Shown here piece after piece: positions 1 to 47,561 of a stretch of 47,561 nt of DNA. Source of the DNA: a virus. Made by a program: the position numbers and the translations under genes. Each line of letters opens with the position of its first letter. The first letter of the stretch is position 1. A model generated the notes under the pieces. The model saw nothing but the letters and a program-made list of their open reading frames with translations, was not told where the DNA came from and did not search any database. Location: IMG/VR virus record IMGVR_UViG_3300045612_000359, positions 1 through 47,561 of that record, one strand, 5' to 3'.

Positions 1-945
1 CTTGTAGAAGAATCTGAAGAAGAGGAAGAGGAAAGTGGTAAAAAGACTCGTAAAAAAAGAGTAAAAGTACAAGAAGCTCGTAGGGCTAAAAAGAAAGAGG
101 AAGAAGAGGAAGAAGAGGAAGAAGATGAGGAGGAAGATGAGGTGGAAGATGAAGAGGAAGGTGGTAAAAAAGATCGCAAAAAAATAAAAGAAGAATTTGA
201 TGAGGAAAGTGAAGATGAAGATGATGATATTGATTTTGATGTAGAAGATGATATTCAAGCTCTTTTTGGCGATGAAGAACTCTCTGAAGAATTTAAGTCA
301 AGAGCTGCTTTAGTTTTTGAATCAGCTTTAAGAACAAAAGTAGCAGAAGCTGCTTCTATTATTGAAGCTCGTTATGAATCAGCACTTGAAGAAAATGTAA
401 TTCAAATTCAAGAACAATTAACTGAAAGAGTAGACTCCTATCTTGAGTATGTTTCTCAAGAGTGGATTCAAGAAAATGCTCTTCAAGTTGAAAGAGGTCT
501 ACAAGTTCAATTAGCAGAGTCCTTCTTGAGTAAACTCAGGGGGCTTTTTGAAGAGCATTATGTATCAATCCCTGAAGATAAATATGATGTTCTTGAGAGC
601 ATGGTAGAAAAACTAGATAACATGGAATCCAGACTCAACGAACAAATAGAAACAAATATTCAGTTAACTCATAGACTTAGCGAATCTGTATCAGATGGAA
701 TTATCCATGAAGTTTCCAGAGGTCTCGCAGAGACTCAAAAGGAAAAACTCGCAAGTCTTGCTGAAAGTGTTGAGTTCGTAAGTGAAGAAGACTATCGTGA
801 GAAGTTGGAGACTCTGAGAGAGTCTTATTTCCCTAAAAATCCAATGTCTCATATCAGAGAAGATGAAATGCTTGGAACTGATTCAGAAGTTGTTTCTGAT
901 TCAATGAGTGCATATTTGAATGCACTTACAAAATTCTCTAAGTGA
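1..945 (+). CDS. 22: Prohead core scaffold protein gp22 (5' end outside window)
   Basis: The reading frame is open to base 1, so the protein starts upstream of the window; the GTG at 142 is only an internal codon. The first ~95 visible residues are extremely rich in Glu, Asp and Lys, followed by a helical, coiled-coil-like region ending at residue 315 of the visible frame. In T4-like phages gp22 forms the inner scaffold of the prohead, is degraded by the gp21 protease before packaging, and lies directly upstream of the major capsid gene, as here. The identification rests on position, composition and helical character rather than a catalytic motif. The acidic N-terminal stretch could be longer than shown. 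Confidence 0.85.
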   Translation, partial: LVEESEEEEEESGKKTRKKRVKVQEARRAKKKEEEEEEEEEDEEEDEVEDEEEGGKKDRKKIKEEFDEESEDEDDDIDFDVEDDIQALFGDEELSEEFKSRAALVFESALRTKVAEAASIIEARYESALEENVIQIQEQLTERVDSYLEYVSQEWIQENALQVERGLQVQLAESFLSKLRGLFEEHYVSIPEDKYDVLESMVEKLDNMESRLNEQIETNIQLTHRLSESVSDGIIHEVSRGLAETQKEKLASLAESVEFVSEEDYREKLETLRESYFPKNPMSHIREDEMLGTDSEVVSDSMSAYLNALTKFSK

Positions 946-946
946 T

Positions 947-954
947 TATAAATA
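947..954 (+). promoter_or_regulatory. T4-type late promoter for gp23
   Basis: TATAAATA at 947-954 is an exact match to the T4 late promoter element recognised by gp55-RNA polymerase. The predicted start near 960 leaves a leader of about 43 nt with GGAG before the gp23 ATG at 1003. Confidence 0.8.
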
Positions 955-1002
955 AATTATAAGTAAACACTTTTTCAAGACAAACAAACGGAGATTCCGC
1001 AA

Positions 1003-2400
1003 ATGTACAATTCCCAACATTTGCAAGAAAAGTGGTCACCACTTCTTAATTGCGAAGGACTAAATCCTATCACTGATAATTATAGGAAGTCTGTTACCGC
1101 TATCTTGCTAGAAAATCAAGAAAGATTTTTAAAAGAAGAAAGAGGATTTCTTTCTGAAGCTTCACCCACAATGTCTGCTGGAGCTACCGGTTTTACTGGT
1201 TCTTCTACCGCCACTGGTCCTGTTGCTGGTTTTGACCCTGTTCTAATCAGCCTCATTCGTCGGTCAATGCCACAACTTATCGCTTATGATATTTGCGGTG
1301 TTCAGCCAATGAATGGTCCTACTGGACTCATTTTTGCAATGAGAACCCGTTATAATAATCAAAGTGGAACTGAAGCGTTCTTCAACGAAGCAGATTCTGC
1401 ATTCTCTGGTCAAAATAGGGCTCTGAGCCTTTCTGCCGGTTTTGCAGATGCTGCTGCTGGTATTGGTACTACAGCTCAAACTGGAACCAATCCTGCAATT
1501 CTGAACGATCAACTTGCTGGCGTTGCTGGCATCGGTTCTACTTCATATAATGTTGGTGGTGCAATGGGTAATGCCGAGGCTGAGGCTCTCGGTGATGGAG
1601 TAAACTCAAATTTCTTCAATGAAATGGCTTTCTCAATTGAGAAAGTTACAGTTTCTGCGAAGTCAAGAGCACTCAAGGCTGAGTACAGCTTAGAACTCGC
1701 TCAGGATATCAAAGCAATTCACGGTCTGGATGCAGAAGCCGAACTTGCGAATATCCTCAGCACTGAGATTCTTGCTGAAATTAACCGTGAAGTTGTTCGT
1801 ACAGTTTACAAAATTGCTGAAGCTGGTGCTCAGGTAAATACTGCCACCGCAGGTTATTTTGACCTTGATGTTGATTCAAACGGTCGTTGGTCAGTTGAGA
1901 AGTTCAAAGGACTTCTTTTCCAACTTGAGAGAGATGCTAATGCAATCGCTCAAAGAACTCGTAGAGGAAAAGGCAATATGATCATCTGCTCTGCAGATGT
2001 GGCTTCTGCCTTAACTATGGCAGGTGTTCTTGATTACACCCCTGCTCTGAATGTAGGTCTAAATGTAGATGATACCGGCAACACTTTTGCTGGTGTTATC
2101 AACGGTAAGTATAAGGTCTATATTGATCCTTATTCTGCTAACGTATCTGCTCAACAGTACTACGTTATCGGCTATAAAGGAACCAATCCTTATGATGCTG
2201 GCCTATTCTATTGCCCCTACGTTCCCCTTCAAATGGTTCGTGCCGTTGGCGAAAACACCTTCCAGCCAAAAATCGGGTTTAAAACTCGTTATGGTATGGT
2301 TGCAAACCCATTCGCTGAAGGTACTTATCAGGGATCTGGTGCTCTTCGTGTTAACGCTAATCGCTACTATAGAAGAGTTCAAGTTACCAACTTAATGTGA
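1003..2400 (+). CDS. 23: Major capsid protein gp23
   Basis: A 465-residue T4-type major capsid protein that forms the hexamers of the head shell. It begins at ATG 1003 behind GGAG. The N-terminal ~52 residues (helical, ending FLSE) look like the propeptide cut by the gp21 prohead protease after Glu52; the mature protein would begin ASPTMSAGATGFTG. The rest has the conserved capsid sequences of the family, including SPTMSAGAT near the mature N-terminus, NIICSADVASAL-like and MVANPFAEG segments, and a C-terminal RYYRRVQVTNLM. Length is typical for cyanophages (T4 has 521). It has its own late promoter upstream and a strong terminator downstream, as expected for the most abundant virion protein. 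Its codon use is more GC-rich than the neighbours, consistent with high expression. Confidence 0.97.
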   Translation: MYNSQHLQEKWSPLLNCEGLNPITDNYRKSVTAILLENQERFLKEERGFLSEASPTMSAGATGFTGSSTATGPVAGFDPVLISLIRRSMPQLIAYDICGVQPMNGPTGLIFAMRTRYNNQSGTEAFFNEADSAFSGQNRALSLSAGFADAAAGIGTTAQTGTNPAILNDQLAGVAGIGSTSYNVGGAMGNAEAEALGDGVNSNFFNEMAFSIEKVTVSAKSRALKAEYSLELAQDIKAIHGLDAEAELANILSTEILAEINREVVRTVYKIAEAGAQVNTATAGYFDLDVDSNGRWSVEKFKGLLFQLERDANAIAQRTRRGKGNMIICSADVASALTMAGVLDYTPALNVGLNVDDTGNTFAGVINGKYKVYIDPYSANVSAQQYYVIGYKGTNPYDAGLFYCPYVPLQMVRAVGENTFQPKIGFKTRYGMVANPFAEGTYQGSGALRVNANRYYRRVQVTNLM

Positions 2401-2422
2401 TCAATATCACAGTTTAATTTTA

Positions 2423-2446
2423 GGGAGGCGAAAGCCTCCCTTTTTT
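2423..2446 (+). terminator. Intrinsic terminator after gp23
   Basis: GGGAGGC-GAAA-GCCTCCC forms a perfect 7-bp stem with a stable GAAA tetraloop, followed by six T. It lies 22 bases after the gp23 stop codon. Confidence 0.92.
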
Positions 2447-2450
2447 GTAT

Positions 2451-2457
2451 CTAAATA
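2451..2457 (+). promoter_or_regulatory. Late promoter (CTAAATA) before the tail gene
   Basis: CTAAATA, the cyanophage variant of the T4 late element, follows the gp23 terminator. The next ATG is only nine bases beyond the element, so the transcript would have almost no leader. Confidence 0.65.
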
Positions 2458-2465
2458 AAAATAAA

Positions 2466-3020
2466 ATGTCATTAACATCTCAGATAGGAAATAGAAATTT
2501 TCTATCTCCAGTAGGGTTTAAATTTAATCTATCAAAATACCCAAAGGTAGATTTCTTCAGTAATAAAGCACAGTTACCAGGAATTAGTTTAGGAGTAGCA
2601 ATTCAATCTACTTATTTAAAGGATATTCCTATTCCTGGAGATAAACTAGAATATGATGATTTAACTTTAAATTTTCTTGTAGATGAAAATATAGAAAATT
2701 ATCTTACCATTTATGATTGGTTAATTGGATTAGGATATCCAGAAAATGTTTCTCAATTTAATGATTTAAGACTTAGAGATCCATACAATCCTTCTGGAAA
2801 TGCTAGAGATTCTTATAATCAATATTCAGATGGATCATTAGAAATATTGGATAGTAATTATAGAGCAAAATTTAAAATTAAATATAAAGATTTATTTCCA
2901 ACCTCATTAAGCTCTTTGGAATTTGATTCAACTGCAACTGATATAAATTACTTTACTGCAGTAGCTACATTTAAATATACTGTATTTGAAATACAAACTA
3001 TAGAAGGTGCGATTTTATGA
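2466..3020 (+). CDS. Tail tube-fold protein, probably gp3 (tail completion/sheath stabiliser)
   Basis: A 184-residue protein starting at ATG 2466 (MSLTSQIGNRNFLSP); the frame extends a few codons upstream only through the late promoter. Its layout, with FFSNKAQLPGISLG near the start, IPGDKLEYDDLTLNFLVDEN in the middle and YRAKFKIKYKDLFPTSL near the end, resembles the beta-rich tail tube family (T4 gp19/gp54 type). In cyanophages the gene directly between gp23 and uvsY/uvsW is usually annotated gp3. I am confident that it is a tail-tube-like structural protein and less sure of the exact T4 counterpart. It overlaps uvsY by four bases. Confidence 0.6.
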   Translation: MSLTSQIGNRNFLSPVGFKFNLSKYPKVDFFSNKAQLPGISLGVAIQSTYLKDIPIPGDKLEYDDLTLNFLVDENIENYLTIYDWLIGLGYPENVSQFNDLRLRDPYNPSGNARDSYNQYSDGSLEILDSNYRAKFKIKYKDLFPTSLSSLEFDSTATDINYFTAVATFKYTVFEIQTIEGAIL

Positions 3021-3448
3021 CTATTGAGGAAATTCAGGATATGTGGAATAAAGACTCTGTGATTGATCCTGATAATTTACATTTAGAATCTATCCGAATT
3101 CCACAACTACATTCAAAGTATTTTCAAATTTATAACAATTTCAAACTTCTTCAAAAAAAATTAAATTACGAATATTGTGTATTAAAGAAAGAAAGATATG
3201 ATTTTTATAAGGGAAAAGCTTCTCCAGAAATTTATGCACAAGAACCATTTCCACAAAAACTAATTGATAAAGATACTATAGTTCGGTACATAGATGCAGA
3301 TAAAAAATTAAATGAGCTTAAAATGAAAAATGAATATTATTTGATCGTTTTAAATTTTATTGAAGAGATTTTAAAGGTAATTTTAAACCGAACATATCAA
3401 ATTAAAAATTCCATAGAGTTTCAAAAATTTATAGCTGGGTATAGCTAA
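3017..3448 (+). CDS. uvsY: UvsY recombination mediator
   Basis: A 143-residue protein close in length to T4 UvsY (137). It shares the family's pattern: N-terminal MTIEEIQDMWNKDSVID, then HSKYFQIYNNFKLLQKKL, a KKERYDFYKGKASPEIY segment (T4 has an RLDYYSGRG-type sequence here), and a C-terminal helix ending FQKFIAGYS. UvsY loads UvsX recombinase onto ssDNA coated with gp32. It overlaps its upstream neighbour by 4 nt and touches uvsW at one base. This co-transcription with uvsW is the normal T4-like arrangement. Confidence 0.88.
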   Translation: MTIEEIQDMWNKDSVIDPDNLHLESIRIPQLHSKYFQIYNNFKLLQKKLNYEYCVLKKERYDFYKGKASPEIYAQEPFPQKLIDKDTIVRYIDADKKLNELKMKNEYYLIVLNFIEEILKVILNRTYQIKNSIEFQKFIAGYS

Positions 3449-4914
3449 TGGCCGACTTAATAATATCTAAGAAAAATGAAGTTTATTTGAAATTACAAGG
3501 AGAACCTTATATTTTTCAAGAACTTTCTGAAAGATTTACATTTGAAGTTCCAAATGCAAAATTCATGCCACAATACCGAAAAAAGTATTGGGATGGAAAG
3601 ATTCGTTTATTTTCTACTGCAACTGGAGAAATTTATGTTGGGCTTTTAGATAAAATAATAGACTTTTGCGATCAACATAAGTATACTTATAAGTTTGTAG
3701 ATAGTAAATTCTATGGAGTTCCCTTTGAAGTAAATGAACTTATTTCTAGAGAAGGTGTCTCCGATTATATGAAAAAAATTTCTAGTCATGATCCTAGAGA
3801 TTATCAAATTGATGGTGTTTATAGTGCTTTAAAATATAACAGAAAATTATTAATATCTCCAACAGCATCAGGAAAATCTTTAATGATTTATTCTCTTGTT
3901 AGATATTTTACTGAGAAAAATATGTCAACATTAATTGTAGTTCCAACTACATCATTAGTAGAACAAATGTATAAAGATTTTACTGAATATGGTTGGAATT
4001 CTGAAGAGTACTGTCATAAAATTTATTCTGGAAGAGAAAAAATTACAAATCAACCTGTTGTAATTACAACTTGGCAGTCCATTTATAAATTAGACAAATC
4101 ATTTTTTAAAAATTTTAATGTAGTAATTGGAGATGAAGCACATCTATTTAAATCTAAATCTTTAGTTGATATCATGACTAAGTTATTGGACTGCAAATAT
4201 AGATTTGGTTTTACTGGAACTTTAGATGGAAGTCAAACTCATAAATGGATTTTAGAAGGATTATTTGGTCCATCTTACAATGTAACTAAAATTAAAGAAT
4301 TAATTGATAGGGGATACTTATCTAAATTAGATATCAAAATTTTACTATTAAAACATAATTATGTTAAATTTGAAAACTATGGAAAAGAGATACAATTTTT
4401 AATTCAGAATGATCATAGAAATACTTTTATCAAGAATCTAGCTTTAGATTTGAAAGGAAATACTTTGATATTATTTACCCGAGTAGAAAGCCATGGAAAG
4501 GTTTTATACGACCTTATAAATAATTCCAAAGATGATAAGCGAAAACTTTTCTTTGTTCATGGTGGTGTAGATACTGAAGATAGAGAGAATGTAAGAAGTT
4601 TGACTGAAACTGAAGAAAATGCCATTATTGTTGCCTCTTATGGGACTTTTTCAACTGGTATTAATATTCGTAACCTTCATAATATTATATTTGCTAGCCC
4701 AGGCAAATCTAGGATAAGAAATCTTCAAAGTATTGGAAGAGTTTTAAGAAAAGGAACAAATAAAATAAAAGCAATTCTTTATGACATTTCTGATGATATC
4801 AGTAATAAAAAATTAAAGAACTATACTCTAAATCATCTAATGGAAAGAATCAAAATCTATAATGAAGAAAAGTTTAACTATGAAATTATTACCATTGATA
4901 TGAAAAAACCATGA
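3448..4914 (+). CDS. uvsW: UvsW RNA-DNA/DNA helicase
   Basis: A 488-residue superfamily 2 helicase. It has an N-terminal ~100-residue UvsW-type DNA-binding region (YRKKYWDGKIRLF), Walker A PTASGKS at residues 138-144, a DEAH box at 229-232, FGFTGTLDG (motif III) and C-terminal motifs GTFSTGINIRNL and QSIGRVLRKG (motifs V and VI). In T4, UvsW unwinds R-loops and branched intermediates, shuts off origin-dependent replication and drives recombination-dependent replication. It lies directly after uvsY, and its last four bases overlap the following small gene. Confidence 0.96.
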   Translation: MADLIISKKNEVYLKLQGEPYIFQELSERFTFEVPNAKFMPQYRKKYWDGKIRLFSTATGEIYVGLLDKIIDFCDQHKYTYKFVDSKFYGVPFEVNELISREGVSDYMKKISSHDPRDYQIDGVYSALKYNRKLLISPTASGKSLMIYSLVRYFTEKNMSTLIVVPTTSLVEQMYKDFTEYGWNSEEYCHKIYSGREKITNQPVVITTWQSIYKLDKSFFKNFNVVIGDEAHLFKSKSLVDIMTKLLDCKYRFGFTGTLDGSQTHKWILEGLFGPSYNVTKIKELIDRGYLSKLDIKILLLKHNYVKFENYGKEIQFLIQNDHRNTFIKNLALDLKGNTLILFTRVESHGKVLYDLINNSKDDKRKLFFVHGGVDTEDRENVRSLTETEENAIIVASYGTFSTGINIRNLHNIIFASPGKSRIRNLQSIGRVLRKGTNKIKAILYDISDDISNKKLKNYTLNHLMERIKIYNEEKFNYEIITIDMKKP

Positions 4915-5294
4915 ATGAAGAATTCTTAGCAATTGTTAAATTAACTTCTGGAGAAGAAGTATTAACTATAGTATGTGCATTTGATGAAGAAGATAGAACT
5001 TTATTAGCATTGAATAATCCCATCATAATGAAAGATATAGATACTCCCCTAGGTCCTGTAGTTAAAATAGAACCATGGATCAAGTATAGTGGTGAATCTT
5101 TATATTTTATTGATATGGATAAAGTTATGACTATGATTGAAGTAAAGGACTCTAAAATTATTAAGTTGTATAATCAATACTTATATGAAATTGATTCACA
5201 AAGAAATAAAAAAGCATTACCTAATAAATCAATGGGATACATCTCTAAACTAGAAGATTTCAGAAAGTCTTTAGAGAAGATCTTTAAGTCTTAA
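4911..5294 (+). CDS. Conserved cyanophage protein, Sm-like beta-barrel candidate
   Basis: A 127-residue protein of unknown function. Its first half (EEFLAIVKLTSGEEVLTIVCAF, LNNPII, WIKYSGESLYFIDMDKV) has the strand-turn-strand spacing of a small Sm-like barrel; the C-terminal 40 residues are helical and basic. The same arrangement occurs in the 109-residue protein encoded at 18302-18631, so the two may be paralogues. The start codon overlaps the uvsW stop, indicating translational coupling. I do not recognise a named family. Confidence 0.75.
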   Translation: MNEEFLAIVKLTSGEEVLTIVCAFDEEDRTLLALNNPIIMKDIDTPLGPVVKIEPWIKYSGESLYFIDMDKVMTMIEVKDSKIIKLYNQYLYEIDSQRNKKALPNKSMGYISKLEDFRKSLEKIFKS

Positions 5295-5313
5295 AGACTC
5301 TAAGAGACTCTAA
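5287..5313 (+). repeat. Palindrome and tandem 10-bp repeats before gp55
   Basis: AGTCTT-A-AAGACT at 5287-5299 is a perfect palindrome over the stop codon of the preceding gene. It runs into two tandem copies of AGACTCTAAR (from 5295 and 5305). No T-run follows, so this is not a clear terminator. It lies ~65 bp upstream of the gp55 promoter. Confidence 0.6.
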
Positions 5314-5376
5314 AGTACCCCTTTAACCCTGACAGAGTTATCATAGCAGATTTCGGCAGTTTTGTCAACCCCCTTA

Positions 5377-5405
5377 TTGACAAATCGGGATATATGTCTT
5401 ATATT
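5377..5405 (+). promoter_or_regulatory. Early-type sigma70 promoter for gp55-gp47-gp46
   Basis: TTGACA (5377-5382), a 17-bp spacer and TATATT (5400-5405), with the gp55 ATG at 5428. The -35 hexamer is the right half of an inverted repeat TTGTCAA (5362-5368) / TTGACAA (5377-5383), which could be an operator. Confidence 0.8.
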
Positions 5406-5427
5406 AGTAACAAACACGACTTCTACC

Positions 5428-5910
5428 ATGGTTAAAAGAAAAAAAAATTCTGAACACTACGTTAATAATAGAGAATTTCTTTTGGCTTTGTCAGAATATA
5501 AAAATTCTGTAAATAAAGCAAAAAAGGAAGAACTACCTAGACCAAGGATACCCCCATATATTGGTGAATGCTTTCTTAAGATTGCAACACATCTATCGTA
5601 TAAACCAAATTTTATGAACTACATGTTCAGGGAAGACATGGTTTCGGATGGTATGGAAAATTGTGTACAATATATTGATAACTTTGATCCAAACAGAGGA
5701 AACCCATTTGCATATTTTACTCAAATCATCTATTATGCATTTCTTCGTAGAATTTCAAAGGAGAAGAAACAATTGGAAATTAAAACCAAAATTTTAGAAC
5801 AGTCTGGATTTGATCAAGTTTTTGGTTCTGATGGAAATATTTTAGATAGTTCAGAATCTGATTACAATGCAATTAAAAATAGTGTTCATAATAAAATGCT
5901 TTATAACTAA
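5428..5910 (+). CDS. 55: gp55 sigma factor for late transcription
   Basis: A 160-residue T4 gp55-type sigma factor, the specificity subunit that directs host RNA polymerase to TATAAATA late promoters. I place the start at ATG 5428 (MVKRKKNSEHYVNNREF) because the upstream in-frame TTG at 5362 lies inside the promoter. Family features are YVNNREFLLALSEYK, PPYIGECFLKIATHLSYKPNF and FDPNRGNPFAYFTQIIYYAFLRRISKEKKQ. The last of these corresponds to sigma region 2, which binds core polymerase and the -10 DNA. It has an early-type promoter, as expected for a gene needed before late transcription, and touches gp47 at its final base. Confidence 0.93.
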   Translation: MVKRKKNSEHYVNNREFLLALSEYKNSVNKAKKEELPRPRIPPYIGECFLKIATHLSYKPNFMNYMFREDMVSDGMENCVQYIDNFDPNRGNPFAYFTQIIYYAFLRRISKEKKQLEIKTKILEQSGFDQVFGSDGNILDSSESDYNAIKNSVHNKMLYN

Positions 5911-6950
5911 TGAAAGTTGCTATTATTACTGATCAACATTTTGGAGCTAGAAAGGGAAGTAAGATTTTTCACGATTATTTTAAAAAGTTTTATGATGAAA
6001 TCTTTTTTCCAACTTTAGAGAAAGAAAATATCAGCATATTAATTGATATGGGTGATACTTTTGATAATAGAAAGGTAATTGACTTTTGGAGTCTTGATTG
6101 GGCACAAAAAAATTATTATGATAAATTGAAAGAATTGAATATTGAAATTTTAACTGTAATTGGAAATCATACCGCTTATTATAAAAATTCAAATACTATT
6201 AACAGCATAGATTTATTATTAAGAGGATATGATAATATTAGAGTTATTTCAGAAACTGAAGAAATTGCAGTTGGAAATACTAATATACTATTCATTCCTT
6301 GGATTAATTCTGAAAATGAACCTTCAACTTTAAAAATAATTGAAAAAAGTAAAGCTAAAGTTGTAATGGGTCATTTGGAATTAACAGGATTTGAAATGTA
6401 TCGGGGAATGCTTCAAGATCATGGAATGGATTCAACACCATTTAAAAAATTTGACAGAGTGTTTTCGGGACACTATCATACTAGAAGTAGTAATGGTAGA
6501 ATTTTTTATCTTGGAAATCCTTATGAAATGTTTTGGAATGATCTCGGAGATTCACGAGGATTTCATCTTTATGATACTGAGACATATGAACTAACTACAA
6601 TCAATAACCCATTTCGTATTTTTAAAAAAATCTATTACAGTGATACTGATCATCAAATGTTTGATTATCGGGATTGTAAAGATAAGTTTATTAAGTTGGT
6701 AGTTGAAAAGAAAACAAATCAGAAAAAGTTTGAAATTTTTTTTGATAAACTTTCAAAGTGTGGTTGTCACGAGATTAAAGTTATTGAAAATTTTAAAATC
6801 TCTGAAGCAGAAGATGTTGATTTTGAAAAAATTGAAGATACAATTTCAATTTTAAATCGTTATGTTGAAGAAACAGAACTTCCAATTAATAAGATTAAAG
6901 TAAAGACTCAACTTGAACAAATATATAAAGAAGCTTGCGAGCTAGAATAA
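5910..6950 (+). CDS. 47: gp47 recombination nuclease subunit (Mre11/SbcD-like)
   Basis: A 346-residue calcineurin-like phosphoesterase. Metal-binding motifs are visible: ITDQHFG (residues 6-12), IDMGDTFDNR, IGNHTAYY and FSGHYHTR. With gp46 it forms the T4 counterpart of the Mre11-Rad50 (SbcCD) complex, which resects DNA ends for recombination-dependent replication and contributes to host DNA breakdown. The start overlaps the gp55 stop by one base, and a small gene intervenes before gp46, a common cyanophage arrangement. Length matches T4 gp47 (339). Confidence 0.95.
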   Translation: MKVAIITDQHFGARKGSKIFHDYFKKFYDEIFFPTLEKENISILIDMGDTFDNRKVIDFWSLDWAQKNYYDKLKELNIEILTVIGNHTAYYKNSNTINSIDLLLRGYDNIRVISETEEIAVGNTNILFIPWINSENEPSTLKIIEKSKAKVVMGHLELTGFEMYRGMLQDHGMDSTPFKKFDRVFSGHYHTRSSNGRIFYLGNPYEMFWNDLGDSRGFHLYDTETYELTTINNPFRIFKKIYYSDTDHQMFDYRDCKDKFIKLVVEKKTNQKKFEIFFDKLSKCGCHEIKVIENFKISEAEDVDFEKIEDTISILNRYVEETELPINKIKVKTQLEQIYKEACELE

Positions 6951-7219
6951 TGTATGTTATTGGATTAAAAGGAAAAGCAATTGAAGGATTGTATGCTGCC
7001 CCATCACAAACCGGTAAAAAAATTCTTTATATGTTTTCTGATCCTGATGATGCAAAAAGATTTGCTGGACTTTTAGAAGCTGACGATTATCCAGAACTTC
7101 AAATATACGAAATTGAAGATGATGTTGCTCTTAAAATATGCCAGCAACAAAATTACAGTTACTTTGTTATTGACTCAGAAGACCTATTGATTCCTCCAGA
7201 TTATCATGATAGTTTTTAA
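6950..7219 (+). CDS. Conserved small protein between gp47 and gp46
   Basis: An 89-residue protein starting at ATG 6950, which overlaps the last base of the gp47 stop. Sequence: MYVIGLKGKAIEGLYA, then FSDPDDAKRFAGLLEADDYPELQIYEI. It is acidic, with an alpha/beta pattern, and has no membrane segment or metal site. It is located inside the gp47-gp46 operon and overlaps gp46 by 14 nt, suggesting coupled translation. Function is unknown; an accessory role for the nuclease is only an inference from position. Confidence 0.8.
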   Translation: MYVIGLKGKAIEGLYAAPSQTGKKILYMFSDPDDAKRFAGLLEADDYPELQIYEIEDDVALKICQQQNYSYFVIDSEDLLIPPDYHDSF

Positions 7220-8915
7220 GAAAATTAAATGGCGGAACTTTTTAAGTACCGGCAATCACTATACAGAAATTAATTTAAACGAAGTTTCAAATACCTTAAT
7301 TATAGGTAGTAATGGAGCTGGAAAAAGTACATTTTTGGATGCATTAACCTTTGGACTTTTTAATAAACCATTTCGCAAAATTAATAAACCACAACTAGTT
7401 AATTCTACAAATGATTCCGACTGTGTAGTTGAAATTGAATTTGAAATTGGATCTATAGATTGGAAAGTTGTTCGTGGAATGAAGCCGAATATTTTTGAAA
7501 TTTATAAGAATGGAAAAAAATTAGCTCAAAGTTCTGACATAAAAGAAGATCAAAAACTTTTAGAGCAAACTATCCTGAAATTAAATTACAAATCATTTAC
7601 TCAAATTGTAATTTTAGGATCTAGTAATTTTATTCCATTTATGCAACTTACGGCTGCAAGTCGTAGAGAAGTAATTGAGGATCTTTTGGATATTAGAATT
7701 TTTTCATCCATGAATGATATTGTTAAAAATAAACTTAAAGAAATCCGAGAAGATCTAAAAACATTTTATGTAAAGAAAGAACTTTTTCAGGATAAAGTTA
7801 AAATGCAAAATAACTTTATTGAAGAACTTGAAAAAAGAGGTTTTGAAAATATTAATGAGAAAAAATCTAAGATTGAAGAATTGAATGAGAATGAGATTAA
7901 AATTTCCTCTGAGAATGATAATCTCGGAAAGGACCTTGCAAATTTTACTGAAGAGTTGGAGATAGTATCTGATGCAACAACTAACTTAAAAAAATTAGTA
8001 GGAGTGAAAGGAAAAATATCACAAAAAATCTCTTCAATTTTAAAGGCTCATAAATTTTTTACCGATAATACGGTTTGCCCTACATGTACGCAATCAATTG
8101 ATGAAAGTTTTCGGTTAAATAAACTTGAGACTACAGAAAAGAAGAGTAAAGAACTTCATGATGGTTACAAGGAACTTGAAGATACAATTCAAAAAGAAGA
8201 AGATCGTGAAAAACAGTTTATTTCTCTTTCTAAAAAAATAACATCAATCACACATGAAATTTCTCAAAATAACCTTAGAATTTCTGGATTTAAAAGGCAG
8301 GTCAAAGATTTACGATCAGAAATTCAAGACATTGCCAACAAAATTGAAAACCAAAATATTGAACATGAAAAGTTAGAAAAGTATGAAGAAGATCTTCTTA
8401 AAATTCAAAATACTATTGACACTACTGGAGAAGAACTGAATCATTATGATTTCATCTATCAATTATTAAAAGATGGTGGAGTAAAAACTAAAATTATTAA
8501 ACATTATCTTCCAGTTATTAATCGGAAGGTAAATGAGTATCTTCAACTCTTAGACTTCTATATTAATTTTAGCTTGGATGAAGAGTTTAATGAAAATGTA
8601 ATTTCACCAATTCATGAAAATTTTTCATATTCATCTTTTAGTGAAGGTGAAAAAATGAGAATTGATTTAGCACTTTTATTTACTTGGAGAGAAATTGCAA
8701 GAATTAAAAACTCAGTGAATACAAACTTGTTAATTTTGGATGAAGTATTTGATAGTAGTTTAGATGGATTTGGTACTGATGAATTTTTAAAAATTATTCG
8801 GTATATTATTAAAGATGCTAATATTTTTATAATTTCTCATAAATCTGAATTAAATGACAAATTTGAAAGTGTCATCAAATTTGATAAAGTTCGTGGATTT
8901 AGTGCTATAGTCTAA
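7206..8915 (+). CDS. 46: gp46 recombination nuclease ATPase subunit (Rad50/SbcC-like)
   Basis: A 569-residue SMC-like ATPase. Walker A GSNGAGKST is at residues 34-42; a long coiled coil is split by the zinc-hook motif CPTC at 291-294; the C-terminal ABC signature FSEGEKMRIDLAL is followed by Walker B LLILDEVFD. It partners gp47 in DNA end resection. Length is close to T4 gp46 (560). A late-type element (CTAAATA) overlaps its stop codon and begins the next transcription unit. Confidence 0.96.
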   Translation: MIVFKKIKWRNFLSTGNHYTEINLNEVSNTLIIGSNGAGKSTFLDALTFGLFNKPFRKINKPQLVNSTNDSDCVVEIEFEIGSIDWKVVRGMKPNIFEIYKNGKKLAQSSDIKEDQKLLEQTILKLNYKSFTQIVILGSSNFIPFMQLTAASRREVIEDLLDIRIFSSMNDIVKNKLKEIREDLKTFYVKKELFQDKVKMQNNFIEELEKRGFENINEKKSKIEELNENEIKISSENDNLGKDLANFTEELEIVSDATTNLKKLVGVKGKISQKISSILKAHKFFTDNTVCPTCTQSIDESFRLNKLETTEKKSKELHDGYKELEDTIQKEEDREKQFISLSKKITSITHEISQNNLRISGFKRQVKDLRSEIQDIANKIENQNIEHEKLEKYEEDLLKIQNTIDTTGEELNHYDFIYQLLKDGGVKTKIIKHYLPVINRKVNEYLQLLDFYINFSLDEEFNENVISPIHENFSYSSFSEGEKMRIDLALLFTWREIARIKNSVNTNLLILDEVFDSSLDGFGTDEFLKIIRYIIKDANIFIISHKSELNDKFESVIKFDKVRGFSAIV

Positions 8916-8918
8916 ATA
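8912..8918 (+). promoter_or_regulatory. Late promoter (CTAAATA) at the gp46 stop
   Basis: CTAAATA overlaps the gp46 stop codon and precedes the small gene at 8933 by 14 bases. Motif match only. Confidence 0.55.
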
Positions 8919-8932
8919 GCTATAAACCTTCA

Positions 8933-9088
8933 ATGAAAATTCCAAATTGGCAGCATCACTCTAAAAAGGATCAGAAACGAAGGCTTAAACCTCAAGCTCT
9001 TCGTCAAGCAAAAGCAAGAAGACAAGCACTCAAGAAACGTATCCAACAAGGCAGCCAGTATTCAAACTGGCCATTAAGGTGTCTATAA
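8933..9088 (+). CDS. Small highly basic protein (51 aa)
   Basis: ATG 8933 to TAA 9088 encodes MKIPNWQHHSKKDQKRRLKP..., with about a third Lys/Arg/His and a mid-section QAKARRQALKKRIQQ likely to be an amphipathic helix. It has its own late-type promoter just upstream. It could be a nucleic-acid-binding or internal head protein, but nothing in the sequence shows which. The GC content and codon use are higher than the surrounding intergenic DNA, supporting that it is coding. Confidence 0.65.
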   Translation: MKIPNWQHHSKKDQKRRLKPQALRQAKARRQALKKRIQQGSQYSNWPLRCL

Positions 9089-9130
9089 GGTATCTTTTTA
9101 TGTATTATATGATCAGTTGAAACAAATTTC

Positions 9131-11311
9131 ATGACCATTAATTACGAAGTCAAAGGAAATCTTGCTCGTCTTCTTGCTACTGAAGATCTCGTAGTAGAGC
9201 ATAAGAAGGTCTCTACGGCCTGCTTTAACATCCATACGAGGGTTTTGACCCTTCCCATCTGGGAAAGGGCTTCTGCGACCGTATACGACCTTCTGGTGGG
9301 CCATGAGGTTGGTCATGCATTGTATACTCCAATAGAAGATTGGAAACAGATTCAAGATGTTCCAAAGTCTTATGTCAATATTACTGAAGATGCTCGTATT
9401 GAAAAATTGATGAAGCGTAGGTATAATGGATTGAATAGGATTTTTTATACTGGATACAAAGAACTTTATGATATAGATTTTTTCTGTCTGGGCGAAGATT
9501 TTGATATCACTACTTTCAATTTGGCAGACCGAGTTAATCTTCATTTTAAGATCGGTAATTTTCTAATTATTGAATTTAATGAAGAAGAACAGCAAATTTT
9601 AGATCTTATAGAGAAATCTGAGACTTTTGAAGATGCTCTAAATGCTGCTCGTCTTATGTACAAATATTGTAAAGAAGAACTAAAAAATTTAAATTCTATA
9701 AATGAGCATGTAGAGAACTATGAAATTATTTCTGATGGTGAAGCATCTTCAGAAATTTCCGAATCTACTTCGGAATTTACTCCAGAATCTTCAGAACAAG
9801 AATCTTCTCAAGGAAGTTCTACGGATGGTTCAAGTCCAGAACCAGAAACTACGGAAACTCCTTCTGATGGAGAGGCAAAAAATGAATTAGATGAATTGAA
9901 TTCTGAATCTACAGAATCTCAATCAAAATCTAATCTAGGTGGAGACAAAACTGATTCTGAACCTACAGTTCGTACAGACAAAAGTTTTGAAGAATCTATT
10001 AAAAAATTAATTAATGGTACCAGTGAAGAAACTGTGTATGTTGAATTTCCAAAACTGAATTTGAAAAATATTATTATTGAGTCTGATATTTTTCATAGTA
10101 GACTTTTAAAATATTGGAAAGATGTTGATAGTGATACTTCAATACCGGATGGTAAATATTTGAAATATAAGCAAGATGCTCAAAACCAAGTCAATTATAT
10201 GATGAAGGAATTTGAATGCAAAAAAACTGCGGATTCTTATGCTCGTGCAAAAACTTCTCGCACTGGAATTTTAGATTGCTCCAAGCTTCATACTTACAAG
10301 TATAATGAAGATCTATTTAAAAAAGTAACAACTCTATCTGATGGAAAAAATCACGGATTGATTTTTGTTTTGGATTGGTCTGGTTCTATGGATGGATGTA
10401 TTTTTGATACTGTAAAGCAGATGTTTAATATTGTTCTATTCTGCAAAAAAGCTAGTATTCCCTTTGAAGTTTATGCTTTTTCAAATGAATATTATGAAGT
10501 GGAGAATGACAAAAAAATTATTCTAAAGAGATCCTATGAAATTGCAGAATATTTACTTTCAGTTCCAAGCGATTTTAAAATGATTAAAATTCTTACCAGC
10601 GAATCTAGAGTAAATATTTTAGATAGTTATATGAAAAATATTTTTCGTATTGCTTACTATTATAATGATCGTGGATATGCTTCCTATACTATTCCTGCAT
10701 TTGCTTCTCTTTCTGGAACTCCTTTAAATGAGGCTATGATTAGTTTGGGGCAAATTATTCCAGAGTTTAGGAAAAAAACAAAGGTTCAGAAACTGCATTG
10801 TATTATTCTAACTGATGGAGATGCTGCTGGCATTCCATATCACAAAATGATTAAAACTAGTAATGGTGAAGATTGCTATATGGGATATCGCTCACTTCGC
10901 CCAGGAGTATGTCTTCGGAATCGTTCAACCGGAAAGACCTATAATTTAGATTCAGGTCATTATCAAATTAACTCTAAAATTCTTGAATGTGTAAAGGAAG
11001 CTAATCCTGAAGTTAATTTCATTGGAATACGTTTAGTGGAATCTGGTGAGTTTAATTATTTTATCAATCGTTATCCTATGGATGATGATAAAATCAAATC
11101 TCTGAAAGATGATTGGAAAAAAAATAAATCAATTAGTCTCACTAATTGTGGATATACCAAATATTTTGGAATATCTCTTAGCTCTTTAAATCAAGATAGT
11201 TCTTTAAAAGTAAAGCCAAATGAAAGCGTTCTAACTGCTTTTAAAAGATCTGTAAATTTGAATAAAATGAATAAAAAGTTTCTAAATGAATTTGTTTCTT
11301 TGATTTCTTAA
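9131..11311 (+). CDS. Large HExxH metallopeptidase-like + VWA-domain protein (CobT-like)
   Basis: A 726-residue protein. The N-terminal domain contains HEVGH (residues 58-62), a gluzincin-type zinc motif, with IEDWKQIQDVPKSYVNITEDARIEKLM following. Residues ~195-285 are a Ser/Glu/Thr-rich disordered linker. The C-terminal half is a von Willebrand A domain with MIDAS residues DWSGS (415-419), a Thr in SGTPLNEAM, and ILTDGDAAG. Cyanophage annotations call this gene 'peptidase' or CobT-like. It is followed, after one gene, by a CobS/MoxR-type AAA+ ATPase. MoxR-VWA pairs typically act as metal-insertion or disassembly chaperones, so the two probably work together. The substrate is unknown. Bases ~9210-9310 are noticeably more GC-rich than the rest. 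Confidence 0.85.
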   Translation: MTINYEVKGNLARLLATEDLVVEHKKVSTACFNIHTRVLTLPIWERASATVYDLLVGHEVGHALYTPIEDWKQIQDVPKSYVNITEDARIEKLMKRRYNGLNRIFYTGYKELYDIDFFCLGEDFDITTFNLADRVNLHFKIGNFLIIEFNEEEQQILDLIEKSETFEDALNAARLMYKYCKEELKNLNSINEHVENYEIISDGEASSEISESTSEFTPESSEQESSQGSSTDGSSPEPETTETPSDGEAKNELDELNSESTESQSKSNLGGDKTDSEPTVRTDKSFEESIKKLINGTSEETVYVEFPKLNLKNIIIESDIFHSRLLKYWKDVDSDTSIPDGKYLKYKQDAQNQVNYMMKEFECKKTADSYARAKTSRTGILDCSKLHTYKYNEDLFKKVTTLSDGKNHGLIFVLDWSGSMDGCIFDTVKQMFNIVLFCKKASIPFEVYAFSNEYYEVENDKKIILKRSYEIAEYLLSVPSDFKMIKILTSESRVNILDSYMKNIFRIAYYYNDRGYASYTIPAFASLSGTPLNEAMISLGQIIPEFRKKTKVQKLHCIILTDGDAAGIPYHKMIKTSNGEDCYMGYRSLRPGVCLRNRSTGKTYNLDSGHYQINSKILECVKEANPEVNFIGIRLVESGEFNYFINRYPMDDDKIKSLKDDWKKNKSISLTNCGYTKYFGISLSSLNQDSSLKVKPNESVLTAFKRSVNLNKMNKKFLNEFVSLIS

Positions 11312-11315
11312 TATT

Positions 11316-11338
11316 GGGGGGTTTAGGCCCCCTTTTTT
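11316..11338 (+). terminator. Intrinsic terminator after the VWA gene
   Basis: A G-run at 11316-11321 pairs with CCCCC at 11328-11332 across a TTTAGG loop; six T follow. AATAAATA immediately after (11339-11346) resembles a weak late promoter for the next gene. Confidence 0.85.
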
Positions 11339-11366
11339 AATAAATAAAATAAAACTAATTAGAATT

Positions 11367-12323
11367 ATGAATTCTAAAACAATACAAAGTTTAACAGAAG
11401 TTTATACTAGCATTTATGAAGATGCCCTTCAAGGTAGACTTTTAAAGAGGGATGATGCAACTCCATATAAGTTTAATCGCAAAGGCGGAGGATCTTCAAC
11501 TACATTTAGAGCAACTGATCCAGTTTCAACTTCTAAACCAACATCTACGTCAGTTGAATCTCCTACTCCAAAAACATCTCCAGGTCAATTGTCATTAAAT
11601 ACATTGCGGGCTACTGGTGGTACTCCTGGCCCTCCTCCTGGAGCAACAGTTCGTGCCACAGGGCCAACTGGAAATTTTCCACAATTGAATCGTTATATCA
11701 ATAAGCCAAGTTCGGGAATGTTAGTTCCTGCATCTAAAGCTTTGGGTATTGCTAGAGCTGCCAGAATTGGATCTCCTCTAGGAATTGTTGCTGCAGTTAT
11801 GGAGCCAACTCCAACATCTTCACAAGATACTCCTTCTACTGCTCTTCTTTCAAAATCAACGAAGGCTCAGCAATCTGTTGGAAAATATAATACTATGGAT
11901 CCTGGTGGAAGAATTCGGAATCGTTTAGCAGTTGGTCAAGGTAAAGTTGGAACAGTTGCTCAATCTTTTGACAAAGAATATGCTAAGCAAAAGTCTGCTG
12001 GAGCAAAGACATTCAATTTTCAGGGTAAAAGCTATACCACAGATTCTTATGATTTCTTTGATATGATGATGGACTATTTAATTTCTGAAGGTTATGCTGA
12101 TACGAATAAAAATGCTATTGTAATTATGGCAAATATGAGTGAGGAGTGGAAGCGGAGTATTGTTGAAGAAACTACAAGAACCGAATATCTTCAAAAAAAA
12201 TTTAATAAAGAAAACAAGAAAAAATCTGGTTCTGCTCTTACTTTTATTCCTGGAAAGCAAAATACTGGGCAAGCACTACAGAAAGCAAGAGAATCTGAAA
12301 GACATATGAGTGGTGATAAATAA
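11367..12323 (+). CDS. Pro/Ser/Thr-rich virion-like protein, unknown function
   Basis: A 318-residue protein with a helical leader MNSKTIQSLTEVYTSIYE, then ~150 residues rich in Pro, Ser, Thr and Gly with two similar GAT/RAT segments (LRATGGTPGPPPGATVRATGPTG), and a C-terminal helical region containing YDFFDMMMDYLISEGYADTNKNAIVIMANMSEEWK. IYE|DA at residues 16-20 resembles a gp21 prohead-protease site. Terminators on both sides make it a separate unit, and the late-like element upstream suggests virion expression. It is not a recognised family; internal head protein or structural component are possibilities. Confidence 0.7.
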   Translation: MNSKTIQSLTEVYTSIYEDALQGRLLKRDDATPYKFNRKGGGSSTTFRATDPVSTSKPTSTSVESPTPKTSPGQLSLNTLRATGGTPGPPPGATVRATGPTGNFPQLNRYINKPSSGMLVPASKALGIARAARIGSPLGIVAAVMEPTPTSSQDTPSTALLSKSTKAQQSVGKYNTMDPGGRIRNRLAVGQGKVGTVAQSFDKEYAKQKSAGAKTFNFQGKSYTTDSYDFFDMMMDYLISEGYADTNKNAIVIMANMSEEWKRSIVEETTRTEYLQKKFNKENKKKSGSALTFIPGKQNTGQALQKARESERHMSGDK

Positions 12324-12345
12324 ACCACTTTCCAAACTGGCACAG

Positions 12346-12369
12346 GGGGGCTATGATAGCCCCCTTTTT
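12346..12369 (+). terminator. Intrinsic terminator before cobS
   Basis: GGGGGCTA-TGA-TAGCCCCC, a perfect 8-bp stem with a 3-nt loop, followed by five T. Confidence 0.92.
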
Positions 12370-12404
12370 CATGTAGTATTACATTGCTGATAACAAATGA
12401 ACCA

Positions 12405-13541
12405 ATGCCCAAAACAATTATGATGACTGATGATCAGATCCTTCAAGATCTTAAGGCTACTTATGGTCCAGAAATAACCTCAGGTGATATTCGTGGATAT
12501 TGTGCTATGAAAGATATTTCATATCCCACTGTAACTCGTCGTTTGGAAAAATTTAAAACTGGTCACGGTAAGTGGAATCTTGAGATTACTCCTCAAGAAG
12601 TTGAAAAAATTGAAAATGCATATATTGCTCCTGCAGCAATTCCAGCAATTGAACAAAATCTTATTCCAGAAAAAGATGATAACTTTGTCAACTTTGGCAA
12701 TTTCTTAGACATTAAAAAAGTCATTTCTACTCGTTTGTTTTATCCCACCTTCATTACTGGCCTTTCTGGTAATGGTAAAACTTTTTGTGTAGAACAAGCT
12801 TGTGCTCAACTAAAGCGAGAACTTATTCGTGTAAATATTACAATTGAAACTGATGAAGATGATCTTATTGGCGGTTTTCGTCTTATTGATGGGGATACCG
12901 TCTGGCACAACGGCCCAGTCATTGAAGCCCTCCAACGAGGAGCTGTATTGCTTCTTGACGAAATTGACCTTGCCTCTAACAAAATTCTCTGTCTCCAATC
13001 TATCCTGGAAGGGAAGGGAGTATTCCTTAAAAAAATTGGAAAATTTATTCAACCAAAACCCGGATTTACAATCATCGCAACCGCCAATACTAAAGGCAAA
13101 GGTTCAGATGATGGAAGGTTCATTGGAACTAATGTGCTCAACGAAGCCTTTCTTGAAAGGTTCTACATCACCTTAGAGCAAAAGTATCCCCAAACGGCTA
13201 TTGAACTTAAGATTCTGGAAAAAGTTTGTTCCAGTTTGAATATTGAAGATTGCAGTGAATTTTGCAATTACCTAGTTCGTTGGGCAGATAACATTCGTAA
13301 AACCTTCTATGATGGTGGAATTGAAGAGGTAATTAGTACTCGTCGTTTGGTTCACATCATTCGTACATATGCAATCTTTAAGAATAAAGACAAGGCCATT
13401 CGCCATTGCATCAATCGGTTTGATGAAATCACCAAACAATCGTTTATGAATTTGTACAATGCGGTTGATGGAACCGGTGAATCTGAAGAATTTAAAGAAT
13501 CTAATTCTTCAAATGTAGTTGACGAAGATGAATCGGTATGA
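12405..13541 (+). CDS. cobS: CobS/MoxR-family AAA+ ATPase
   Basis: A 378-residue AAA+ ATPase. I choose ATG 12405 (MPKTIMMTDDQ); the upstream in-frame TTG at 12384 is less likely and ATG 12420/12423 are alternatives. An N-terminal ~60-residue region (ILQDLKATYGPEITSGDIRGYC) precedes the AAA core with Walker A GLSGNGKT (119-126), Walker B LLLDEIDL (~183-190), ATANTKGKG (sensor region), and ERFYITLEQKYP/STRRLVHIIR (arginine finger and sensor 2). CobS is a subunit of aerobic cobaltochelatase and a widespread cyanophage gene. The partner candidate is the VWA protein at 9131; no large chelatase subunit (CobN) is in the window. Its 3' end contains a promoter for the replication genes. Confidence 0.9.
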   Translation: MPKTIMMTDDQILQDLKATYGPEITSGDIRGYCAMKDISYPTVTRRLEKFKTGHGKWNLEITPQEVEKIENAYIAPAAIPAIEQNLIPEKDDNFVNFGNFLDIKKVISTRLFYPTFITGLSGNGKTFCVEQACAQLKRELIRVNITIETDEDDLIGGFRLIDGDTVWHNGPVIEALQRGAVLLLDEIDLASNKILCLQSILEGKGVFLKKIGKFIQPKPGFTIIATANTKGKGSDDGRFIGTNVLNEAFLERFYITLEQKYPQTAIELKILEKVCSSLNIEDCSEFCNYLVRWADNIRKTFYDGGIEEVISTRRLVHIIRTYAIFKNKDKAIRHCINRFDEITKQSFMNLYNAVDGTGESEEFKESNSSNVVDEDESV

Positions 13542-13547
13542 TATAAT
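13519..13547 (+). promoter_or_regulatory. Consensus sigma70 promoter for the clamp/clamp-loader genes
   Basis: TTGACG (13519-13524), a 17-bp spacer and TATAAT (13542-13547), with TG one base before the -10 (extended -10). It is embedded in the last codons of cobS; the predicted start near 13554 falls inside the hairpin at 13550-13568. Confidence 0.85.
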
Positions 13548-13549
13548 TT

Positions 13550-13568
13550 GGGGAGGCATGTCCTCCCC
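13550..13568 (+). promoter_or_regulatory. Hairpin at the predicted transcript start
   Basis: GGGGAGG-CATGT-CCTCCCC, a perfect 7-bp stem. No T-run follows (CTATAATTC), so it is a weak terminator at best; it may instead terminate cobS transcription inefficiently or cap the 5' end of the downstream mRNA. Confidence 0.7.
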
Positions 13569-13582
13569 CTATAATTCAAATT

Positions 13583-13939
13583 ATGTCTGAAACATCTGAT
13601 ACCAAATATACCTTGAAATGCAAGGAAACTAATACTATTGATCTTCATTGGAAATATAATGAAGATAAAATTTTAAAAGAAGTTCAAGAATATGTTGCTA
13701 GAACTTACCATTCACACTACACCTCCGAAAGTTCAAAAGTCCAAACTCTAGATTTGATTGAATCTATTGGTGATGCTGAACCATTTTGCCGAAGCAATGC
13801 AATTAAGTATTTGAGTCGGTTTGGTAAGAAGAATGGTAAGTCCAAACTTGATATTCTCAAAGTAATTCACTATTGTATTTTACTTTATCATTTTGCTGGT
13901 CTTGACAATGAAACTAAGGGAACCTATGAAACTTTCTGA
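13583..13939 (+). CDS. DUF3310-like phage protein
   Basis: A 118-residue protein. The second half, DAEPFCRSNAIKYLSRFGKKNGKSKLDILKVIHYCILL, matches the pattern of the DUF3310 ('nucleotide kinase-like') phage family, whose members have (F/Y)CxGNxIKYxxRxGxK...DLxKAxxY. Biochemical role is unsettled. It is the first gene after the promoter at 13519 and overlaps the gp45 start by 14 nt, so it is co-expressed with the replisome genes. Confidence 0.75.
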   Translation: MSETSDTKYTLKCKETNTIDLHWKYNEDKILKEVQEYVARTYHSHYTSESSKVQTLDLIESIGDAEPFCRSNAIKYLSRFGKKNGKSKLDILKVIHYCILLYHFAGLDNETKGTYETF

Positions 13940-14597
13940 CAAAACAATTTCACTGCTTAGGAACTTTGTTGATGTGAATCAATCTTTGATGTTTCGTTCG
14001 GGCAATAAAATCAAAACAATGTCCCTGATGAAAAATCTTTTTGCTGAAGCTTCAATTACTGAAACGATTCCTCGGGATTTTGCAATTTATGATCTGGGCC
14101 AATTTTTGAATGGAGTGTCCCTTCATCAAAATCCAGAAATTACTTTTGATAATGATTCTTACCTAACAATTCATGGTGGCGGTCATAAGACAAAATATTA
14201 TTTTGCAGATCCATCTCTTATTATCAGTCCTTCACTGGATAAGGAAATTAAACTTCCATCTGAAGACGTTTGTTTTGAACTCAGTTCAGATCAACTTAAA
14301 AGTTTATTGAAAGCTTCTGCAGTTTATCAAATATTTGATCTTACTGTAATTGGAGATGGTAAGTCAATTAAACTATTGGTAAGGGATAAAGAAAATTCAA
14401 CTTCTAATGAATTTTCTATTAATGTGGGTCAAACAGATTCAATCTTTACCTTCAACTTTAGGGTAGAGAATTTAAAGATTCTTCCTGGAAAATACGAAGT
14501 TGTCATTTCGCAACAAAATTTTTCTAGGTTCCGTCATACGACTATAGATCTGGTATACTACATTGCACTTGAACCCGATTCCACTTTTGGCGAATGA
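13926..14597 (+). CDS. 45: gp45 sliding clamp
   Basis: A 223-residue DNA polymerase processivity clamp (T4 gp45 has 228). Start at ATG 13926 (MKLSDKTISLLRNFVDVN); the family begins MKLS, and the frame open upstream lies within the preceding gene. Recognisable segments are FAEASITETIPRDFAIYDLGQFL, an internal VCFELSSDQLKSLLKAS and a C-terminal RHTTIDLVYYIALEPDSTFGE. It forms the trimeric ring loaded by gp44/gp62, tethers gp43, and in T4 also activates late promoters through gp33/gp55. It overlaps the next gene by 4 nt. Confidence 0.95.
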   Translation: MKLSDKTISLLRNFVDVNQSLMFRSGNKIKTMSLMKNLFAEASITETIPRDFAIYDLGQFLNGVSLHQNPEITFDNDSYLTIHGGGHKTKYYFADPSLIISPSLDKEIKLPSEDVCFELSSDQLKSLLKASAVYQIFDLTVIGDGKSIKLLVRDKENSTSNEFSINVGQTDSIFTFNFRVENLKILPGKYEVVISQQNFSRFRHTTIDLVYYIALEPDSTFGE

Positions 14598-15103
14598 ATG
14601 TTTTTGTGACAAATAAATTTCCTGCAGAAAGTGCAATTGTACTTCCTGACCGACATATAACAAAAATGCCAGTAGAAACTTGCCAACTTTTGGCAATCGT
14701 GGCATCTAAATGGTATCATAATTACGGCACTCTTCCCAAAGCAGATGGTACACCTTATGCAACTGAAAAGGGTGCTTTTCGTAATCACCCCTGTACTCAA
14801 TGGGTTGCGAAGTCCATTCATAATGCGTATTGGTTGATTAAACACGGTATGAATCTCTGCGATGAGTACTCTGTACGATATGGTAAAACACATTCGTGCT
14901 ATAATACTCTTTTACACGCATATTATCTTTTTCCAAAAGGTAAGATTACCAGTGTAGAAAACTTTGTTCGTGCGATGCCTGATGAGTATAAACTTGACGA
15001 CAGCATTGACACTTTTACTGCTTACAAGATGTATATTGCATCCAAGCCTTGGGTGAAAGATAATTATCTTCGTATTCCGTCCAGAAAACCTGATTGGGTA
15101 TGA
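14594..15103 (+). CDS. Unknown protein resembling the Pyr_excise/MSMEG_6728 family
   Basis: A 169-residue protein lying between the clamp and clamp-loader genes. FVTNKFPAESAIVLPDRHITKMPVETCQLL, followed by NHPCTQWV and NLCDEYSVRYGKTHSC, resembles the pattern (D)xxRLxKQRVETLQIL...HPAVRMW...CxEWxxRG of MSMEG_6728/Pyr_excise proteins, which are distantly related to pyrimidine-dimer glycosylases. The resemblance is from memory and the catalytic activity is not shown. A role in repair coupled to replication would fit the position. It overlaps gp45 by 4 nt (ATGA). Confidence 0.75.
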   Translation: MNVFVTNKFPAESAIVLPDRHITKMPVETCQLLAIVASKWYHNYGTLPKADGTPYATEKGAFRNHPCTQWVAKSIHNAYWLIKHGMNLCDEYSVRYGKTHSCYNTLLHAYYLFPKGKITSVENFVRAMPDEYKLDDSIDTFTAYKMYIASKPWVKDNYLRIPSRKPDWV

Positions 15104-15105
15104 TT

Positions 15106-15186
15106 ATGAGTCAGATTAAAATTTTGAATGAAATTTTAACCGAAATTAATAACATTCCTTTGATTTATTTATATGATGAAAACTGA
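15106..15186 (+). CDS. Possible 26-aa leader peptide overlapping gp44
   Basis: ATG 15106 starts three bases after the preceding stop and encodes MSQIKILNEILTEINNIPLIY..., ending at TGA 15186 inside gp44. It bridges what would otherwise be a 69-bp gap, and its stop overlaps the first codons of gp44, which has no clear Shine-Dalgarno. It could couple translation into gp44; it could equally be chance. Confidence 0.3.
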   Translation: MSQIKILNEILTEINNIPLIYLYDEN

Positions 15187-16129
15187 AAAAACTGATTTTC
15201 TTTGGGTAGAGCAGTATAGGCCAAGAATAATTGAAGATTGCATTCTTCCGCCAGACATTAAACAGACTTTTAAAGATTTTGTAAAACAAGGAGAAATACC
15301 CAACCTTCTTCTTGCTGGCCCTCCGGGAATTGGTAAAACTACAATAGCTAAAGCATTGTGTAATGAATTGGGAGCAGATAACTATGTAATTAATGGTAGT
15401 GATGAGGGAAGATTTCTTGATACAGTTAGAAACCAAGCAAAGAACTTTTCTACAACCGTTTCACTTACATCGGATGCTAAGCACAAAGTCATCATTATTG
15501 ACGAAGCTGATAACACAACCAACGATGTACAACTCCTCTTACGGGCGAATGTTGAGAAGTATTATAGCAACTGCAGATTTATATTTACCTGCAACTATAA
15601 AAACAAAATCATTGAACCACTCCATTCCCGTTGTTCCGTTGTGGACTTTAGAATTGGATCTGAACAGAGAGCACAACTATCAGCAGAATTTTTCAAAAGA
15701 ATCTCAGAAATCTTGCTTGAGCAAAAAATTGAATACGATAAGAAAGTTCTCTTTCGGTTAATTAATAAACATTTTCCCGATTGGAGAAGGGTTTTAAATG
15801 AATGTCAACGATATTCAGTATCTGGTAAAATTGATTCTGGTATTCTTGTAAATTTTTCGGACATAAAAACAAATGATCTCATTAAACATATCAAAGAGAA
15901 GAACTTTACGGAAGTTCGTAAATGGATTGTTTCAAATCTTGATAATGACTCTAGTACTATTCTTCGGAGTGTATATGATGCTTTATATCAACATTTGGAT
16001 GGTCCCAGTATTGCTGCTTGCGTACTTATTGTGGCAAAGTATCAGTACCAATCGGCTTTTGTAGCAGATCAAGAGATAAATCTTCTTGCCGCATTTACTG
16101 AGATAATGGTGGAGGCAAAATTTAAATGA
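15173..16129 (+). CDS. 44: gp44 clamp loader ATPase subunit
   Basis: A 318-residue AAA+ clamp loader (T4 gp44 has 319). FLWVEQYRPRIIEDCILP at the N-terminus, Walker A GPPGIGKT at 49-56, Walker B VIIIDEADN, SRC motif PLHSRCSVVDF, and sensor 2 FPDWRRVLNECQRY. Four copies with one gp62 load the gp45 ring at primer-template junctions. Two adjacent ATG codons (15173 and 15176) could serve as start; there is no strong RBS. It overlaps gp62 by four bases. Confidence 0.96.
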   Translation: MMKTEKTDFLWVEQYRPRIIEDCILPPDIKQTFKDFVKQGEIPNLLLAGPPGIGKTTIAKALCNELGADNYVINGSDEGRFLDTVRNQAKNFSTTVSLTSDAKHKVIIIDEADNTTNDVQLLLRANVEKYYSNCRFIFTCNYKNKIIEPLHSRCSVVDFRIGSEQRAQLSAEFFKRISEILLEQKIEYDKKVLFRLINKHFPDWRRVLNECQRYSVSGKIDSGILVNFSDIKTNDLIKHIKEKNFTEVRKWIVSNLDNDSSTILRSVYDALYQHLDGPSIAACVLIVAKYQYQSAFVADQEINLLAAFTEIMVEAKFK

Positions 16130-16512
16130 GTATTGAATTGAAGGATTGGTTGAATTCAATTAATCAGACAAAGATCAGTATAATGAACACTGATCCTGAT
16201 AGTGTTCATGATTATGTACCTTATGTTATTAATAAATGTTTTTCGGGGCATATTGATTCTATAATGTTTGCAAATGAAATGAATATAAATCATTTCTTGA
16301 ATAAAAAAATGCAGTATGATTTTTTACTAAATAGTTTGAGAAAAAGGAAGAGATTTTCTCTCTGGCCCAAGAAAGAAAATATCAAAGATCTTGAATGTGT
16401 CAAATCATACTATGGCTATAGTAATGAAAAGGCAGAACAAGCTTTGAGAATTCTGACTGAAGATCAAATTAAATTTATTAAAAAAAAGCTTGAAACTGGA
16501 GGATTAAAATGA
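16126..16512 (+). CDS. 62: gp62 clamp loader small subunit
   Basis: A 128-residue protein positioned exactly where gp62 lies in T4-like phages, between gp44 and regA with 4-nt overlaps on both sides. It is shorter than T4 gp62 (187), as is usual in cyanophages. Visible features: LKDWLNSINQTKISIM, YVPYVINKCFSGHIDSIMFANEMN and QYDFLLNSLRKRKRFSLWPKKE, an arrangement shared by cyanophage gp62 proteins. It has no ATPase motifs, as expected. Identification rests partly on synteny. Confidence 0.9.
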   Translation: MSIELKDWLNSINQTKISIMNTDPDSVHDYVPYVINKCFSGHIDSIMFANEMNINHFLNKKMQYDFLLNSLRKRKRFSLWPKKENIKDLECVKSYYGYSNEKAEQALRILTEDQIKFIKKKLETGGLK

Positions 16513-16946
16513 GTGTTATACAGGAACCCGAAGTAAATTGGTCACCAGACCAAATGGTTGAAGTGATTTTAAATGAGCCAGATGATTTTCTGAAGGTTCG
16601 TGAAACACTTACCAGAATTGGTGTAGCCAGTAGAAAGGAAAAAAAGATCTATCAGTCTTGTCATATTTTGCATAAGCAAGGTAGATATTATATTGTTCAC
16701 TTTAAAGAACTTTTTGCTCTTGATGGTAAACATGCAAACTTAACTGTAAATGATGTTCAACGTCGTAATCGTATTTCCCAACTTCTTGCCGATTGGGGAT
16801 TGATTGAGATTGTTGACATTAATAGGATTCAAGATATTGCCCCTTTGAATCAAATCAAAGTCCTTTCATATAAAGAAAAGGATGAATGGACTCTTGAAAC
16901 TAAGTACAATATTGGTAAAAAGAAAAAGGTTCAGGAAACCGAATAA
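16509..16946 (+). CDS. regA: RegA translational repressor
   Basis: A 145-residue RegA (T4: 122). The core aligns well with T4: DDFLKVRETLTRIGVASRKEK, IYQSCHILHKQGRYYIVHFKELF, RRNRISQLLADWGLIEIV and EWTLETKYNIGKK. RegA binds the initiation regions of many early mRNAs and blocks translation. ATG 16509 is preceded by GGAGG at optimal spacing, which supports this start and gives an N-terminal extension of ~15 residues relative to T4 (whose equivalent would be M16). The C-terminus is Lys-rich. It is last in the clamp-loader operon and followed by a terminator. Confidence 0.97.
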   Translation: MSVIQEPEVNWSPDQMVEVILNEPDDFLKVRETLTRIGVASRKEKKIYQSCHILHKQGRYYIVHFKELFALDGKHANLTVNDVQRRNRISQLLADWGLIEIVDINRIQDIAPLNQIKVLSYKEKDEWTLETKYNIGKKKKVQETE

Positions 16947-16952
16947 TTTTTG

Positions 16953-16978
16953 TGGGGTTTTCATGCCCCATTTTTTTT
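16953..16978 (+). terminator. Intrinsic terminator after regA
   Basis: TGGGG-TTTTCATG-CCCCA stem-loop followed by eight T, seven bases after the regA stop. Confidence 0.88.
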
Positions 16979-16987
16979 AATTTGTAT

Positions 16988-17024
16988 TATAATTAGTAAT
17001 GTCAGATGCTTCGGGTCTGACATT
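16988..17024 (+). promoter_or_regulatory. Putative -10 element and UUCG-loop hairpin before hsp20
   Basis: TATAAT (16988-16993) has no good -35 partner. About 5 bases on, AATGTCAGA (16998-17006) pairs perfectly with TCTGACATT (17016-17024) around a loop containing C(TTCG)G. T4 mRNAs often carry such CUUCGG hairpins. If the -10 is real, the transcript would begin at or in the hairpin. An RBS (AAGGAG) follows at 17039-17044. Confidence 0.6.
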
Positions 17025-17052
17025 ATAAACCTCGCTTTTAAGGAGAACCTTC

Positions 17053-17499
17053 ATGTTTAATTCTACTATCACCAAATATTATTCATCAAATAATGGACTT
17101 GAAAAATTAGTTCAAGATATTGGAAAAAATTCAATTGGAATGGATGAATGGTTTCACAGATTTGGATCTCTTCATGAATCCACATCAAATTATCCACCAT
17201 ACAATTTAATTAAAGAAAATTCCACAGAGTTTACTTTAGAAGTTGCTCTTGCTGGATATAAAAAGGAAGACATTGAAGTTAGTACAGAATGGAATACATT
17301 ATTTGTTGGGTGCAACAAAGTAAAAACTGAATGTGACTACATACACAAAGGAATTGCTTGTAGATCATTTTCTAAAACATGGACACTTTCAGATGATGTA
17401 GTAGTTGGCGATGTATTTTTTGTAGATGGACTACTTACAATTAAACTAACTAAAATTATTCCAGATCATCAAAACAGAAAAGTTTATGATATTTCATAA
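17053..17499 (+). CDS. hsp20: Hsp20 small heat-shock protein
   Basis: A 148-residue alpha-crystallin-type chaperone, common in cyanophages. The N-terminal arm (~50 residues) precedes PPYNLIKENSTEFTLEVALAGYKKEDIEVSTEWNTLFV, which is the Hsp20 beta-sandwich start, followed by GIACRSFSKTWTLSDDVVVGDVFFVDGLLTIKL, matching the (R)xFxRxxxLPxxV...A..xxGxLxIxL signature. The usual C-terminal IxI tail is replaced by KVYDIS. It may protect host or phage proteins, perhaps photosystems, during infection. RBS AAGGAG at 17039-17044 is well placed for ATG 17053. A terminator follows. Confidence 0.93.
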   Translation: MFNSTITKYYSSNNGLEKLVQDIGKNSIGMDEWFHRFGSLHESTSNYPPYNLIKENSTEFTLEVALAGYKKEDIEVSTEWNTLFVGCNKVKTECDYIHKGIACRSFSKTWTLSDDVVVGDVFFVDGLLTIKLTKIIPDHQNRKVYDIS

Positions 17500-17525
17500 T
17501 AAATAGTGTTGCTATCGTTGCCGTT

Positions 17526-17563
17526 GGGGAGAGGATGATTACGACTATCCATCTCCCCCTTTT
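17526..17563 (+). terminator. Intrinsic terminator after hsp20
   Basis: GGGGAGA-GGAT pairs with ATCC-(A)-TCTCCCC across a 10-nt loop, with one bulged base; CTTTT follows. Confidence 0.85.
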
Positions 17564-17564
17564 C

Positions 17565-17571
17565 CTAAATA
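17565..17571 (+). promoter_or_regulatory. Late promoter (CTAAATA) before the nucleotidyltransferase gene
   Basis: CTAAATA directly follows the terminator and lies nine bases before ATG 17581, leaving a very short leader. Confidence 0.6.
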
Positions 17572-17580
17572 CAAATAAAA

Positions 17581-18294
17581 ATGAAATATAATTCTTTTTT
17601 TGAGCAAAGAATAACTTTCAATTATCATGATGAACTTAACTCTAAACTTTGGAATAATTTTAAATTAAAGTCAGAGGTTAGAATAAAATTAGCTATGATT
17701 GGGAATTCTTGGGCAGATTTTGCAAATATTCCCAGAAAGGCAATTAAAGATATGATAATCGTTGGAGGTAATGCAAACTACAATTATACCAAATATTCTG
17801 ATATTGATCTTCATCTTGTTGTAAGTAAAGCAGAACTTCCAGATTGTCCAGACTTAATTGATGATTATCTGCAAGATAAAAAACAGTTATGGGCTTTTAC
17901 TCACGACATTAAAATTTATGGTCATGATGTAGAACTTTATGCCGAAGAAGAAGGTTTACCCAGACCTTCAAATCAAGGAGTATATTCTATTAAATTTGGT
18001 AGATGGTTAGTAAAACCTGAAAAAATTAATCCCAATATTGACAAGATTTTACTTAAGAAAAAAACTAAAGATATTATGACTAAGATTGATTTTTTTATTA
18101 ATGGGAAATCTGATGATATTGAAGAAATGAAAAGACTGAAAGATAAAATCAAAGATATGAGGTCCTCTGCAATTCGTAGGGGTGGAGAATTTTCATTAGA
18201 AAATTTAGTCTTTAAAGAACTGAGAAACAATGAATATCTGAAAAAATTTTCAGATTATATTATGTCTAAAAAAGTAAAAGAACTTTCACTATAG
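17581..18294 (+). CDS. Nucleotidyltransferase-fold protein
   Basis: A 237-residue protein with the polymerase-beta-type nucleotidyltransferase signature: VGGNANYNYTKYSDIDLHLVV (residues 61-81), with GG and the metal-binding pair D74/D76 (hxDhDh) and a possible third acidic residue in YGHDVELYAEE. The C-terminal ~80 residues are helical and basic. Similar genes are annotated as nucleotidyltransferases in cyanophages. The substrate is unknown. The late promoter just upstream is unusual for a gene inside the replication region. It is followed by GAGGA, the RBS of the next gene. Confidence 0.8.
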   Translation: MKYNSFFEQRITFNYHDELNSKLWNNFKLKSEVRIKLAMIGNSWADFANIPRKAIKDMIIVGGNANYNYTKYSDIDLHLVVSKAELPDCPDLIDDYLQDKKQLWAFTHDIKIYGHDVELYAEEEGLPRPSNQGVYSIKFGRWLVKPEKINPNIDKILLKKKTKDIMTKIDFFINGKSDDIEEMKRLKDKIKDMRSSAIRRGGEFSLENLVFKELRNNEYLKKFSDYIMSKKVKELSL

Positions 18295-18301
18295 AGGAAC
18301 C

Positions 18302-18631
18302 ATGGACGATCTTGAAACAATTGAATTAATTGATGATATTCAGCAGGAATTTGAAACTGAATTTGATTCTGAAGAACCTGAAGTAGTTATCAAATGTATT
18401 TTATTCAAAAATGGAATTTATATTATATCTTTTATTGAGGAACTACTTGTTGATTTTGGTCAACCAAATTGTAAATTGATAAATCCAAGAACTATTAAAT
18501 CAGATTCGCTTGAGAGGTGGCCTCTTCATACGGATCAGGAAGAATTAATTATTTCTTCAGAAAATTTCTTGACAATTTATGAGCCGTCTGCTATACTACT
18601 GGAAAGGTATATGAAGACTGTTGGGGAATGA
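18302..18631 (+). CDS. Conserved small acidic protein, Sm-like candidate
   Basis: A 109-residue protein beginning with an acidic stretch (MDDLETIELIDDIQQEFETEF) and continuing with a beta-rich core: VVIKCILFKNGIYIISFIEELLVDFG, LINPRTI, ERWPLHTDQEELIISSENFLTIYEP. The core order (strand, G-turn, LxNP, W, SxE, FxTxxEP) parallels the protein at 4911-5294, suggesting a shared small-barrel fold. A GAGGA RBS lies seven bases before the ATG. It overlaps the DNA polymerase start by 4 nt. Function is unknown. Confidence 0.78.
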   Translation: MDDLETIELIDDIQQEFETEFDSEEPEVVIKCILFKNGIYIISFIEELLVDFGQPNCKLINPRTIKSDSLERWPLHTDQEELIISSENFLTIYEPSAILLERYMKTVGE

Positions 18632-21123
18632 GGTTTTACACAAACGTCCAATTGGTTGGTAACGAATTTTTAGTTCGGGGATATGATGGTGAAGACTCAT
18701 TTATGACAAGAGAAAGATATTCTCCAACATTGTTTTTACCTTCTCCCAAACCCACAGAATATAAAACTTTAGATGAAAAATATGTAACACCAATAAAACC
18801 AGGAACAGTTAGAGATTGTAGAGAACTCTATAAGCAATATGAAAATGTAGATAATTTTAAAGTTTACGGAAATAATCGGTTTATCTATCAATATATTTCC
18901 GATAATTATTCAGAAGATGAAATTAAGTTTGATATCACAAAAATTAAAATTTTTACACTTGATATTGAAGTTGCTTCCGAAAGTGGATTCCCTACAGTTC
19001 AAGATTGTTGTGAAGAGCTGTTAACTATTTCAATTCAAGATTATGCAACTAAGGATATTATTACTTGGGGATGTAGTCCTTTTATTCAGCAACAAAAAAA
19101 TTCAACATATATTCTATGTCAAGATGAGTCAAATCTTCTTCAAAGATTTCTTTATTTTTGGGAAAATAATTTTCCAGATGTGATTACTGGGTGGAATTGT
19201 AGTCTTTATGATATTCCTTATATTACCCGAAGAATTTCTAGGATCTTTGGAGAATCCGAAGCTAAGCGTCTTTCTCCTTGGAAGTTATTAACTGAAAACG
19301 AAATTCAAATTAATCACAAAGATCATATTGTGTGTGATATTGGAGGAGTTACTGTTCTTGATTATTTGGATCTTTACAAAAAATTTACTTATGTAAACCG
19401 AGAATCATATCGCTTAGATTACATTGCTGAGGTTGAACTTGGATCAAATAAATTAGATCACTCGGAATTTGAAACTTTTAAAGAGTTTTATACTAAAGAT
19501 TGGCAAAAATTTGTAGAATATAATATCATTGACGTAGAACTTGTTGATCGTTTGGAGGATAAACTTAAGTTGATTGAACTTGCAATTACTTTGGCATTTG
19601 ATGCTAAGGTAAATTTTGCAGACGTATTTTATCAAGTTAAGATGTGGGATACAATCATCTACAACTATCTGAAAAAACGTAATATTGTAATTCCGCCAAA
19701 GGAAAAGGCCGATAAGGATTCTAAGTATGCTGGTGCTTATGTAAAGGAACCTATTCCTGGAATGTATGATTACGTGGTAAGTTTTGATTTGAATTCGCTT
19801 TATCCACATTTGATTATGCAGTTTAATGTAAGTCCCGAAACTCTTATGGATGAGAGACATCCAAATGTTACGGTTGATAAGATTCTAAACCAAGAGATTG
19901 ATTTTGAACCTTATAAGGATTATGCGGTATGTCCGAATGGTGCAATGTATCGCAAAGATGTTCGTGGATTTCTTCCAGAATTGATGGAAAAAATGTATAA
20001 TGAAAGAGTCATATTTAAAAAGAAAATGCTTGAGGCAAAAAAACAATATGAAAAAAATCCAACAAAAGAACTAGAAAAGGAAATTTCCAGATGTAATAAT
20101 ATACAGATGGCAAAAAAGATATCTCTTAACTCAGCTTATGGCGCCATTGGTAATGAATATTTTCGTTATTATAAGTTAGCAAATGCCGAAGCAATTACAA
20201 CGTCGGGGCAGGTTGCAATTCGTTGGATTGAGAATAAAATGAATGTATATTTAAATAAACTTCTTAAAACTAATGATATTGACTATGTTATTGCTTCTGA
20301 TACTGATAGCATTTATCTTAATTTGGGTCCTTTGGTTGAAACTGTATACAAAGGAAGAGAGAAAACTGCTGAAAGCGTTGTCTCGTTCCTTGATAAGATC
20401 TGTAAGGTGGAACTTGAAAATTATATTGAAGATTCTTATCAAGAATTGGCGGAGTATGTAAATGCTTATGAACAAAAGATGCAAATGAAACGTGAAAATA
20501 TTGCCGAACGTGGAATTTGGACTGGTAAGAAGAGATATGCATTGAATGTATGGGATTCTGAAGGAGTTCGGTATGAAGAACCTAAGTTGAAGATGATGGG
20601 ATTAGAGGCAATTAAGTCTTCAACTCCATCTTCATGTAGGACTAAAATTAAGGAGGCTATTAAACTTATGATGATTGGAACCGAAAATGATGTAATTGAA
20701 TTTATTGAAAAATTTAAAAAAGAATTTCCCAAACTTCCACCGGAACAAATTTCTTTTCCTAGATCCGTAAATGAACTGAGTAAATATAAGTGCTCAACAA
20801 AAATCTATAAGGAAAAGACTCCAATTGCAGTTAGAGGAGCACTTCTATATAATCATATGGTCAAAAAGAAAAATTTAACAAATAAGTATAGCTTCATTAG
20901 TAATGGGGAAAAAATTAAATTTTGTTATCTTAAAGAACCAAATCCATTACATGAAAATGTAATTTCGTATATTCAAGAATTTCCTAAAGACTTTGAATTG
21001 ATTGAATATATTGATCACAATCTTCAATTCCAAAAAGCATTTTTGGATCCAATAAAATCAATTCTTGATTGTATTGGATGGAGTTATAAACGGATAAACA
21101 CACTAGAATCTTTATTTTATTAG
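18628..21123 (+). CDS. 43: gp43 family B DNA polymerase
   Basis: An 831-residue replicative polymerase (T4: 898). The exonuclease motif DIEVAS has D112/E114. Further motifs are WNCSLYDIPYI (Exo II), DLNSLYP at 387-393 (motif A), KKISLNSAYGAIGNEYFRYY (motif B) and DTDS at 558-561 (motif C). The C-terminus, KSILDCIGWSYKRINTLESLF, would carry the clamp-binding peptide. It is uninterrupted, without the inteins or introns found in some relatives. The start overlaps the preceding gene, and uvsX follows after a strong AGGAGGT RBS. Confidence 0.98.
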   Translation: MRFYTNVQLVGNEFLVRGYDGEDSFMTRERYSPTLFLPSPKPTEYKTLDEKYVTPIKPGTVRDCRELYKQYENVDNFKVYGNNRFIYQYISDNYSEDEIKFDITKIKIFTLDIEVASESGFPTVQDCCEELLTISIQDYATKDIITWGCSPFIQQQKNSTYILCQDESNLLQRFLYFWENNFPDVITGWNCSLYDIPYITRRISRIFGESEAKRLSPWKLLTENEIQINHKDHIVCDIGGVTVLDYLDLYKKFTYVNRESYRLDYIAEVELGSNKLDHSEFETFKEFYTKDWQKFVEYNIIDVELVDRLEDKLKLIELAITLAFDAKVNFADVFYQVKMWDTIIYNYLKKRNIVIPPKEKADKDSKYAGAYVKEPIPGMYDYVVSFDLNSLYPHLIMQFNVSPETLMDERHPNVTVDKILNQEIDFEPYKDYAVCPNGAMYRKDVRGFLPELMEKMYNERVIFKKKMLEAKKQYEKNPTKELEKEISRCNNIQMAKKISLNSAYGAIGNEYFRYYKLANAEAITTSGQVAIRWIENKMNVYLNKLLKTNDIDYVIASDTDSIYLNLGPLVETVYKGREKTAESVVSFLDKICKVELENYIEDSYQELAEYVNAYEQKMQMKRENIAERGIWTGKKRYALNVWDSEGVRYEEPKLKMMGLEAIKSSTPSSCRTKIKEAIKLMMIGTENDVIEFIEKFKKEFPKLPPEQISFPRSVNELSKYKCSTKIYKEKTPIAVRGALLYNHMVKKKNLTNKYSFISNGEKIKFCYLKEPNPLHENVISYIQEFPKDFELIEYIDHNLQFQKAFLDPIKSILDCIGWSYKRINTLESLFY

Positions 21124-21131
21124 GAGGTATT

Positions 21132-22130
21132 ATGGATTTTTTGCAAAGCCTTATAAAAGAAATTGGCGGTGAGTATACACAACTTGCTTTTGATATTAAT
21201 AAAACTGAAACTTATGTGGATACTGGTAGCTATATTTTTAACGCTCTTGTATCTGGTAGCATCTTTGGTGGTGTTTCCGGTGACAAGATTACTGCAATTG
21301 CTGGTGAAACAAGCACTGGGAAAACTTTCTTCAGTCTTGCCGTCGTTAAAAATTTCCTTATCAATAATCCTACTGGATATTGTTTGTATTTTGATACTGA
21401 AGCAGCAATCACAAAATCCCTTTTGGAAAGTCGGGGAATTGACACAACTCGCCTGGTGGTTATCAATGTAGTTACGATTGAAGATTTTCGTAATAAGACA
21501 TTAAAAGCAGTTGATATGTATCTAAAAAAACCAAAGAGTGAAAGAAGTCCTTGTATGTTTGTATTGGACTCCTTGGGAATGCTTTCTACAAATAAAGAAA
21601 TTACAGATACTCTTGCCGAGAAAGATACTCGTGATATGACAAAGGCACAACTAATCAAGGGTGCATTTCGTATGTTGACACTTAAATTGGGGCAGGCAAA
21701 TATACCAATGATAGTGACTAATCATACTTATGAAAGTATGAGTCTTTATGGTGGAAAGCAAATGTCAGGTGGATCGGGATTGCAATATGCATCATCTACA
21801 ATCATCTATCTTTCCAAATCAAAAGAAAAAGATGGAACGGAAGTTATAGGAAATATTATTCGTGCCAAAACACAAAAATCAAGATTGAGTAAAGAAAATC
21901 AGGATGTTGAAATTCGTCTATTCTATGATGAGAGGGGATTAGATCGTTATTATGGTCTTTTGGAACTTGGTGAAGCTGGTGGACTTTGGAAAAATACTGC
22001 CGGAAGATATGAAATTGATGGTAAGAAACTTTATGCAAAAGAAATTCTCAAAACTCCAGAAAAATATTTTACCGATGAAGTAATGCAAAAACTTGATGTA
22101 ATAGCAAAAGGAATATATTCGTATGGATAA
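21132..22130 (+). CDS. uvsX: UvsX RecA-like recombinase
   Basis: A 332-residue recombinase, shorter than T4 UvsX (391). Walker A GETSTGKT (58-65), a Walker B-like MFVLDSLGML, and VTNHTYESMSLYGGKQMSGGSGLQYASS (L2 region and Gln/His switch area). It catalyses strand exchange with UvsY and feeds recombination-dependent replication. AGGAGGT at 21122-21128 makes ATG 21132 the clear start, though the spacing is short. It overlaps the next gene by 8 nt. Confidence 0.96.
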   Translation: MDFLQSLIKEIGGEYTQLAFDINKTETYVDTGSYIFNALVSGSIFGGVSGDKITAIAGETSTGKTFFSLAVVKNFLINNPTGYCLYFDTEAAITKSLLESRGIDTTRLVVINVVTIEDFRNKTLKAVDMYLKKPKSERSPCMFVLDSLGMLSTNKEITDTLAEKDTRDMTKAQLIKGAFRMLTLKLGQANIPMIVTNHTYESMSLYGGKQMSGGSGLQYASSTIIYLSKSKEKDGTEVIGNIIRAKTQKSRLSKENQDVEIRLFYDERGLDRYYGLLELGEAGGLWKNTAGRYEIDGKKLYAKEILKTPEKYFTDEVMQKLDVIAKGIYSYG

Positions 22131-22680
22131 TCTTCATGATTTTATTAAAATTTATCCAGCAGCAATTAATCGGGATGTTTGTGAATATTTGATTAATTTT
22201 TATGAGATGAATGAGGAATACCATGAACGTCATGATAATGAAAGAAAACCAAATTTTACTCAAATCAATCTTACTAAAAGAAGTAAAGAAGATGAAGAAC
22301 TGAATAATATTCACAATTCAATTATTCAACATACTTTTCATTATCGCAATCTATATTATGAGTTTATTGATAAAAGGTGTTTTCCTCAAAATCATGCCTT
22401 TGAGCAATACCGAATTAAAAAATATAATAATGACGGTATAGATGGTTTTGATACTCATGTTGATATTGTGGATTATGACACTGCAAGAAGATTTTTATCT
22501 TTTATGTGGTATTTGAATGACGTTCATGTCGGTGGCCAAACCATGTTTAAGGATTTGACAATTGAGCCAAGATGTGGTACACTGGTAGTGTTCCCACCAC
22601 TATGGATGTTTCCCCACAATGGCCAACCTCCAATAAGCCACCCCAAATACATTATGACAACATATTTGCACTATCAATAA
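22123..22680 (+). CDS. 2OG-Fe(II) oxygenase (prolyl hydroxylase-like)
   Basis: A 185-residue 2-oxoglutarate/Fe(II)-dependent dioxygenase. The iron facial triad is visible: H112 and D114 in FDTHVD, and H165 in WMFPHNGQPP. K175 in HPKYIMTTYLHY would bind 2-oxoglutarate. GTLVVFPP is the conserved strand before the distal His. Such oxygenases are among the most frequent cyanophage accessory genes; proposed roles include nucleic acid repair/modification or protein hydroxylation, but the substrate is not known. Its location between uvsX and gp41 favours a link with DNA. Confidence 0.9.
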   Translation: MDNLHDFIKIYPAAINRDVCEYLINFYEMNEEYHERHDNERKPNFTQINLTKRSKEDEELNNIHNSIIQHTFHYRNLYYEFIDKRCFPQNHAFEQYRIKKYNNDGIDGFDTHVDIVDYDTARRFLSFMWYLNDVHVGGQTMFKDLTIEPRCGTLVVFPPLWMFPHNGQPPISHPKYIMTTYLHYQ

Positions 22681-24057
22681 ATGGATCGTATTGAACTCAC
22701 AATTTTAAGAAATTTAATATATAATGAAGTGTATTGTAGAAAGGTTTTACCCTTTTTAAAAGCTGAATATTTTAATGAGAGAAATGAGAAAATTGTGTTT
22801 GAAGAGATTACCAAATTTCTTAACAAATATGAAAAACTAGCAACTAAGGAAACACTTCACATTGAAATTGATTCTCGTCGTGATATTAGCGAAAAGGAAA
22901 ATACAGAAATTGCAGCACTGATTGAAAGTTTAATAGATTCTCCTGTAAATGTAGATTGGTTAGTTGATGCTAGTGAAAAATGGTGTAAGGAGAGAGCAGT
23001 TTATCTTGCTCTAATGGAATCTGTTCATATTGTTCAAGATGAAAGTGGAAAAACAAATAAAGATTCCATTCCATTAATTTTAAGTGAAGCTCTTGGAGTT
23101 TCATTTGATTACAATATTGGACATGATTATATTCAAAATTACAATGAAAGGTATGATTTTTATCACAGAAAGGAGGAGAAAGTTGAATTTGACCTTGAAT
23201 ATTTCAACAAAATTACAAAAGGTGGGTTACCTCCTAAGACTCTCAATGTCGCTTTGGCTGGTACAGGTGTCGGGAAAAGTTTATTCATGTGCCATATGGC
23301 TAGTTCCATCTTATTACAAGGGCGCAACGTTCTCTACATCACTCTTGAAATGGCGGAGGAGAGAATTGCTGAGCGAATTGACGCAAACCTCTTCAATGTA
23401 AATATTAAAGATCTTGTTGATTTACCTAAAGAGTTTTTTGACCGAAAAATTAATTCCATTATTAATAAAACTAAGGGAACTTTAATCATTAAAGAATACC
23501 CTACGGCAGCAGCTCATTCCGGACATTTTAAATCTTTATTGAATGAACTTTCAATGAAGAAATCCTTTAAACCGGATATTCTTTTCATTGATTATCTAAA
23601 CATCTGTGCATCTTCAAGATATAAAAATAGTGTGGTAAATAGCTACACTTATGTAAAAGCCATTGCGGAAGAACTTCGTGGATTAGCAGTGGAACATAAT
23701 TTTCCAATTGTTACTGCAACTCAAACTACTCGTGGCGGTTACGGGAATTCCGATATTAATATTACCGATACATCAGAATCTTTTGGTCTTCCGGCTACAG
23801 CAGATCTTATGTTTGCGCTTATTAGTAATGAAGAAATGGAACAGTTGGGTCAGCTTATGGTGAAGCAATTGAAAAACCGATATAACGACCCAACTACAAA
23901 CAAAAGATTTGTAATTGGAATTGATAGAGCTAAGATGAAATTGTTTGATGTTGAACAGTCTGCTCAAAGCAATATAGTTGACAGTGGGCAGGAAGAAGAG
24001 TATAATTTTGAAAAAGACCAAAAACAAACCAAATTTGCAGGAATTAAATTCGCATGA
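22681..24057 (+). CDS. 41: gp41 replicative DNA helicase (DnaB-like)
   Basis: A 458-residue hexameric helicase (T4: 475). The N-terminal domain (ELTILRNLIYNEVYCRKVLPFL) is followed by the RecA core: KGGLPPKTLNVALAGTGVGKS with Walker A at 194-200, VLYITLEMAEERIAERID, Walker B ILFIDYLNI and a C-terminal VTATQTTRGGYGNSDINITDTSESFGLPATAD. It unwinds DNA ahead of gp43 and partners primase gp61. It begins directly after the stop of the oxygenase gene with no visible RBS. The 3' end carries a consensus promoter (23978-24006). Confidence 0.97.
   Translation: MDRIELTILRNLIYNEVYCRKVLPFLKAEYFNERNEKIVFEEITKFLNKYEKLATKETLHIEIDSRRDISEKENTEIAALIESLIDSPVNVDWLVDASEKWCKERAVYLALMESVHIVQDESGKTNKDSIPLILSEALGVSFDYNIGHDYIQNYNERYDFYHRKEEKVEFDLEYFNKITKGGLPPKTLNVALAGTGVGKSLFMCHMASSILLQGRNVLYITLEMAEERIAERIDANLFNVNIKDLVDLPKEFFDRKINSIINKTKGTLIIKEYPTAAAHSGHFKSLLNELSMKKSFKPDILFIDYLNICASSRYKNSVVNSYTYVKAIAEELRGLAVEHNFPIVTATQTTRGGYGNSDINITDTSESFGLPATADLMFALISNEEMEQLGQLMVKQLKNRYNDPTTNKRFVIGIDRAKMKLFDVEQSAQSNIVDSGQEEEYNFEKDQKQTKFAGIKFA
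23978..24006 (+). promoter_or_regulatory. Consensus sigma70 promoter inside gp41, reading into mazG
   Basis: TTGACA (23978-23983), 17-bp spacer, TATAAT (24001-24006): both hexamers are perfect. The predicted start near 24013 is 41 bases before the mazG ATG. Confidence 0.8.
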
Positions 24058-24464
24058 AAAGGAAAATTGATTTTGATAAGTACCAAGAATTTGTAGATGC
24101 AGTTACTTCTGATGCATCTAAAGATTTTGTATCACTCGCAGATCGTCTAGTAGAACTGGATGAAAAGGGGGCAAATATTGAAAGACTTCTGACTTCTGGT
24201 GTTGGAATTAATGCTGAGGGTGGTGAATTTCTTGAGATTATTAAAAAAATGATGTTCCAAGGAAAACCTTGGAATGAGGAAAATAAAGCCCATCTTAAAA
24301 TTGAATTGGGAGATGTAATGTGGTATGTTGCTCAGGCATGTATTGCATTAGAAGTTTCTTTAGATGAAATTGTAGCAATCAATGTTAATAAGTTGATGAA
24401 ACGATATCCTGATGGATATTTTGATGTTTGGTATAGTGAGAATCGTCAATCCAATGATCTATAA
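24054..24464 (+). CDS. mazG: MazG nucleotide pyrophosphohydrolase
   Basis: A 136-residue MazG-type NTP pyrophosphatase. The helical metal-binding pattern is present: GGEFLEIIKKMMFQGK (ExxE) and KIELGDVMWYVAQAC (ExxD), followed by VNKLMKRYPDGYFD. Phage MazG is a hallmark of cyanomyoviruses; proposed roles are sanitising or redirecting nucleotides, or altering ppGpp. The start overlaps the gp41 stop by 4 nt, and a consensus promoter inside gp41 could drive it separately. Its stop codon is inside a TATAAATA late element. Confidence 0.93.
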   Translation: MKRKIDFDKYQEFVDAVTSDASKDFVSLADRLVELDEKGANIERLLTSGVGINAEGGEFLEIIKKMMFQGKPWNEENKAHLKIELGDVMWYVAQACIALEVSLDEIVAINVNKLMKRYPDGYFDVWYSENRQSNDL

Positions 24465-24467
24465 ATA
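24460..24467 (+). promoter_or_regulatory. Late promoter (TATAAATA) at the mazG stop
   Basis: An exact TATAAATA overlaps the mazG stop codon; the next ATG is at 24480, so the mRNA leader would be only ~7 nt. Confidence 0.75.
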
Positions 24468-24479
24468 AATTTAAAAAAA

Positions 24480-24725
24480 ATGATGCCACCTGTTCTCCGA
24501 GTTATATTTGATAAGTTTCTTGAAACTTGTCGGGAGAATAAGGTGGTTTTTTATTACAAAAGAGATGGTGTTGTAGAAATGTATAAGTATTTTTCAAGTT
24601 TTATGGATAGCCAAATATCACGCCAACATAATGCAAGACTAAAGAATAAATACTTATGCTTAAAAAAACTGGGATTACGGTACTTAGTTAAGAACAAATC
24701 CTACCTAATTAAATACATTCGCTAA
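24480..24725 (+). CDS. Small basic protein with a hairpin in its first codons
   Basis: An 81-residue basic protein (MMPPVLRVIFDKFLETCREN..., ending LRYLVKNKSYLIKYIR) from ATG 24480 or 24483. It is mostly helical with aromatic/Lys-rich C-terminal half and no known motif. Its first ~70 bases fold into a nested hairpin followed by a T-run (24486-24552), which could regulate translation or terminate transcription. The alternative is that this leader is a regulatory RNA and translation begins at a later ATG in the same frame. It touches the next gene at its last base. Confidence 0.6.
   Translation: MMPPVLRVIFDKFLETCRENKVVFYYKRDGVVEMYKYFSSFMDSQISRQHNARLKNKYLCLKKLGLRYLVKNKSYLIKYIR
24486..24552 (+). 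promoter_or_regulatory. Nested stem-loop with T-run (attenuator/terminator-like)
   Basis: The outer arms CCACCT + TTCTCC(GA) (24486-24500) pair with (TC)GGGAGAA + AGGTGG (24530-24546), with a 1x2 internal loop and one bulged G. Inside, AAGTTTC-TT-GAAACTT (24513-24528) forms a second perfect stem. Six T follow (24547-24552). Confidence 0.65.
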
Positions 24726-24958
24726 TGAAAACTTTTTTACAATTTCTAGAACACTCAAAACCAAAAGTTAATTCTCCAACTAATGTGAGAGAAGACTATA
24801 TTTCCGGAAATATATTTCAAGAGGGTTCTCTGGTTGAACAAATATCTACTGGAAAAACGGGAACAATAATGAGACGTGGTGCCAATCATTTAATTTGTTT
24901 AACTGATACTGGAGAACTATTTAAGCCTTGGATTAATGATACTAAACAATTAGAATAA
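24725..24958 (+). CDS. Small protein with internal-protein-like leader and SH3/KOW-like core
   Basis: A 77-residue protein. The leader MKTFLQFLEHSKPK resembles the T4 capsid-targeting sequence MKTYQEFIAE. The core, EGSLVEQISTGKTGTIMRRGANHLICLTDTGELFKPWINDTKQLE, is a small beta-barrel-like (KOW/SH3) module that I recall as recurrent in T4-like phage proteins. Predicted late expression and the leader suggest a virion or head-internal protein. Starts at the last base of the previous gene. Confidence 0.72.
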   Translation: MKTFLQFLEHSKPKVNSPTNVREDYISGNIFQEGSLVEQISTGKTGTIMRRGANHLICLTDTGELFKPWINDTKQLE

Positions 24959-24991
24959 ATAAATAGAAACAGGTAAAATACCAGTAAAGAT

Positions 24992-26839
24992 ATGTCTAAT
25001 CCTTGGCAAGAGGTTTTTGAAACTTTCCGAGATCAAATTGAAGAGAACTATATTACTGAAAAATATGGAATGCATCGTAGCGATGACGAAGAACAGAGAC
25101 AAGCACTTTATGATCTTCGCAATAAAATGAAAAACATGGGTAAGGAAGCTGTAGTTGCTTACCTAAGAAGGTCAAAGATGTCTCCAGATAGAAAAGCTCA
25201 ACTTGCAAGGTCTTTGGGTGTTTCTATCGCTGAATCATTTTTAGATGAAAAAATCACAGCAAGTACTGATATTGGTACAGCTATTAAAGATTTTCAATCA
25301 TCCAATTCTCCTCAACTTTTTGGAAGAAGTAAGGATGCAAGACGAAAAGCTGCAATTGCTGCGGTATTAACTGCCCAACGTGGTGGAAAGAAGTTAAATT
25401 CAGAATCTATTGAAGATATTCATGAAGAGCCAAAACTTCTTGTAAGAATTACGAAAGAAGACGGAACTATATTTCAGAAAAAAATCCCAGCATCTGCTTT
25501 AGCTGATTATAGAAAAAGATATAAAGCTGTAATTGTAGTTGGAGCTGGTCAGGAAGAGCGTGGTAATCCAAATGTTAATGAAACATCAGATTATCTTGAA
25601 CCTGATTTTAACAAACGTGCTAAAAATAATAAGAAAGCAATTGAAGATATGAGCAAGACAAAGGCTCATAAAGATATGGTTGATACCGTAAGAAAAAAGT
25701 TTTTTGAGGCAAAGGAAAAACCAAAGCGTTGGTGGGATGATGATGGTGATGGTATTGGATGGGAACCTGGAGAAGTATCTGGAAAATTTAGCCACAAAAA
25801 GAAAAAGAAAAAGACAGCTAAAGAAGAATTTTCAAATTGGCGAGAAGAAATACCAGAATCTACAGCAGTTCAACGAAGTGTAAAAACTGGAAAATTTTAT
25901 CCGGAGAATGGCAGGGAAGATAAAAAAAAAAGAAAAGAAGAGTCCTTTGAGCCCGAATGTGATTATTCACTCCGTATAGAAGAAAATCGCATTGATGAAT
26001 TAGCAAAACTTCTTGGTGGAAAAATTGTTGAAATTTCTGAAGAAGATAATTTAAATCTTAGGGAATTTGAAGAAGGACCTTCAATAGAAACTGCTGTTGG
26101 TTCAGCTGCTATGGGCGCAGTTGATTTGGCAATTAAAGGTGCTTCTGGATTAAATAGAATACGGCCTTTTATTAGAAATATAAAATTAAAAACCCCAGGT
26201 CAAGCCCCAACTAAAATTCCAAAAATATTTCCATCTAAAACACCAGGACAAGAACCGCATATACCAAAACCAACAAAACCAACAAAACCAACAAAACCAA
26301 CAACGCCAAAACCAGCACCAAAACCATTTCCAAAACCAGCACCGAAACCAGAACCAAAACCAGCACCGAAACCAGAACCAAAACCAGCACCGAAACCAGA
26401 ACCAAAACCAGAACCAAAACCAGCACCGAAACCAGCACCGAAACCAGCACCGAAACCAGAACCAACACCTAAACCTACCCCAACGCAACAACCCAAACCA
26501 AAACCAATAATCATACCAAAACCAATAAGAATTAAGCCAGTTTTTCCAAACCTAATTGACCCCGAAATTGAAAAAGAGTTACAAACTCAAACCCAAACTT
26601 TAATTGATAAAATTACAGGCAAAAGAAAAACTGTTACTGGTACTAGAAAAAATAATAAAACTCCAGTTCCACCAATTGGAGGGGGTACAAAAAATCCCCC
26701 ACCCCCTAAAAATCCCCCACCCCCTAAAAATCCTCCACCCCCCAAAAATCCTCCCACAGGAGGAAGAATACCATTACCACGTTTAGGTGGTATGGGAATC
26801 AATGATCCAATTGCACAAAGTACAGTATTTAAAGTCTAA
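24992..26839 (+). CDS. Large basic protein with PKP repeats, probable virion protein
   Basis: A 615-residue protein of unknown function. Residues 1-90 are helical and charged ([24 protein letters not shown]...). Residues ~90-270 contain [29 protein letters not shown] and [16 protein letters not shown] Lys-rich section follows, then residues ~415-500 form a long PKPxPKP repeat, and residues ~560-590 a short repeat of NPPPPK. The repeats would be extended polyproline-type rods, as in TonB or tail/spike linkers. A late-like AATAAATA lies upstream. The [10 protein letters not shown] segment could bind calcium (D-x-D-G-x-G), but this is a guess. Confidence 0.75.
26258..26474 (+). repeat. [12 protein letters not shown] coding repeat
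   Basis: Tandem imperfect repeats, with units ACAAAACCA and CCGAAACCAGCA/CCAAAACCAGAA encoding KPT, KPA and KPE triplets. The long open frames on the opposite strand are by-products of this repeat. Confidence 0.9.
26693..26756 (+). repeat. CCCCCACCCCCTAAAAAT tandem repeat
   Basis: Three to four copies of an 18-bp unit encoding KNPPPP in the same protein. Unusual C-richness for this AT-rich genome. Confidence 0.88.
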
Positions 26840-26844
26840 AATTT

Positions 26845-26851
26845 CTAAATA
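26845..26851 (+). promoter_or_regulatory. Late promoter (CTAAATA) for two small genes
   Basis: CTAAATA, followed by a leader with a GGGGG purine run at 26866-26870 before ATG 26877. Confidence 0.65.
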
Positions 26852-26876
26852 GATTTGGACGTTTAGGGGGATCACC

Positions 26877-27050
26877 ATGGCTAAAATTGTAAAATTAGTA
26901 ACTCCAATTATTTTTGCATTTGCAAATTCTAAAGAAGTTAAGAACTTAGTTCTTGCTCTTATGGAAAGATATGTAGTTAGCACAAAGACCAGTATTGATA
27001 ATGAAATTTTTATGGCAGTTAAGTCAGCTATCTTTAAGCCAGAATCCTGA
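26877..27050 (+). CDS. Small protein (57 aa), unknown
   Basis: ATG 26877 to TGA 27050 encodes MAKIVKLVTPIIFAFANSKEVKNLVLALMERYVVS..., ending KSAIFKPES. It has a moderately hydrophobic N-terminal segment and amphipathic helices. RBS AGGGGG is eight bases upstream, and a late promoter precedes it. Its stop overlaps the next start (TGATG), so the pair is translated together. Function unknown. Confidence 0.7.
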   Translation: MAKIVKLVTPIIFAFANSKEVKNLVLALMERYVVSTKTSIDNEIFMAVKSAIFKPES

Positions 27051-27208
27051 TGCTTACATGCTTACTTACTAATTTCGGATTTACAATATTTCTGGCTTTG
27101 GGTTGGGCATTTTCGGAATGTCTGGGGAATAACGATAAAATAAAAGCAAATAGCGTTTATCAGTTTGTTAGAATTGTTTTAAAAACTTTGATGGAGGGGA
27201 AATCATAG
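27050..27208 (+). CDS. Small single-span membrane protein (52 aa)
   Basis: ATG 27050 to TAG 27208 encodes MLTCLLTNFGFTIFLALGWAFSE..., a probable transmembrane helix near the N-terminus, followed by a polar tail ending VYQFVRIVLKTLMEGKS. It overlaps the upstream gene by one base; its 3' end runs into the terminator stem. A holin-like or membrane-anchor role is possible but not shown. Confidence 0.65.
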   Translation: MLTCLLTNFGFTIFLALGWAFSECLGNNDKIKANSVYQFVRIVLKTLMEGKS

Positions 27209-27224
27209 AGATTTCCCCTTTTTT
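27196..27224 (+). terminator. Intrinsic terminator
   Basis: GGGGAAATC-ATAGA-GATTTCCCC, a perfect 9-bp stem, followed by six T that run into the next late promoter. Confidence 0.93.
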
Positions 27225-27231
27225 ATAAATA
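27224..27231 (+). promoter_or_regulatory. Late promoter (TATAAATA) for the structural gene at 27266
   Basis: An exact TATAAATA directly after the terminator T-run; the leader carries GGTAAGG before ATG 27266. Confidence 0.8.
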
Positions 27232-27265
27232 TTCTTAGATTAACAACAAGTTATAGGTAAGGCAT

Positions 27266-28294
27266 ATGGCTCTCTGGGGCATTTCAACAGCTTCTGAAAC
27301 TGCAGAAAATAATTATGCAATTCCAAAGTTTAATAGTGAAACGGATCGCACTAGAAGTCCTTGGAACACATTTGCAGATGTTCGTGGTTGGATTCAAAGA
27401 AGATATAAAACTAAAGAAAACTCTGGAATTTCTACCCGATATTTTGATGAAGTATTAGTTCCAGTTTCTGGAATTAATAGTACCGGTAATAATGGGGGTA
27501 AAGTTGGAATTGGGACGGCAGGTCCTGTTGCCGTTTTCTTTGAAGATCCCAATAGAGCCTCACCCATTTCAATTGGTGCTGGCGGAACTTCCGGAATTAC
27601 TACTGGCACAACTGGATATGTTCATGTCGTTTTCAATGAACTTGTTTTTGCTAGTGCTGGTGCGACAGTTCGCATTCGTACTTTCAATGCAAATGGAGTA
27701 GAGTCAACTGCAATAGTTGGCACTGCGGTTTCAAATACTCAAAAACAATATGCCTGGGCCGGTTCTGCAGCATCTCATGGATCTCCAAATGTCTATATCG
27801 GATTTAATGGTCAAATTACAAACCGAGTGGCATTTGCATTTACTTCTCCATCTGTAGGTTTGTCTACAAATGTAAATTTCTTAACCACTGCAACAACTTC
27901 TGGACAAACTGTTGCAATTGGAGCAACTGTAATTTTGGTTGATTCAGTATCTCAAGTATCTGCGGGAAGTTCTATTACAATTACCGGAAAACTTGCTAAT
28001 ATTCCTGTAGTCTCAGTTGGAAATACTTTTGTAACTATTGGAGCCGCAAATACCATTGGCACAACAATTACTGCAGGACTTGCTGCTACCTTTAGTACTA
28101 GGACAGTTGCTACTATTCTCAGAATTGATACTCAATCTGGATTTATTGGTATTATTACTGATGGATCAAATGGAGTAGGAGTAATCAGTTCATTTACTGA
28201 ACAGTTTGGCAATGTTATTATTCGGAATGTTGGTGGTGCTGGAACTACAGGATCTGTTGGAATTGGAACTACTACACTAACCGTAATACCATAA
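27266..28294 (+). CDS. Probable virion structural protein, beta-rich
   Basis: A 342-residue protein with N-terminal MALWGISTASETAENNYAIPKF and WNTFADVRGWIQRRYKT, then a long Gly/Thr/Ile/Val-rich part with repeated GxTI and VSVGNT-type turns (VSAGSSITITGKL, VGNTFVTIGAANTIGTTITAG) suggesting beta-sandwich or beta-helix architecture. It has its own terminator-late promoter junction. Similar proteins in cyanophages are detected or annotated as virion structural proteins; head decoration or tail fibre are possibilities. Confidence 0.78.
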   Translation: MALWGISTASETAENNYAIPKFNSETDRTRSPWNTFADVRGWIQRRYKTKENSGISTRYFDEVLVPVSGINSTGNNGGKVGIGTAGPVAVFFEDPNRASPISIGAGGTSGITTGTTGYVHVVFNELVFASAGATVRIRTFNANGVESTAIVGTAVSNTQKQYAWAGSAASHGSPNVYIGFNGQITNRVAFAFTSPSVGLSTNVNFLTTATTSGQTVAIGATVILVDSVSQVSAGSSITITGKLANIPVVSVGNTFVTIGAANTIGTTITAGLAATFSTRTVATILRIDTQSGFIGIITDGSNGVGVISSFTEQFGNVIIRNVGGAGTTGSVGIGTTTLTVIP

Positions 28295-28295
28295 A

Positions 28296-28667
28296 ATGAG
28301 ATTTGATGAATTGAATAAGCAAAATTATTTAATATTTGCTATCCGTAATTATGAAAATCCTCAAGCAGTTACTCAAAGTGACTTTTTGGAAGATATGCGT
28401 AGATTTACTTATATAAAAAGATTATTGAAGAAGTATAAAAATACTGGCGATTTGAATATTAATTTATTAATTAACCACTTTATAATTTTATATAATGTAT
28501 TTGGTGATGCTGCTACTCCTCTTTTATTTTTTAAAATAGATCGGGATTATTGGTGTGTTCTGAAAACTTTTATTATTTTCCTACAAAGACTCCCTGAATA
28601 TCCAAAAACTTTTGTAGATTCTATACAATTAGATTCAACTTGTTTAAAAGCTCTTCAGGAATTATGA
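28296..28667 (+). CDS. Conserved phage protein (DUF7207-like)
   Basis: A 123-residue helical protein: MRFDELNKQNYLIFAIRNYENPQ, DMRRFTYIKRLLKKYKNTGDLNINLLINHFIILYNVFGDAATPLLFFKI, VLKTFIIFLQRLPEYP. This pattern recurs in many marine T4-like phages without an assigned function. I recall the family number only loosely. It starts one base after the structural gene stop and overlaps the next gene by 4 nt. Confidence 0.78.
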   Translation: MRFDELNKQNYLIFAIRNYENPQAVTQSDFLEDMRRFTYIKRLLKKYKNTGDLNINLLINHFIILYNVFGDAATPLLFFKIDRDYWCVLKTFIIFLQRLPEYPKTFVDSIQLDSTCLKALQEL

Positions 28668-28900
28668 ACTTAGATAGAATTATATATATTATAAGACAAC
28701 TTCGTGAAGATTCTCCAACAATGAGTGGAGGAGCAACTCCATTCACAAGTGCAGCTAATCCTAAAGGACCGGTGGCTGGATATGATCAACCCATGGATAC
28801 TGTCGGAAAAAAGAAAAAAACCCTTGATTTTAGAAGATCACTACCGAAAAAATTACCACCCGAATATCAGAACTTATTTCGGAGGAGACCTAGTGTTTAA
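28664..28900 (+). CDS. Small protein with gp23-like mature N-terminal motif
   Basis: A 78-residue protein from ATG 28664. The helical leader MNLDRIIYIIRQLRE is followed by DSPTMSGGATPFTSAANPKG and PVAGYD, which parallels gp23 after its cleavage site (ASPTMSAGATGFTGSSTATG, PVAGFD). The rest is basic (GKKKKTLDFRRSLPKKL...LFRRRPSV). LRE|D at residue 15 is a plausible gp21 protease site. It overlaps its upstream neighbour by 4 nt and the GTG-started downstream gene by 8 nt. Probably a processed head-associated protein; function unknown. Confidence 0.75.
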   Translation: MNLDRIIYIIRQLREDSPTMSGGATPFTSAANPKGPVAGYDQPMDTVGKKKKTLDFRRSLPKKLPPEYQNLFRRRPSV

Positions 28901-29333
28901 CCAAAATTCTTCAACCGATATTAAAGTAGCTGTTCTTGAAGAAAAGCTCAATATTTATGAGCAAATGATGACTAAAATTGAAAACGCTATTGATGCTATT
29001 AGTGAGACAAATAAAAATATTTCAAAAATGCTTGCAATTCATGATGAAAGATTAGAACAAGCTGTTAGATCTGATGAAGTAATTATAAAAATGCTTGAGG
29101 ATATTAAAAAAAATGTAGAAGCAGAAGATACAGATTTGAGCAATAGAATTGATGAAACTAATGTTAAACTGGAAGAAGTTAGAAAAATTAAGTGGATGAC
29201 TGTTGGAGTTGGAATTGTAGTTGCTGCTGGTATTGGAGCGATTTCAACTCTTGCATCGGGAATATTTACTCCAAGTGAAATGGACCACAGAATGGAACCA
29301 CACTATTTCCAGAGCCCAGAACTGCAAAAATAA
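28893..29333 (+). CDS. Coiled-coil protein with C-terminal transmembrane helix
   Basis: A 146-residue protein. I choose GTG 28893 because GGAGGA (28881-28886) is ideally placed and no ATG fits; the frame open upstream overlaps the previous gene. Residues ~10-95 form a heptad-rich coiled coil (VAVLEEKLNIYEQMMTKIENAIDAI...NRIDETNVKLEEVRK). WMTVGVGIVVAAGIGAISTLASGIF is a membrane segment, followed by a short polar tail. This architecture resembles XhlA-type phage haemolysin/holin partners. No lysis gene is adjacent, so the role is uncertain. Confidence 0.72.
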   Translation: MFNQNSSTDIKVAVLEEKLNIYEQMMTKIENAIDAISETNKNISKMLAIHDERLEQAVRSDEVIIKMLEDIKKNVEAEDTDLSNRIDETNVKLEEVRKIKWMTVGVGIVVAAGIGAISTLASGIFTPSEMDHRMEPHYFQSPELQK

Positions 29334-29338
29334 TTCAC

Positions 29339-29367
29339 TTGACATGGGCCAAGTTTTTTGCTATAGT
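29339..29367 (+). promoter_or_regulatory. Early-type promoter for primase and nrd genes
   Basis: TTGACA (29339-29344), 17-bp spacer, TATAGT (29362-29367). The predicted start near 29374 is ~17 bases before the gp61 ATG. Confidence 0.85.
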
Positions 29368-29390
29368 GAGCTTGACGTATCTTGGTTATC

Positions 29391-30395
29391 ATGTCTTTCA
29401 CCGATGAAAAATATATTTCACTTTTGTCCAGCAGGCTACAAAAATTCAAAAAGGTAAGAACTGGAATTTACAATTTTCGGTGCCCTTACTGTGGGGATTC
29501 TAGTAAGAATAAAAATAAGACTAGGGGATATTTTTACCTAAGAAAGAATGATTATAATTTTAAATGTCATAATTGTGGATTTACAAGATCTTTCACATAT
29601 TTTTTAAAAGATCAAGATGAATCTTTATATAAAGAATATTTACTAGAAAGATATAAGGAAGGATTGACTGGTAAAGGATCTGTAGCTCCAGATCCAGAAT
29701 TTAAATTTGATCCTCCTGTATTTAAAAAGAAACCTAAAATTGATTTACCAACTATTGAAATCCTAAATATTTCACATCCAGCAAGAGCATATTTAGAACG
29801 TCGTCAAATTCCAAAAAAATATTTTTCAAAACTATATTTTTGTGAAAACTTTAAGGAATGGACTAATTCTCAGATTCCTACATTTGAATCTATTGAAAAT
29901 GATGAATCTAGAATTATTATACCCCTAATTAATCATGGAAATGTTTTTGGTTACCAAGGACGAAGTTTAAATAAAAATTCTAAAGTTAAATACATAACCA
30001 TTTTATTGGATAGGATAAATCCTAAATTTTATGGTCTGGATGATGTAAACTATGAAGATTCAGTATATGTTGTTGAAGGACCTTTTGATAGTATGTTTTT
30101 AAATAATTCTATTGCGATGGTGGGAGCAGATTTCAATCACATGTTTTTCCTGAGCAATTTTGAGTGTAACTTTATTTTTGTATATGATAATGAACGAAGA
30201 AATAAGCAAATTGTGAATAGAATGGAAAAAATCATTGACATGAAATTGCCAATTGTTATTTGGCCAAATACAGTTAATGAAAAGGATATTAATGATATGG
30301 TTTTGGCTGGACATGATGTAGAAAGTTTAGTTAAATCTAATACTTATAGTGATCTAGAAGCGAAAGTAAAATTATCTGAGTGGAAACGAGTATGA
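29391..30395 (+). CDS. 61: gp61 DNA primase
   Basis: A 334-residue primase (T4: 342). ATG 29391 (MSFTDEKYISLLSSRLQKF). An N-terminal zinc finger, FRCPYCGDSSKNKNKTRGYF...YNFKCHNCGF, is followed by the RNA polymerase/TOPRIM region with GNVFGYQGRSL, YVVEGPFDSMFLNNSIAMVG and FVYDNERRNKQIV. It synthesises primers in complex with gp41. It has its own early-type promoter rather than being in the gp43-gp41 unit. Overlaps nrdA by 4 nt. Confidence 0.95.
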   Translation: MSFTDEKYISLLSSRLQKFKKVRTGIYNFRCPYCGDSSKNKNKTRGYFYLRKNDYNFKCHNCGFTRSFTYFLKDQDESLYKEYLLERYKEGLTGKGSVAPDPEFKFDPPVFKKKPKIDLPTIEILNISHPARAYLERRQIPKKYFSKLYFCENFKEWTNSQIPTFESIENDESRIIIPLINHGNVFGYQGRSLNKNSKVKYITILLDRINPKFYGLDDVNYEDSVYVVEGPFDSMFLNNSIAMVGADFNHMFFLSNFECNFIFVYDNERRNKQIVNRMEKIIDMKLPIVIWPNTVNEKDINDMVLAGHDVESLVKSNTYSDLEAKVKLSEWKRV

Positions 30396-32689
30396 GTAAC
30401 GATACACGAGTTGTTAAAAGAAATGGAAATCTTGAAAAATTAAATCTAGATAAGCTTCATATTATGGTAGATGAAGCTTGTAAAGATATTGCTGGAGTAT
30501 CTGCTTCTCAAGTTGAAATTCAATCTGGAATTCAGTTCTATGATGGAATTAGTACAGAAGAAATTCAACAGATTTTGATTCGGTCTGCGTCAGATTTGAT
30601 TGATTTGGATTCTCCAAATTATCAATTTGTTGCAGCAAGATTGTTATTGTTTTCTTTGAGGAAATCTCTTTATGGTAAAATGAGAGAACTTCCATCTCTA
30701 AGTGAGCATATATTTGATTGTGTTAATTTGAAAATTTATGATGAAGGTGTTATTAAAAAATATACTTCTTCTGAATTATCTGAACTTGATAAGTATATTC
30801 ATCATGACAGAGATTTTCTATTCACTTATGCTGGATTACGTCAAGTAGTTGATAAATATTTGGTTCAAGATAGGAGTTCTGGAAAAGTATATGAAACTCC
30901 GCAATTCATGTATATGATGATTGCGATGACAATTTTTTCTAATTATTCACAGGATACCAGAATCTCTTACATTAAAAGATATTACGATGCAATCTCAAAA
31001 CATAAAATCAGCCTGCCGACACCTATCATGGCAGGAGTTAGAACCCCACTTCGTCAATTTGCAAGCTGTGTTCTTGTTGATATTGATGACTCCTTGGATA
31101 GCATCTTCAGTAGTGACATGGCTATTGGTCGTTATGTTGCTCAAAGGGCAGGAATTGGTATTAATGCAGGTAGAATCCGTGGTATCAACAGTAAAATCCG
31201 AGAAGGAGAAGTTACTCACACTGGCGTTATTCCTTTCCTTAAAAAGTTTGAATCAACTGTACGATGCTGCACCCAAAATGGAATTCGTGGCGGATCAGCT
31301 ACTGCACATTTTCCAATTTGGCATCAAGAAATAGAAGATATTTTAGTTCTTAAAAACAATAAAGGAACGGAGGATAATCGTGTTCGTAAACTTGACTATT
31401 CCATTCAAATCAGTAAGATATTTTATGAAAGATTTATTCAAGATGGTGAGATTACACTTTTCTCCCCACATGATGTTCCTGGACTTTATGATTCTTTCGG
31501 AACAGACAAGTTTGACGATTTATACATTGAATATGAAAATAATTCTTCTATTCCGAAGAAAACTGTCAAAGCCCAGGATCTTATTCTAGATCTTCTTAAA
31601 GAAAGGGCAGAAACGGGTCGTATCTATATTATGAATATGGACCATTGCAATTCTCATTCTTCTTTTATTGATAAGATTGAGATGAGCAATTTGTGTCAAG
31701 AAATTACACTTCCAACTAAACCACTGAATCATATTGATGATCCTGAAGGCGAAGTCGCACTTTGCATTTTATCCGCAATTAATGTTGGCAAAGTTAAATC
31801 CGATGAAGAATTTCAAGATGTTTGCGAACTTGCAGTTAGAGGACTTGATGAAATTATTGAATATCAGGAGTATCCAATTAAAGCTGCAGAGATCTCTACA
31901 AAGGCCCGTAGATCGCTTGGAATCGGCTTCATTGGCCTTGCACACTACTTGGCTAAGCTTGGTTTCAAATACAATTCTCAGGGGGCTTGGGACGCCGTTC
32001 ATGGTTTGTCTGAAAGTTTTCAATATTTTCTTTTGAAAGCTTCTAATCAACTTGCCCAGGAGAGGGGATCATGCGAATACTTCAATCGGACTAAATATTC
32101 TCAGGGGGTTCTCCCCATTGACACATATAAGCGTGACGTTGATGAAATTTCCAATATTCCTCTCCAACACAATTGGGAAGCTTTACGAAGCGATATTTCC
32201 AAATATGGATTGCGAAATTCAACATTGTCCGCACAGATGCCATCGGAGAGTAGCTCAGTCGTCTCAAACGCCACAAACGGCATTGAACCCCCTAGAGGAT
32301 TTTTATCGGTCAAGAAGTCTAAGAAAGGCCCACTCAAGCAAATTGTACCGCAATATCAAACGCTTAAGGCGAACTATAGTTTGCTTTGGGATCTTCCTGA
32401 TAATAGTGGGTATATTAATATTGTTTCAATAATGCAAAAGTTTTTTGATCAGGCAATATCTGGAAACTGGAGTTATAACCCAGAACACTATCCAGATAAT
32501 GAAGTTCCTGTGTCTGTAATGGCTAAAGACTTTTTGACAACTTACAAATATGGTTGGAAAACATCATACTATCAAAATACTTACGATCACAAAACAGATG
32601 AGGTAAAAGAAGAACCAAAAACCACCAATGACTTACTTAAAGAAATTTTAAATTCAGGAGAGGATGACTGTGAAAGCTGTAAAATCTAA
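30392..32689 (+). CDS. nrdA: Ribonucleotide reductase alpha subunit NrdA (class Ia)
   Basis: A 765-residue large subunit (T4: 754). I choose ATG 30392, overlapping the gp61 stop, over the upstream GTG. An N-terminal ATP-cone (VVKRNGNLEKLNLDKLHIMVDEAC) is followed by the catalytic barrel: FASCVLVDIDDSLDSIF, RAGIGINAGRIRG, GGSATAHFPIWHQEIEDIL and MPSESSSVVSNATNGIEPP. The C-terminal redox tail is DDCESCKI. It reduces NDPs to dNDPs with NrdB for phage DNA synthesis. The stretch ~31900-32340 is visibly more GC-rich than its flanks. Overlaps nrdB by 26 nt. Confidence 0.97.
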   Translation: MSNDTRVVKRNGNLEKLNLDKLHIMVDEACKDIAGVSASQVEIQSGIQFYDGISTEEIQQILIRSASDLIDLDSPNYQFVAARLLLFSLRKSLYGKMRELPSLSEHIFDCVNLKIYDEGVIKKYTSSELSELDKYIHHDRDFLFTYAGLRQVVDKYLVQDRSSGKVYETPQFMYMMIAMTIFSNYSQDTRISYIKRYYDAISKHKISLPTPIMAGVRTPLRQFASCVLVDIDDSLDSIFSSDMAIGRYVAQRAGIGINAGRIRGINSKIREGEVTHTGVIPFLKKFESTVRCCTQNGIRGGSATAHFPIWHQEIEDILVLKNNKGTEDNRVRKLDYSIQISKIFYERFIQDGEITLFSPHDVPGLYDSFGTDKFDDLYIEYENNSSIPKKTVKAQDLILDLLKERAETGRIYIMNMDHCNSHSSFIDKIEMSNLCQEITLPTKPLNHIDDPEGEVALCILSAINVGKVKSDEEFQDVCELAVRGLDEIIEYQEYPIKAAEISTKARRSLGIGFIGLAHYLAKLGFKYNSQGAWDAVHGLSESFQYFLLKASNQLAQERGSCEYFNRTKYSQGVLPIDTYKRDVDEISNIPLQHNWEALRSDISKYGLRNSTLSAQMPSESSSVVSNATNGIEPPRGFLSVKKSKKGPLKQIVPQYQTLKANYSLLWDLPDNSGYINIVSIMQKFFDQAISGNWSYNPEHYPDNEVPVSVMAKDFLTTYKYGWKTSYYQNTYDHKTDEVKEEPKTTNDLLKEILNSGEDDCESCKI

Positions 32690-33866
32690 GATTAAGAAAA
32701 CTATCCAACCGCAAGAGACAAAAATGTTACGAGGGATTACCGTGTTTAATTCCGAAATAGCAGAAACGAAAAGACAACCAATGTTTTTTGGAAAGCCTCT
32801 TGGAGTTCAACGATATGATTCTTACAAGTATCCAGTTTTTGAAAAATTAACTCAACAACAACTGGGATATTTTTGGAGACCTGAAGAAATTTCTTTACAA
32901 AAAGATCGTGCAGATTATCAAACTCTTCGCCCAGAACAAAAGCACATTTTTACTTCAAATTTGAAATATCAAATTTTGCTAGATTCTGTTCAGGGAAGAG
33001 GTCCTGGAGTGGCATTCATTCCTTATTGCTCACTTCCAGAATTGGAAGCATGTATGACAGTATGGGAATTTATGGAAATGATTCATTCAAGATCTTATAC
33101 TTATATTATTAAAAACATTTATCCAGATCCTGGAGATGTATTTGATTTTATTCTAAATAATGAACATATTCTAGAAAGAGCTTCTTCAGTTACCGAAGCT
33201 TATGATGATTTTATTAATTCGGCATATTCATATGGATCATCCAATCTTTGGCAATTTGCAAATGAAGGAGTTGAACTTGGGAAGATCCAAAGAAAGGAGT
33301 TGAAGAGAAAACTCTATCGTGCAGTTTCAAATGTAAACATTTTAGAGGGTATTAGATTTTATGTTTCGTTCGCTTGTAGCTTTGCTTTTGGTGAACTCAA
33401 ACTCATGGAAGGATCAGCTAAAATTATCTCTCTCATCGCAAGAGACGAAAATCAGCATCTTGTCATCACTCAAAACATTCTCAACAAATGGCGTGATGGA
33501 GATGATCCAGAAATGGAGCAGATTGCCAAAGAAGAAGGGGAATGGGTAATTCAGGCATTTAAAAAATGTGTGAATCAAGAAAAACTTTGGGCAGAGTATC
33601 TGTTTAAAGATGGCTCTATGATTGGTTTAAATGATAAATTGCTTGGCAATTATGTTGAATGGATTGCGAATCGTCGTTTAAAGGCGATTGGTATTAAGCC
33701 TATCTATGATATTGCCGCTAAAAATAATCCACTTCCCTGGACTGAACATTGGATTTCATCTAAGGGTCTTCAAGTAGCTCCTCAGGAAACTGAGGTTGAG
33801 TCTTATGTCGTTGGTGGAATCAAACAAGATTTGAAAAAAGACACATTCTCGGAGTTTAAACTATGA
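32664..33866 (+). CDS. nrdB: Ribonucleotide reductase beta subunit NrdB
   Basis: A 400-residue radical-generating subunit. AGGAGAGG immediately before ATG 32664 supports this start. Residues matching E. coli NrdB are present: LLDSVQGRGP (D84 region), EMIHSRSYTYI (Glu115, His118 and the radical Tyr122 equivalents), SSVTEAYDDF and RDENQHLVITQN. The diiron-tyrosyl radical set is therefore complete. The C-terminus ends DTFSEFKL, the usual NrdA-docking acidic tail. Overlaps the next small gene by 4 nt. Confidence 0.97.
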   Translation: MTVKAVKSKIKKTIQPQETKMLRGITVFNSEIAETKRQPMFFGKPLGVQRYDSYKYPVFEKLTQQQLGYFWRPEEISLQKDRADYQTLRPEQKHIFTSNLKYQILLDSVQGRGPGVAFIPYCSLPELEACMTVWEFMEMIHSRSYTYIIKNIYPDPGDVFDFILNNEHILERASSVTEAYDDFINSAYSYGSSNLWQFANEGVELGKIQRKELKRKLYRAVSNVNILEGIRFYVSFACSFAFGELKLMEGSAKIISLIARDENQHLVITQNILNKWRDGDDPEMEQIAKEEGEWVIQAFKKCVNQEKLWAEYLFKDGSMIGLNDKLLGNYVEWIANRRLKAIGIKPIYDIAAKNNPLPWTEHWISSKGLQVAPQETEVESYVVGGIKQDLKKDTFSEFKL

Positions 33867-34015
33867 ATCACGATAAGCTTAAGGTTATTATCAAAAACCT
33901 GGAAATTTTACTAGAACAATTGAAGTCTGAAGTGTATTCAAATACAGAAGCTTATAGATCAAATCCATCCATGTTTGGATTTATTTGTGAGGATGATGAT
34001 GGATACACCGACTAA
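33863..34015 (+). CDS. Small helical protein after nrdB (50 aa)
   Basis: ATG 33863 overlaps the nrdB stop; TAA at 34013-34015. Sequence starts MNHDKLKVIIKNLEILLEQLKSEVYS (one amphipathic helix) and ends in an acidic tail CEDDDGYTD. Small proteins of this kind follow nrdB in several cyanophages. No function can be read from the sequence. Confidence 0.72.
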   Translation: MNHDKLKVIIKNLEILLEQLKSEVYSNTEAYRSNPSMFGFICEDDDGYTD

Positions 34016-34319
34016 ATTTCAGTGGAATTTTAAGATTGTTTTAGATCCTGAAAATGAAACTTTAATTCAAAAATTGGAGAGATGGGCGGAAAGTCAAAAA
34101 CCACCCATCTCATTTTTGCTGTCTGCAATTATTTCATGGCTGAAGGAATTTGTAATTGAATATAAAGTCCAGAGGGAAATGGTAAGTGTTGATAAGCAAG
34201 TAGAGGAAATAAAAAAACAGTGGGAGTCTGAAGATCCTAAGCCAATAATTACCGAAAGACCCTCACAAGTAGAAGGTTTAGATGATATAAGTATATCTGC
34301 TCCGTGGAAGAGAGAATGA
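33999..34319 (+). CDS. Conserved hypothetical protein (106 aa)
   Basis: Three consecutive ATG codons (33993, 33996, 33999); GAGG at 33989-33992 is best spaced for 33999 (MDTPTKFQWNFKIVLD). The protein is amphipathic-helical in its middle (LIQKLERWAESQKPPISFLLSAIISWLKEFVIEYK) with an acidic/Pro-rich tail ending SISAPWKRE. It overlaps the preceding gene by 17 nt and ends two bases from the convergent minus-strand gene. Function unknown. Confidence 0.72.
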   Translation: MDTPTKFQWNFKIVLDPENETLIQKLERWAESQKPPISFLLSAIISWLKEFVIEYKVQREMVSVDKQVEEIKKQWESEDPKPIITERPSQVEGLDDISISAPWKRE

Positions 34320-34343
34320 GTTAAATCTGGTTAATACTCATTT
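34314..34343. terminator. Weak hairpin between convergent genes
   Basis: GAATGAG-TTAA ... TTAA-(TA)-CTCATTTC spans both stop codons. It has no long T-run and is at most a weak bidirectional terminator. Confidence 0.35.
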
Positions 34344-34842
34344 CCCACATTTGTTTTATTTTATTTGAATTCTTTTGAATTTCTTCATCAGTTAAAGGTT
34401 GTTCAGTTGTAGGAGTTGAACTAACTTTTGCTAATTCTTTATTATGCTGCAATTTTGGAATAAATTTAATTGCAGCTATAGAAGCATTATACCAAATTCT
34501 TTCTCCAAGCTGATTTCTTTCTGTTAGCACATTATTTTTATGTTGAAGATTTGATTCTGCATATGTCAAATCTCCTCTTGTTTTACATTCAAACAGAATT
34601 TCAAAATAAAAATTATCAGAACCAAAACTTTCTATATCTGCATTTAAATGTTTTGAAGACGAAGTATATTTCTTCCAATCACTTTCTTTATATTTCTTTC
34701 CACCACTATAGCTGAAGTATTGTTTTTTCCCAATATATTTTTTTCCATTTAATTTATTTTCTATAAAATACACAAATCCAAAAAAATTATTTGTATCTAA
34801 AACAAAATCATGATTCCAGTGTTCTGTTTTGAACATAATCAT
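34321..34842 (-). CDS. GIY-YIG-like homing endonuclease (only minus-strand gene)
   Basis: A 173-residue protein on the minus strand, from ATG at 34842 (or 34836). FGFVYFIENKLNGKKYIGKKQYFSYSGG matches the start of a GIY-YIG nuclease domain (FVY...KKYIG), followed by WKKYTSSSKHLNADIESFGSDNFYFEILFEC, with the helix and Arg/Glu region expected of Seg-type freestanding enzymes. The C-terminus (from ~residue 140) is Thr/Glu-rich and may be the DNA-binding part. In T4-like phages such genes sit between conserved genes and spread by cleaving unoccupied alleles. It is convergent with the gene ending at 34319. Confidence 0.8.
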   Translation of the reverse strand: MIMFKTEHWNHDFVLDTNNFFGFVYFIENKLNGKKYIGKKQYFSYSGGKKYKESDWKKYTSSSKHLNADIESFGSDNFYFEILFECKTRGDLTYAESNLQHKNNVLTERNQLGERIWYNASIAAIKFIPKLQHNKELAKVSSTPTTEQPLTDEEIQKNSNKIKQMWEMSINQI

Positions 34843-34895
34843 AGTCAATATTTTACACTTATATATGAATTCTGTAGATGATCTGGCTGGGGGGG

Positions 34896-34924
34896 TTGAC
34901 AGGGGGCTAAATACATGCTATAGT
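34896..34924 (+). promoter_or_regulatory. Combined early and late promoter before the lysin gene
   Basis: TTGACA (34896-34901), a 17-bp spacer and TATAGT (34919-34924) with TG one base upstream (extended -10). CTAAATA (34907-34913), the late element, lies within the spacer, so both host sigma70 and gp55 polymerase could initiate here, about 12 bp apart. Confidence 0.85.
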
Positions 34925-34930
34925 ATGCTT

Positions 34931-34952
34931 AATCAATTCTTAAGAATTGGTT
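34931..34952 (+). promoter_or_regulatory. Palindromic hairpin at the predicted +1
   Basis: CAATTC-TTAA-GAATTG with flanking A-T and G-U pairs makes a 9-bp stem beginning seven bases after the -10. A T-run (34951-34955) overlaps its end, so it may stabilise the 5' end or act as an early attenuator. Confidence 0.65.
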
Positions 34953-34983
34953 TTTATCATGAGATTTTGAGTGCGATTTAGAG

Positions 34984-35036
34984 CCGTGGGTGATGCCTTT
35001 CCCGAAAGGGGAGGAAATTCTCCTTCACTTAAACGG
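34984..35036 (+). ncRNA. Candidate structured leader RNA before the lysin gene
   Basis: Nested pairing can be drawn by eye: CCGT (34984-34987) with ACGG (35033-35036), GTGA (34990-34993) with TCAC (35025-35028), enclosing two hairpins, CCTTTC-CC-GAAAGG (34996-35009) and GGAG-GAAATT-CTCC (35010-35023). This is a multi-branch junction in an otherwise AT-rich region, 22 bases before the lysin start. It matches no riboswitch that I can name. An alternative is two independent hairpins that shape the ribosome-binding region. Confidence 0.5.
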
Positions 35037-35058
35037 ATGTAGAGTTCTATTTTTTTAA

Positions 35059-35718
35059 ATGCTAATTTCAACAATTACAGCCTTGTCCATTACAACAGCA
35101 TTCAATTCACCATTGATGTTGCCAATTAGTGCTCCTCACGAGCCAATTGAATCTAAAAGTTCTCTTGAGTTAGTAATTCAAGATTACATAAAGGATTCAA
35201 AAGAACCCAGACCATTGAAATTAAATACAACGGAGAAAATCACTGAACAAAATGTAGAAAAGGTCTGGAAATGTAAAGGCTGCAATCAAACAGAAGCTTA
35301 TACTTTGGAATACCTACAAAAACAAGGTATCAAAGATAAGAATGCTCTCGCCACCATTATGGGTAATATCAAACAAGAAAGTGATTTTATTCCAAACATT
35401 TGTGAAGGTGGTGCGATTACAAGATACGAATCTTGTGGTGCTGGTTATGGATTAATTCAGTGGACTTCAAGTGACAGATACTACCGATTAGGTTCTGTTG
35501 CTCGTAGTTCAGGATTCAGTCCATCATCCTTGGAAGGTCAACTCAAACATATGTTGACTGAACCTCAATGGAAAGAGATTGAATATCAAATGAAATCTCC
35601 TGGAAAATCTATTGATAGTTATATGAATGTTGCTTATCGTTGGATTGGTTGGGGTATTCATGGTGCTCGTACCAATTTTGCATATCGTTATGCAAATAAA
35701 ATGTATATGGAAGGTTGA
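35059..35718 (+). CDS. Lysozyme-like endolysin with N-terminal signal (Phage_lysozyme2/PF18013 type)
   Basis: A 219-residue protein. MLISTITALSITTAFNSPLMLPISA is a probable signal/anchor, followed by a ~60-residue linker with CKGCNQ, and a lysozyme-like domain: LEYLQKQGIKDKNALATIMGNIKQESDFIPNIC (catalytic Glu in QES), YGLIQWTSSDRYYRLG and the helix LEGQLKHMLTEP. It would cleave host peptidoglycan. If the N-terminal segment is functional, export would be independent of a holin hole. Preceded by the dual promoter and structured leader. Confidence 0.85.
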   Translation: MLISTITALSITTAFNSPLMLPISAPHEPIESKSSLELVIQDYIKDSKEPRPLKLNTTEKITEQNVEKVWKCKGCNQTEAYTLEYLQKQGIKDKNALATIMGNIKQESDFIPNICEGGAITRYESCGAGYGLIQWTSSDRYYRLGSVARSSGFSPSSLEGQLKHMLTEPQWKEIEYQMKSPGKSIDSYMNVAYRWIGWGIHGARTNFAYRYANKMYMEG

Positions 35719-35725
35719 TTCAACT

Positions 35726-35748
35726 GGGGAAGACTGGCCATCTTCCCC
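35726..35748 (+). terminator. Hairpin between lysin and L,D-transpeptidase genes
   Basis: GGGGAAGA-CTGGCCA-TCTTCCCC, a perfect 8-bp stem. Only C/A-rich sequence follows, so termination is probably partial; an mRNA-stability role is equally possible. Confidence 0.6.
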
Positions 35749-35784
35749 CCCATTAAACTTTATAAACTCATTTGGAGAATGAAA

Positions 35785-36153
35785 ATGATTGACACAGTTT
35801 TGACTATTGTTATAAGTCTCTCTCAACAGAAACTTTATGCACATACTGCTACAGGTAATGTTGTGTCCTTTCCGGTTTCAACTGGAAAAGAATCTACACC
35901 TACGCCGATTACTGAAGATAAAATCGCATTAAAACGTAAAGTCACAGATTTTTATGGTCCAGGATATTATATTAAAGATGTTCCTTATGTAATGTGTTTG
36001 GATAAATATCCTTCACATTGTATTCATCCAAATCTTTCCAGTAGACCTTTAGGTCATCCATATTCTGGTGGATGTATTCGTATGAATGATAAAGATGTTC
36101 AATGGGTTTTTGAAAGAACACCAGTAAATACCCCAGTCAAAATAGTTTTTTAA
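35785..36153 (+). CDS. L,D-transpeptidase (YkuD-like)
   Basis: A 122-residue YkuD-domain protein. ATG 35785 is favoured over 35779 because GGAG (35774-35777) is seven bases upstream. LTIVISLSQQKLYAHTATGNVVSFPVSTGK is the usual first strand region; the catalytic segment is HPYSGGCIRMNDKDVQWVF, with Cys in place but the normal second His-Gly (SHGC) changed to SGGC; an upstream CIHPNLS may contribute the His. The domain starts at the N-terminus, with no signal peptide, although these enzymes act on peptidoglycan outside the membrane. It could reach the wall during lysis or ride in the virion. Confidence 0.88.
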   Translation: MIDTVLTIVISLSQQKLYAHTATGNVVSFPVSTGKESTPTPITEDKIALKRKVTDFYGPGYYIKDVPYVMCLDKYPSHCIHPNLSSRPLGHPYSGGCIRMNDKDVQWVFERTPVNTPVKIVF

Positions 36154-36159
36154 TATGGG

Positions 36160-36188
36160 TTGACAAATTTTTAAGTATTTGGTATAGT
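36160..36188 (+). promoter_or_regulatory. Early-type promoter for the tRNA cluster
   Basis: TTGACA (36160-36165), 17-bp spacer, TATAGT (36183-36188); tRNA-Arg starts nine bases later. Confidence 0.88.
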
Positions 36189-36196
36189 AAATTTAT

Positions 36197-36271
36197 GACT
36201 CAGTAGCTCAGTCGGAATAGAGCATCTGCCTTCTAAGCAGTTGGTCGGGGGTTCAAATCCCTCCTGAGTCG
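36197..36271 (+). tRNA. tRNA-Arg (UCU)
   Basis: Acceptor GACTCAG pairs with CTGAGTC (36264-36270), discriminator G. The anticodon loop CTTCTAA gives UCU; T arm GGGGG-TTCAAAT-CCCTC. All stems pair; CCA is not encoded. Decodes AGA, common in this AT-rich genome. Confidence 0.95.
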
Positions 36272-36272
36272 C

Positions 36273-36325
36273 TTGGTGGCCTTTAAGGGTCACCAAATTT
36301 AAGGGGGGGTCCTCTAACACCCCCC
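36273..36325 (+). promoter_or_regulatory. Two hairpins between tRNA genes
   Basis: TTGGTGGCC-TTTAAG-GGTCACCAA (36273-36296) and GGGGGGT-CCTCTAAC-ACCCCCC (36304-36325). The second has no T-run; both may be processing spacers or partial terminators. Confidence 0.6.
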
Positions 36326-36340
36326 ACCAAAAATACATCT

Positions 36341-36411
36341 GCGGGTATAGTTTAGGGGTAAAATGCCATCCTTCCAAGTTGGAGTCACCGGTTCAATTCC
36401 GGTTACCCGCT
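36341..36411 (+). tRNA. tRNA-Gly (UCC)
   Basis: Acceptor GCGGGTA pairs with TACCCGC (36404-36410). Anticodon loop CTTCCAA gives UCC. T arm ACCGG-TTCAATT-CCGGT. The anticodon stem CCATC/GTTGG has one T-T mismatch. No CCA encoded. Decodes GGA. Confidence 0.93.
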
Positions 36412-36421
36412 CTTTCACCAT

Positions 36422-36429
36422 TATAAATA
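36422..36429 (+). promoter_or_regulatory. Late promoter (TATAAATA) in the tRNA region
   Basis: Exact TATAAATA; the start point would coincide almost with ATG 36435. Confidence 0.7.
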
Positions 36430-36434
36430 ACCAA

Positions 36435-36635
36435 ATGAAAAAGAAAATATTCAATAAACTTATTCAAAAACCACTGAGATTTCATCATCAGGACATACAT
36501 GAAGAGTTAGACGAAATTAAAGGAATGATACGAGATGTTAAAAATCAGATGCAAAAATTGCAACACCGAATTGGAATCCCTGAACAAACCTCAAATATGT
36601 GGTTGTCAGAATATGACGACCATCTATGGAGATAA
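36435..36635 (+). CDS. Small coiled-coil protein (66 aa)
   Basis: ATG 36435 encodes MKKKIFNKLIQKPLRFHHQDIHEELDEIKGMIRDVKNQMQKLQHRIGIPE..., a basic N-terminus then a heptad-like helix (ELDEIKGMIRDVKNQMQKLQHRI). It has a TATAAATA element six bases upstream and so almost no leader. Its last 101 bases overlap the next gene in a different frame. Function unknown. Confidence 0.65.
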   Translation: MKKKIFNKLIQKPLRFHHQDIHEELDEIKGMIRDVKNQMQKLQHRIGIPEQTSNMWLSEYDDHLWR

Positions 36636-36783
36636 AATAACTGCGAAAGATTTATCTGAAGTAGTAATAATTAATTCTCAAGTTAAATTGCCAAAAACCT
36701 CCCATTTAACTGAAGATGATATGATGTTTCAAGAATCTAGAAAAGCTAGAAAAGTTCGTAAATTGGACTTTGAAATTCGTTAG
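36535..36783 (+). CDS. Zinc-ribbon-like conserved small protein (82 aa)
   Basis: ATG 36535 encodes MLKIRCKNCNTELESLNKPQICGCQNMTTIYGDKITAKDLSEVV.... The CxxC...CGC spacing suggests a small zinc ribbon. The sequence CGCQNMTTIYGDKITAKDLS is a pattern I recall from phage hypothetical proteins. The tail is Lys/Arg-rich. It overlaps the coiled-coil gene by 101 bases, so it may depend on translation of that gene. Confidence 0.75.
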   Translation: MLKIRCKNCNTELESLNKPQICGCQNMTTIYGDKITAKDLSEVVIINSQVKLPKTSHLTEDDMMFQESRKARKVRKLDFEIR

Positions 36784-36930
36784 GAAGGTTGGCAAACTCC
36801 AACCCCCAAAGTATAAATTTAATTAGTCTTGGACCTGACTGAAAAAGGTACCCTGGTGGAGTCAAATGACCCAAACTGTCTCGGGATGACATTAAAAGCG
36901 CCCTGGTCGGGTAATCCCCCCTCCCACCTC
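36784..36930 (+). other. Non-coding interval with small hairpins, GC-richer than surroundings
   Basis: No gene seen. GGTTGG-CAAACT-CCAACC (36787-36804), TGTC-TCGGGA-TGACA (around 36879-36893) and a repeated CCCTGGT (two copies) are visible, as well as C-rich runs just before the tRNA-Pro. It could be a decayed tRNA or a small RNA. Confidence 0.4.
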
Positions 36931-37002
36931 GCGGGTATAAGTCGGCGGTAGACGGCTTGCTTTGGGAGCAAGAGGACATTGGTTCAAATCCAATCACTCG
37001 GA
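36931..37002 (+). tRNA. tRNA-Pro (UGG) with imperfect acceptor stem
   Basis: Anticodon stem-loop CTTGC-TTTGGGA-GCAAG gives UGG. T arm ATTGG-TTCAAAT-CCAAT; D arm AGTC...GACG. The acceptor GCGGGTA against CACTCGG pairs only at positions 2-6, with mismatches at 1:72 (G-G) and 7:66 (A-C). The 5' ten bases GCGGGTATA match the neighbouring tRNA-Gly. It may be functional after processing, or decaying. Confidence 0.7.
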
Positions 37003-37011
37003 TTAAAATTA

Positions 37012-37018
37012 CTAAATA
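37012..37018 (+). promoter_or_regulatory. Late-type element (CTAAATA) before the antitoxin-like gene
   Basis: CTAAATA 29 bases before ATG 37041. Motif match only. Confidence 0.5.
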
Positions 37019-37040
37019 AAATGAAATTTTAAACAGATAA

Positions 37041-37202
37041 ATGACAGAAATTACTTTTGGGGAATTCCAGGAATATTTTGAAGACTACATTGAAAGAGTA
37101 GAAAATGGTGAGTCATTTTTAATTAAAGGAGGATCTTGTGATTTTGTTATTCTTCCAGTATCAGAACATGAAGAATTAATCCGAATAAGCAACCGAGATT
37201 AA
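37041..37202 (+). CDS. Solitary Phd/YefM-like antitoxin (53 aa)
   Basis: ATG 37041 to TAA 37202 encodes MTEITFGEFQEYFEDYIERVENGESFLI..., then CDFVILPVSEHEELI. The pattern (helix ... RVENGExxxIxxxxxxxAxLxPxxEyEEL) is that of the N-terminal dimerisation/DNA-binding domain of Phd/YefM antitoxins. There is no toxin gene (Doc, YoeB or RelE type) beside it, and the C-terminal toxin-binding extension is nearly absent. It lies between two tRNA genes. It may block a host toxin or act only as a repressor. Confidence 0.7.
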   Translation: MTEITFGEFQEYFEDYIERVENGESFLIKGGSCDFVILPVSEHEELIRISNRD

Positions 37203-37210
37203 TTTTTTGA

Positions 37211-37282
37211 GGTTCTGTCGCATAATGGTTAATGCGGCCTCCTTATAAGGGGCTCATCTGGGTTCAATTCCCAGCAGAACCA
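37211..37282 (+). tRNA. tRNA-Ile (UAU)
   Basis: Acceptor GGTTCTG pairs with CAGAACC (37275-37281), discriminator A. Anticodon stem GCCTC/GGGGC, loop CTTATAA giving UAU. T arm CTGGG-TTCAATT-CCCAG. CCA not encoded. It reads ATA, rare in cyanobacterial hosts but frequent here. Confidence 0.92.
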
Positions 37283-37296
37283 TTATCCATTTGGGG

Positions 37297-37324
37297 TTGA
37301 CATTTTTACAATTCTGACTATAAT
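37297..37324 (+). promoter_or_regulatory. Consensus early-type promoter for the glycan cassette
   Basis: TTGACA (37297-37302), 16-bp spacer, TATAAT (37319-37324); the predicted start near 37331 is 16 bases before the GT11 ATG. Confidence 0.88.
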
Positions 37325-37346
37325 TAATCATGTAAGTAACAAACAG

Positions 37347-38150
37347 ATGATTGGAATTAATTATTTGGGAAAACGAAAGGAACGATTAGCAAATCAGATG
37401 TTTCAATATGCAGCGGTAAAAGGAATTGCTGCAAATTGTGGATATAATTACTGTATTCCACCTTCAAATTTTAAAGATTCTTCTGATGAATGGGAGGAGC
37501 ATCAACTGCTCGTTCCCTTTAAATTGCAAACTGTAAATCCATTAAATGTTCAGTATATTGATTTTTCCAGACCTGTAATTCAGGAATCAGGATTTTGTTT
37601 TGATCAAAATCTTTTTAATAGTTGTCCAGATTGGGTATGTCTTGTTGGTTATTTTCAAACTGAAAAGTATTTTATAAATGTAAAAAATGAACTTAAACAA
37701 GACTTTGCATTCAAGGATGAAATTCATAATCCCTGCGTAGAAGCAATTCGGCAAATTGAAAATCCAATTTCACTACATGTACGAAGAACTGATTATGTAA
37801 CAAATCCAAATCATACTACATTAAGTTTAGATTATTATGAGGAGGCATTGAGTAAATTTGATTCTGATAGAAATGTTTTAGTTTTTTCAGATGATCCTAT
37901 ATGGTGTAAAAATCAATCTTTATTTTCTTCGGATAGATTTTTTGTTTCTGAAGGAAATTCAAATTATACCGACTTATGTTTAATGACTCTTTGTTCTGAT
38001 CATATTATTGCAAATAGTTCCTTTAGTTGGTGGGGAGCTTGGTTATCGGAAAACAATGAGGTTGTAGCCCCTTCTGGATGGTTTAGAGGGACAAATTTAG
38101 AACATCTAGATACTGTAGATTTATTACCTGAAACTTGGGAGATTATTTGA
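37347..38150 (+). CDS. GT11 alpha-1,2-fucosyltransferase
   Basis: A 267-residue family 11 glycosyltransferase. The motifs are clear: LANQMFQYAAVKGIA (family G-x-GNQMFQYA; the Gly is replaced by Leu-Ala), GYFQTEKYF, SLHVRRTDY (GDP-fucose-binding HxRRxDY), and ANSSFSWWGAWL near the C-terminus. It would transfer fucose from GDP-fucose to a galactose acceptor. First gene of the cassette, directly under the promoter at 37297. It overlaps the GT6 gene by one base. No GDP-fucose synthesis genes are in the window, so the donor would be from the host or other phage genes. Confidence 0.92.
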   Translation: MIGINYLGKRKERLANQMFQYAAVKGIAANCGYNYCIPPSNFKDSSDEWEEHQLLVPFKLQTVNPLNVQYIDFSRPVIQESGFCFDQNLFNSCPDWVCLVGYFQTEKYFINVKNELKQDFAFKDEIHNPCVEAIRQIENPISLHVRRTDYVTNPNHTTLSLDYYEEALSKFDSDRNVLVFSDDPIWCKNQSLFSSDRFFVSEGNSNYTDLCLMTLCSDHIIANSSFSWWGAWLSENNEVVAPSGWFRGTNLEHLDTVDLLPETWEII

Positions 38151-38866
38151 TGAAAGTCGCAATTAGTTTTATTGGAACTGGTAAATACCTCAATTTTTTA
38201 CCGAAATGGTATGAGAAAGTTAATGAAAATTTTCTTCCTGATGCAGAAAAAACGTTCTTAGTTTTTACTGATGGTGAAGGAGATTTCCCCGAAGATATCA
38301 AAACATATAAACAACCTCATTTAGACTGGCCATATATCACACTGAAACGTTTTGAGATTCTTCAAAGTGCAAGAGAAGAAATTGAAAAAAATGATTGGTT
38401 TGTATTTTTAGATGCTGATTTGATTCCAGTATCTAAAACTCTAGCTGAAGATTTTTTCAAAGAAGAACTTCTATATTTTGGAGTTCATCATCCATGCCAC
38501 TTCTTAAAAATGCCTCCACATGATAATCCCCCGGGAGCATTTGATACTAATCCACTATCTTCTGCTGGAATTGAAGAAGGTGATGATGTATCTGTTTATT
38601 ATCAGGGATGTATTTGGGGGGGAAAAGTACCAGAAGTTCTTGAGATGATTGATACATTACATGAAAGAATAGAAACTGATTTGAAAAACAATGTAATTGC
38701 TCAGTGGCATGATGAGAGTCATTTAAATAAATTCTTTTCTCAGAATCAAGATAAGGTAAATACTCTTCACCCAGAATATGCCTTTCCTGAAGTATTTGGT
38801 CAATATTGCGATTTTGAACCAAAACTTCTACATCTGTCTAAAGATAATCGGAAATATCATGTCTAG
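38150..38866 (+). CDS. GT6 glycosyltransferase (ABO-type alpha-1,3-Gal/GalNAc transferase family)
   Basis: A 238-residue protein from ATG 38150 (MKVAISFIGTGKYLNFLPKW). GT6 motifs: FVFLDADLIPV (metal-binding D-x-D as in vertebrate members; many bacterial ones have N-x-N), HHPCHF, YYQGCIWGG, and WHDESHLNKFF, where H-x-ESHLN is diagnostic, plus EYAFPE. Family members add Gal or GalNAc alpha-1,3 to a Gal, often a fucosylated one. A GT6 homologue in cyanophage P-SSM2 has, as I recall, been noted before. The preceding gene is a GT11 fucosyltransferase, the enzyme that normally makes the GT6 acceptor. Confidence 0.9.
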   Translation: MKVAISFIGTGKYLNFLPKWYEKVNENFLPDAEKTFLVFTDGEGDFPEDIKTYKQPHLDWPYITLKRFEILQSAREEIEKNDWFVFLDADLIPVSKTLAEDFFKEELLYFGVHHPCHFLKMPPHDNPPGAFDTNPLSSAGIEEGDDVSVYYQGCIWGGKVPEVLEMIDTLHERIETDLKNNVIAQWHDESHLNKFFSQNQDKVNTLHPEYAFPEVFGQYCDFEPKLLHLSKDNRKYHV

Positions 38867-39509
38867 TATTGCTATTCTTTATTCGGGACAACCCCGAAAT
38901 TTTATAGAATGTTTTGATAATCATATTGAATTTCTATTTGCTCCGAATGTGGGAAGTACAGTAGATATATTTGCTCATTTTTGGAAAACCAACGATGAAC
39001 CTTTGATTAAATTTGTTAATAATGTTGCAAATATAAAAACAATTTTTTGGGAGTTGCCAAAAGAATTTTCTCATGATACAATTCATTCAGATCCTAGATA
39101 TTATCACCCACTCAATAATATTGTTTCTCAAGCATATAGCTTGTATAAAACTTCATATTTGATGAATCAATATATTCAAAATTCTAAACTTGAAAAATAT
39201 GATTATGTAATTAGAACACGGACAGACAATTGGTTCGTTGAACCTTTGGGTAAATTGTCTAATTATGATTCTTCAGGACTTCATATTACAGATATTCAAA
39301 GTCATACTGATTATGCTTTAGGTGATACTTTTGCATTTGGTGATTATGATACAATGATGAAGTATTGTAGACTATATCCAGATTTTGAAGAGATTTGTGA
39401 AGAAGGCTCATTGGTAAATCCGGAATGTCTTCTTGGTTGGAATATTAGAAGAAATAAACTCAAGGTTCATAAACATGCATTTTACCCAAAACTTTACAGA
39501 GACTTATAA
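38859..39509 (+). CDS. Putative glycosyltransferase-cassette protein, 'GQPR' family member 1
   Basis: A 216-residue protein from ATG 38859 (MSSIAILYSGQPRNFIECFDNHIEFLF). The N-terminal SGQPRN, VDIFAHFWK, YDYVIRTRTDNWFVEPL (possible D-x-D-like nucleotide-sugar region) and ALGDTFAFGDYDTMMKYCRLYPD define a family with the genes at 40894 and 42680. These proteins resemble capsule or LPS-associated putative glycosyltransferases, though I cannot name the family. Overlaps the GT6 gene by 8 nt. Confidence 0.78.
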   Translation: MSSIAILYSGQPRNFIECFDNHIEFLFAPNVGSTVDIFAHFWKTNDEPLIKFVNNVANIKTIFWELPKEFSHDTIHSDPRYYHPLNNIVSQAYSLYKTSYLMNQYIQNSKLEKYDYVIRTRTDNWFVEPLGKLSNYDSSGLHITDIQSHTDYALGDTFAFGDYDTMMKYCRLYPDFEEICEEGSLVNPECLLGWNIRRNKLKVHKHAFYPKLYRDL

Positions 39510-40897
39510 TGAGTAAATTAGTAATTTTTGATCTTGATGGTGTTCTTATAGATAGTAAAGATGTTCATTATGAAGCTTTAAACCGAGCTTTATCTAAAGT
39601 AGGATCAGAATTTGTCATTACTCGTCAAGAACATGTAAGTGTTTATGATGGGCTTCCAACAAATGATAAATTAGTAATACTTACAAAAAATAAAGGGTTA
39701 CCCCCAGAATCATATGAACAGATTTGGAGAGATAAGCAAGAAGAAACTTTAGTTATTTTTGCAGAACAGGTTAATAAAGATTATGAATTAATGGGATATT
39801 TTTCCCAACTTAAAGAGTGTGGATTTAATATTGCTGTCGCTAGTAATAGTATTCGGAATACTGTTAAATTAATTTTACTTAGATTGGGTGTATTAGAATT
39901 TGTTGATCTTTTTGTGAGCAATGAAGACGTAACACGCAATAAACCATATCCAGAAATGTATTGGAAGTGTATGATTGCATTTGGTTCTATTCCGGAAAAT
40001 ACTGTTATAATTGAAGATAGCCATATTGGTAGAAAAGGAGCAACTGATAGTAAAAGTCATTTAATTGCTGTTGATAATCGTAATGATTTGACTCAGGAAA
40101 AAATCAATAGAGTTAAACGAATTCTCAATGCACAAAAACAAAACAAAATTCCCTGGAGATCTGAAAAAATGAATGTTCTTATTCCCATGGCTGGTGCCGG
40201 TAGTAGATTTGCAAAAGTTGGATATACTTTTCCAAAACCTTTAATTGAAGTTCGCACAAAACCAATGATTCAAGTTGTTGTGGAGGGTTTAAATGTTGAG
40301 GCAAAATATACTTATGTGGTTCAGAAAGAACATTATGACAAATATCACCTTTCATATATTTTAAATCTATTAACTCCGGATTGCAATATTGTTATGACGG
40401 ATGGTTTAACTGAAGGTGCAGCATGTACAACTCTTTTGGCTAAAGAGTTTATTGATAATGAAGAACCACTTATTATTACTAATTCGGATCAATTGATTGA
40501 ATGGGATAGTAATGAAACCCTGTATGCATTTAGTAATGATAATGTTGATGGTGGTATTGTAACTTTTCCAGCCACTCATCCAAAATGGAGTTTTGCTAAA
40601 CTTGGAGATGATGGTTATGTATGTGAAGTTGCTGAAAAGAAACCAATTAGTGAACATGCAACTGCTGGAATTTATTATTGGAAACATGGTTCGGATTATG
40701 TAAAATATGCTGAACAAATGATTGAAAAAGATATTCGTACAAATGACGAATTTTATGTTTGTCCAGTTTATAATGAAGCAATTGAAGATGGTAAAAAAAT
40801 TCGGATTAAAGAAATTGCAGTTGAAAATATGTGGGGTCTGGGGACTCCAGAAGATTTAAACTATTTCCTTGAAAACTATAGAGGTATTATTGTATGA
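39509..40897 (+). CDS. Bifunctional HAD phosphatase + sugar-nucleotidyltransferase fusion
   Basis: A 462-residue two-domain protein. Residues 1-~210 are a HAD phosphatase: FDLDGVLIDS (catalytic DxDGV), VASNSIRN (motif II) and NKPYPEMYW...VIIEDSHIGRKGA (motifs III-IV). From residue ~217 a nucleotidyltransferase domain: MNVLIPMAGAGSRFAKVGYTFPKPLIEV (G-x-GxRf...KP signature), IITNSDQLIEWD, and LGTPEDLNYF at the C-terminus. Together they would dephosphorylate and activate a sugar phosphate to NDP-sugar for the cassette; the sugar is not known. The HAD part is a paralogue of the gene at 41624. It overlaps the next gene by four bases. Confidence 0.85.
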   Translation: MSKLVIFDLDGVLIDSKDVHYEALNRALSKVGSEFVITRQEHVSVYDGLPTNDKLVILTKNKGLPPESYEQIWRDKQEETLVIFAEQVNKDYELMGYFSQLKECGFNIAVASNSIRNTVKLILLRLGVLEFVDLFVSNEDVTRNKPYPEMYWKCMIAFGSIPENTVIIEDSHIGRKGATDSKSHLIAVDNRNDLTQEKINRVKRILNAQKQNKIPWRSEKMNVLIPMAGAGSRFAKVGYTFPKPLIEVRTKPMIQVVVEGLNVEAKYTYVVQKEHYDKYHLSYILNLLTPDCNIVMTDGLTEGAACTTLLAKEFIDNEEPLIITNSDQLIEWDSNETLYAFSNDNVDGGIVTFPATHPKWSFAKLGDDGYVCEVAEKKPISEHATAGIYYWKHGSDYVKYAEQMIEKDIRTNDEFYVCPVYNEAIEDGKKIRIKEIAVENMWGLGTPEDLNYFLENYRGIIV

Positions 40898-41622
40898 AAG
40901 TAGCACTATTATTTTTTGGACAACCGAGATTTATTGATAATCCTAAAATTGAAGAAGTATATAAGGAATCTATTTTAAAGAGATATGATACTGATGTTTT
41001 CTGCCATACTTGGTGGAAAGAATCTAATGAAGAATACGATTATTCTTCTTGGTCTCGTATTTCCAAATGTCCAATTCCTAAAAATGCATTGGAATTGATC
41101 TGTGAAAAATATGAACCATTACTTCTTCAACATGATGAACCAACTAAATTTGAATTACCAAAAAATGCAAAATATTATATTGATGAAAAATTTACTAATA
41201 AACATCCCGAAGGTCATTGGAACGAAAGCAACTATAGTAATATTTTATCACAGCTTCAATCAATTAAGATTGTATCTGAATTATTTGATGCTTATAGGAA
41301 ATGTCCAGAAACTAAACAATCATATGAGTGGGTAATTCTTGCTCGTTATGATACGATTTTAGAAAACTTTCCAAATTTGGAAGAGTGTGATTCTAGTAAA
41401 TTTTATCTTCCCGGACATCATTCAAGATTTCCAGATACGATTCAATTTTTTGGAACAAAGTATATTAATTGGGCCAAAAATGCATTTATTGATGTAGGTG
41501 ATGTTTATGAAGAAATTTGGGAACCTTCTCCAGAAGCCTTTAAAATGGGATCTTTCTTGAGAAGATTTTCCATAAATGATTTAGTACCATGTCCCATGAA
41601 TGCTCATGCAGTAAGAGGTTAA
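40894..41622 (+). CDS. 'GQPR' family member 2
   Basis: A 242-residue protein: MKVALLFFGQPRFIDNPKIEEVYKESILKRYDTDVFCHTWW..., then WVILARYDTILENFPNLEECDSSKFYLPGHHSRFPDTIQFFG, which parallels the member at 42680. RYDT and the GQPR start suggest a nucleotide-sugar-binding Rossmann-type N-terminus. The two HAD genes and GQPR genes alternate, consistent with duplication of a HAD-GQPR unit. Role in glycan assembly is inferred from position. Confidence 0.78.
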   Translation: MKVALLFFGQPRFIDNPKIEEVYKESILKRYDTDVFCHTWWKESNEEYDYSSWSRISKCPIPKNALELICEKYEPLLLQHDEPTKFELPKNAKYYIDEKFTNKHPEGHWNESNYSNILSQLQSIKIVSELFDAYRKCPETKQSYEWVILARYDTILENFPNLEECDSSKFYLPGHHSRFPDTIQFFGTKYINWAKNAFIDVGDVYEEIWEPSPEAFKMGSFLRRFSINDLVPCPMNAHAVRG

Positions 41623-41623
41623 C

Positions 41624-42247
41624 ATGATTGATATTGAATTGTGTGTATTTGATGTGGATGGGGTTCTTGTAAATAGTAAAAATTTACATTACCCATCAAC
41701 TGCTATGGCTATTGCTGAATATGGTTATACTTATAGTAGAGTTGAAGATGAAAATTTTGGAACAATTCCAACACGAAAAAAATTAGAAAGTCTAGCAGAA
41801 GAAAATAAAATCAGTTATGAGAATATTGAAGACATTTGGAAATTGAAGGAAAAATATTCTTGGGAATTATTTGATCAAAATGTAATTTGTAATACTAAAA
41901 TTAAAGATCTTTTTCATAAATTAAAAAACTCTAATATTAAAATAGCACTTGCATCTAATGCAAGGTATAGTTTTATAGATAAAGTTATTGAACTTTTAGA
42001 TATTCATGATTATATTGATCTTGTATTAAGTGCTCAGGAAATAATACCAAAACCAGATCCCGAAATTTATTTAATGGCGATGAAAATTTTGGGAGTTTCT
42101 CCTGATAAAACACTTATCTTTGAAGATAGTGAAGTTGGAAAAGCTGCAGCTTATGCAAGTGGAGCAAATGTATATGAAGTGTCTAGTTACGATGAATTAA
42201 GCAGTTCTATATTTAATGAAAATGAAACTTATAGCACATCGCGGTAA
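41624..42247 (+). CDS. HAD-superfamily phosphatase
   Basis: A 207-residue beta-phosphoglucomutase/phosphoglycolate-type HAD hydrolase. VFDVDGVLVNSKNLHYPST (nucleophile D and acid D), ALASNARYSFIDKV (motif II), PKPDPEIYLMA and TLIFEDSEVGKAAAYASGA (motifs III/IV). It is a stand-alone paralogue of the N-terminal domain of the gene at 39509. Substrate likely a sugar phosphate but unshown. It overlaps the next gene by 32 bases. Confidence 0.9.
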   Translation: MIDIELCVFDVDGVLVNSKNLHYPSTAMAIAEYGYTYSRVEDENFGTIPTRKKLESLAEENKISYENIEDIWKLKEKYSWELFDQNVICNTKIKDLFHKLKNSNIKIALASNARYSFIDKVIELLDIHDYIDLVLSAQEIIPKPDPEIYLMAMKILGVSPDKTLIFEDSEVGKAAAYASGANVYEVSSYDELSSSIFNENETYSTSR

Positions 42248-42683
42248 TTTTGAGGGAATCAATCCCTTGATGGAAAATAAACCAGAATACATAGATGCAG
42301 CAATTGATGCCGGATACGATGTAGAAATTGATGTTCGGTATGAGAGGCAAACTGGAGAATTGTATTTGGGTCATGATGATCCCCAATACTTGATCACTTG
42401 GTATTGGTTAGGAGCAAGAAAAAATAATATTTGGATACACTGTAAAAATATAGATGCTCTTTATGAATTCTCTAGTGGTACAAGTGGTTTTAACTACTTC
42501 TGGCATCAAGAGGATAATTTTACATTAACTAGTAGAAATTATATTTGGACTTATCCCGGAAAAGCATATACTCCCAGATCAATTATAGTTATGCCAGAAG
42601 TGAAAATGGGAGTTGACATATCCGATTTGAGGGCCTATAATTGTTTTGGAGTTTGTAGTGATCTAGTGGGGCAATTAAAATGA
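42216..42683 (+). CDS. GDPD-like (glycerophosphodiesterase-fold) protein
   Basis: A 155-residue protein (start 42216, or 42222 giving MKLIAHRGN). The pattern LIAHRGN...MENKPEYIDAAIDAGYDVEIDVRY...GELYLGHDDPQY matches the GDPD superfamily: HRG, ExDV and HD. The domain is shorter than usual and lacks the later conserved segments, so the barrel may be partial. It may act on phospho-diester linked glycans. Its 3' end contains a perfect promoter (42613-42641). Overlaps the upstream gene by 32 nt and the next by 4 nt. Confidence 0.78.
   Translation: MKMKLIAHRGNFEGINPLMENKPEYIDAAIDAGYDVEIDVRYERQTGELYLGHDDPQYLITWYWLGARKNNIWIHCKNIDALYEFSSGTSGFNYFWHQEDNFTLTSRNYIWTYPGKAYTPRSIIVMPEVKMGVDISDLRAYNCFGVCSDLVGQLK
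42613..42641 (+). promoter_or_regulatory. Consensus sigma70 promoter inside the cassette
   Basis: TTGACA (42613-42618), 17-bp spacer, TATAAT (42636-42641): perfect hexamers, within the GDPD-like coding sequence; predicted start near 42648, 32 bases before the next ATG. Confidence 0.8.
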
Positions 42684-43435
42684 AAATTGCATGTTTATAT
42701 TATGGCCAACCTAGATTTACTGCAAATCCATATTGTTATGAATCTCACAAGAAGTTTATTTTTGATCGTTATGATACTGACATTTACGCTCACTTATGGT
42801 GGGATGATGAGAATCAAAATCAGTGGGATAGATCACATGTATCTTCGGATTGGGAATATTCAACTTGGCTTCAGATGGAAAACTGCCCCAAGGATCGTGA
42901 TGATTTAATTCGGTTTGTTGAAAAGTGGAAACCCTCATCACTAAAAACTGAAAATCCTAAAGAATTTTCCAATGAAAAATTATTTTCTGAAATAAAGAAT
43001 AAATTTGATTCTGAAAGATTTCATCGTAAAAATTTTCATAATCAACTTTCTCAATTATATTCTATAGAACAAGTTGGAAAACTTTTAGGAGATCACAAGA
43101 GTAAATATGATTTTATTATTACAATTCGTACAGATTTGAATATTTGGGATTATCCAAATCTTGAAGACTTAAATCCTGATAAATTTTATCTATCCTCTCA
43201 TTCAGCACATTTTCCAGATCTAGGATTTATTTTTGGACAAAGATTCACTAAAATTTTAAATGCATATACTCATACAATGAATGGATTGGTAAATTTAAAT
43301 GAATGTTGGGCACCTGTTGCAGAAGCTTTTAAGTTTTCTTGCTATAATAGATATTATAGTCAAAACGATTTAATGAGAATTCCACTACCATTAAGACTGG
43401 TTCGTGGCGTAGATTGTAAAGGACCCACTTGGTAA
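42680..43435 (+). CDS. 'GQPR' family member 3
   Basis: A 251-residue protein: MKIACLYYGQPRFTANPYCYESHKKFIFDRYDTDIYAHLWWDDE..., with FIITIRTDLNIWDYPNLEDLNPDKFYLSSHSAHFPDLGFIFG, and C-terminal PVAEAFKFSCYNRYYSQNDLMRIPLPLRLVRG. Close to member 2 throughout (RYDTDxxxHxWW, NLExxxxxKFYLxxHxxxFPD, PSPEAFK/PVAEAFK, V..VRG). Preceded by its own promoter. Putative glycosyltransferase role from context. Confidence 0.78.
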   Translation: MKIACLYYGQPRFTANPYCYESHKKFIFDRYDTDIYAHLWWDDENQNQWDRSHVSSDWEYSTWLQMENCPKDRDDLIRFVEKWKPSSLKTENPKEFSNEKLFSEIKNKFDSERFHRKNFHNQLSQLYSIEQVGKLLGDHKSKYDFIITIRTDLNIWDYPNLEDLNPDKFYLSSHSAHFPDLGFIFGQRFTKILNAYTHTMNGLVNLNECWAPVAEAFKFSCYNRYYSQNDLMRIPLPLRLVRGVDCKGPTW

Positions 43436-43437
43436 TT

Positions 43438-44388
43438 ATGAAAATAACACTTATCGGCCCAGGAATTATGCCAATCCCCCCTACTGGATGGGGAGCTGTG
43501 GAAATTCTAATATGGGACACTAAAGTAGCTTTAGAAAATCTTGGACACGAAGTTCAGATCATAAACACTAAGGATGCTAAGCAAATTATAGAAGATGTGA
43601 ATTCATTTCGCCCAGATTTTGTTCACATTCACTATGATGAATTTATTGGAATTTATCCTTATATTCAATATCCAAAGGCGATTACAAGTCATTTTGGATA
43701 TCTTGAAAGGCCCAATATGTTTAATGGTTATGCAAATGTATTTAATGCCTTTGGGCAAATACAACCTAATGTATTTTGTCTTTCTGAAGGAATTGCAAAT
43801 ATATACAAAGTTCTTCTAAGTATTCCTGCAAATAAACTTTTCATTACACCGAATGGTGTATGTTCTGATGTATTCAGTTATACTGAAGAGCCTGAATATG
43901 GGGATCGTAGTATCTACCTTGCAAAAATTGATTACAGAAAACGTCAACACATATTCCAATCTATTGAAAGTCTTTGGTTTGCTGGAAATATTGCTGATGG
44001 TAGATTCAATGCAAATAAAAATTATCTGGGTGAATGGGACAAGGAAACTCTTTACAAAAATTTAACGCACTATGGTAACTTAGTTCTTCTCTCCGATGGA
44101 GAAGCTCATCCTTTAGTTTGTATGGAAGCCTTGACAGCAGGATTAGGTGTGGTAGTATGTGAATGGGGAAAGGCTAATTTGGATACTAGTCGGGAATTCA
44201 TAACTGTGATTCCCGAAAATAAAATTAATAATATTGAATATGTGGAATCCAAAATTATAGAAAACCGAGAATATTCTTTACAACATCGTAAAGAAATTTT
44301 AGAATATTCTAAAAACTTTGATTGGATTAAAGTTATTAAAACTTATTATTTACCCAGTGTAGAACAAATTATTCATGGACAAAAATAA
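43438..44388 (+). CDS. GT4-type glycosyltransferase
   Basis: A 317-residue GT-B glycosyltransferase from ATG 43438. MKITLIGPGIMPIPPTGWGAVEILIWD is the N-terminal glycine-rich start; FITPNGVCSDVF marks the linker; the C-terminal VLLSDGEAHPLVCMEALTAGLGVVVCEWG holds the EAxPLxxxEA (E-x7-E) donor-binding motif. It transfers a sugar from a nucleotide donor. The length is short but complete for GT4. Overlaps the next gene by 14 nt. Confidence 0.9.
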   Translation: MKITLIGPGIMPIPPTGWGAVEILIWDTKVALENLGHEVQIINTKDAKQIIEDVNSFRPDFVHIHYDEFIGIYPYIQYPKAITSHFGYLERPNMFNGYANVFNAFGQIQPNVFCLSEGIANIYKVLLSIPANKLFITPNGVCSDVFSYTEEPEYGDRSIYLAKIDYRKRQHIFQSIESLWFAGNIADGRFNANKNYLGEWDKETLYKNLTHYGNLVLLSDGEAHPLVCMEALTAGLGVVVCEWGKANLDTSREFITVIPENKINNIEYVESKIIENREYSLQHRKEILEYSKNFDWIKVIKTYYLPSVEQIIHGQK

Positions 44389-45133
44389 ATCAGCATATAA
44401 ACTGAATGGGATTGGTCCCATTTATTACTTAAATCTTGATGGTCAACCTGAGAGAAGGCAGAATGTTGAAACTCAATTTGACTATTGGGAAATACAAAAT
44501 TATGAAAGAATTTCTGCTTATGATGGTAGAGATGATGATTTAAGTGATATTATTGTAGGAAGATACCCAGAAATTTCTTCCGGTGAAGTTGGTTGTGTTA
44601 CTTCACATCTTAAAGCAATGAAGCACTGGATGAGTGTATCTGAAAGTGATTATGCAATAATGTGTGAAGATGATATTGATCTAGAGACAGTAAAATACTG
44701 GCCATTTACTTGGAAAGATTTTTATTCTTATATTCCCTATGATTGGGACGTTGTACAACTTGCAGTAATTAATCCCCGGAAATTACTTGGAAATCTTCAT
44801 CCAAGACTTGTTGATGATTTTTCTACCGCATGTTACATGATCAATCGTAGATATGCTCAAAAACTTACCAGTCTTCATGTTCGTGGAGAAAAATACAAAT
44901 TAGATAACGGAGTTCGTCCTAGAGCAGTTGCTGATGATCTGATATATAATGCAGGAAAGACATATTCTTTCCCAGCATTTGTATATAAAGTTGATTTAGG
45001 TTCTACTATTCATCCTGAACATGTTGATGTTTATCATAAAGGTAGCAGAGACGGTTTGTTGAATTGGTGGCAAAATGAATCAAGTAAAATGAATGTGGAA
45101 GATTTCTTCCAATTTGAGTTTAATAATCTTTAA
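44375..45133 (+). CDS. GT25-family (LPS-type) glycosyltransferase
   Basis: A 252-residue protein. IYYLNLDGQPERRQNVETQFDYWEIQNYERISAYDGRDD (N-terminal INLxxxxxR), GEVGCVTSHLKAMKHWM (G-x-G-x-x-SH), YAIMCEDDIDLE (EDD, metal-binding) and PRAVADDLIYNAGK are the family features. GT25 enzymes commonly add galactose to LPS. Last gene in the cassette; hli follows with a gap of 11 bases. Confidence 0.9.
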   Translation: MDKNKSAYKLNGIGPIYYLNLDGQPERRQNVETQFDYWEIQNYERISAYDGRDDDLSDIIVGRYPEISSGEVGCVTSHLKAMKHWMSVSESDYAIMCEDDIDLETVKYWPFTWKDFYSYIPYDWDVVQLAVINPRKLLGNLHPRLVDDFSTACYMINRRYAQKLTSLHVRGEKYKLDNGVRPRAVADDLIYNAGKTYSFPAFVYKVDLGSTIHPEHVDVYHKGSRDGLLNWWQNESSKMNVEDFFQFEFNNL

Positions 45134-45144
45134 ATGAGTGAATT

Positions 45145-45363
45145 ATGACTATAACGACTGAAGACGGTGGACGCCAAAACATGTTCGCCAAAGAACCAAA
45201 AATGTACATTGACCCAGAGGTAAAAAATCAAATGGAAAAGAATATTTACGAAACTCATAATGAGAAAGCCGAACGTTTAAACGGAAGATTGGCGATGGTG
45301 GGGTTTGTAGCAGCAGTAATTTCTTATGCTGTGACTGGAAAACTCTTTTTTGGAGTATTTTGA
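45145..45363 (+). CDS. hli: High-light-inducible protein (Hli)
   Basis: A 72-residue Hli/Scp protein. The chlorophyll-binding helix HNEKAERLNGRLAMVGFVAAVISYAVTG contains the ExxNGRxAMxGF signature; the N-terminal ~37 residues are polar. Such host-derived proteins protect photosystems during infection and are diagnostic of cyanophages. No psbA or psbD is beside it. It has no obvious own terminator. Confidence 0.97.
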   Translation: MTITTEDGGRQNMFAKEPKMYIDPEVKNQMEKNIYETHNEKAERLNGRLAMVGFVAAVISYAVTGKLFFGVF

Positions 45364-45427
45364 TATCCTAATAATATAAGATTCTATAATTAATCTTTTA
45401 TCTATATAAGAGTGGAGTCTTTTTTTT

Positions 45428-45592
45428 ATGCCTCGCAATCAATTAACGAAAGACGAGATACAGTGCTGGGTTCTTAAATGCAAAGACGAATTGTATAAAG
45501 AACCCTTAACTAAATATACTACGGACCCAAAAAGAATCGCACATAAGTATCTTAACCGGGTTTTAGACAAACTAAACGAGTACAGATACTAA
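45428..45592 (+). CDS. Small conserved protein (54 aa)
   Basis: ATG 45428 to TAA 45592 encodes MPRNQLTKDEIQCWVLKCKD..., with a C-terminal helix HKYLNRVLDKLNEYRY. It is basic and helical with two Cys. The leader has GGAG (45414-45417) and then an unusual run of T before the ATG. I recall similar proteins in cyanophages but no function. Confidence 0.72.
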   Translation: MPRNQLTKDEIQCWVLKCKDELYKEPLTKYTTDPKRIAHKYLNRVLDKLNEYRY

Positions 45593-45594
45593 AG

Positions 45595-45684
45595 ATGATT
45601 TACCAGACATCACTAATTATATTTGCTGTTTCTATTGCTTGGATGATTATTAAAGTTGCTTATTTTACCGGAAATAAAAAATGA
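45595..45684 (+). CDS. 29-aa single-span membrane peptide
   Basis: ATG 45595 to TGA 45684 encodes MIYQTSLIIFAVSIAWMIIKVAYF..., almost entirely one transmembrane helix with a short basic tail. It overlaps the downstream gene by four bases (ATGA). It does not match photosystem or cytochrome b6f small subunits that I know. Confidence 0.5.
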   Translation: MIYQTSLIIFAVSIAWMIIKVAYFTGNKK

Positions 45685-46367
45685 AAATTGATCTTCATAA
45701 TTTCTTCAAGTATTATGATGAAAAAAATCCAAAGCACGTTGCCGCTGTGGAACAACTTGAAAAAGATTTAATTAATTCATCTTTGACTGATGATACATCA
45801 AACTGGGTAAGAATCTATAGAACAAAATCAGAAAAACCAAAATCTTCTGTGCTTGATGTTCCTTATTTTCCACAAACAGATAATTATAGAGATCCACAAC
45901 GCACCTGTAATTCATCTGCTTGTGCGATGTGTCTTGAGTATTTTAAACCAGGAACTCTCAAAGGAGCACAAGGAGATGATGCTTATGTGACTAAAGTATT
46001 TCAGGTAGGAGACACAACAGATCACGAAGTACAAACCAAGGTATTATCTTCTTATGGTATTCAATCTAGATTTAGTTACAATCTTACTTTCGCAGATTTG
46101 GATCTTGAGATTGCTGCTGGACGACCTGTTGTTATTGGGATACTTCATAGAGGACCTTTGTCTGCTCCTACTGGTGGGCATATGCTTGTTGTGATTGGTA
46201 AATCCGAGGATGGTCAATCTTATGTTGTAAATGATCCTTATGGAAGTTTGAATGATGGTTACACTGGAAGTGTGATGAATGGTAAAGGTGCGATTTATAA
46301 GAAATCAGAACTTATGTCTAGATGGTGTCCAAATAAAAACGATGGATGGGGAAGAATTTTCAAATGA
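45681..46367 (+). CDS. C39-like cysteine peptidase
   Basis: A 228-residue protein. Residues 1-55 are a helical leader; the peptidase-C39-type domain has [30 protein letters not shown] (catalytic Cys in TCNSSACAM) and [14 protein letters not shown]...YVVNDPYG (His and Asn/Asp). It could cleave peptide cross-links of peptidoglycan or a phage protein. It overlaps a GH19-like lysin gene by 4 nt, suggesting a joint role in cell-wall breakdown or DNA entry. Confidence 0.85.
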
Positions 46368-47038
46368 CAAACATCAGATTTGCAGATGCTGTAAAATATA
46401 ATAAAGATACTCCTGAGCAACAAAAGGCTTGGGAGTATCTTCAAAATAATGTCCCAGCAAATATTCTTGATGAGTTTGCAAGACTTTATCGTCTCAAACC
46501 AGTTTATGGAATGCAGTTAGTTACAAAGGAACAACTGGCTCATATTTGGGGATGTAGCACCAATTTAATTTTAAGTGAAGAAATAGTAGAATTGAATAAG
46601 TGTCTAAATCAATTTGGAATTATTACACCAGTTCGTATTCGTCATTTTCTTTCACAGATTTCTCATGAATCTGGTGGTGGAAGATATAAGAAAGAACTTG
46701 CTTCAGGGGATGATTATGAATGGAGAAGTGATCTGGGAAATAATCAATCTGGAGATGGTCCTAAATATAAGGGTGCTGGATATATTCAATTGACTGGTCG
46801 TGCAAACTATCAAGATTTTGCAAATTATATGAAAGATCCTAGAATTATGGAAGGTGTTTCTTATGTTGCTAAAAATTATCCCTTTACTAGTGCTGGATTC
46901 TGGTGGCACAATAACAAAATGAATCAACTCTGTGATGCAAATCCTTCAGTTGAACAAGTTACTCGCAGAGTAAATGGTGGATATAATGGTCTGGATGATC
47001 GTAAGATGTATTATCAAAGATGCTGTTCGGTAATCTAA
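46364..47038 (+). CDS. GH19-type (chitinase-like) endolysin
   Basis: A 224-residue protein from ATG 46364 (the frame open upstream is inside the peptidase gene). The N-terminal ~85 residues may bind wall; the catalytic domain runs from [24 protein letters not shown] (catalytic Glu in SHES) through [33 protein letters not shown] and [15 protein letters not shown], the usual GH19 sequence order. It hydrolyses peptidoglycan glycan strands. It has no signal peptide. It starts inside the C39 gene's stop and ends one base into the next gene. Confidence 0.93.
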
Positions 47039-47535
47039 TGAAAACTTTCAATCAATTTTTGAATGAAGCTGATGTTCTGGCATATAAAAATTATATGCCA
47101 GGTACTTTGAATAAAGATACAGGAAAATTTACCCCCAAAAAATTTAGTGATGTGGAACAAAAACGTTATGGTTGGAAACCTGTTGAAGTAAGTTCTTATA
47201 GTAGAAAAGATACTCCGGGATCTTCTAAAACTGCAAGTGGTGAACCATTTTCGGATACTGCTAGAGGAGTTGCAGTTCCTTATAAAAATCCTACTGGAGG
47301 TACTCCGGAAATTCCCTTTGGCACAAAGATAAAATTTACTGCTGCTCCGGGAACTTCTGCTCCAATTGCAAAGAGTAAAGTTTTTGATACTGGTAATTTT
47401 GGAAAATATGGCGATTATAATAAGCAGACAAGTTTTGACTTATCCAGACAAACTGCTGCAGATGTAACTGGAAAGCCAAATATTACTTCTGCAAATTTTG
47501 GAAAGCGAAAAGTTTACATGAATTTGAATAATTAG
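47038..47535 (+). CDS. RlpA-like double-psi beta-barrel protein with capsid-targeting-like leader
   Basis: A 165-residue protein from ATG 47038. The first ten residues [10 protein letters not shown], followed by AD, closely match the T4 internal-protein capsid-targeting sequence MKTYQEFIAE|A, which gp21 cuts after Glu. The body resembles RlpA/3D domains: SSYSRKDTPGSSKTASGEPFSDTARGVAVP, IPFGTKIKF, SKVFDTGNFG and TSFDLSRQTAADVTG. RlpA proteins bind or cleave denuded peptidoglycan glycan. The combination suggests a wall-active protein carried in the head. The terminator is outside the window. Confidence 0.8.
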   Translation: MKTFNQFLNEADVLAYKNYMPGTLNKDTGKFTPKKFSDVEQKRYGWKPVEVSSYSRKDTPGSSKTASGEPFSDTARGVAVPYKNPTGGTPEIPFGTKIKFTAAPGTSAPIAKSKVFDTGNFGKYGDYNKQTSFDLSRQTAADVTGKPNITSANFGKRKVYMNLNN

Positions 47536-47561
47536 ATTAATAAGATAAATCCAACTTTTAA

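Follow-up and report, generated by a model that had tools for sequence, protein, structure and literature searches.

In Escherichia coli O86 the synthesis of the blood-group-B O-antigen employs a glycosyltransferase of family GT11, WbwK, and one of family GT6, WbnI, in a single glycan pathway. The GT11 enzyme makes Fuc-alpha-1,2-Gal, to which the GT6 enzyme then adds an alpha-1,3-linked sugar (PMC4202792). The GT6 enzymes BoGT6a, BgtA and WbnI act on this disaccharide, the product of GT11 enzymes (PMC3961637, PMC4202792). GT6 genes in two cyanophages were mentioned in 2014 (PMC3961637). Both families are already annotated in GenBank phage records: the cyanophages S-CAM9, S-8S53, S-8S56, B23, DSL-LC02 and DSL-LC03, Bellamy and P-SSM2 carry the same families as the locus described here, mostly in the same order. 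A paper interpreting the cyanophage GT11-GT6 pair was not found in the literature searched, which was thin on subscription journals.

The window, i.e. the whole stretch of DNA analysed, is 47,561 bases (47.6 kb) long; it is an IMG/VR virus record and a fragment of a larger genome. It codes for T4-like core genes (major head protein, DNA polymerase, replicative helicase, nrdA/nrdB), and its nearest DNA matches were cyanophages of the Kyanoviridae, foremost Synechococcus phage DSL-LC03 (LC03) from Dishui Lake. The source is thus a T4-like cyanophage, a virus of freshwater cyanobacteria, in agreement with the preliminary description of this DNA. A ten-gene glycan cassette (37347-45133) is situated in a neighbourhood of tRNA, hli and ferredoxin genes, with four tRNA genes (36197-37282) before it and an hli-like gene after it. 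An Rfam scan of the window recovered these four tRNAs only and no wcaG RNA. Just before the tRNA cluster, a tail-lysozyme-type gene (35059-35718) adjoins a YkuD L,D-transpeptidase-like gene (35779-36153). The features of the cassette are:

37297-37324, plus strand: sigma-70 (early-type) promoter consensus TTGACA-N16-TATAAT, 12/12 match, 23 bases upstream of the start codon of GT11
37347-38150, plus strand: GT11 glycosyltransferase of the alpha-1,2-fucosyltransferase family, 267 aa (PF01531, PHROG 2644, AlphaFold)
37776-37793, plus strand: HxRRxD motif of GT11 (H-V-R-R-T-D, residues 144-149; 27 aligned GT11)
38148-38152, plus strand: TGATG stop/start overlap of GT11 and GT6 (sequence)
38150-38866, plus strand: GT6 glycosyltransferase (PF03414, PHROG 3317, AlphaFold)
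38411-38419, plus strand: D-A-D metal-binding motif of GT6, residues 88-90 (alignment)
38603-38611, plus strand: donor-pocket tripeptide Q152-G153-C154 of GT6, equivalent to codons 266-268 of human AT/BT
38705-38719, plus strand: catalytic W-H-D-E-S of GT6, residues 186-190, equivalent to W189-E192 of BoGT6a
38859-39509, plus strand: next cassette gene, PHROG 13607 'GQPR' family (PHROG match)
39509-40897, plus strand: HAD phosphatase fused to a sugar-nucleotidyltransferase (PF13419 and PF00483)
40894-41622, plus strand: second PHROG 13607 protein (PHROG match)
41624-42247, plus strand: HAD hydrolase, beta-phosphoglucomutase-like (profile match)
42216-42683, plus strand: PHROG 34507 protein (PHROG; syntenic LC03 gene named glycerophosphodiester phosphodiesterase)
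42680-43435, plus strand: third PHROG 13607 protein (PHROG match)
43438-44388, plus strand: GT4-like glycosyltransferase (PHROG 33732, 583 bits; PF13439 below cut-off)
44375-45133, plus strand: GT25 glycosyltransferase, last cassette gene before hli (PF01755, 39.6 bits)

The three PHROG 13607 paralogues, with 'GQPR' N-termini, had no Pfam family above cut-off and are possibly unrecognised glycosyltransferases. The copy after GT6 is also kept in S-CAM9-like and LC03-like phages, the fusion of HAD phosphatase and sugar-nucleotidyltransferase is retained across many related cyanophage cassettes, and GT25 is found near the end of many of them too.

The family assignments of the preliminary description, GT11 and GT6, held against Pfam profiles. 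The GT11 reading frame matched PF01531 (Glyco_transf_11) with 93.6 bits (E 1.7e-26, cut-off 23.9) and PHROG 2644 with 344 bits. Throughout the alignment of 27 GT11 sequences H144, R146 and D149 were invariant and R147 near-invariant; HxRRxD is the motif of alpha-1,2/1,6-fucosyltransferases (PMC4202792). The AlphaFold model (pLDDT 89) predicts a GT-B fold of the fucosyltransferase type, with FUT8, AtFUT1, NodZ and POFUT1 as the nearest solved folds at modest TM scores of 0.43-0.58. A single-sequence search of solved structures with GT11 yielded no match, a profile search weak matches to FUT8 only. The GT6 reading frame matched PF03414 (Glyco_transf_6) with 73.4 bits (E 1.8e-20, cut-off 25) as well as PHROG 3317; against NCBIfam Gltr_6 (NF041524) it reached E 3e-50, but its 170.7 bits stayed below the 250-bit cut-off. 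The phage enzyme belongs to the GT6 family and stands outside this curated bacterial subfamily. With phmmer, BoGT6a of Bacteroides ovatus (4ayj) was obtained at E 1e-24 and human ABO transferases at E 2e-15. A comparison of structures had been proposed in the preliminary description; the GT6 model (pLDDT 94) matched BoGT6a with TM 0.87-0.89 and human GTA/GTB with about 0.80. The identity to the GT6 of LC03 is 73 %. Second, weaker GT6-profile matches of about 92-101 bits occurred in relatives (L002:7473-8279, L029:15485-16291, L043:2475-2990); those checked were rejected as GT6, being PF09612 HtrL/YibB proteins. The profile matches suggest that this uncharacterised family may be distantly akin to GT6.

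The catalytic motifs of the GT6 are intact. W, H, D and E of the catalytic loop were invariant in both GT6 alignments (A1, A2), and residues W60, T64, R67, H114, W186-E189 and K231 correspond to W66, T70, R73, H122, W189-E192 and K231 of BoGT6a; W66, T70, R73, H122, W189, H190, D191, E192 and K231 are named in the substrate complexes of that enzyme (PMC3961637). BoGT6a (4AYJ/4CJ8) is the best match in sequence and fold, at 30 % identity, and differs nevertheless in three respects: it is metal-independent with N-A-N, has the donor tripeptide AGG and carries T134 in the acceptor loop, whereas the phage enzyme has D-A-D, QGC and Ala/Ser at the position of T134. Human GTA and GTB share with it the GT6 fold, the DxD motif and a WHDES-type catalytic loop, but are only 22 % identical, have LGG or MGA as tripeptide and are Golgi membrane enzymes. 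The O86 pair is a likeness by family and published chemistry; it belongs to a bacterial O-antigen cluster, while the phage GT6 combines D-A-D with QGC. That D-A-D sets the phage enzyme apart from the N-x-N of many bacterial members, as first described, was confirmed: 15 of 80 bacterial GT6 loci sampled had D-A-D and nearly all others N-A-N or a variant. Of the 75 phage GT6 in the sample, 72 combined QGC with DAD and HPC. These motif frequencies are valid for the pattern-scan sample only, since genomes and viruses were scanned with WHDESH or QGC patterns and the best 80 were kept, which biases the sample towards relatives of the window GT6.

Characterised donor tripeptides are LGG or AGG for human A, MGA for B, GGA for Forssman and HAA for alpha-3-GalT (PMC6351642). 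No counterpart of QGC was found among the characterised GT6 tripeptides, and the phage enzyme thus carries neither the A- nor the B-type signature. We infer UDP-Gal as the preferred donor, Gal being more likely than GalNAc, because a larger residue at position 266 excludes GalNAc in human GTB (PMC4202792). In the acceptor loop, T134 of BoGT6a aligns with A130 of the phage GT6, a position held by Ala/Ser in nearly all of the phage clade, and the loop ahead of A130 carries an insertion. With T134 replaced and the loop extended, the enzyme may use an acceptor other than Fuc-alpha-1,2-Gal. The 'A/B-antigen step' ascribed to this gene was not supported by the tripeptide, the Ala/Ser exchange and the insertion.

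The association of the two families was strong in phages. Distinct phage GT6 loci flanked by 1.5 kb or more in each direction numbered 44, and at 43 of them a GT11 gene was present within 1.5 kb; the sole exception was an unannotated 642-kb uncultured-phage record. After clustering at 80 % identity, GT11 was directly upstream of GT6 in 21 of 28 phage clusters. GT6 was found in 71 phage records, usually beside GT11, and the pair is therefore not a one-off. GT11 was found in 104 records, and eight GT11-only phage stretches examined contained one to three GT11 each and no GT6. GT6 rarely occurs without GT11 while GT11 often occurs without GT6, the pattern to be expected of a GT6 that requires the product of GT11. 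According to the GT11 tree, the partners of GT6 stem from several separate GT11 lineages; in SynMITS9220M01 and L069 GT6 is paired with a different GT11 branch, again overlapping or adjacent. In bacteria, with loci sampled by GT6 similarity alone, GT11 was located on 32 of 119 GT6 flanking sides at 0-1 kb versus 6 of 309 at 2-5 kb (Fisher p 3.5e-14), about 14 times the background. There GT11 was upstream of GT6 in 9 cases and downstream in 20, thus the arrangement was assembled repeatedly. Such a short-range enrichment, in both orders, is predicted if GT6 depends on the product of GT11. A functional coupling of the two genes is supported by the neighbourhood statistics of both phages and bacteria, and the genomic association supports a coupling of the H-then-A/B type.

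These observations led to the reading that GT11 and GT6 would form a functionally coupled two-step side-branch module within a phage cassette for glycan remodelling, acting on the host surface; we judge its chances as even. GT11 would transfer L-fucose from its GDP form onto a terminal hexose of the acceptor glycan, and the metal-type GT6 would add an alpha-1,3-linked hexose to the residue made in the first step. Regarding Fuc-alpha-1,2-Gal (H) as acceptor, the coupling to GT11 points towards it and the altered acceptor loop away from it. That loop and the altered donor pocket also favour a somewhat unlikely alternative, in which both enzymes act on one polysaccharide at separate positions, GT6 being independent of the GT11 product and the adjacency reflecting a shared cassette. 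Intervening genes between GT11 and GT6 in P-SSM2, ACG-2014f and the L019 group fit this alternative, as does the location of GT11 next to other glycosyltransferases in phages lacking GT6. It accounts poorly for the one-sided co-occurrence at 43 of 44 loci, for the bacterial enrichment in both orders and for a pairing that outlasted the exchange of the GT11 lineage.

The donor supply for GT11 varied among the relatives. The genes gmd and fcl are located immediately before GT11 in LC03, L051, L081, L083 and L104, and further up the cassette in LC02, ACG-2014f and others. The immediate upstream neighbour of GT11 in S-CAM9-, Bellamy- and SynMITS9220M01-like phages bears the annotation 'UDP-glucose 4-epimerase' or 'NAD-dependent epimerase'. 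The S-CAM9 protein (AOV60552.1, L005:6083-7204) matched the GDP-mannose 3,5-epimerase of Arabidopsis (2c59) with E 6e-81 and keeps the Cys of SSACIYP, YxxxK and the Lys of GG-EKAPAA. By sequence it is a GDP-mannose 3,5-epimerase, with relatives in L006 and L027, and occupies the slot before the pair where other phages carry gmd and fcl; for the epimerases of Bellamy and SynMITS9220M01, the link to it is similarity alone. Upstream sequence was available for 51 distinct loci, of which 15 had the epimerase, 12 gmd/fcl, none both and 24 neither, a mutual exclusion with p 0.008, kinship uncorrected. S-SCSM1 carries both, with no GT6 in the stretch read. The window fragment of 47.6 kb contained none of the fucose-synthesis or epimerase genes (gmd, fcl, GDP-mannose 3,5-epimerase).

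GDP-L-galactose has the shape of GDP-L-fucose with a 6-hydroxyl in addition, and for this resemblance either L-Fuc or L-Gal may be the sugar added first, depending on the lineage. In epimerase-bearing relatives GT11 would then probably transfer L-galactose, which may be the 'H' sugar there. The designation of GT11 as the 'H' step stands as far as the family is concerned; it is weakened by the GDP-mannose 3,5-epimerase that feeds GT11 in a large subset of the relatives. With the QGC pocket, the rebuilt acceptor loop and two donor routes in relatives, the term 'ABO-like' goes too far for the specificity of the GT6. The pair of the window is a further member of the known GT11-GT6 arrangement, a variant by donor pocket and donor supply, and not a new kind of system. 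A more specific reading, which we regard as doubtful, would be a distinct cyanophage capping module of the H-to-A/B type with an interchangeable 'H' sugar, either L-fucose (from gmd and fcl or from host GDP-fucose) or L-galactose (from the epimerase), followed by the QGC GT6. If it applied, infected cells would show a phage-specific branched trisaccharide.

The adjacency and overlap of the two genes noted initially were found as a one-base overlap in the TGATG junction; DSL-LC02 and DSL-LC03 have a one-base overlap too, and a translational coupling of GT11 and GT6 is likely. A start of GT6 at TTG 38135 was rejected, as the relatives begin at the position equivalent to ATG 38150. Perfect sigma-70 consensus sites occurred three times in the window versus 0.05 expected. 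The placement of a promoter 838-853 bases before the GT6 start is common to the related contigs L013, L039, L040 and L047. From this consensus, the cassette genes would be read early in infection from a candidate sigma-70-type promoter. The T4 late-promoter core TAAATA was not enriched and uninformative. Further perfect or near-perfect sigma-70 matches were located at 42613-42641, inside the glycan cassette, and at 34896-34924 and 36160-36188, all on the coding strand.

The most likely target of the coupled module would be a surface polysaccharide of the infected cell early in infection, and the benefit could be altered phage receptors on the host or less adsorption by competitors. Seroconversion glycosyltransferases encoded in gtr operons of temperate enterobacterial phages alter the host surface; they are membrane-linked and operate with a flippase. 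The analogy lies in phage-encoded glycosyltransferases, but the gtr systems are temperate and flippase-bearing. For cyanophage LPS-type genes, modification of the host surface was proposed, without proof (PMC9602691). No strongly hydrophobic membrane protein of the flippase or polymerase type was seen in the cassette, an observation in favour of the main alternative to a host-surface target, namely that the pair adds its sugars to proteins of the phage virion itself, in tail or fibre. Chloroviruses offer a parallel, their capsid protein being glycosylated by enzymes that the virus encodes. Furthermore, a tail-fibre gene is close to the cassette in ACG-2014f, and 2OG-oxygenase or prolyl-4-hydroxylase-like genes in some related cassettes could prepare a protein acceptor. 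The early type of the promoter before GT11, the location of the cassette among tRNA, hli and ferredoxin genes and the lack of a tie to a specific virion protein render a virion target unlikely.

A survey of 2010 raised the possibility of 'stuffer DNA' for large cyanophages and left the function open (PMC3037559). A non-functional cassette filling the phage head would be in line with the highly variable glycan gene content among cyanophages. The median pairwise dN/dS in phages was 0.105 for GT6 and 0.121 for GT11; values of about 0.1 in both genes reveal that the pair is maintained by purifying selection. Together with invariant catalytic motifs and the conserved GT6-GT11 pairing, this makes the 'stuffer' explanation highly improbable. 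Intact motifs, selection, the near-strict one-way dependency and the bacterial precedents render the question of function versus 'stuffer' directly testable.

In the GT6 tree, where the row L001 labelled 'bact' is the window's own GT6, DxD sequences were parted from NxN sequences (SH-aLRT 99). The cyanophage clade (SH-aLRT 98) is located within the DxD part, with sequences of uncultured Omnitrophota, Pacearchaeota and Saprospiraceae MAGs as sisters (SH-aLRT 97). A DxD, QGC branch is thereby added to the GT6 family, useful for understanding metal and donor choice in ABO-type enzymes. The Cyanobiaceae-like family sampled is presumably the host family, psbA in one member being part of the basis. 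In this family, GT6 was present in 3 of 300 sampled genomes; 13 of 151 contained GT11 and 88 of 151 a gmd scoring over the curated cut-off, thus GDP-fucose precursors are often available in the hosts sampled. The two usable host-family GT6 were about 27-30 % identical and clustered with the GT6 of P-SSM2 (SH-aLRT 83), not with the window clade. A recent host origin of the pair was unsupported, as GT6 and GT11 are rare in the hosts sampled and the host GT6 are outside the window clade. Within the short stretches read around the rare host-family GT6 genes (L194, L195, L196), no GT11 was nearby. These three genes code for the donor tripeptide QNC, and the two long sequences cluster with the GT6 of P-SSM2.
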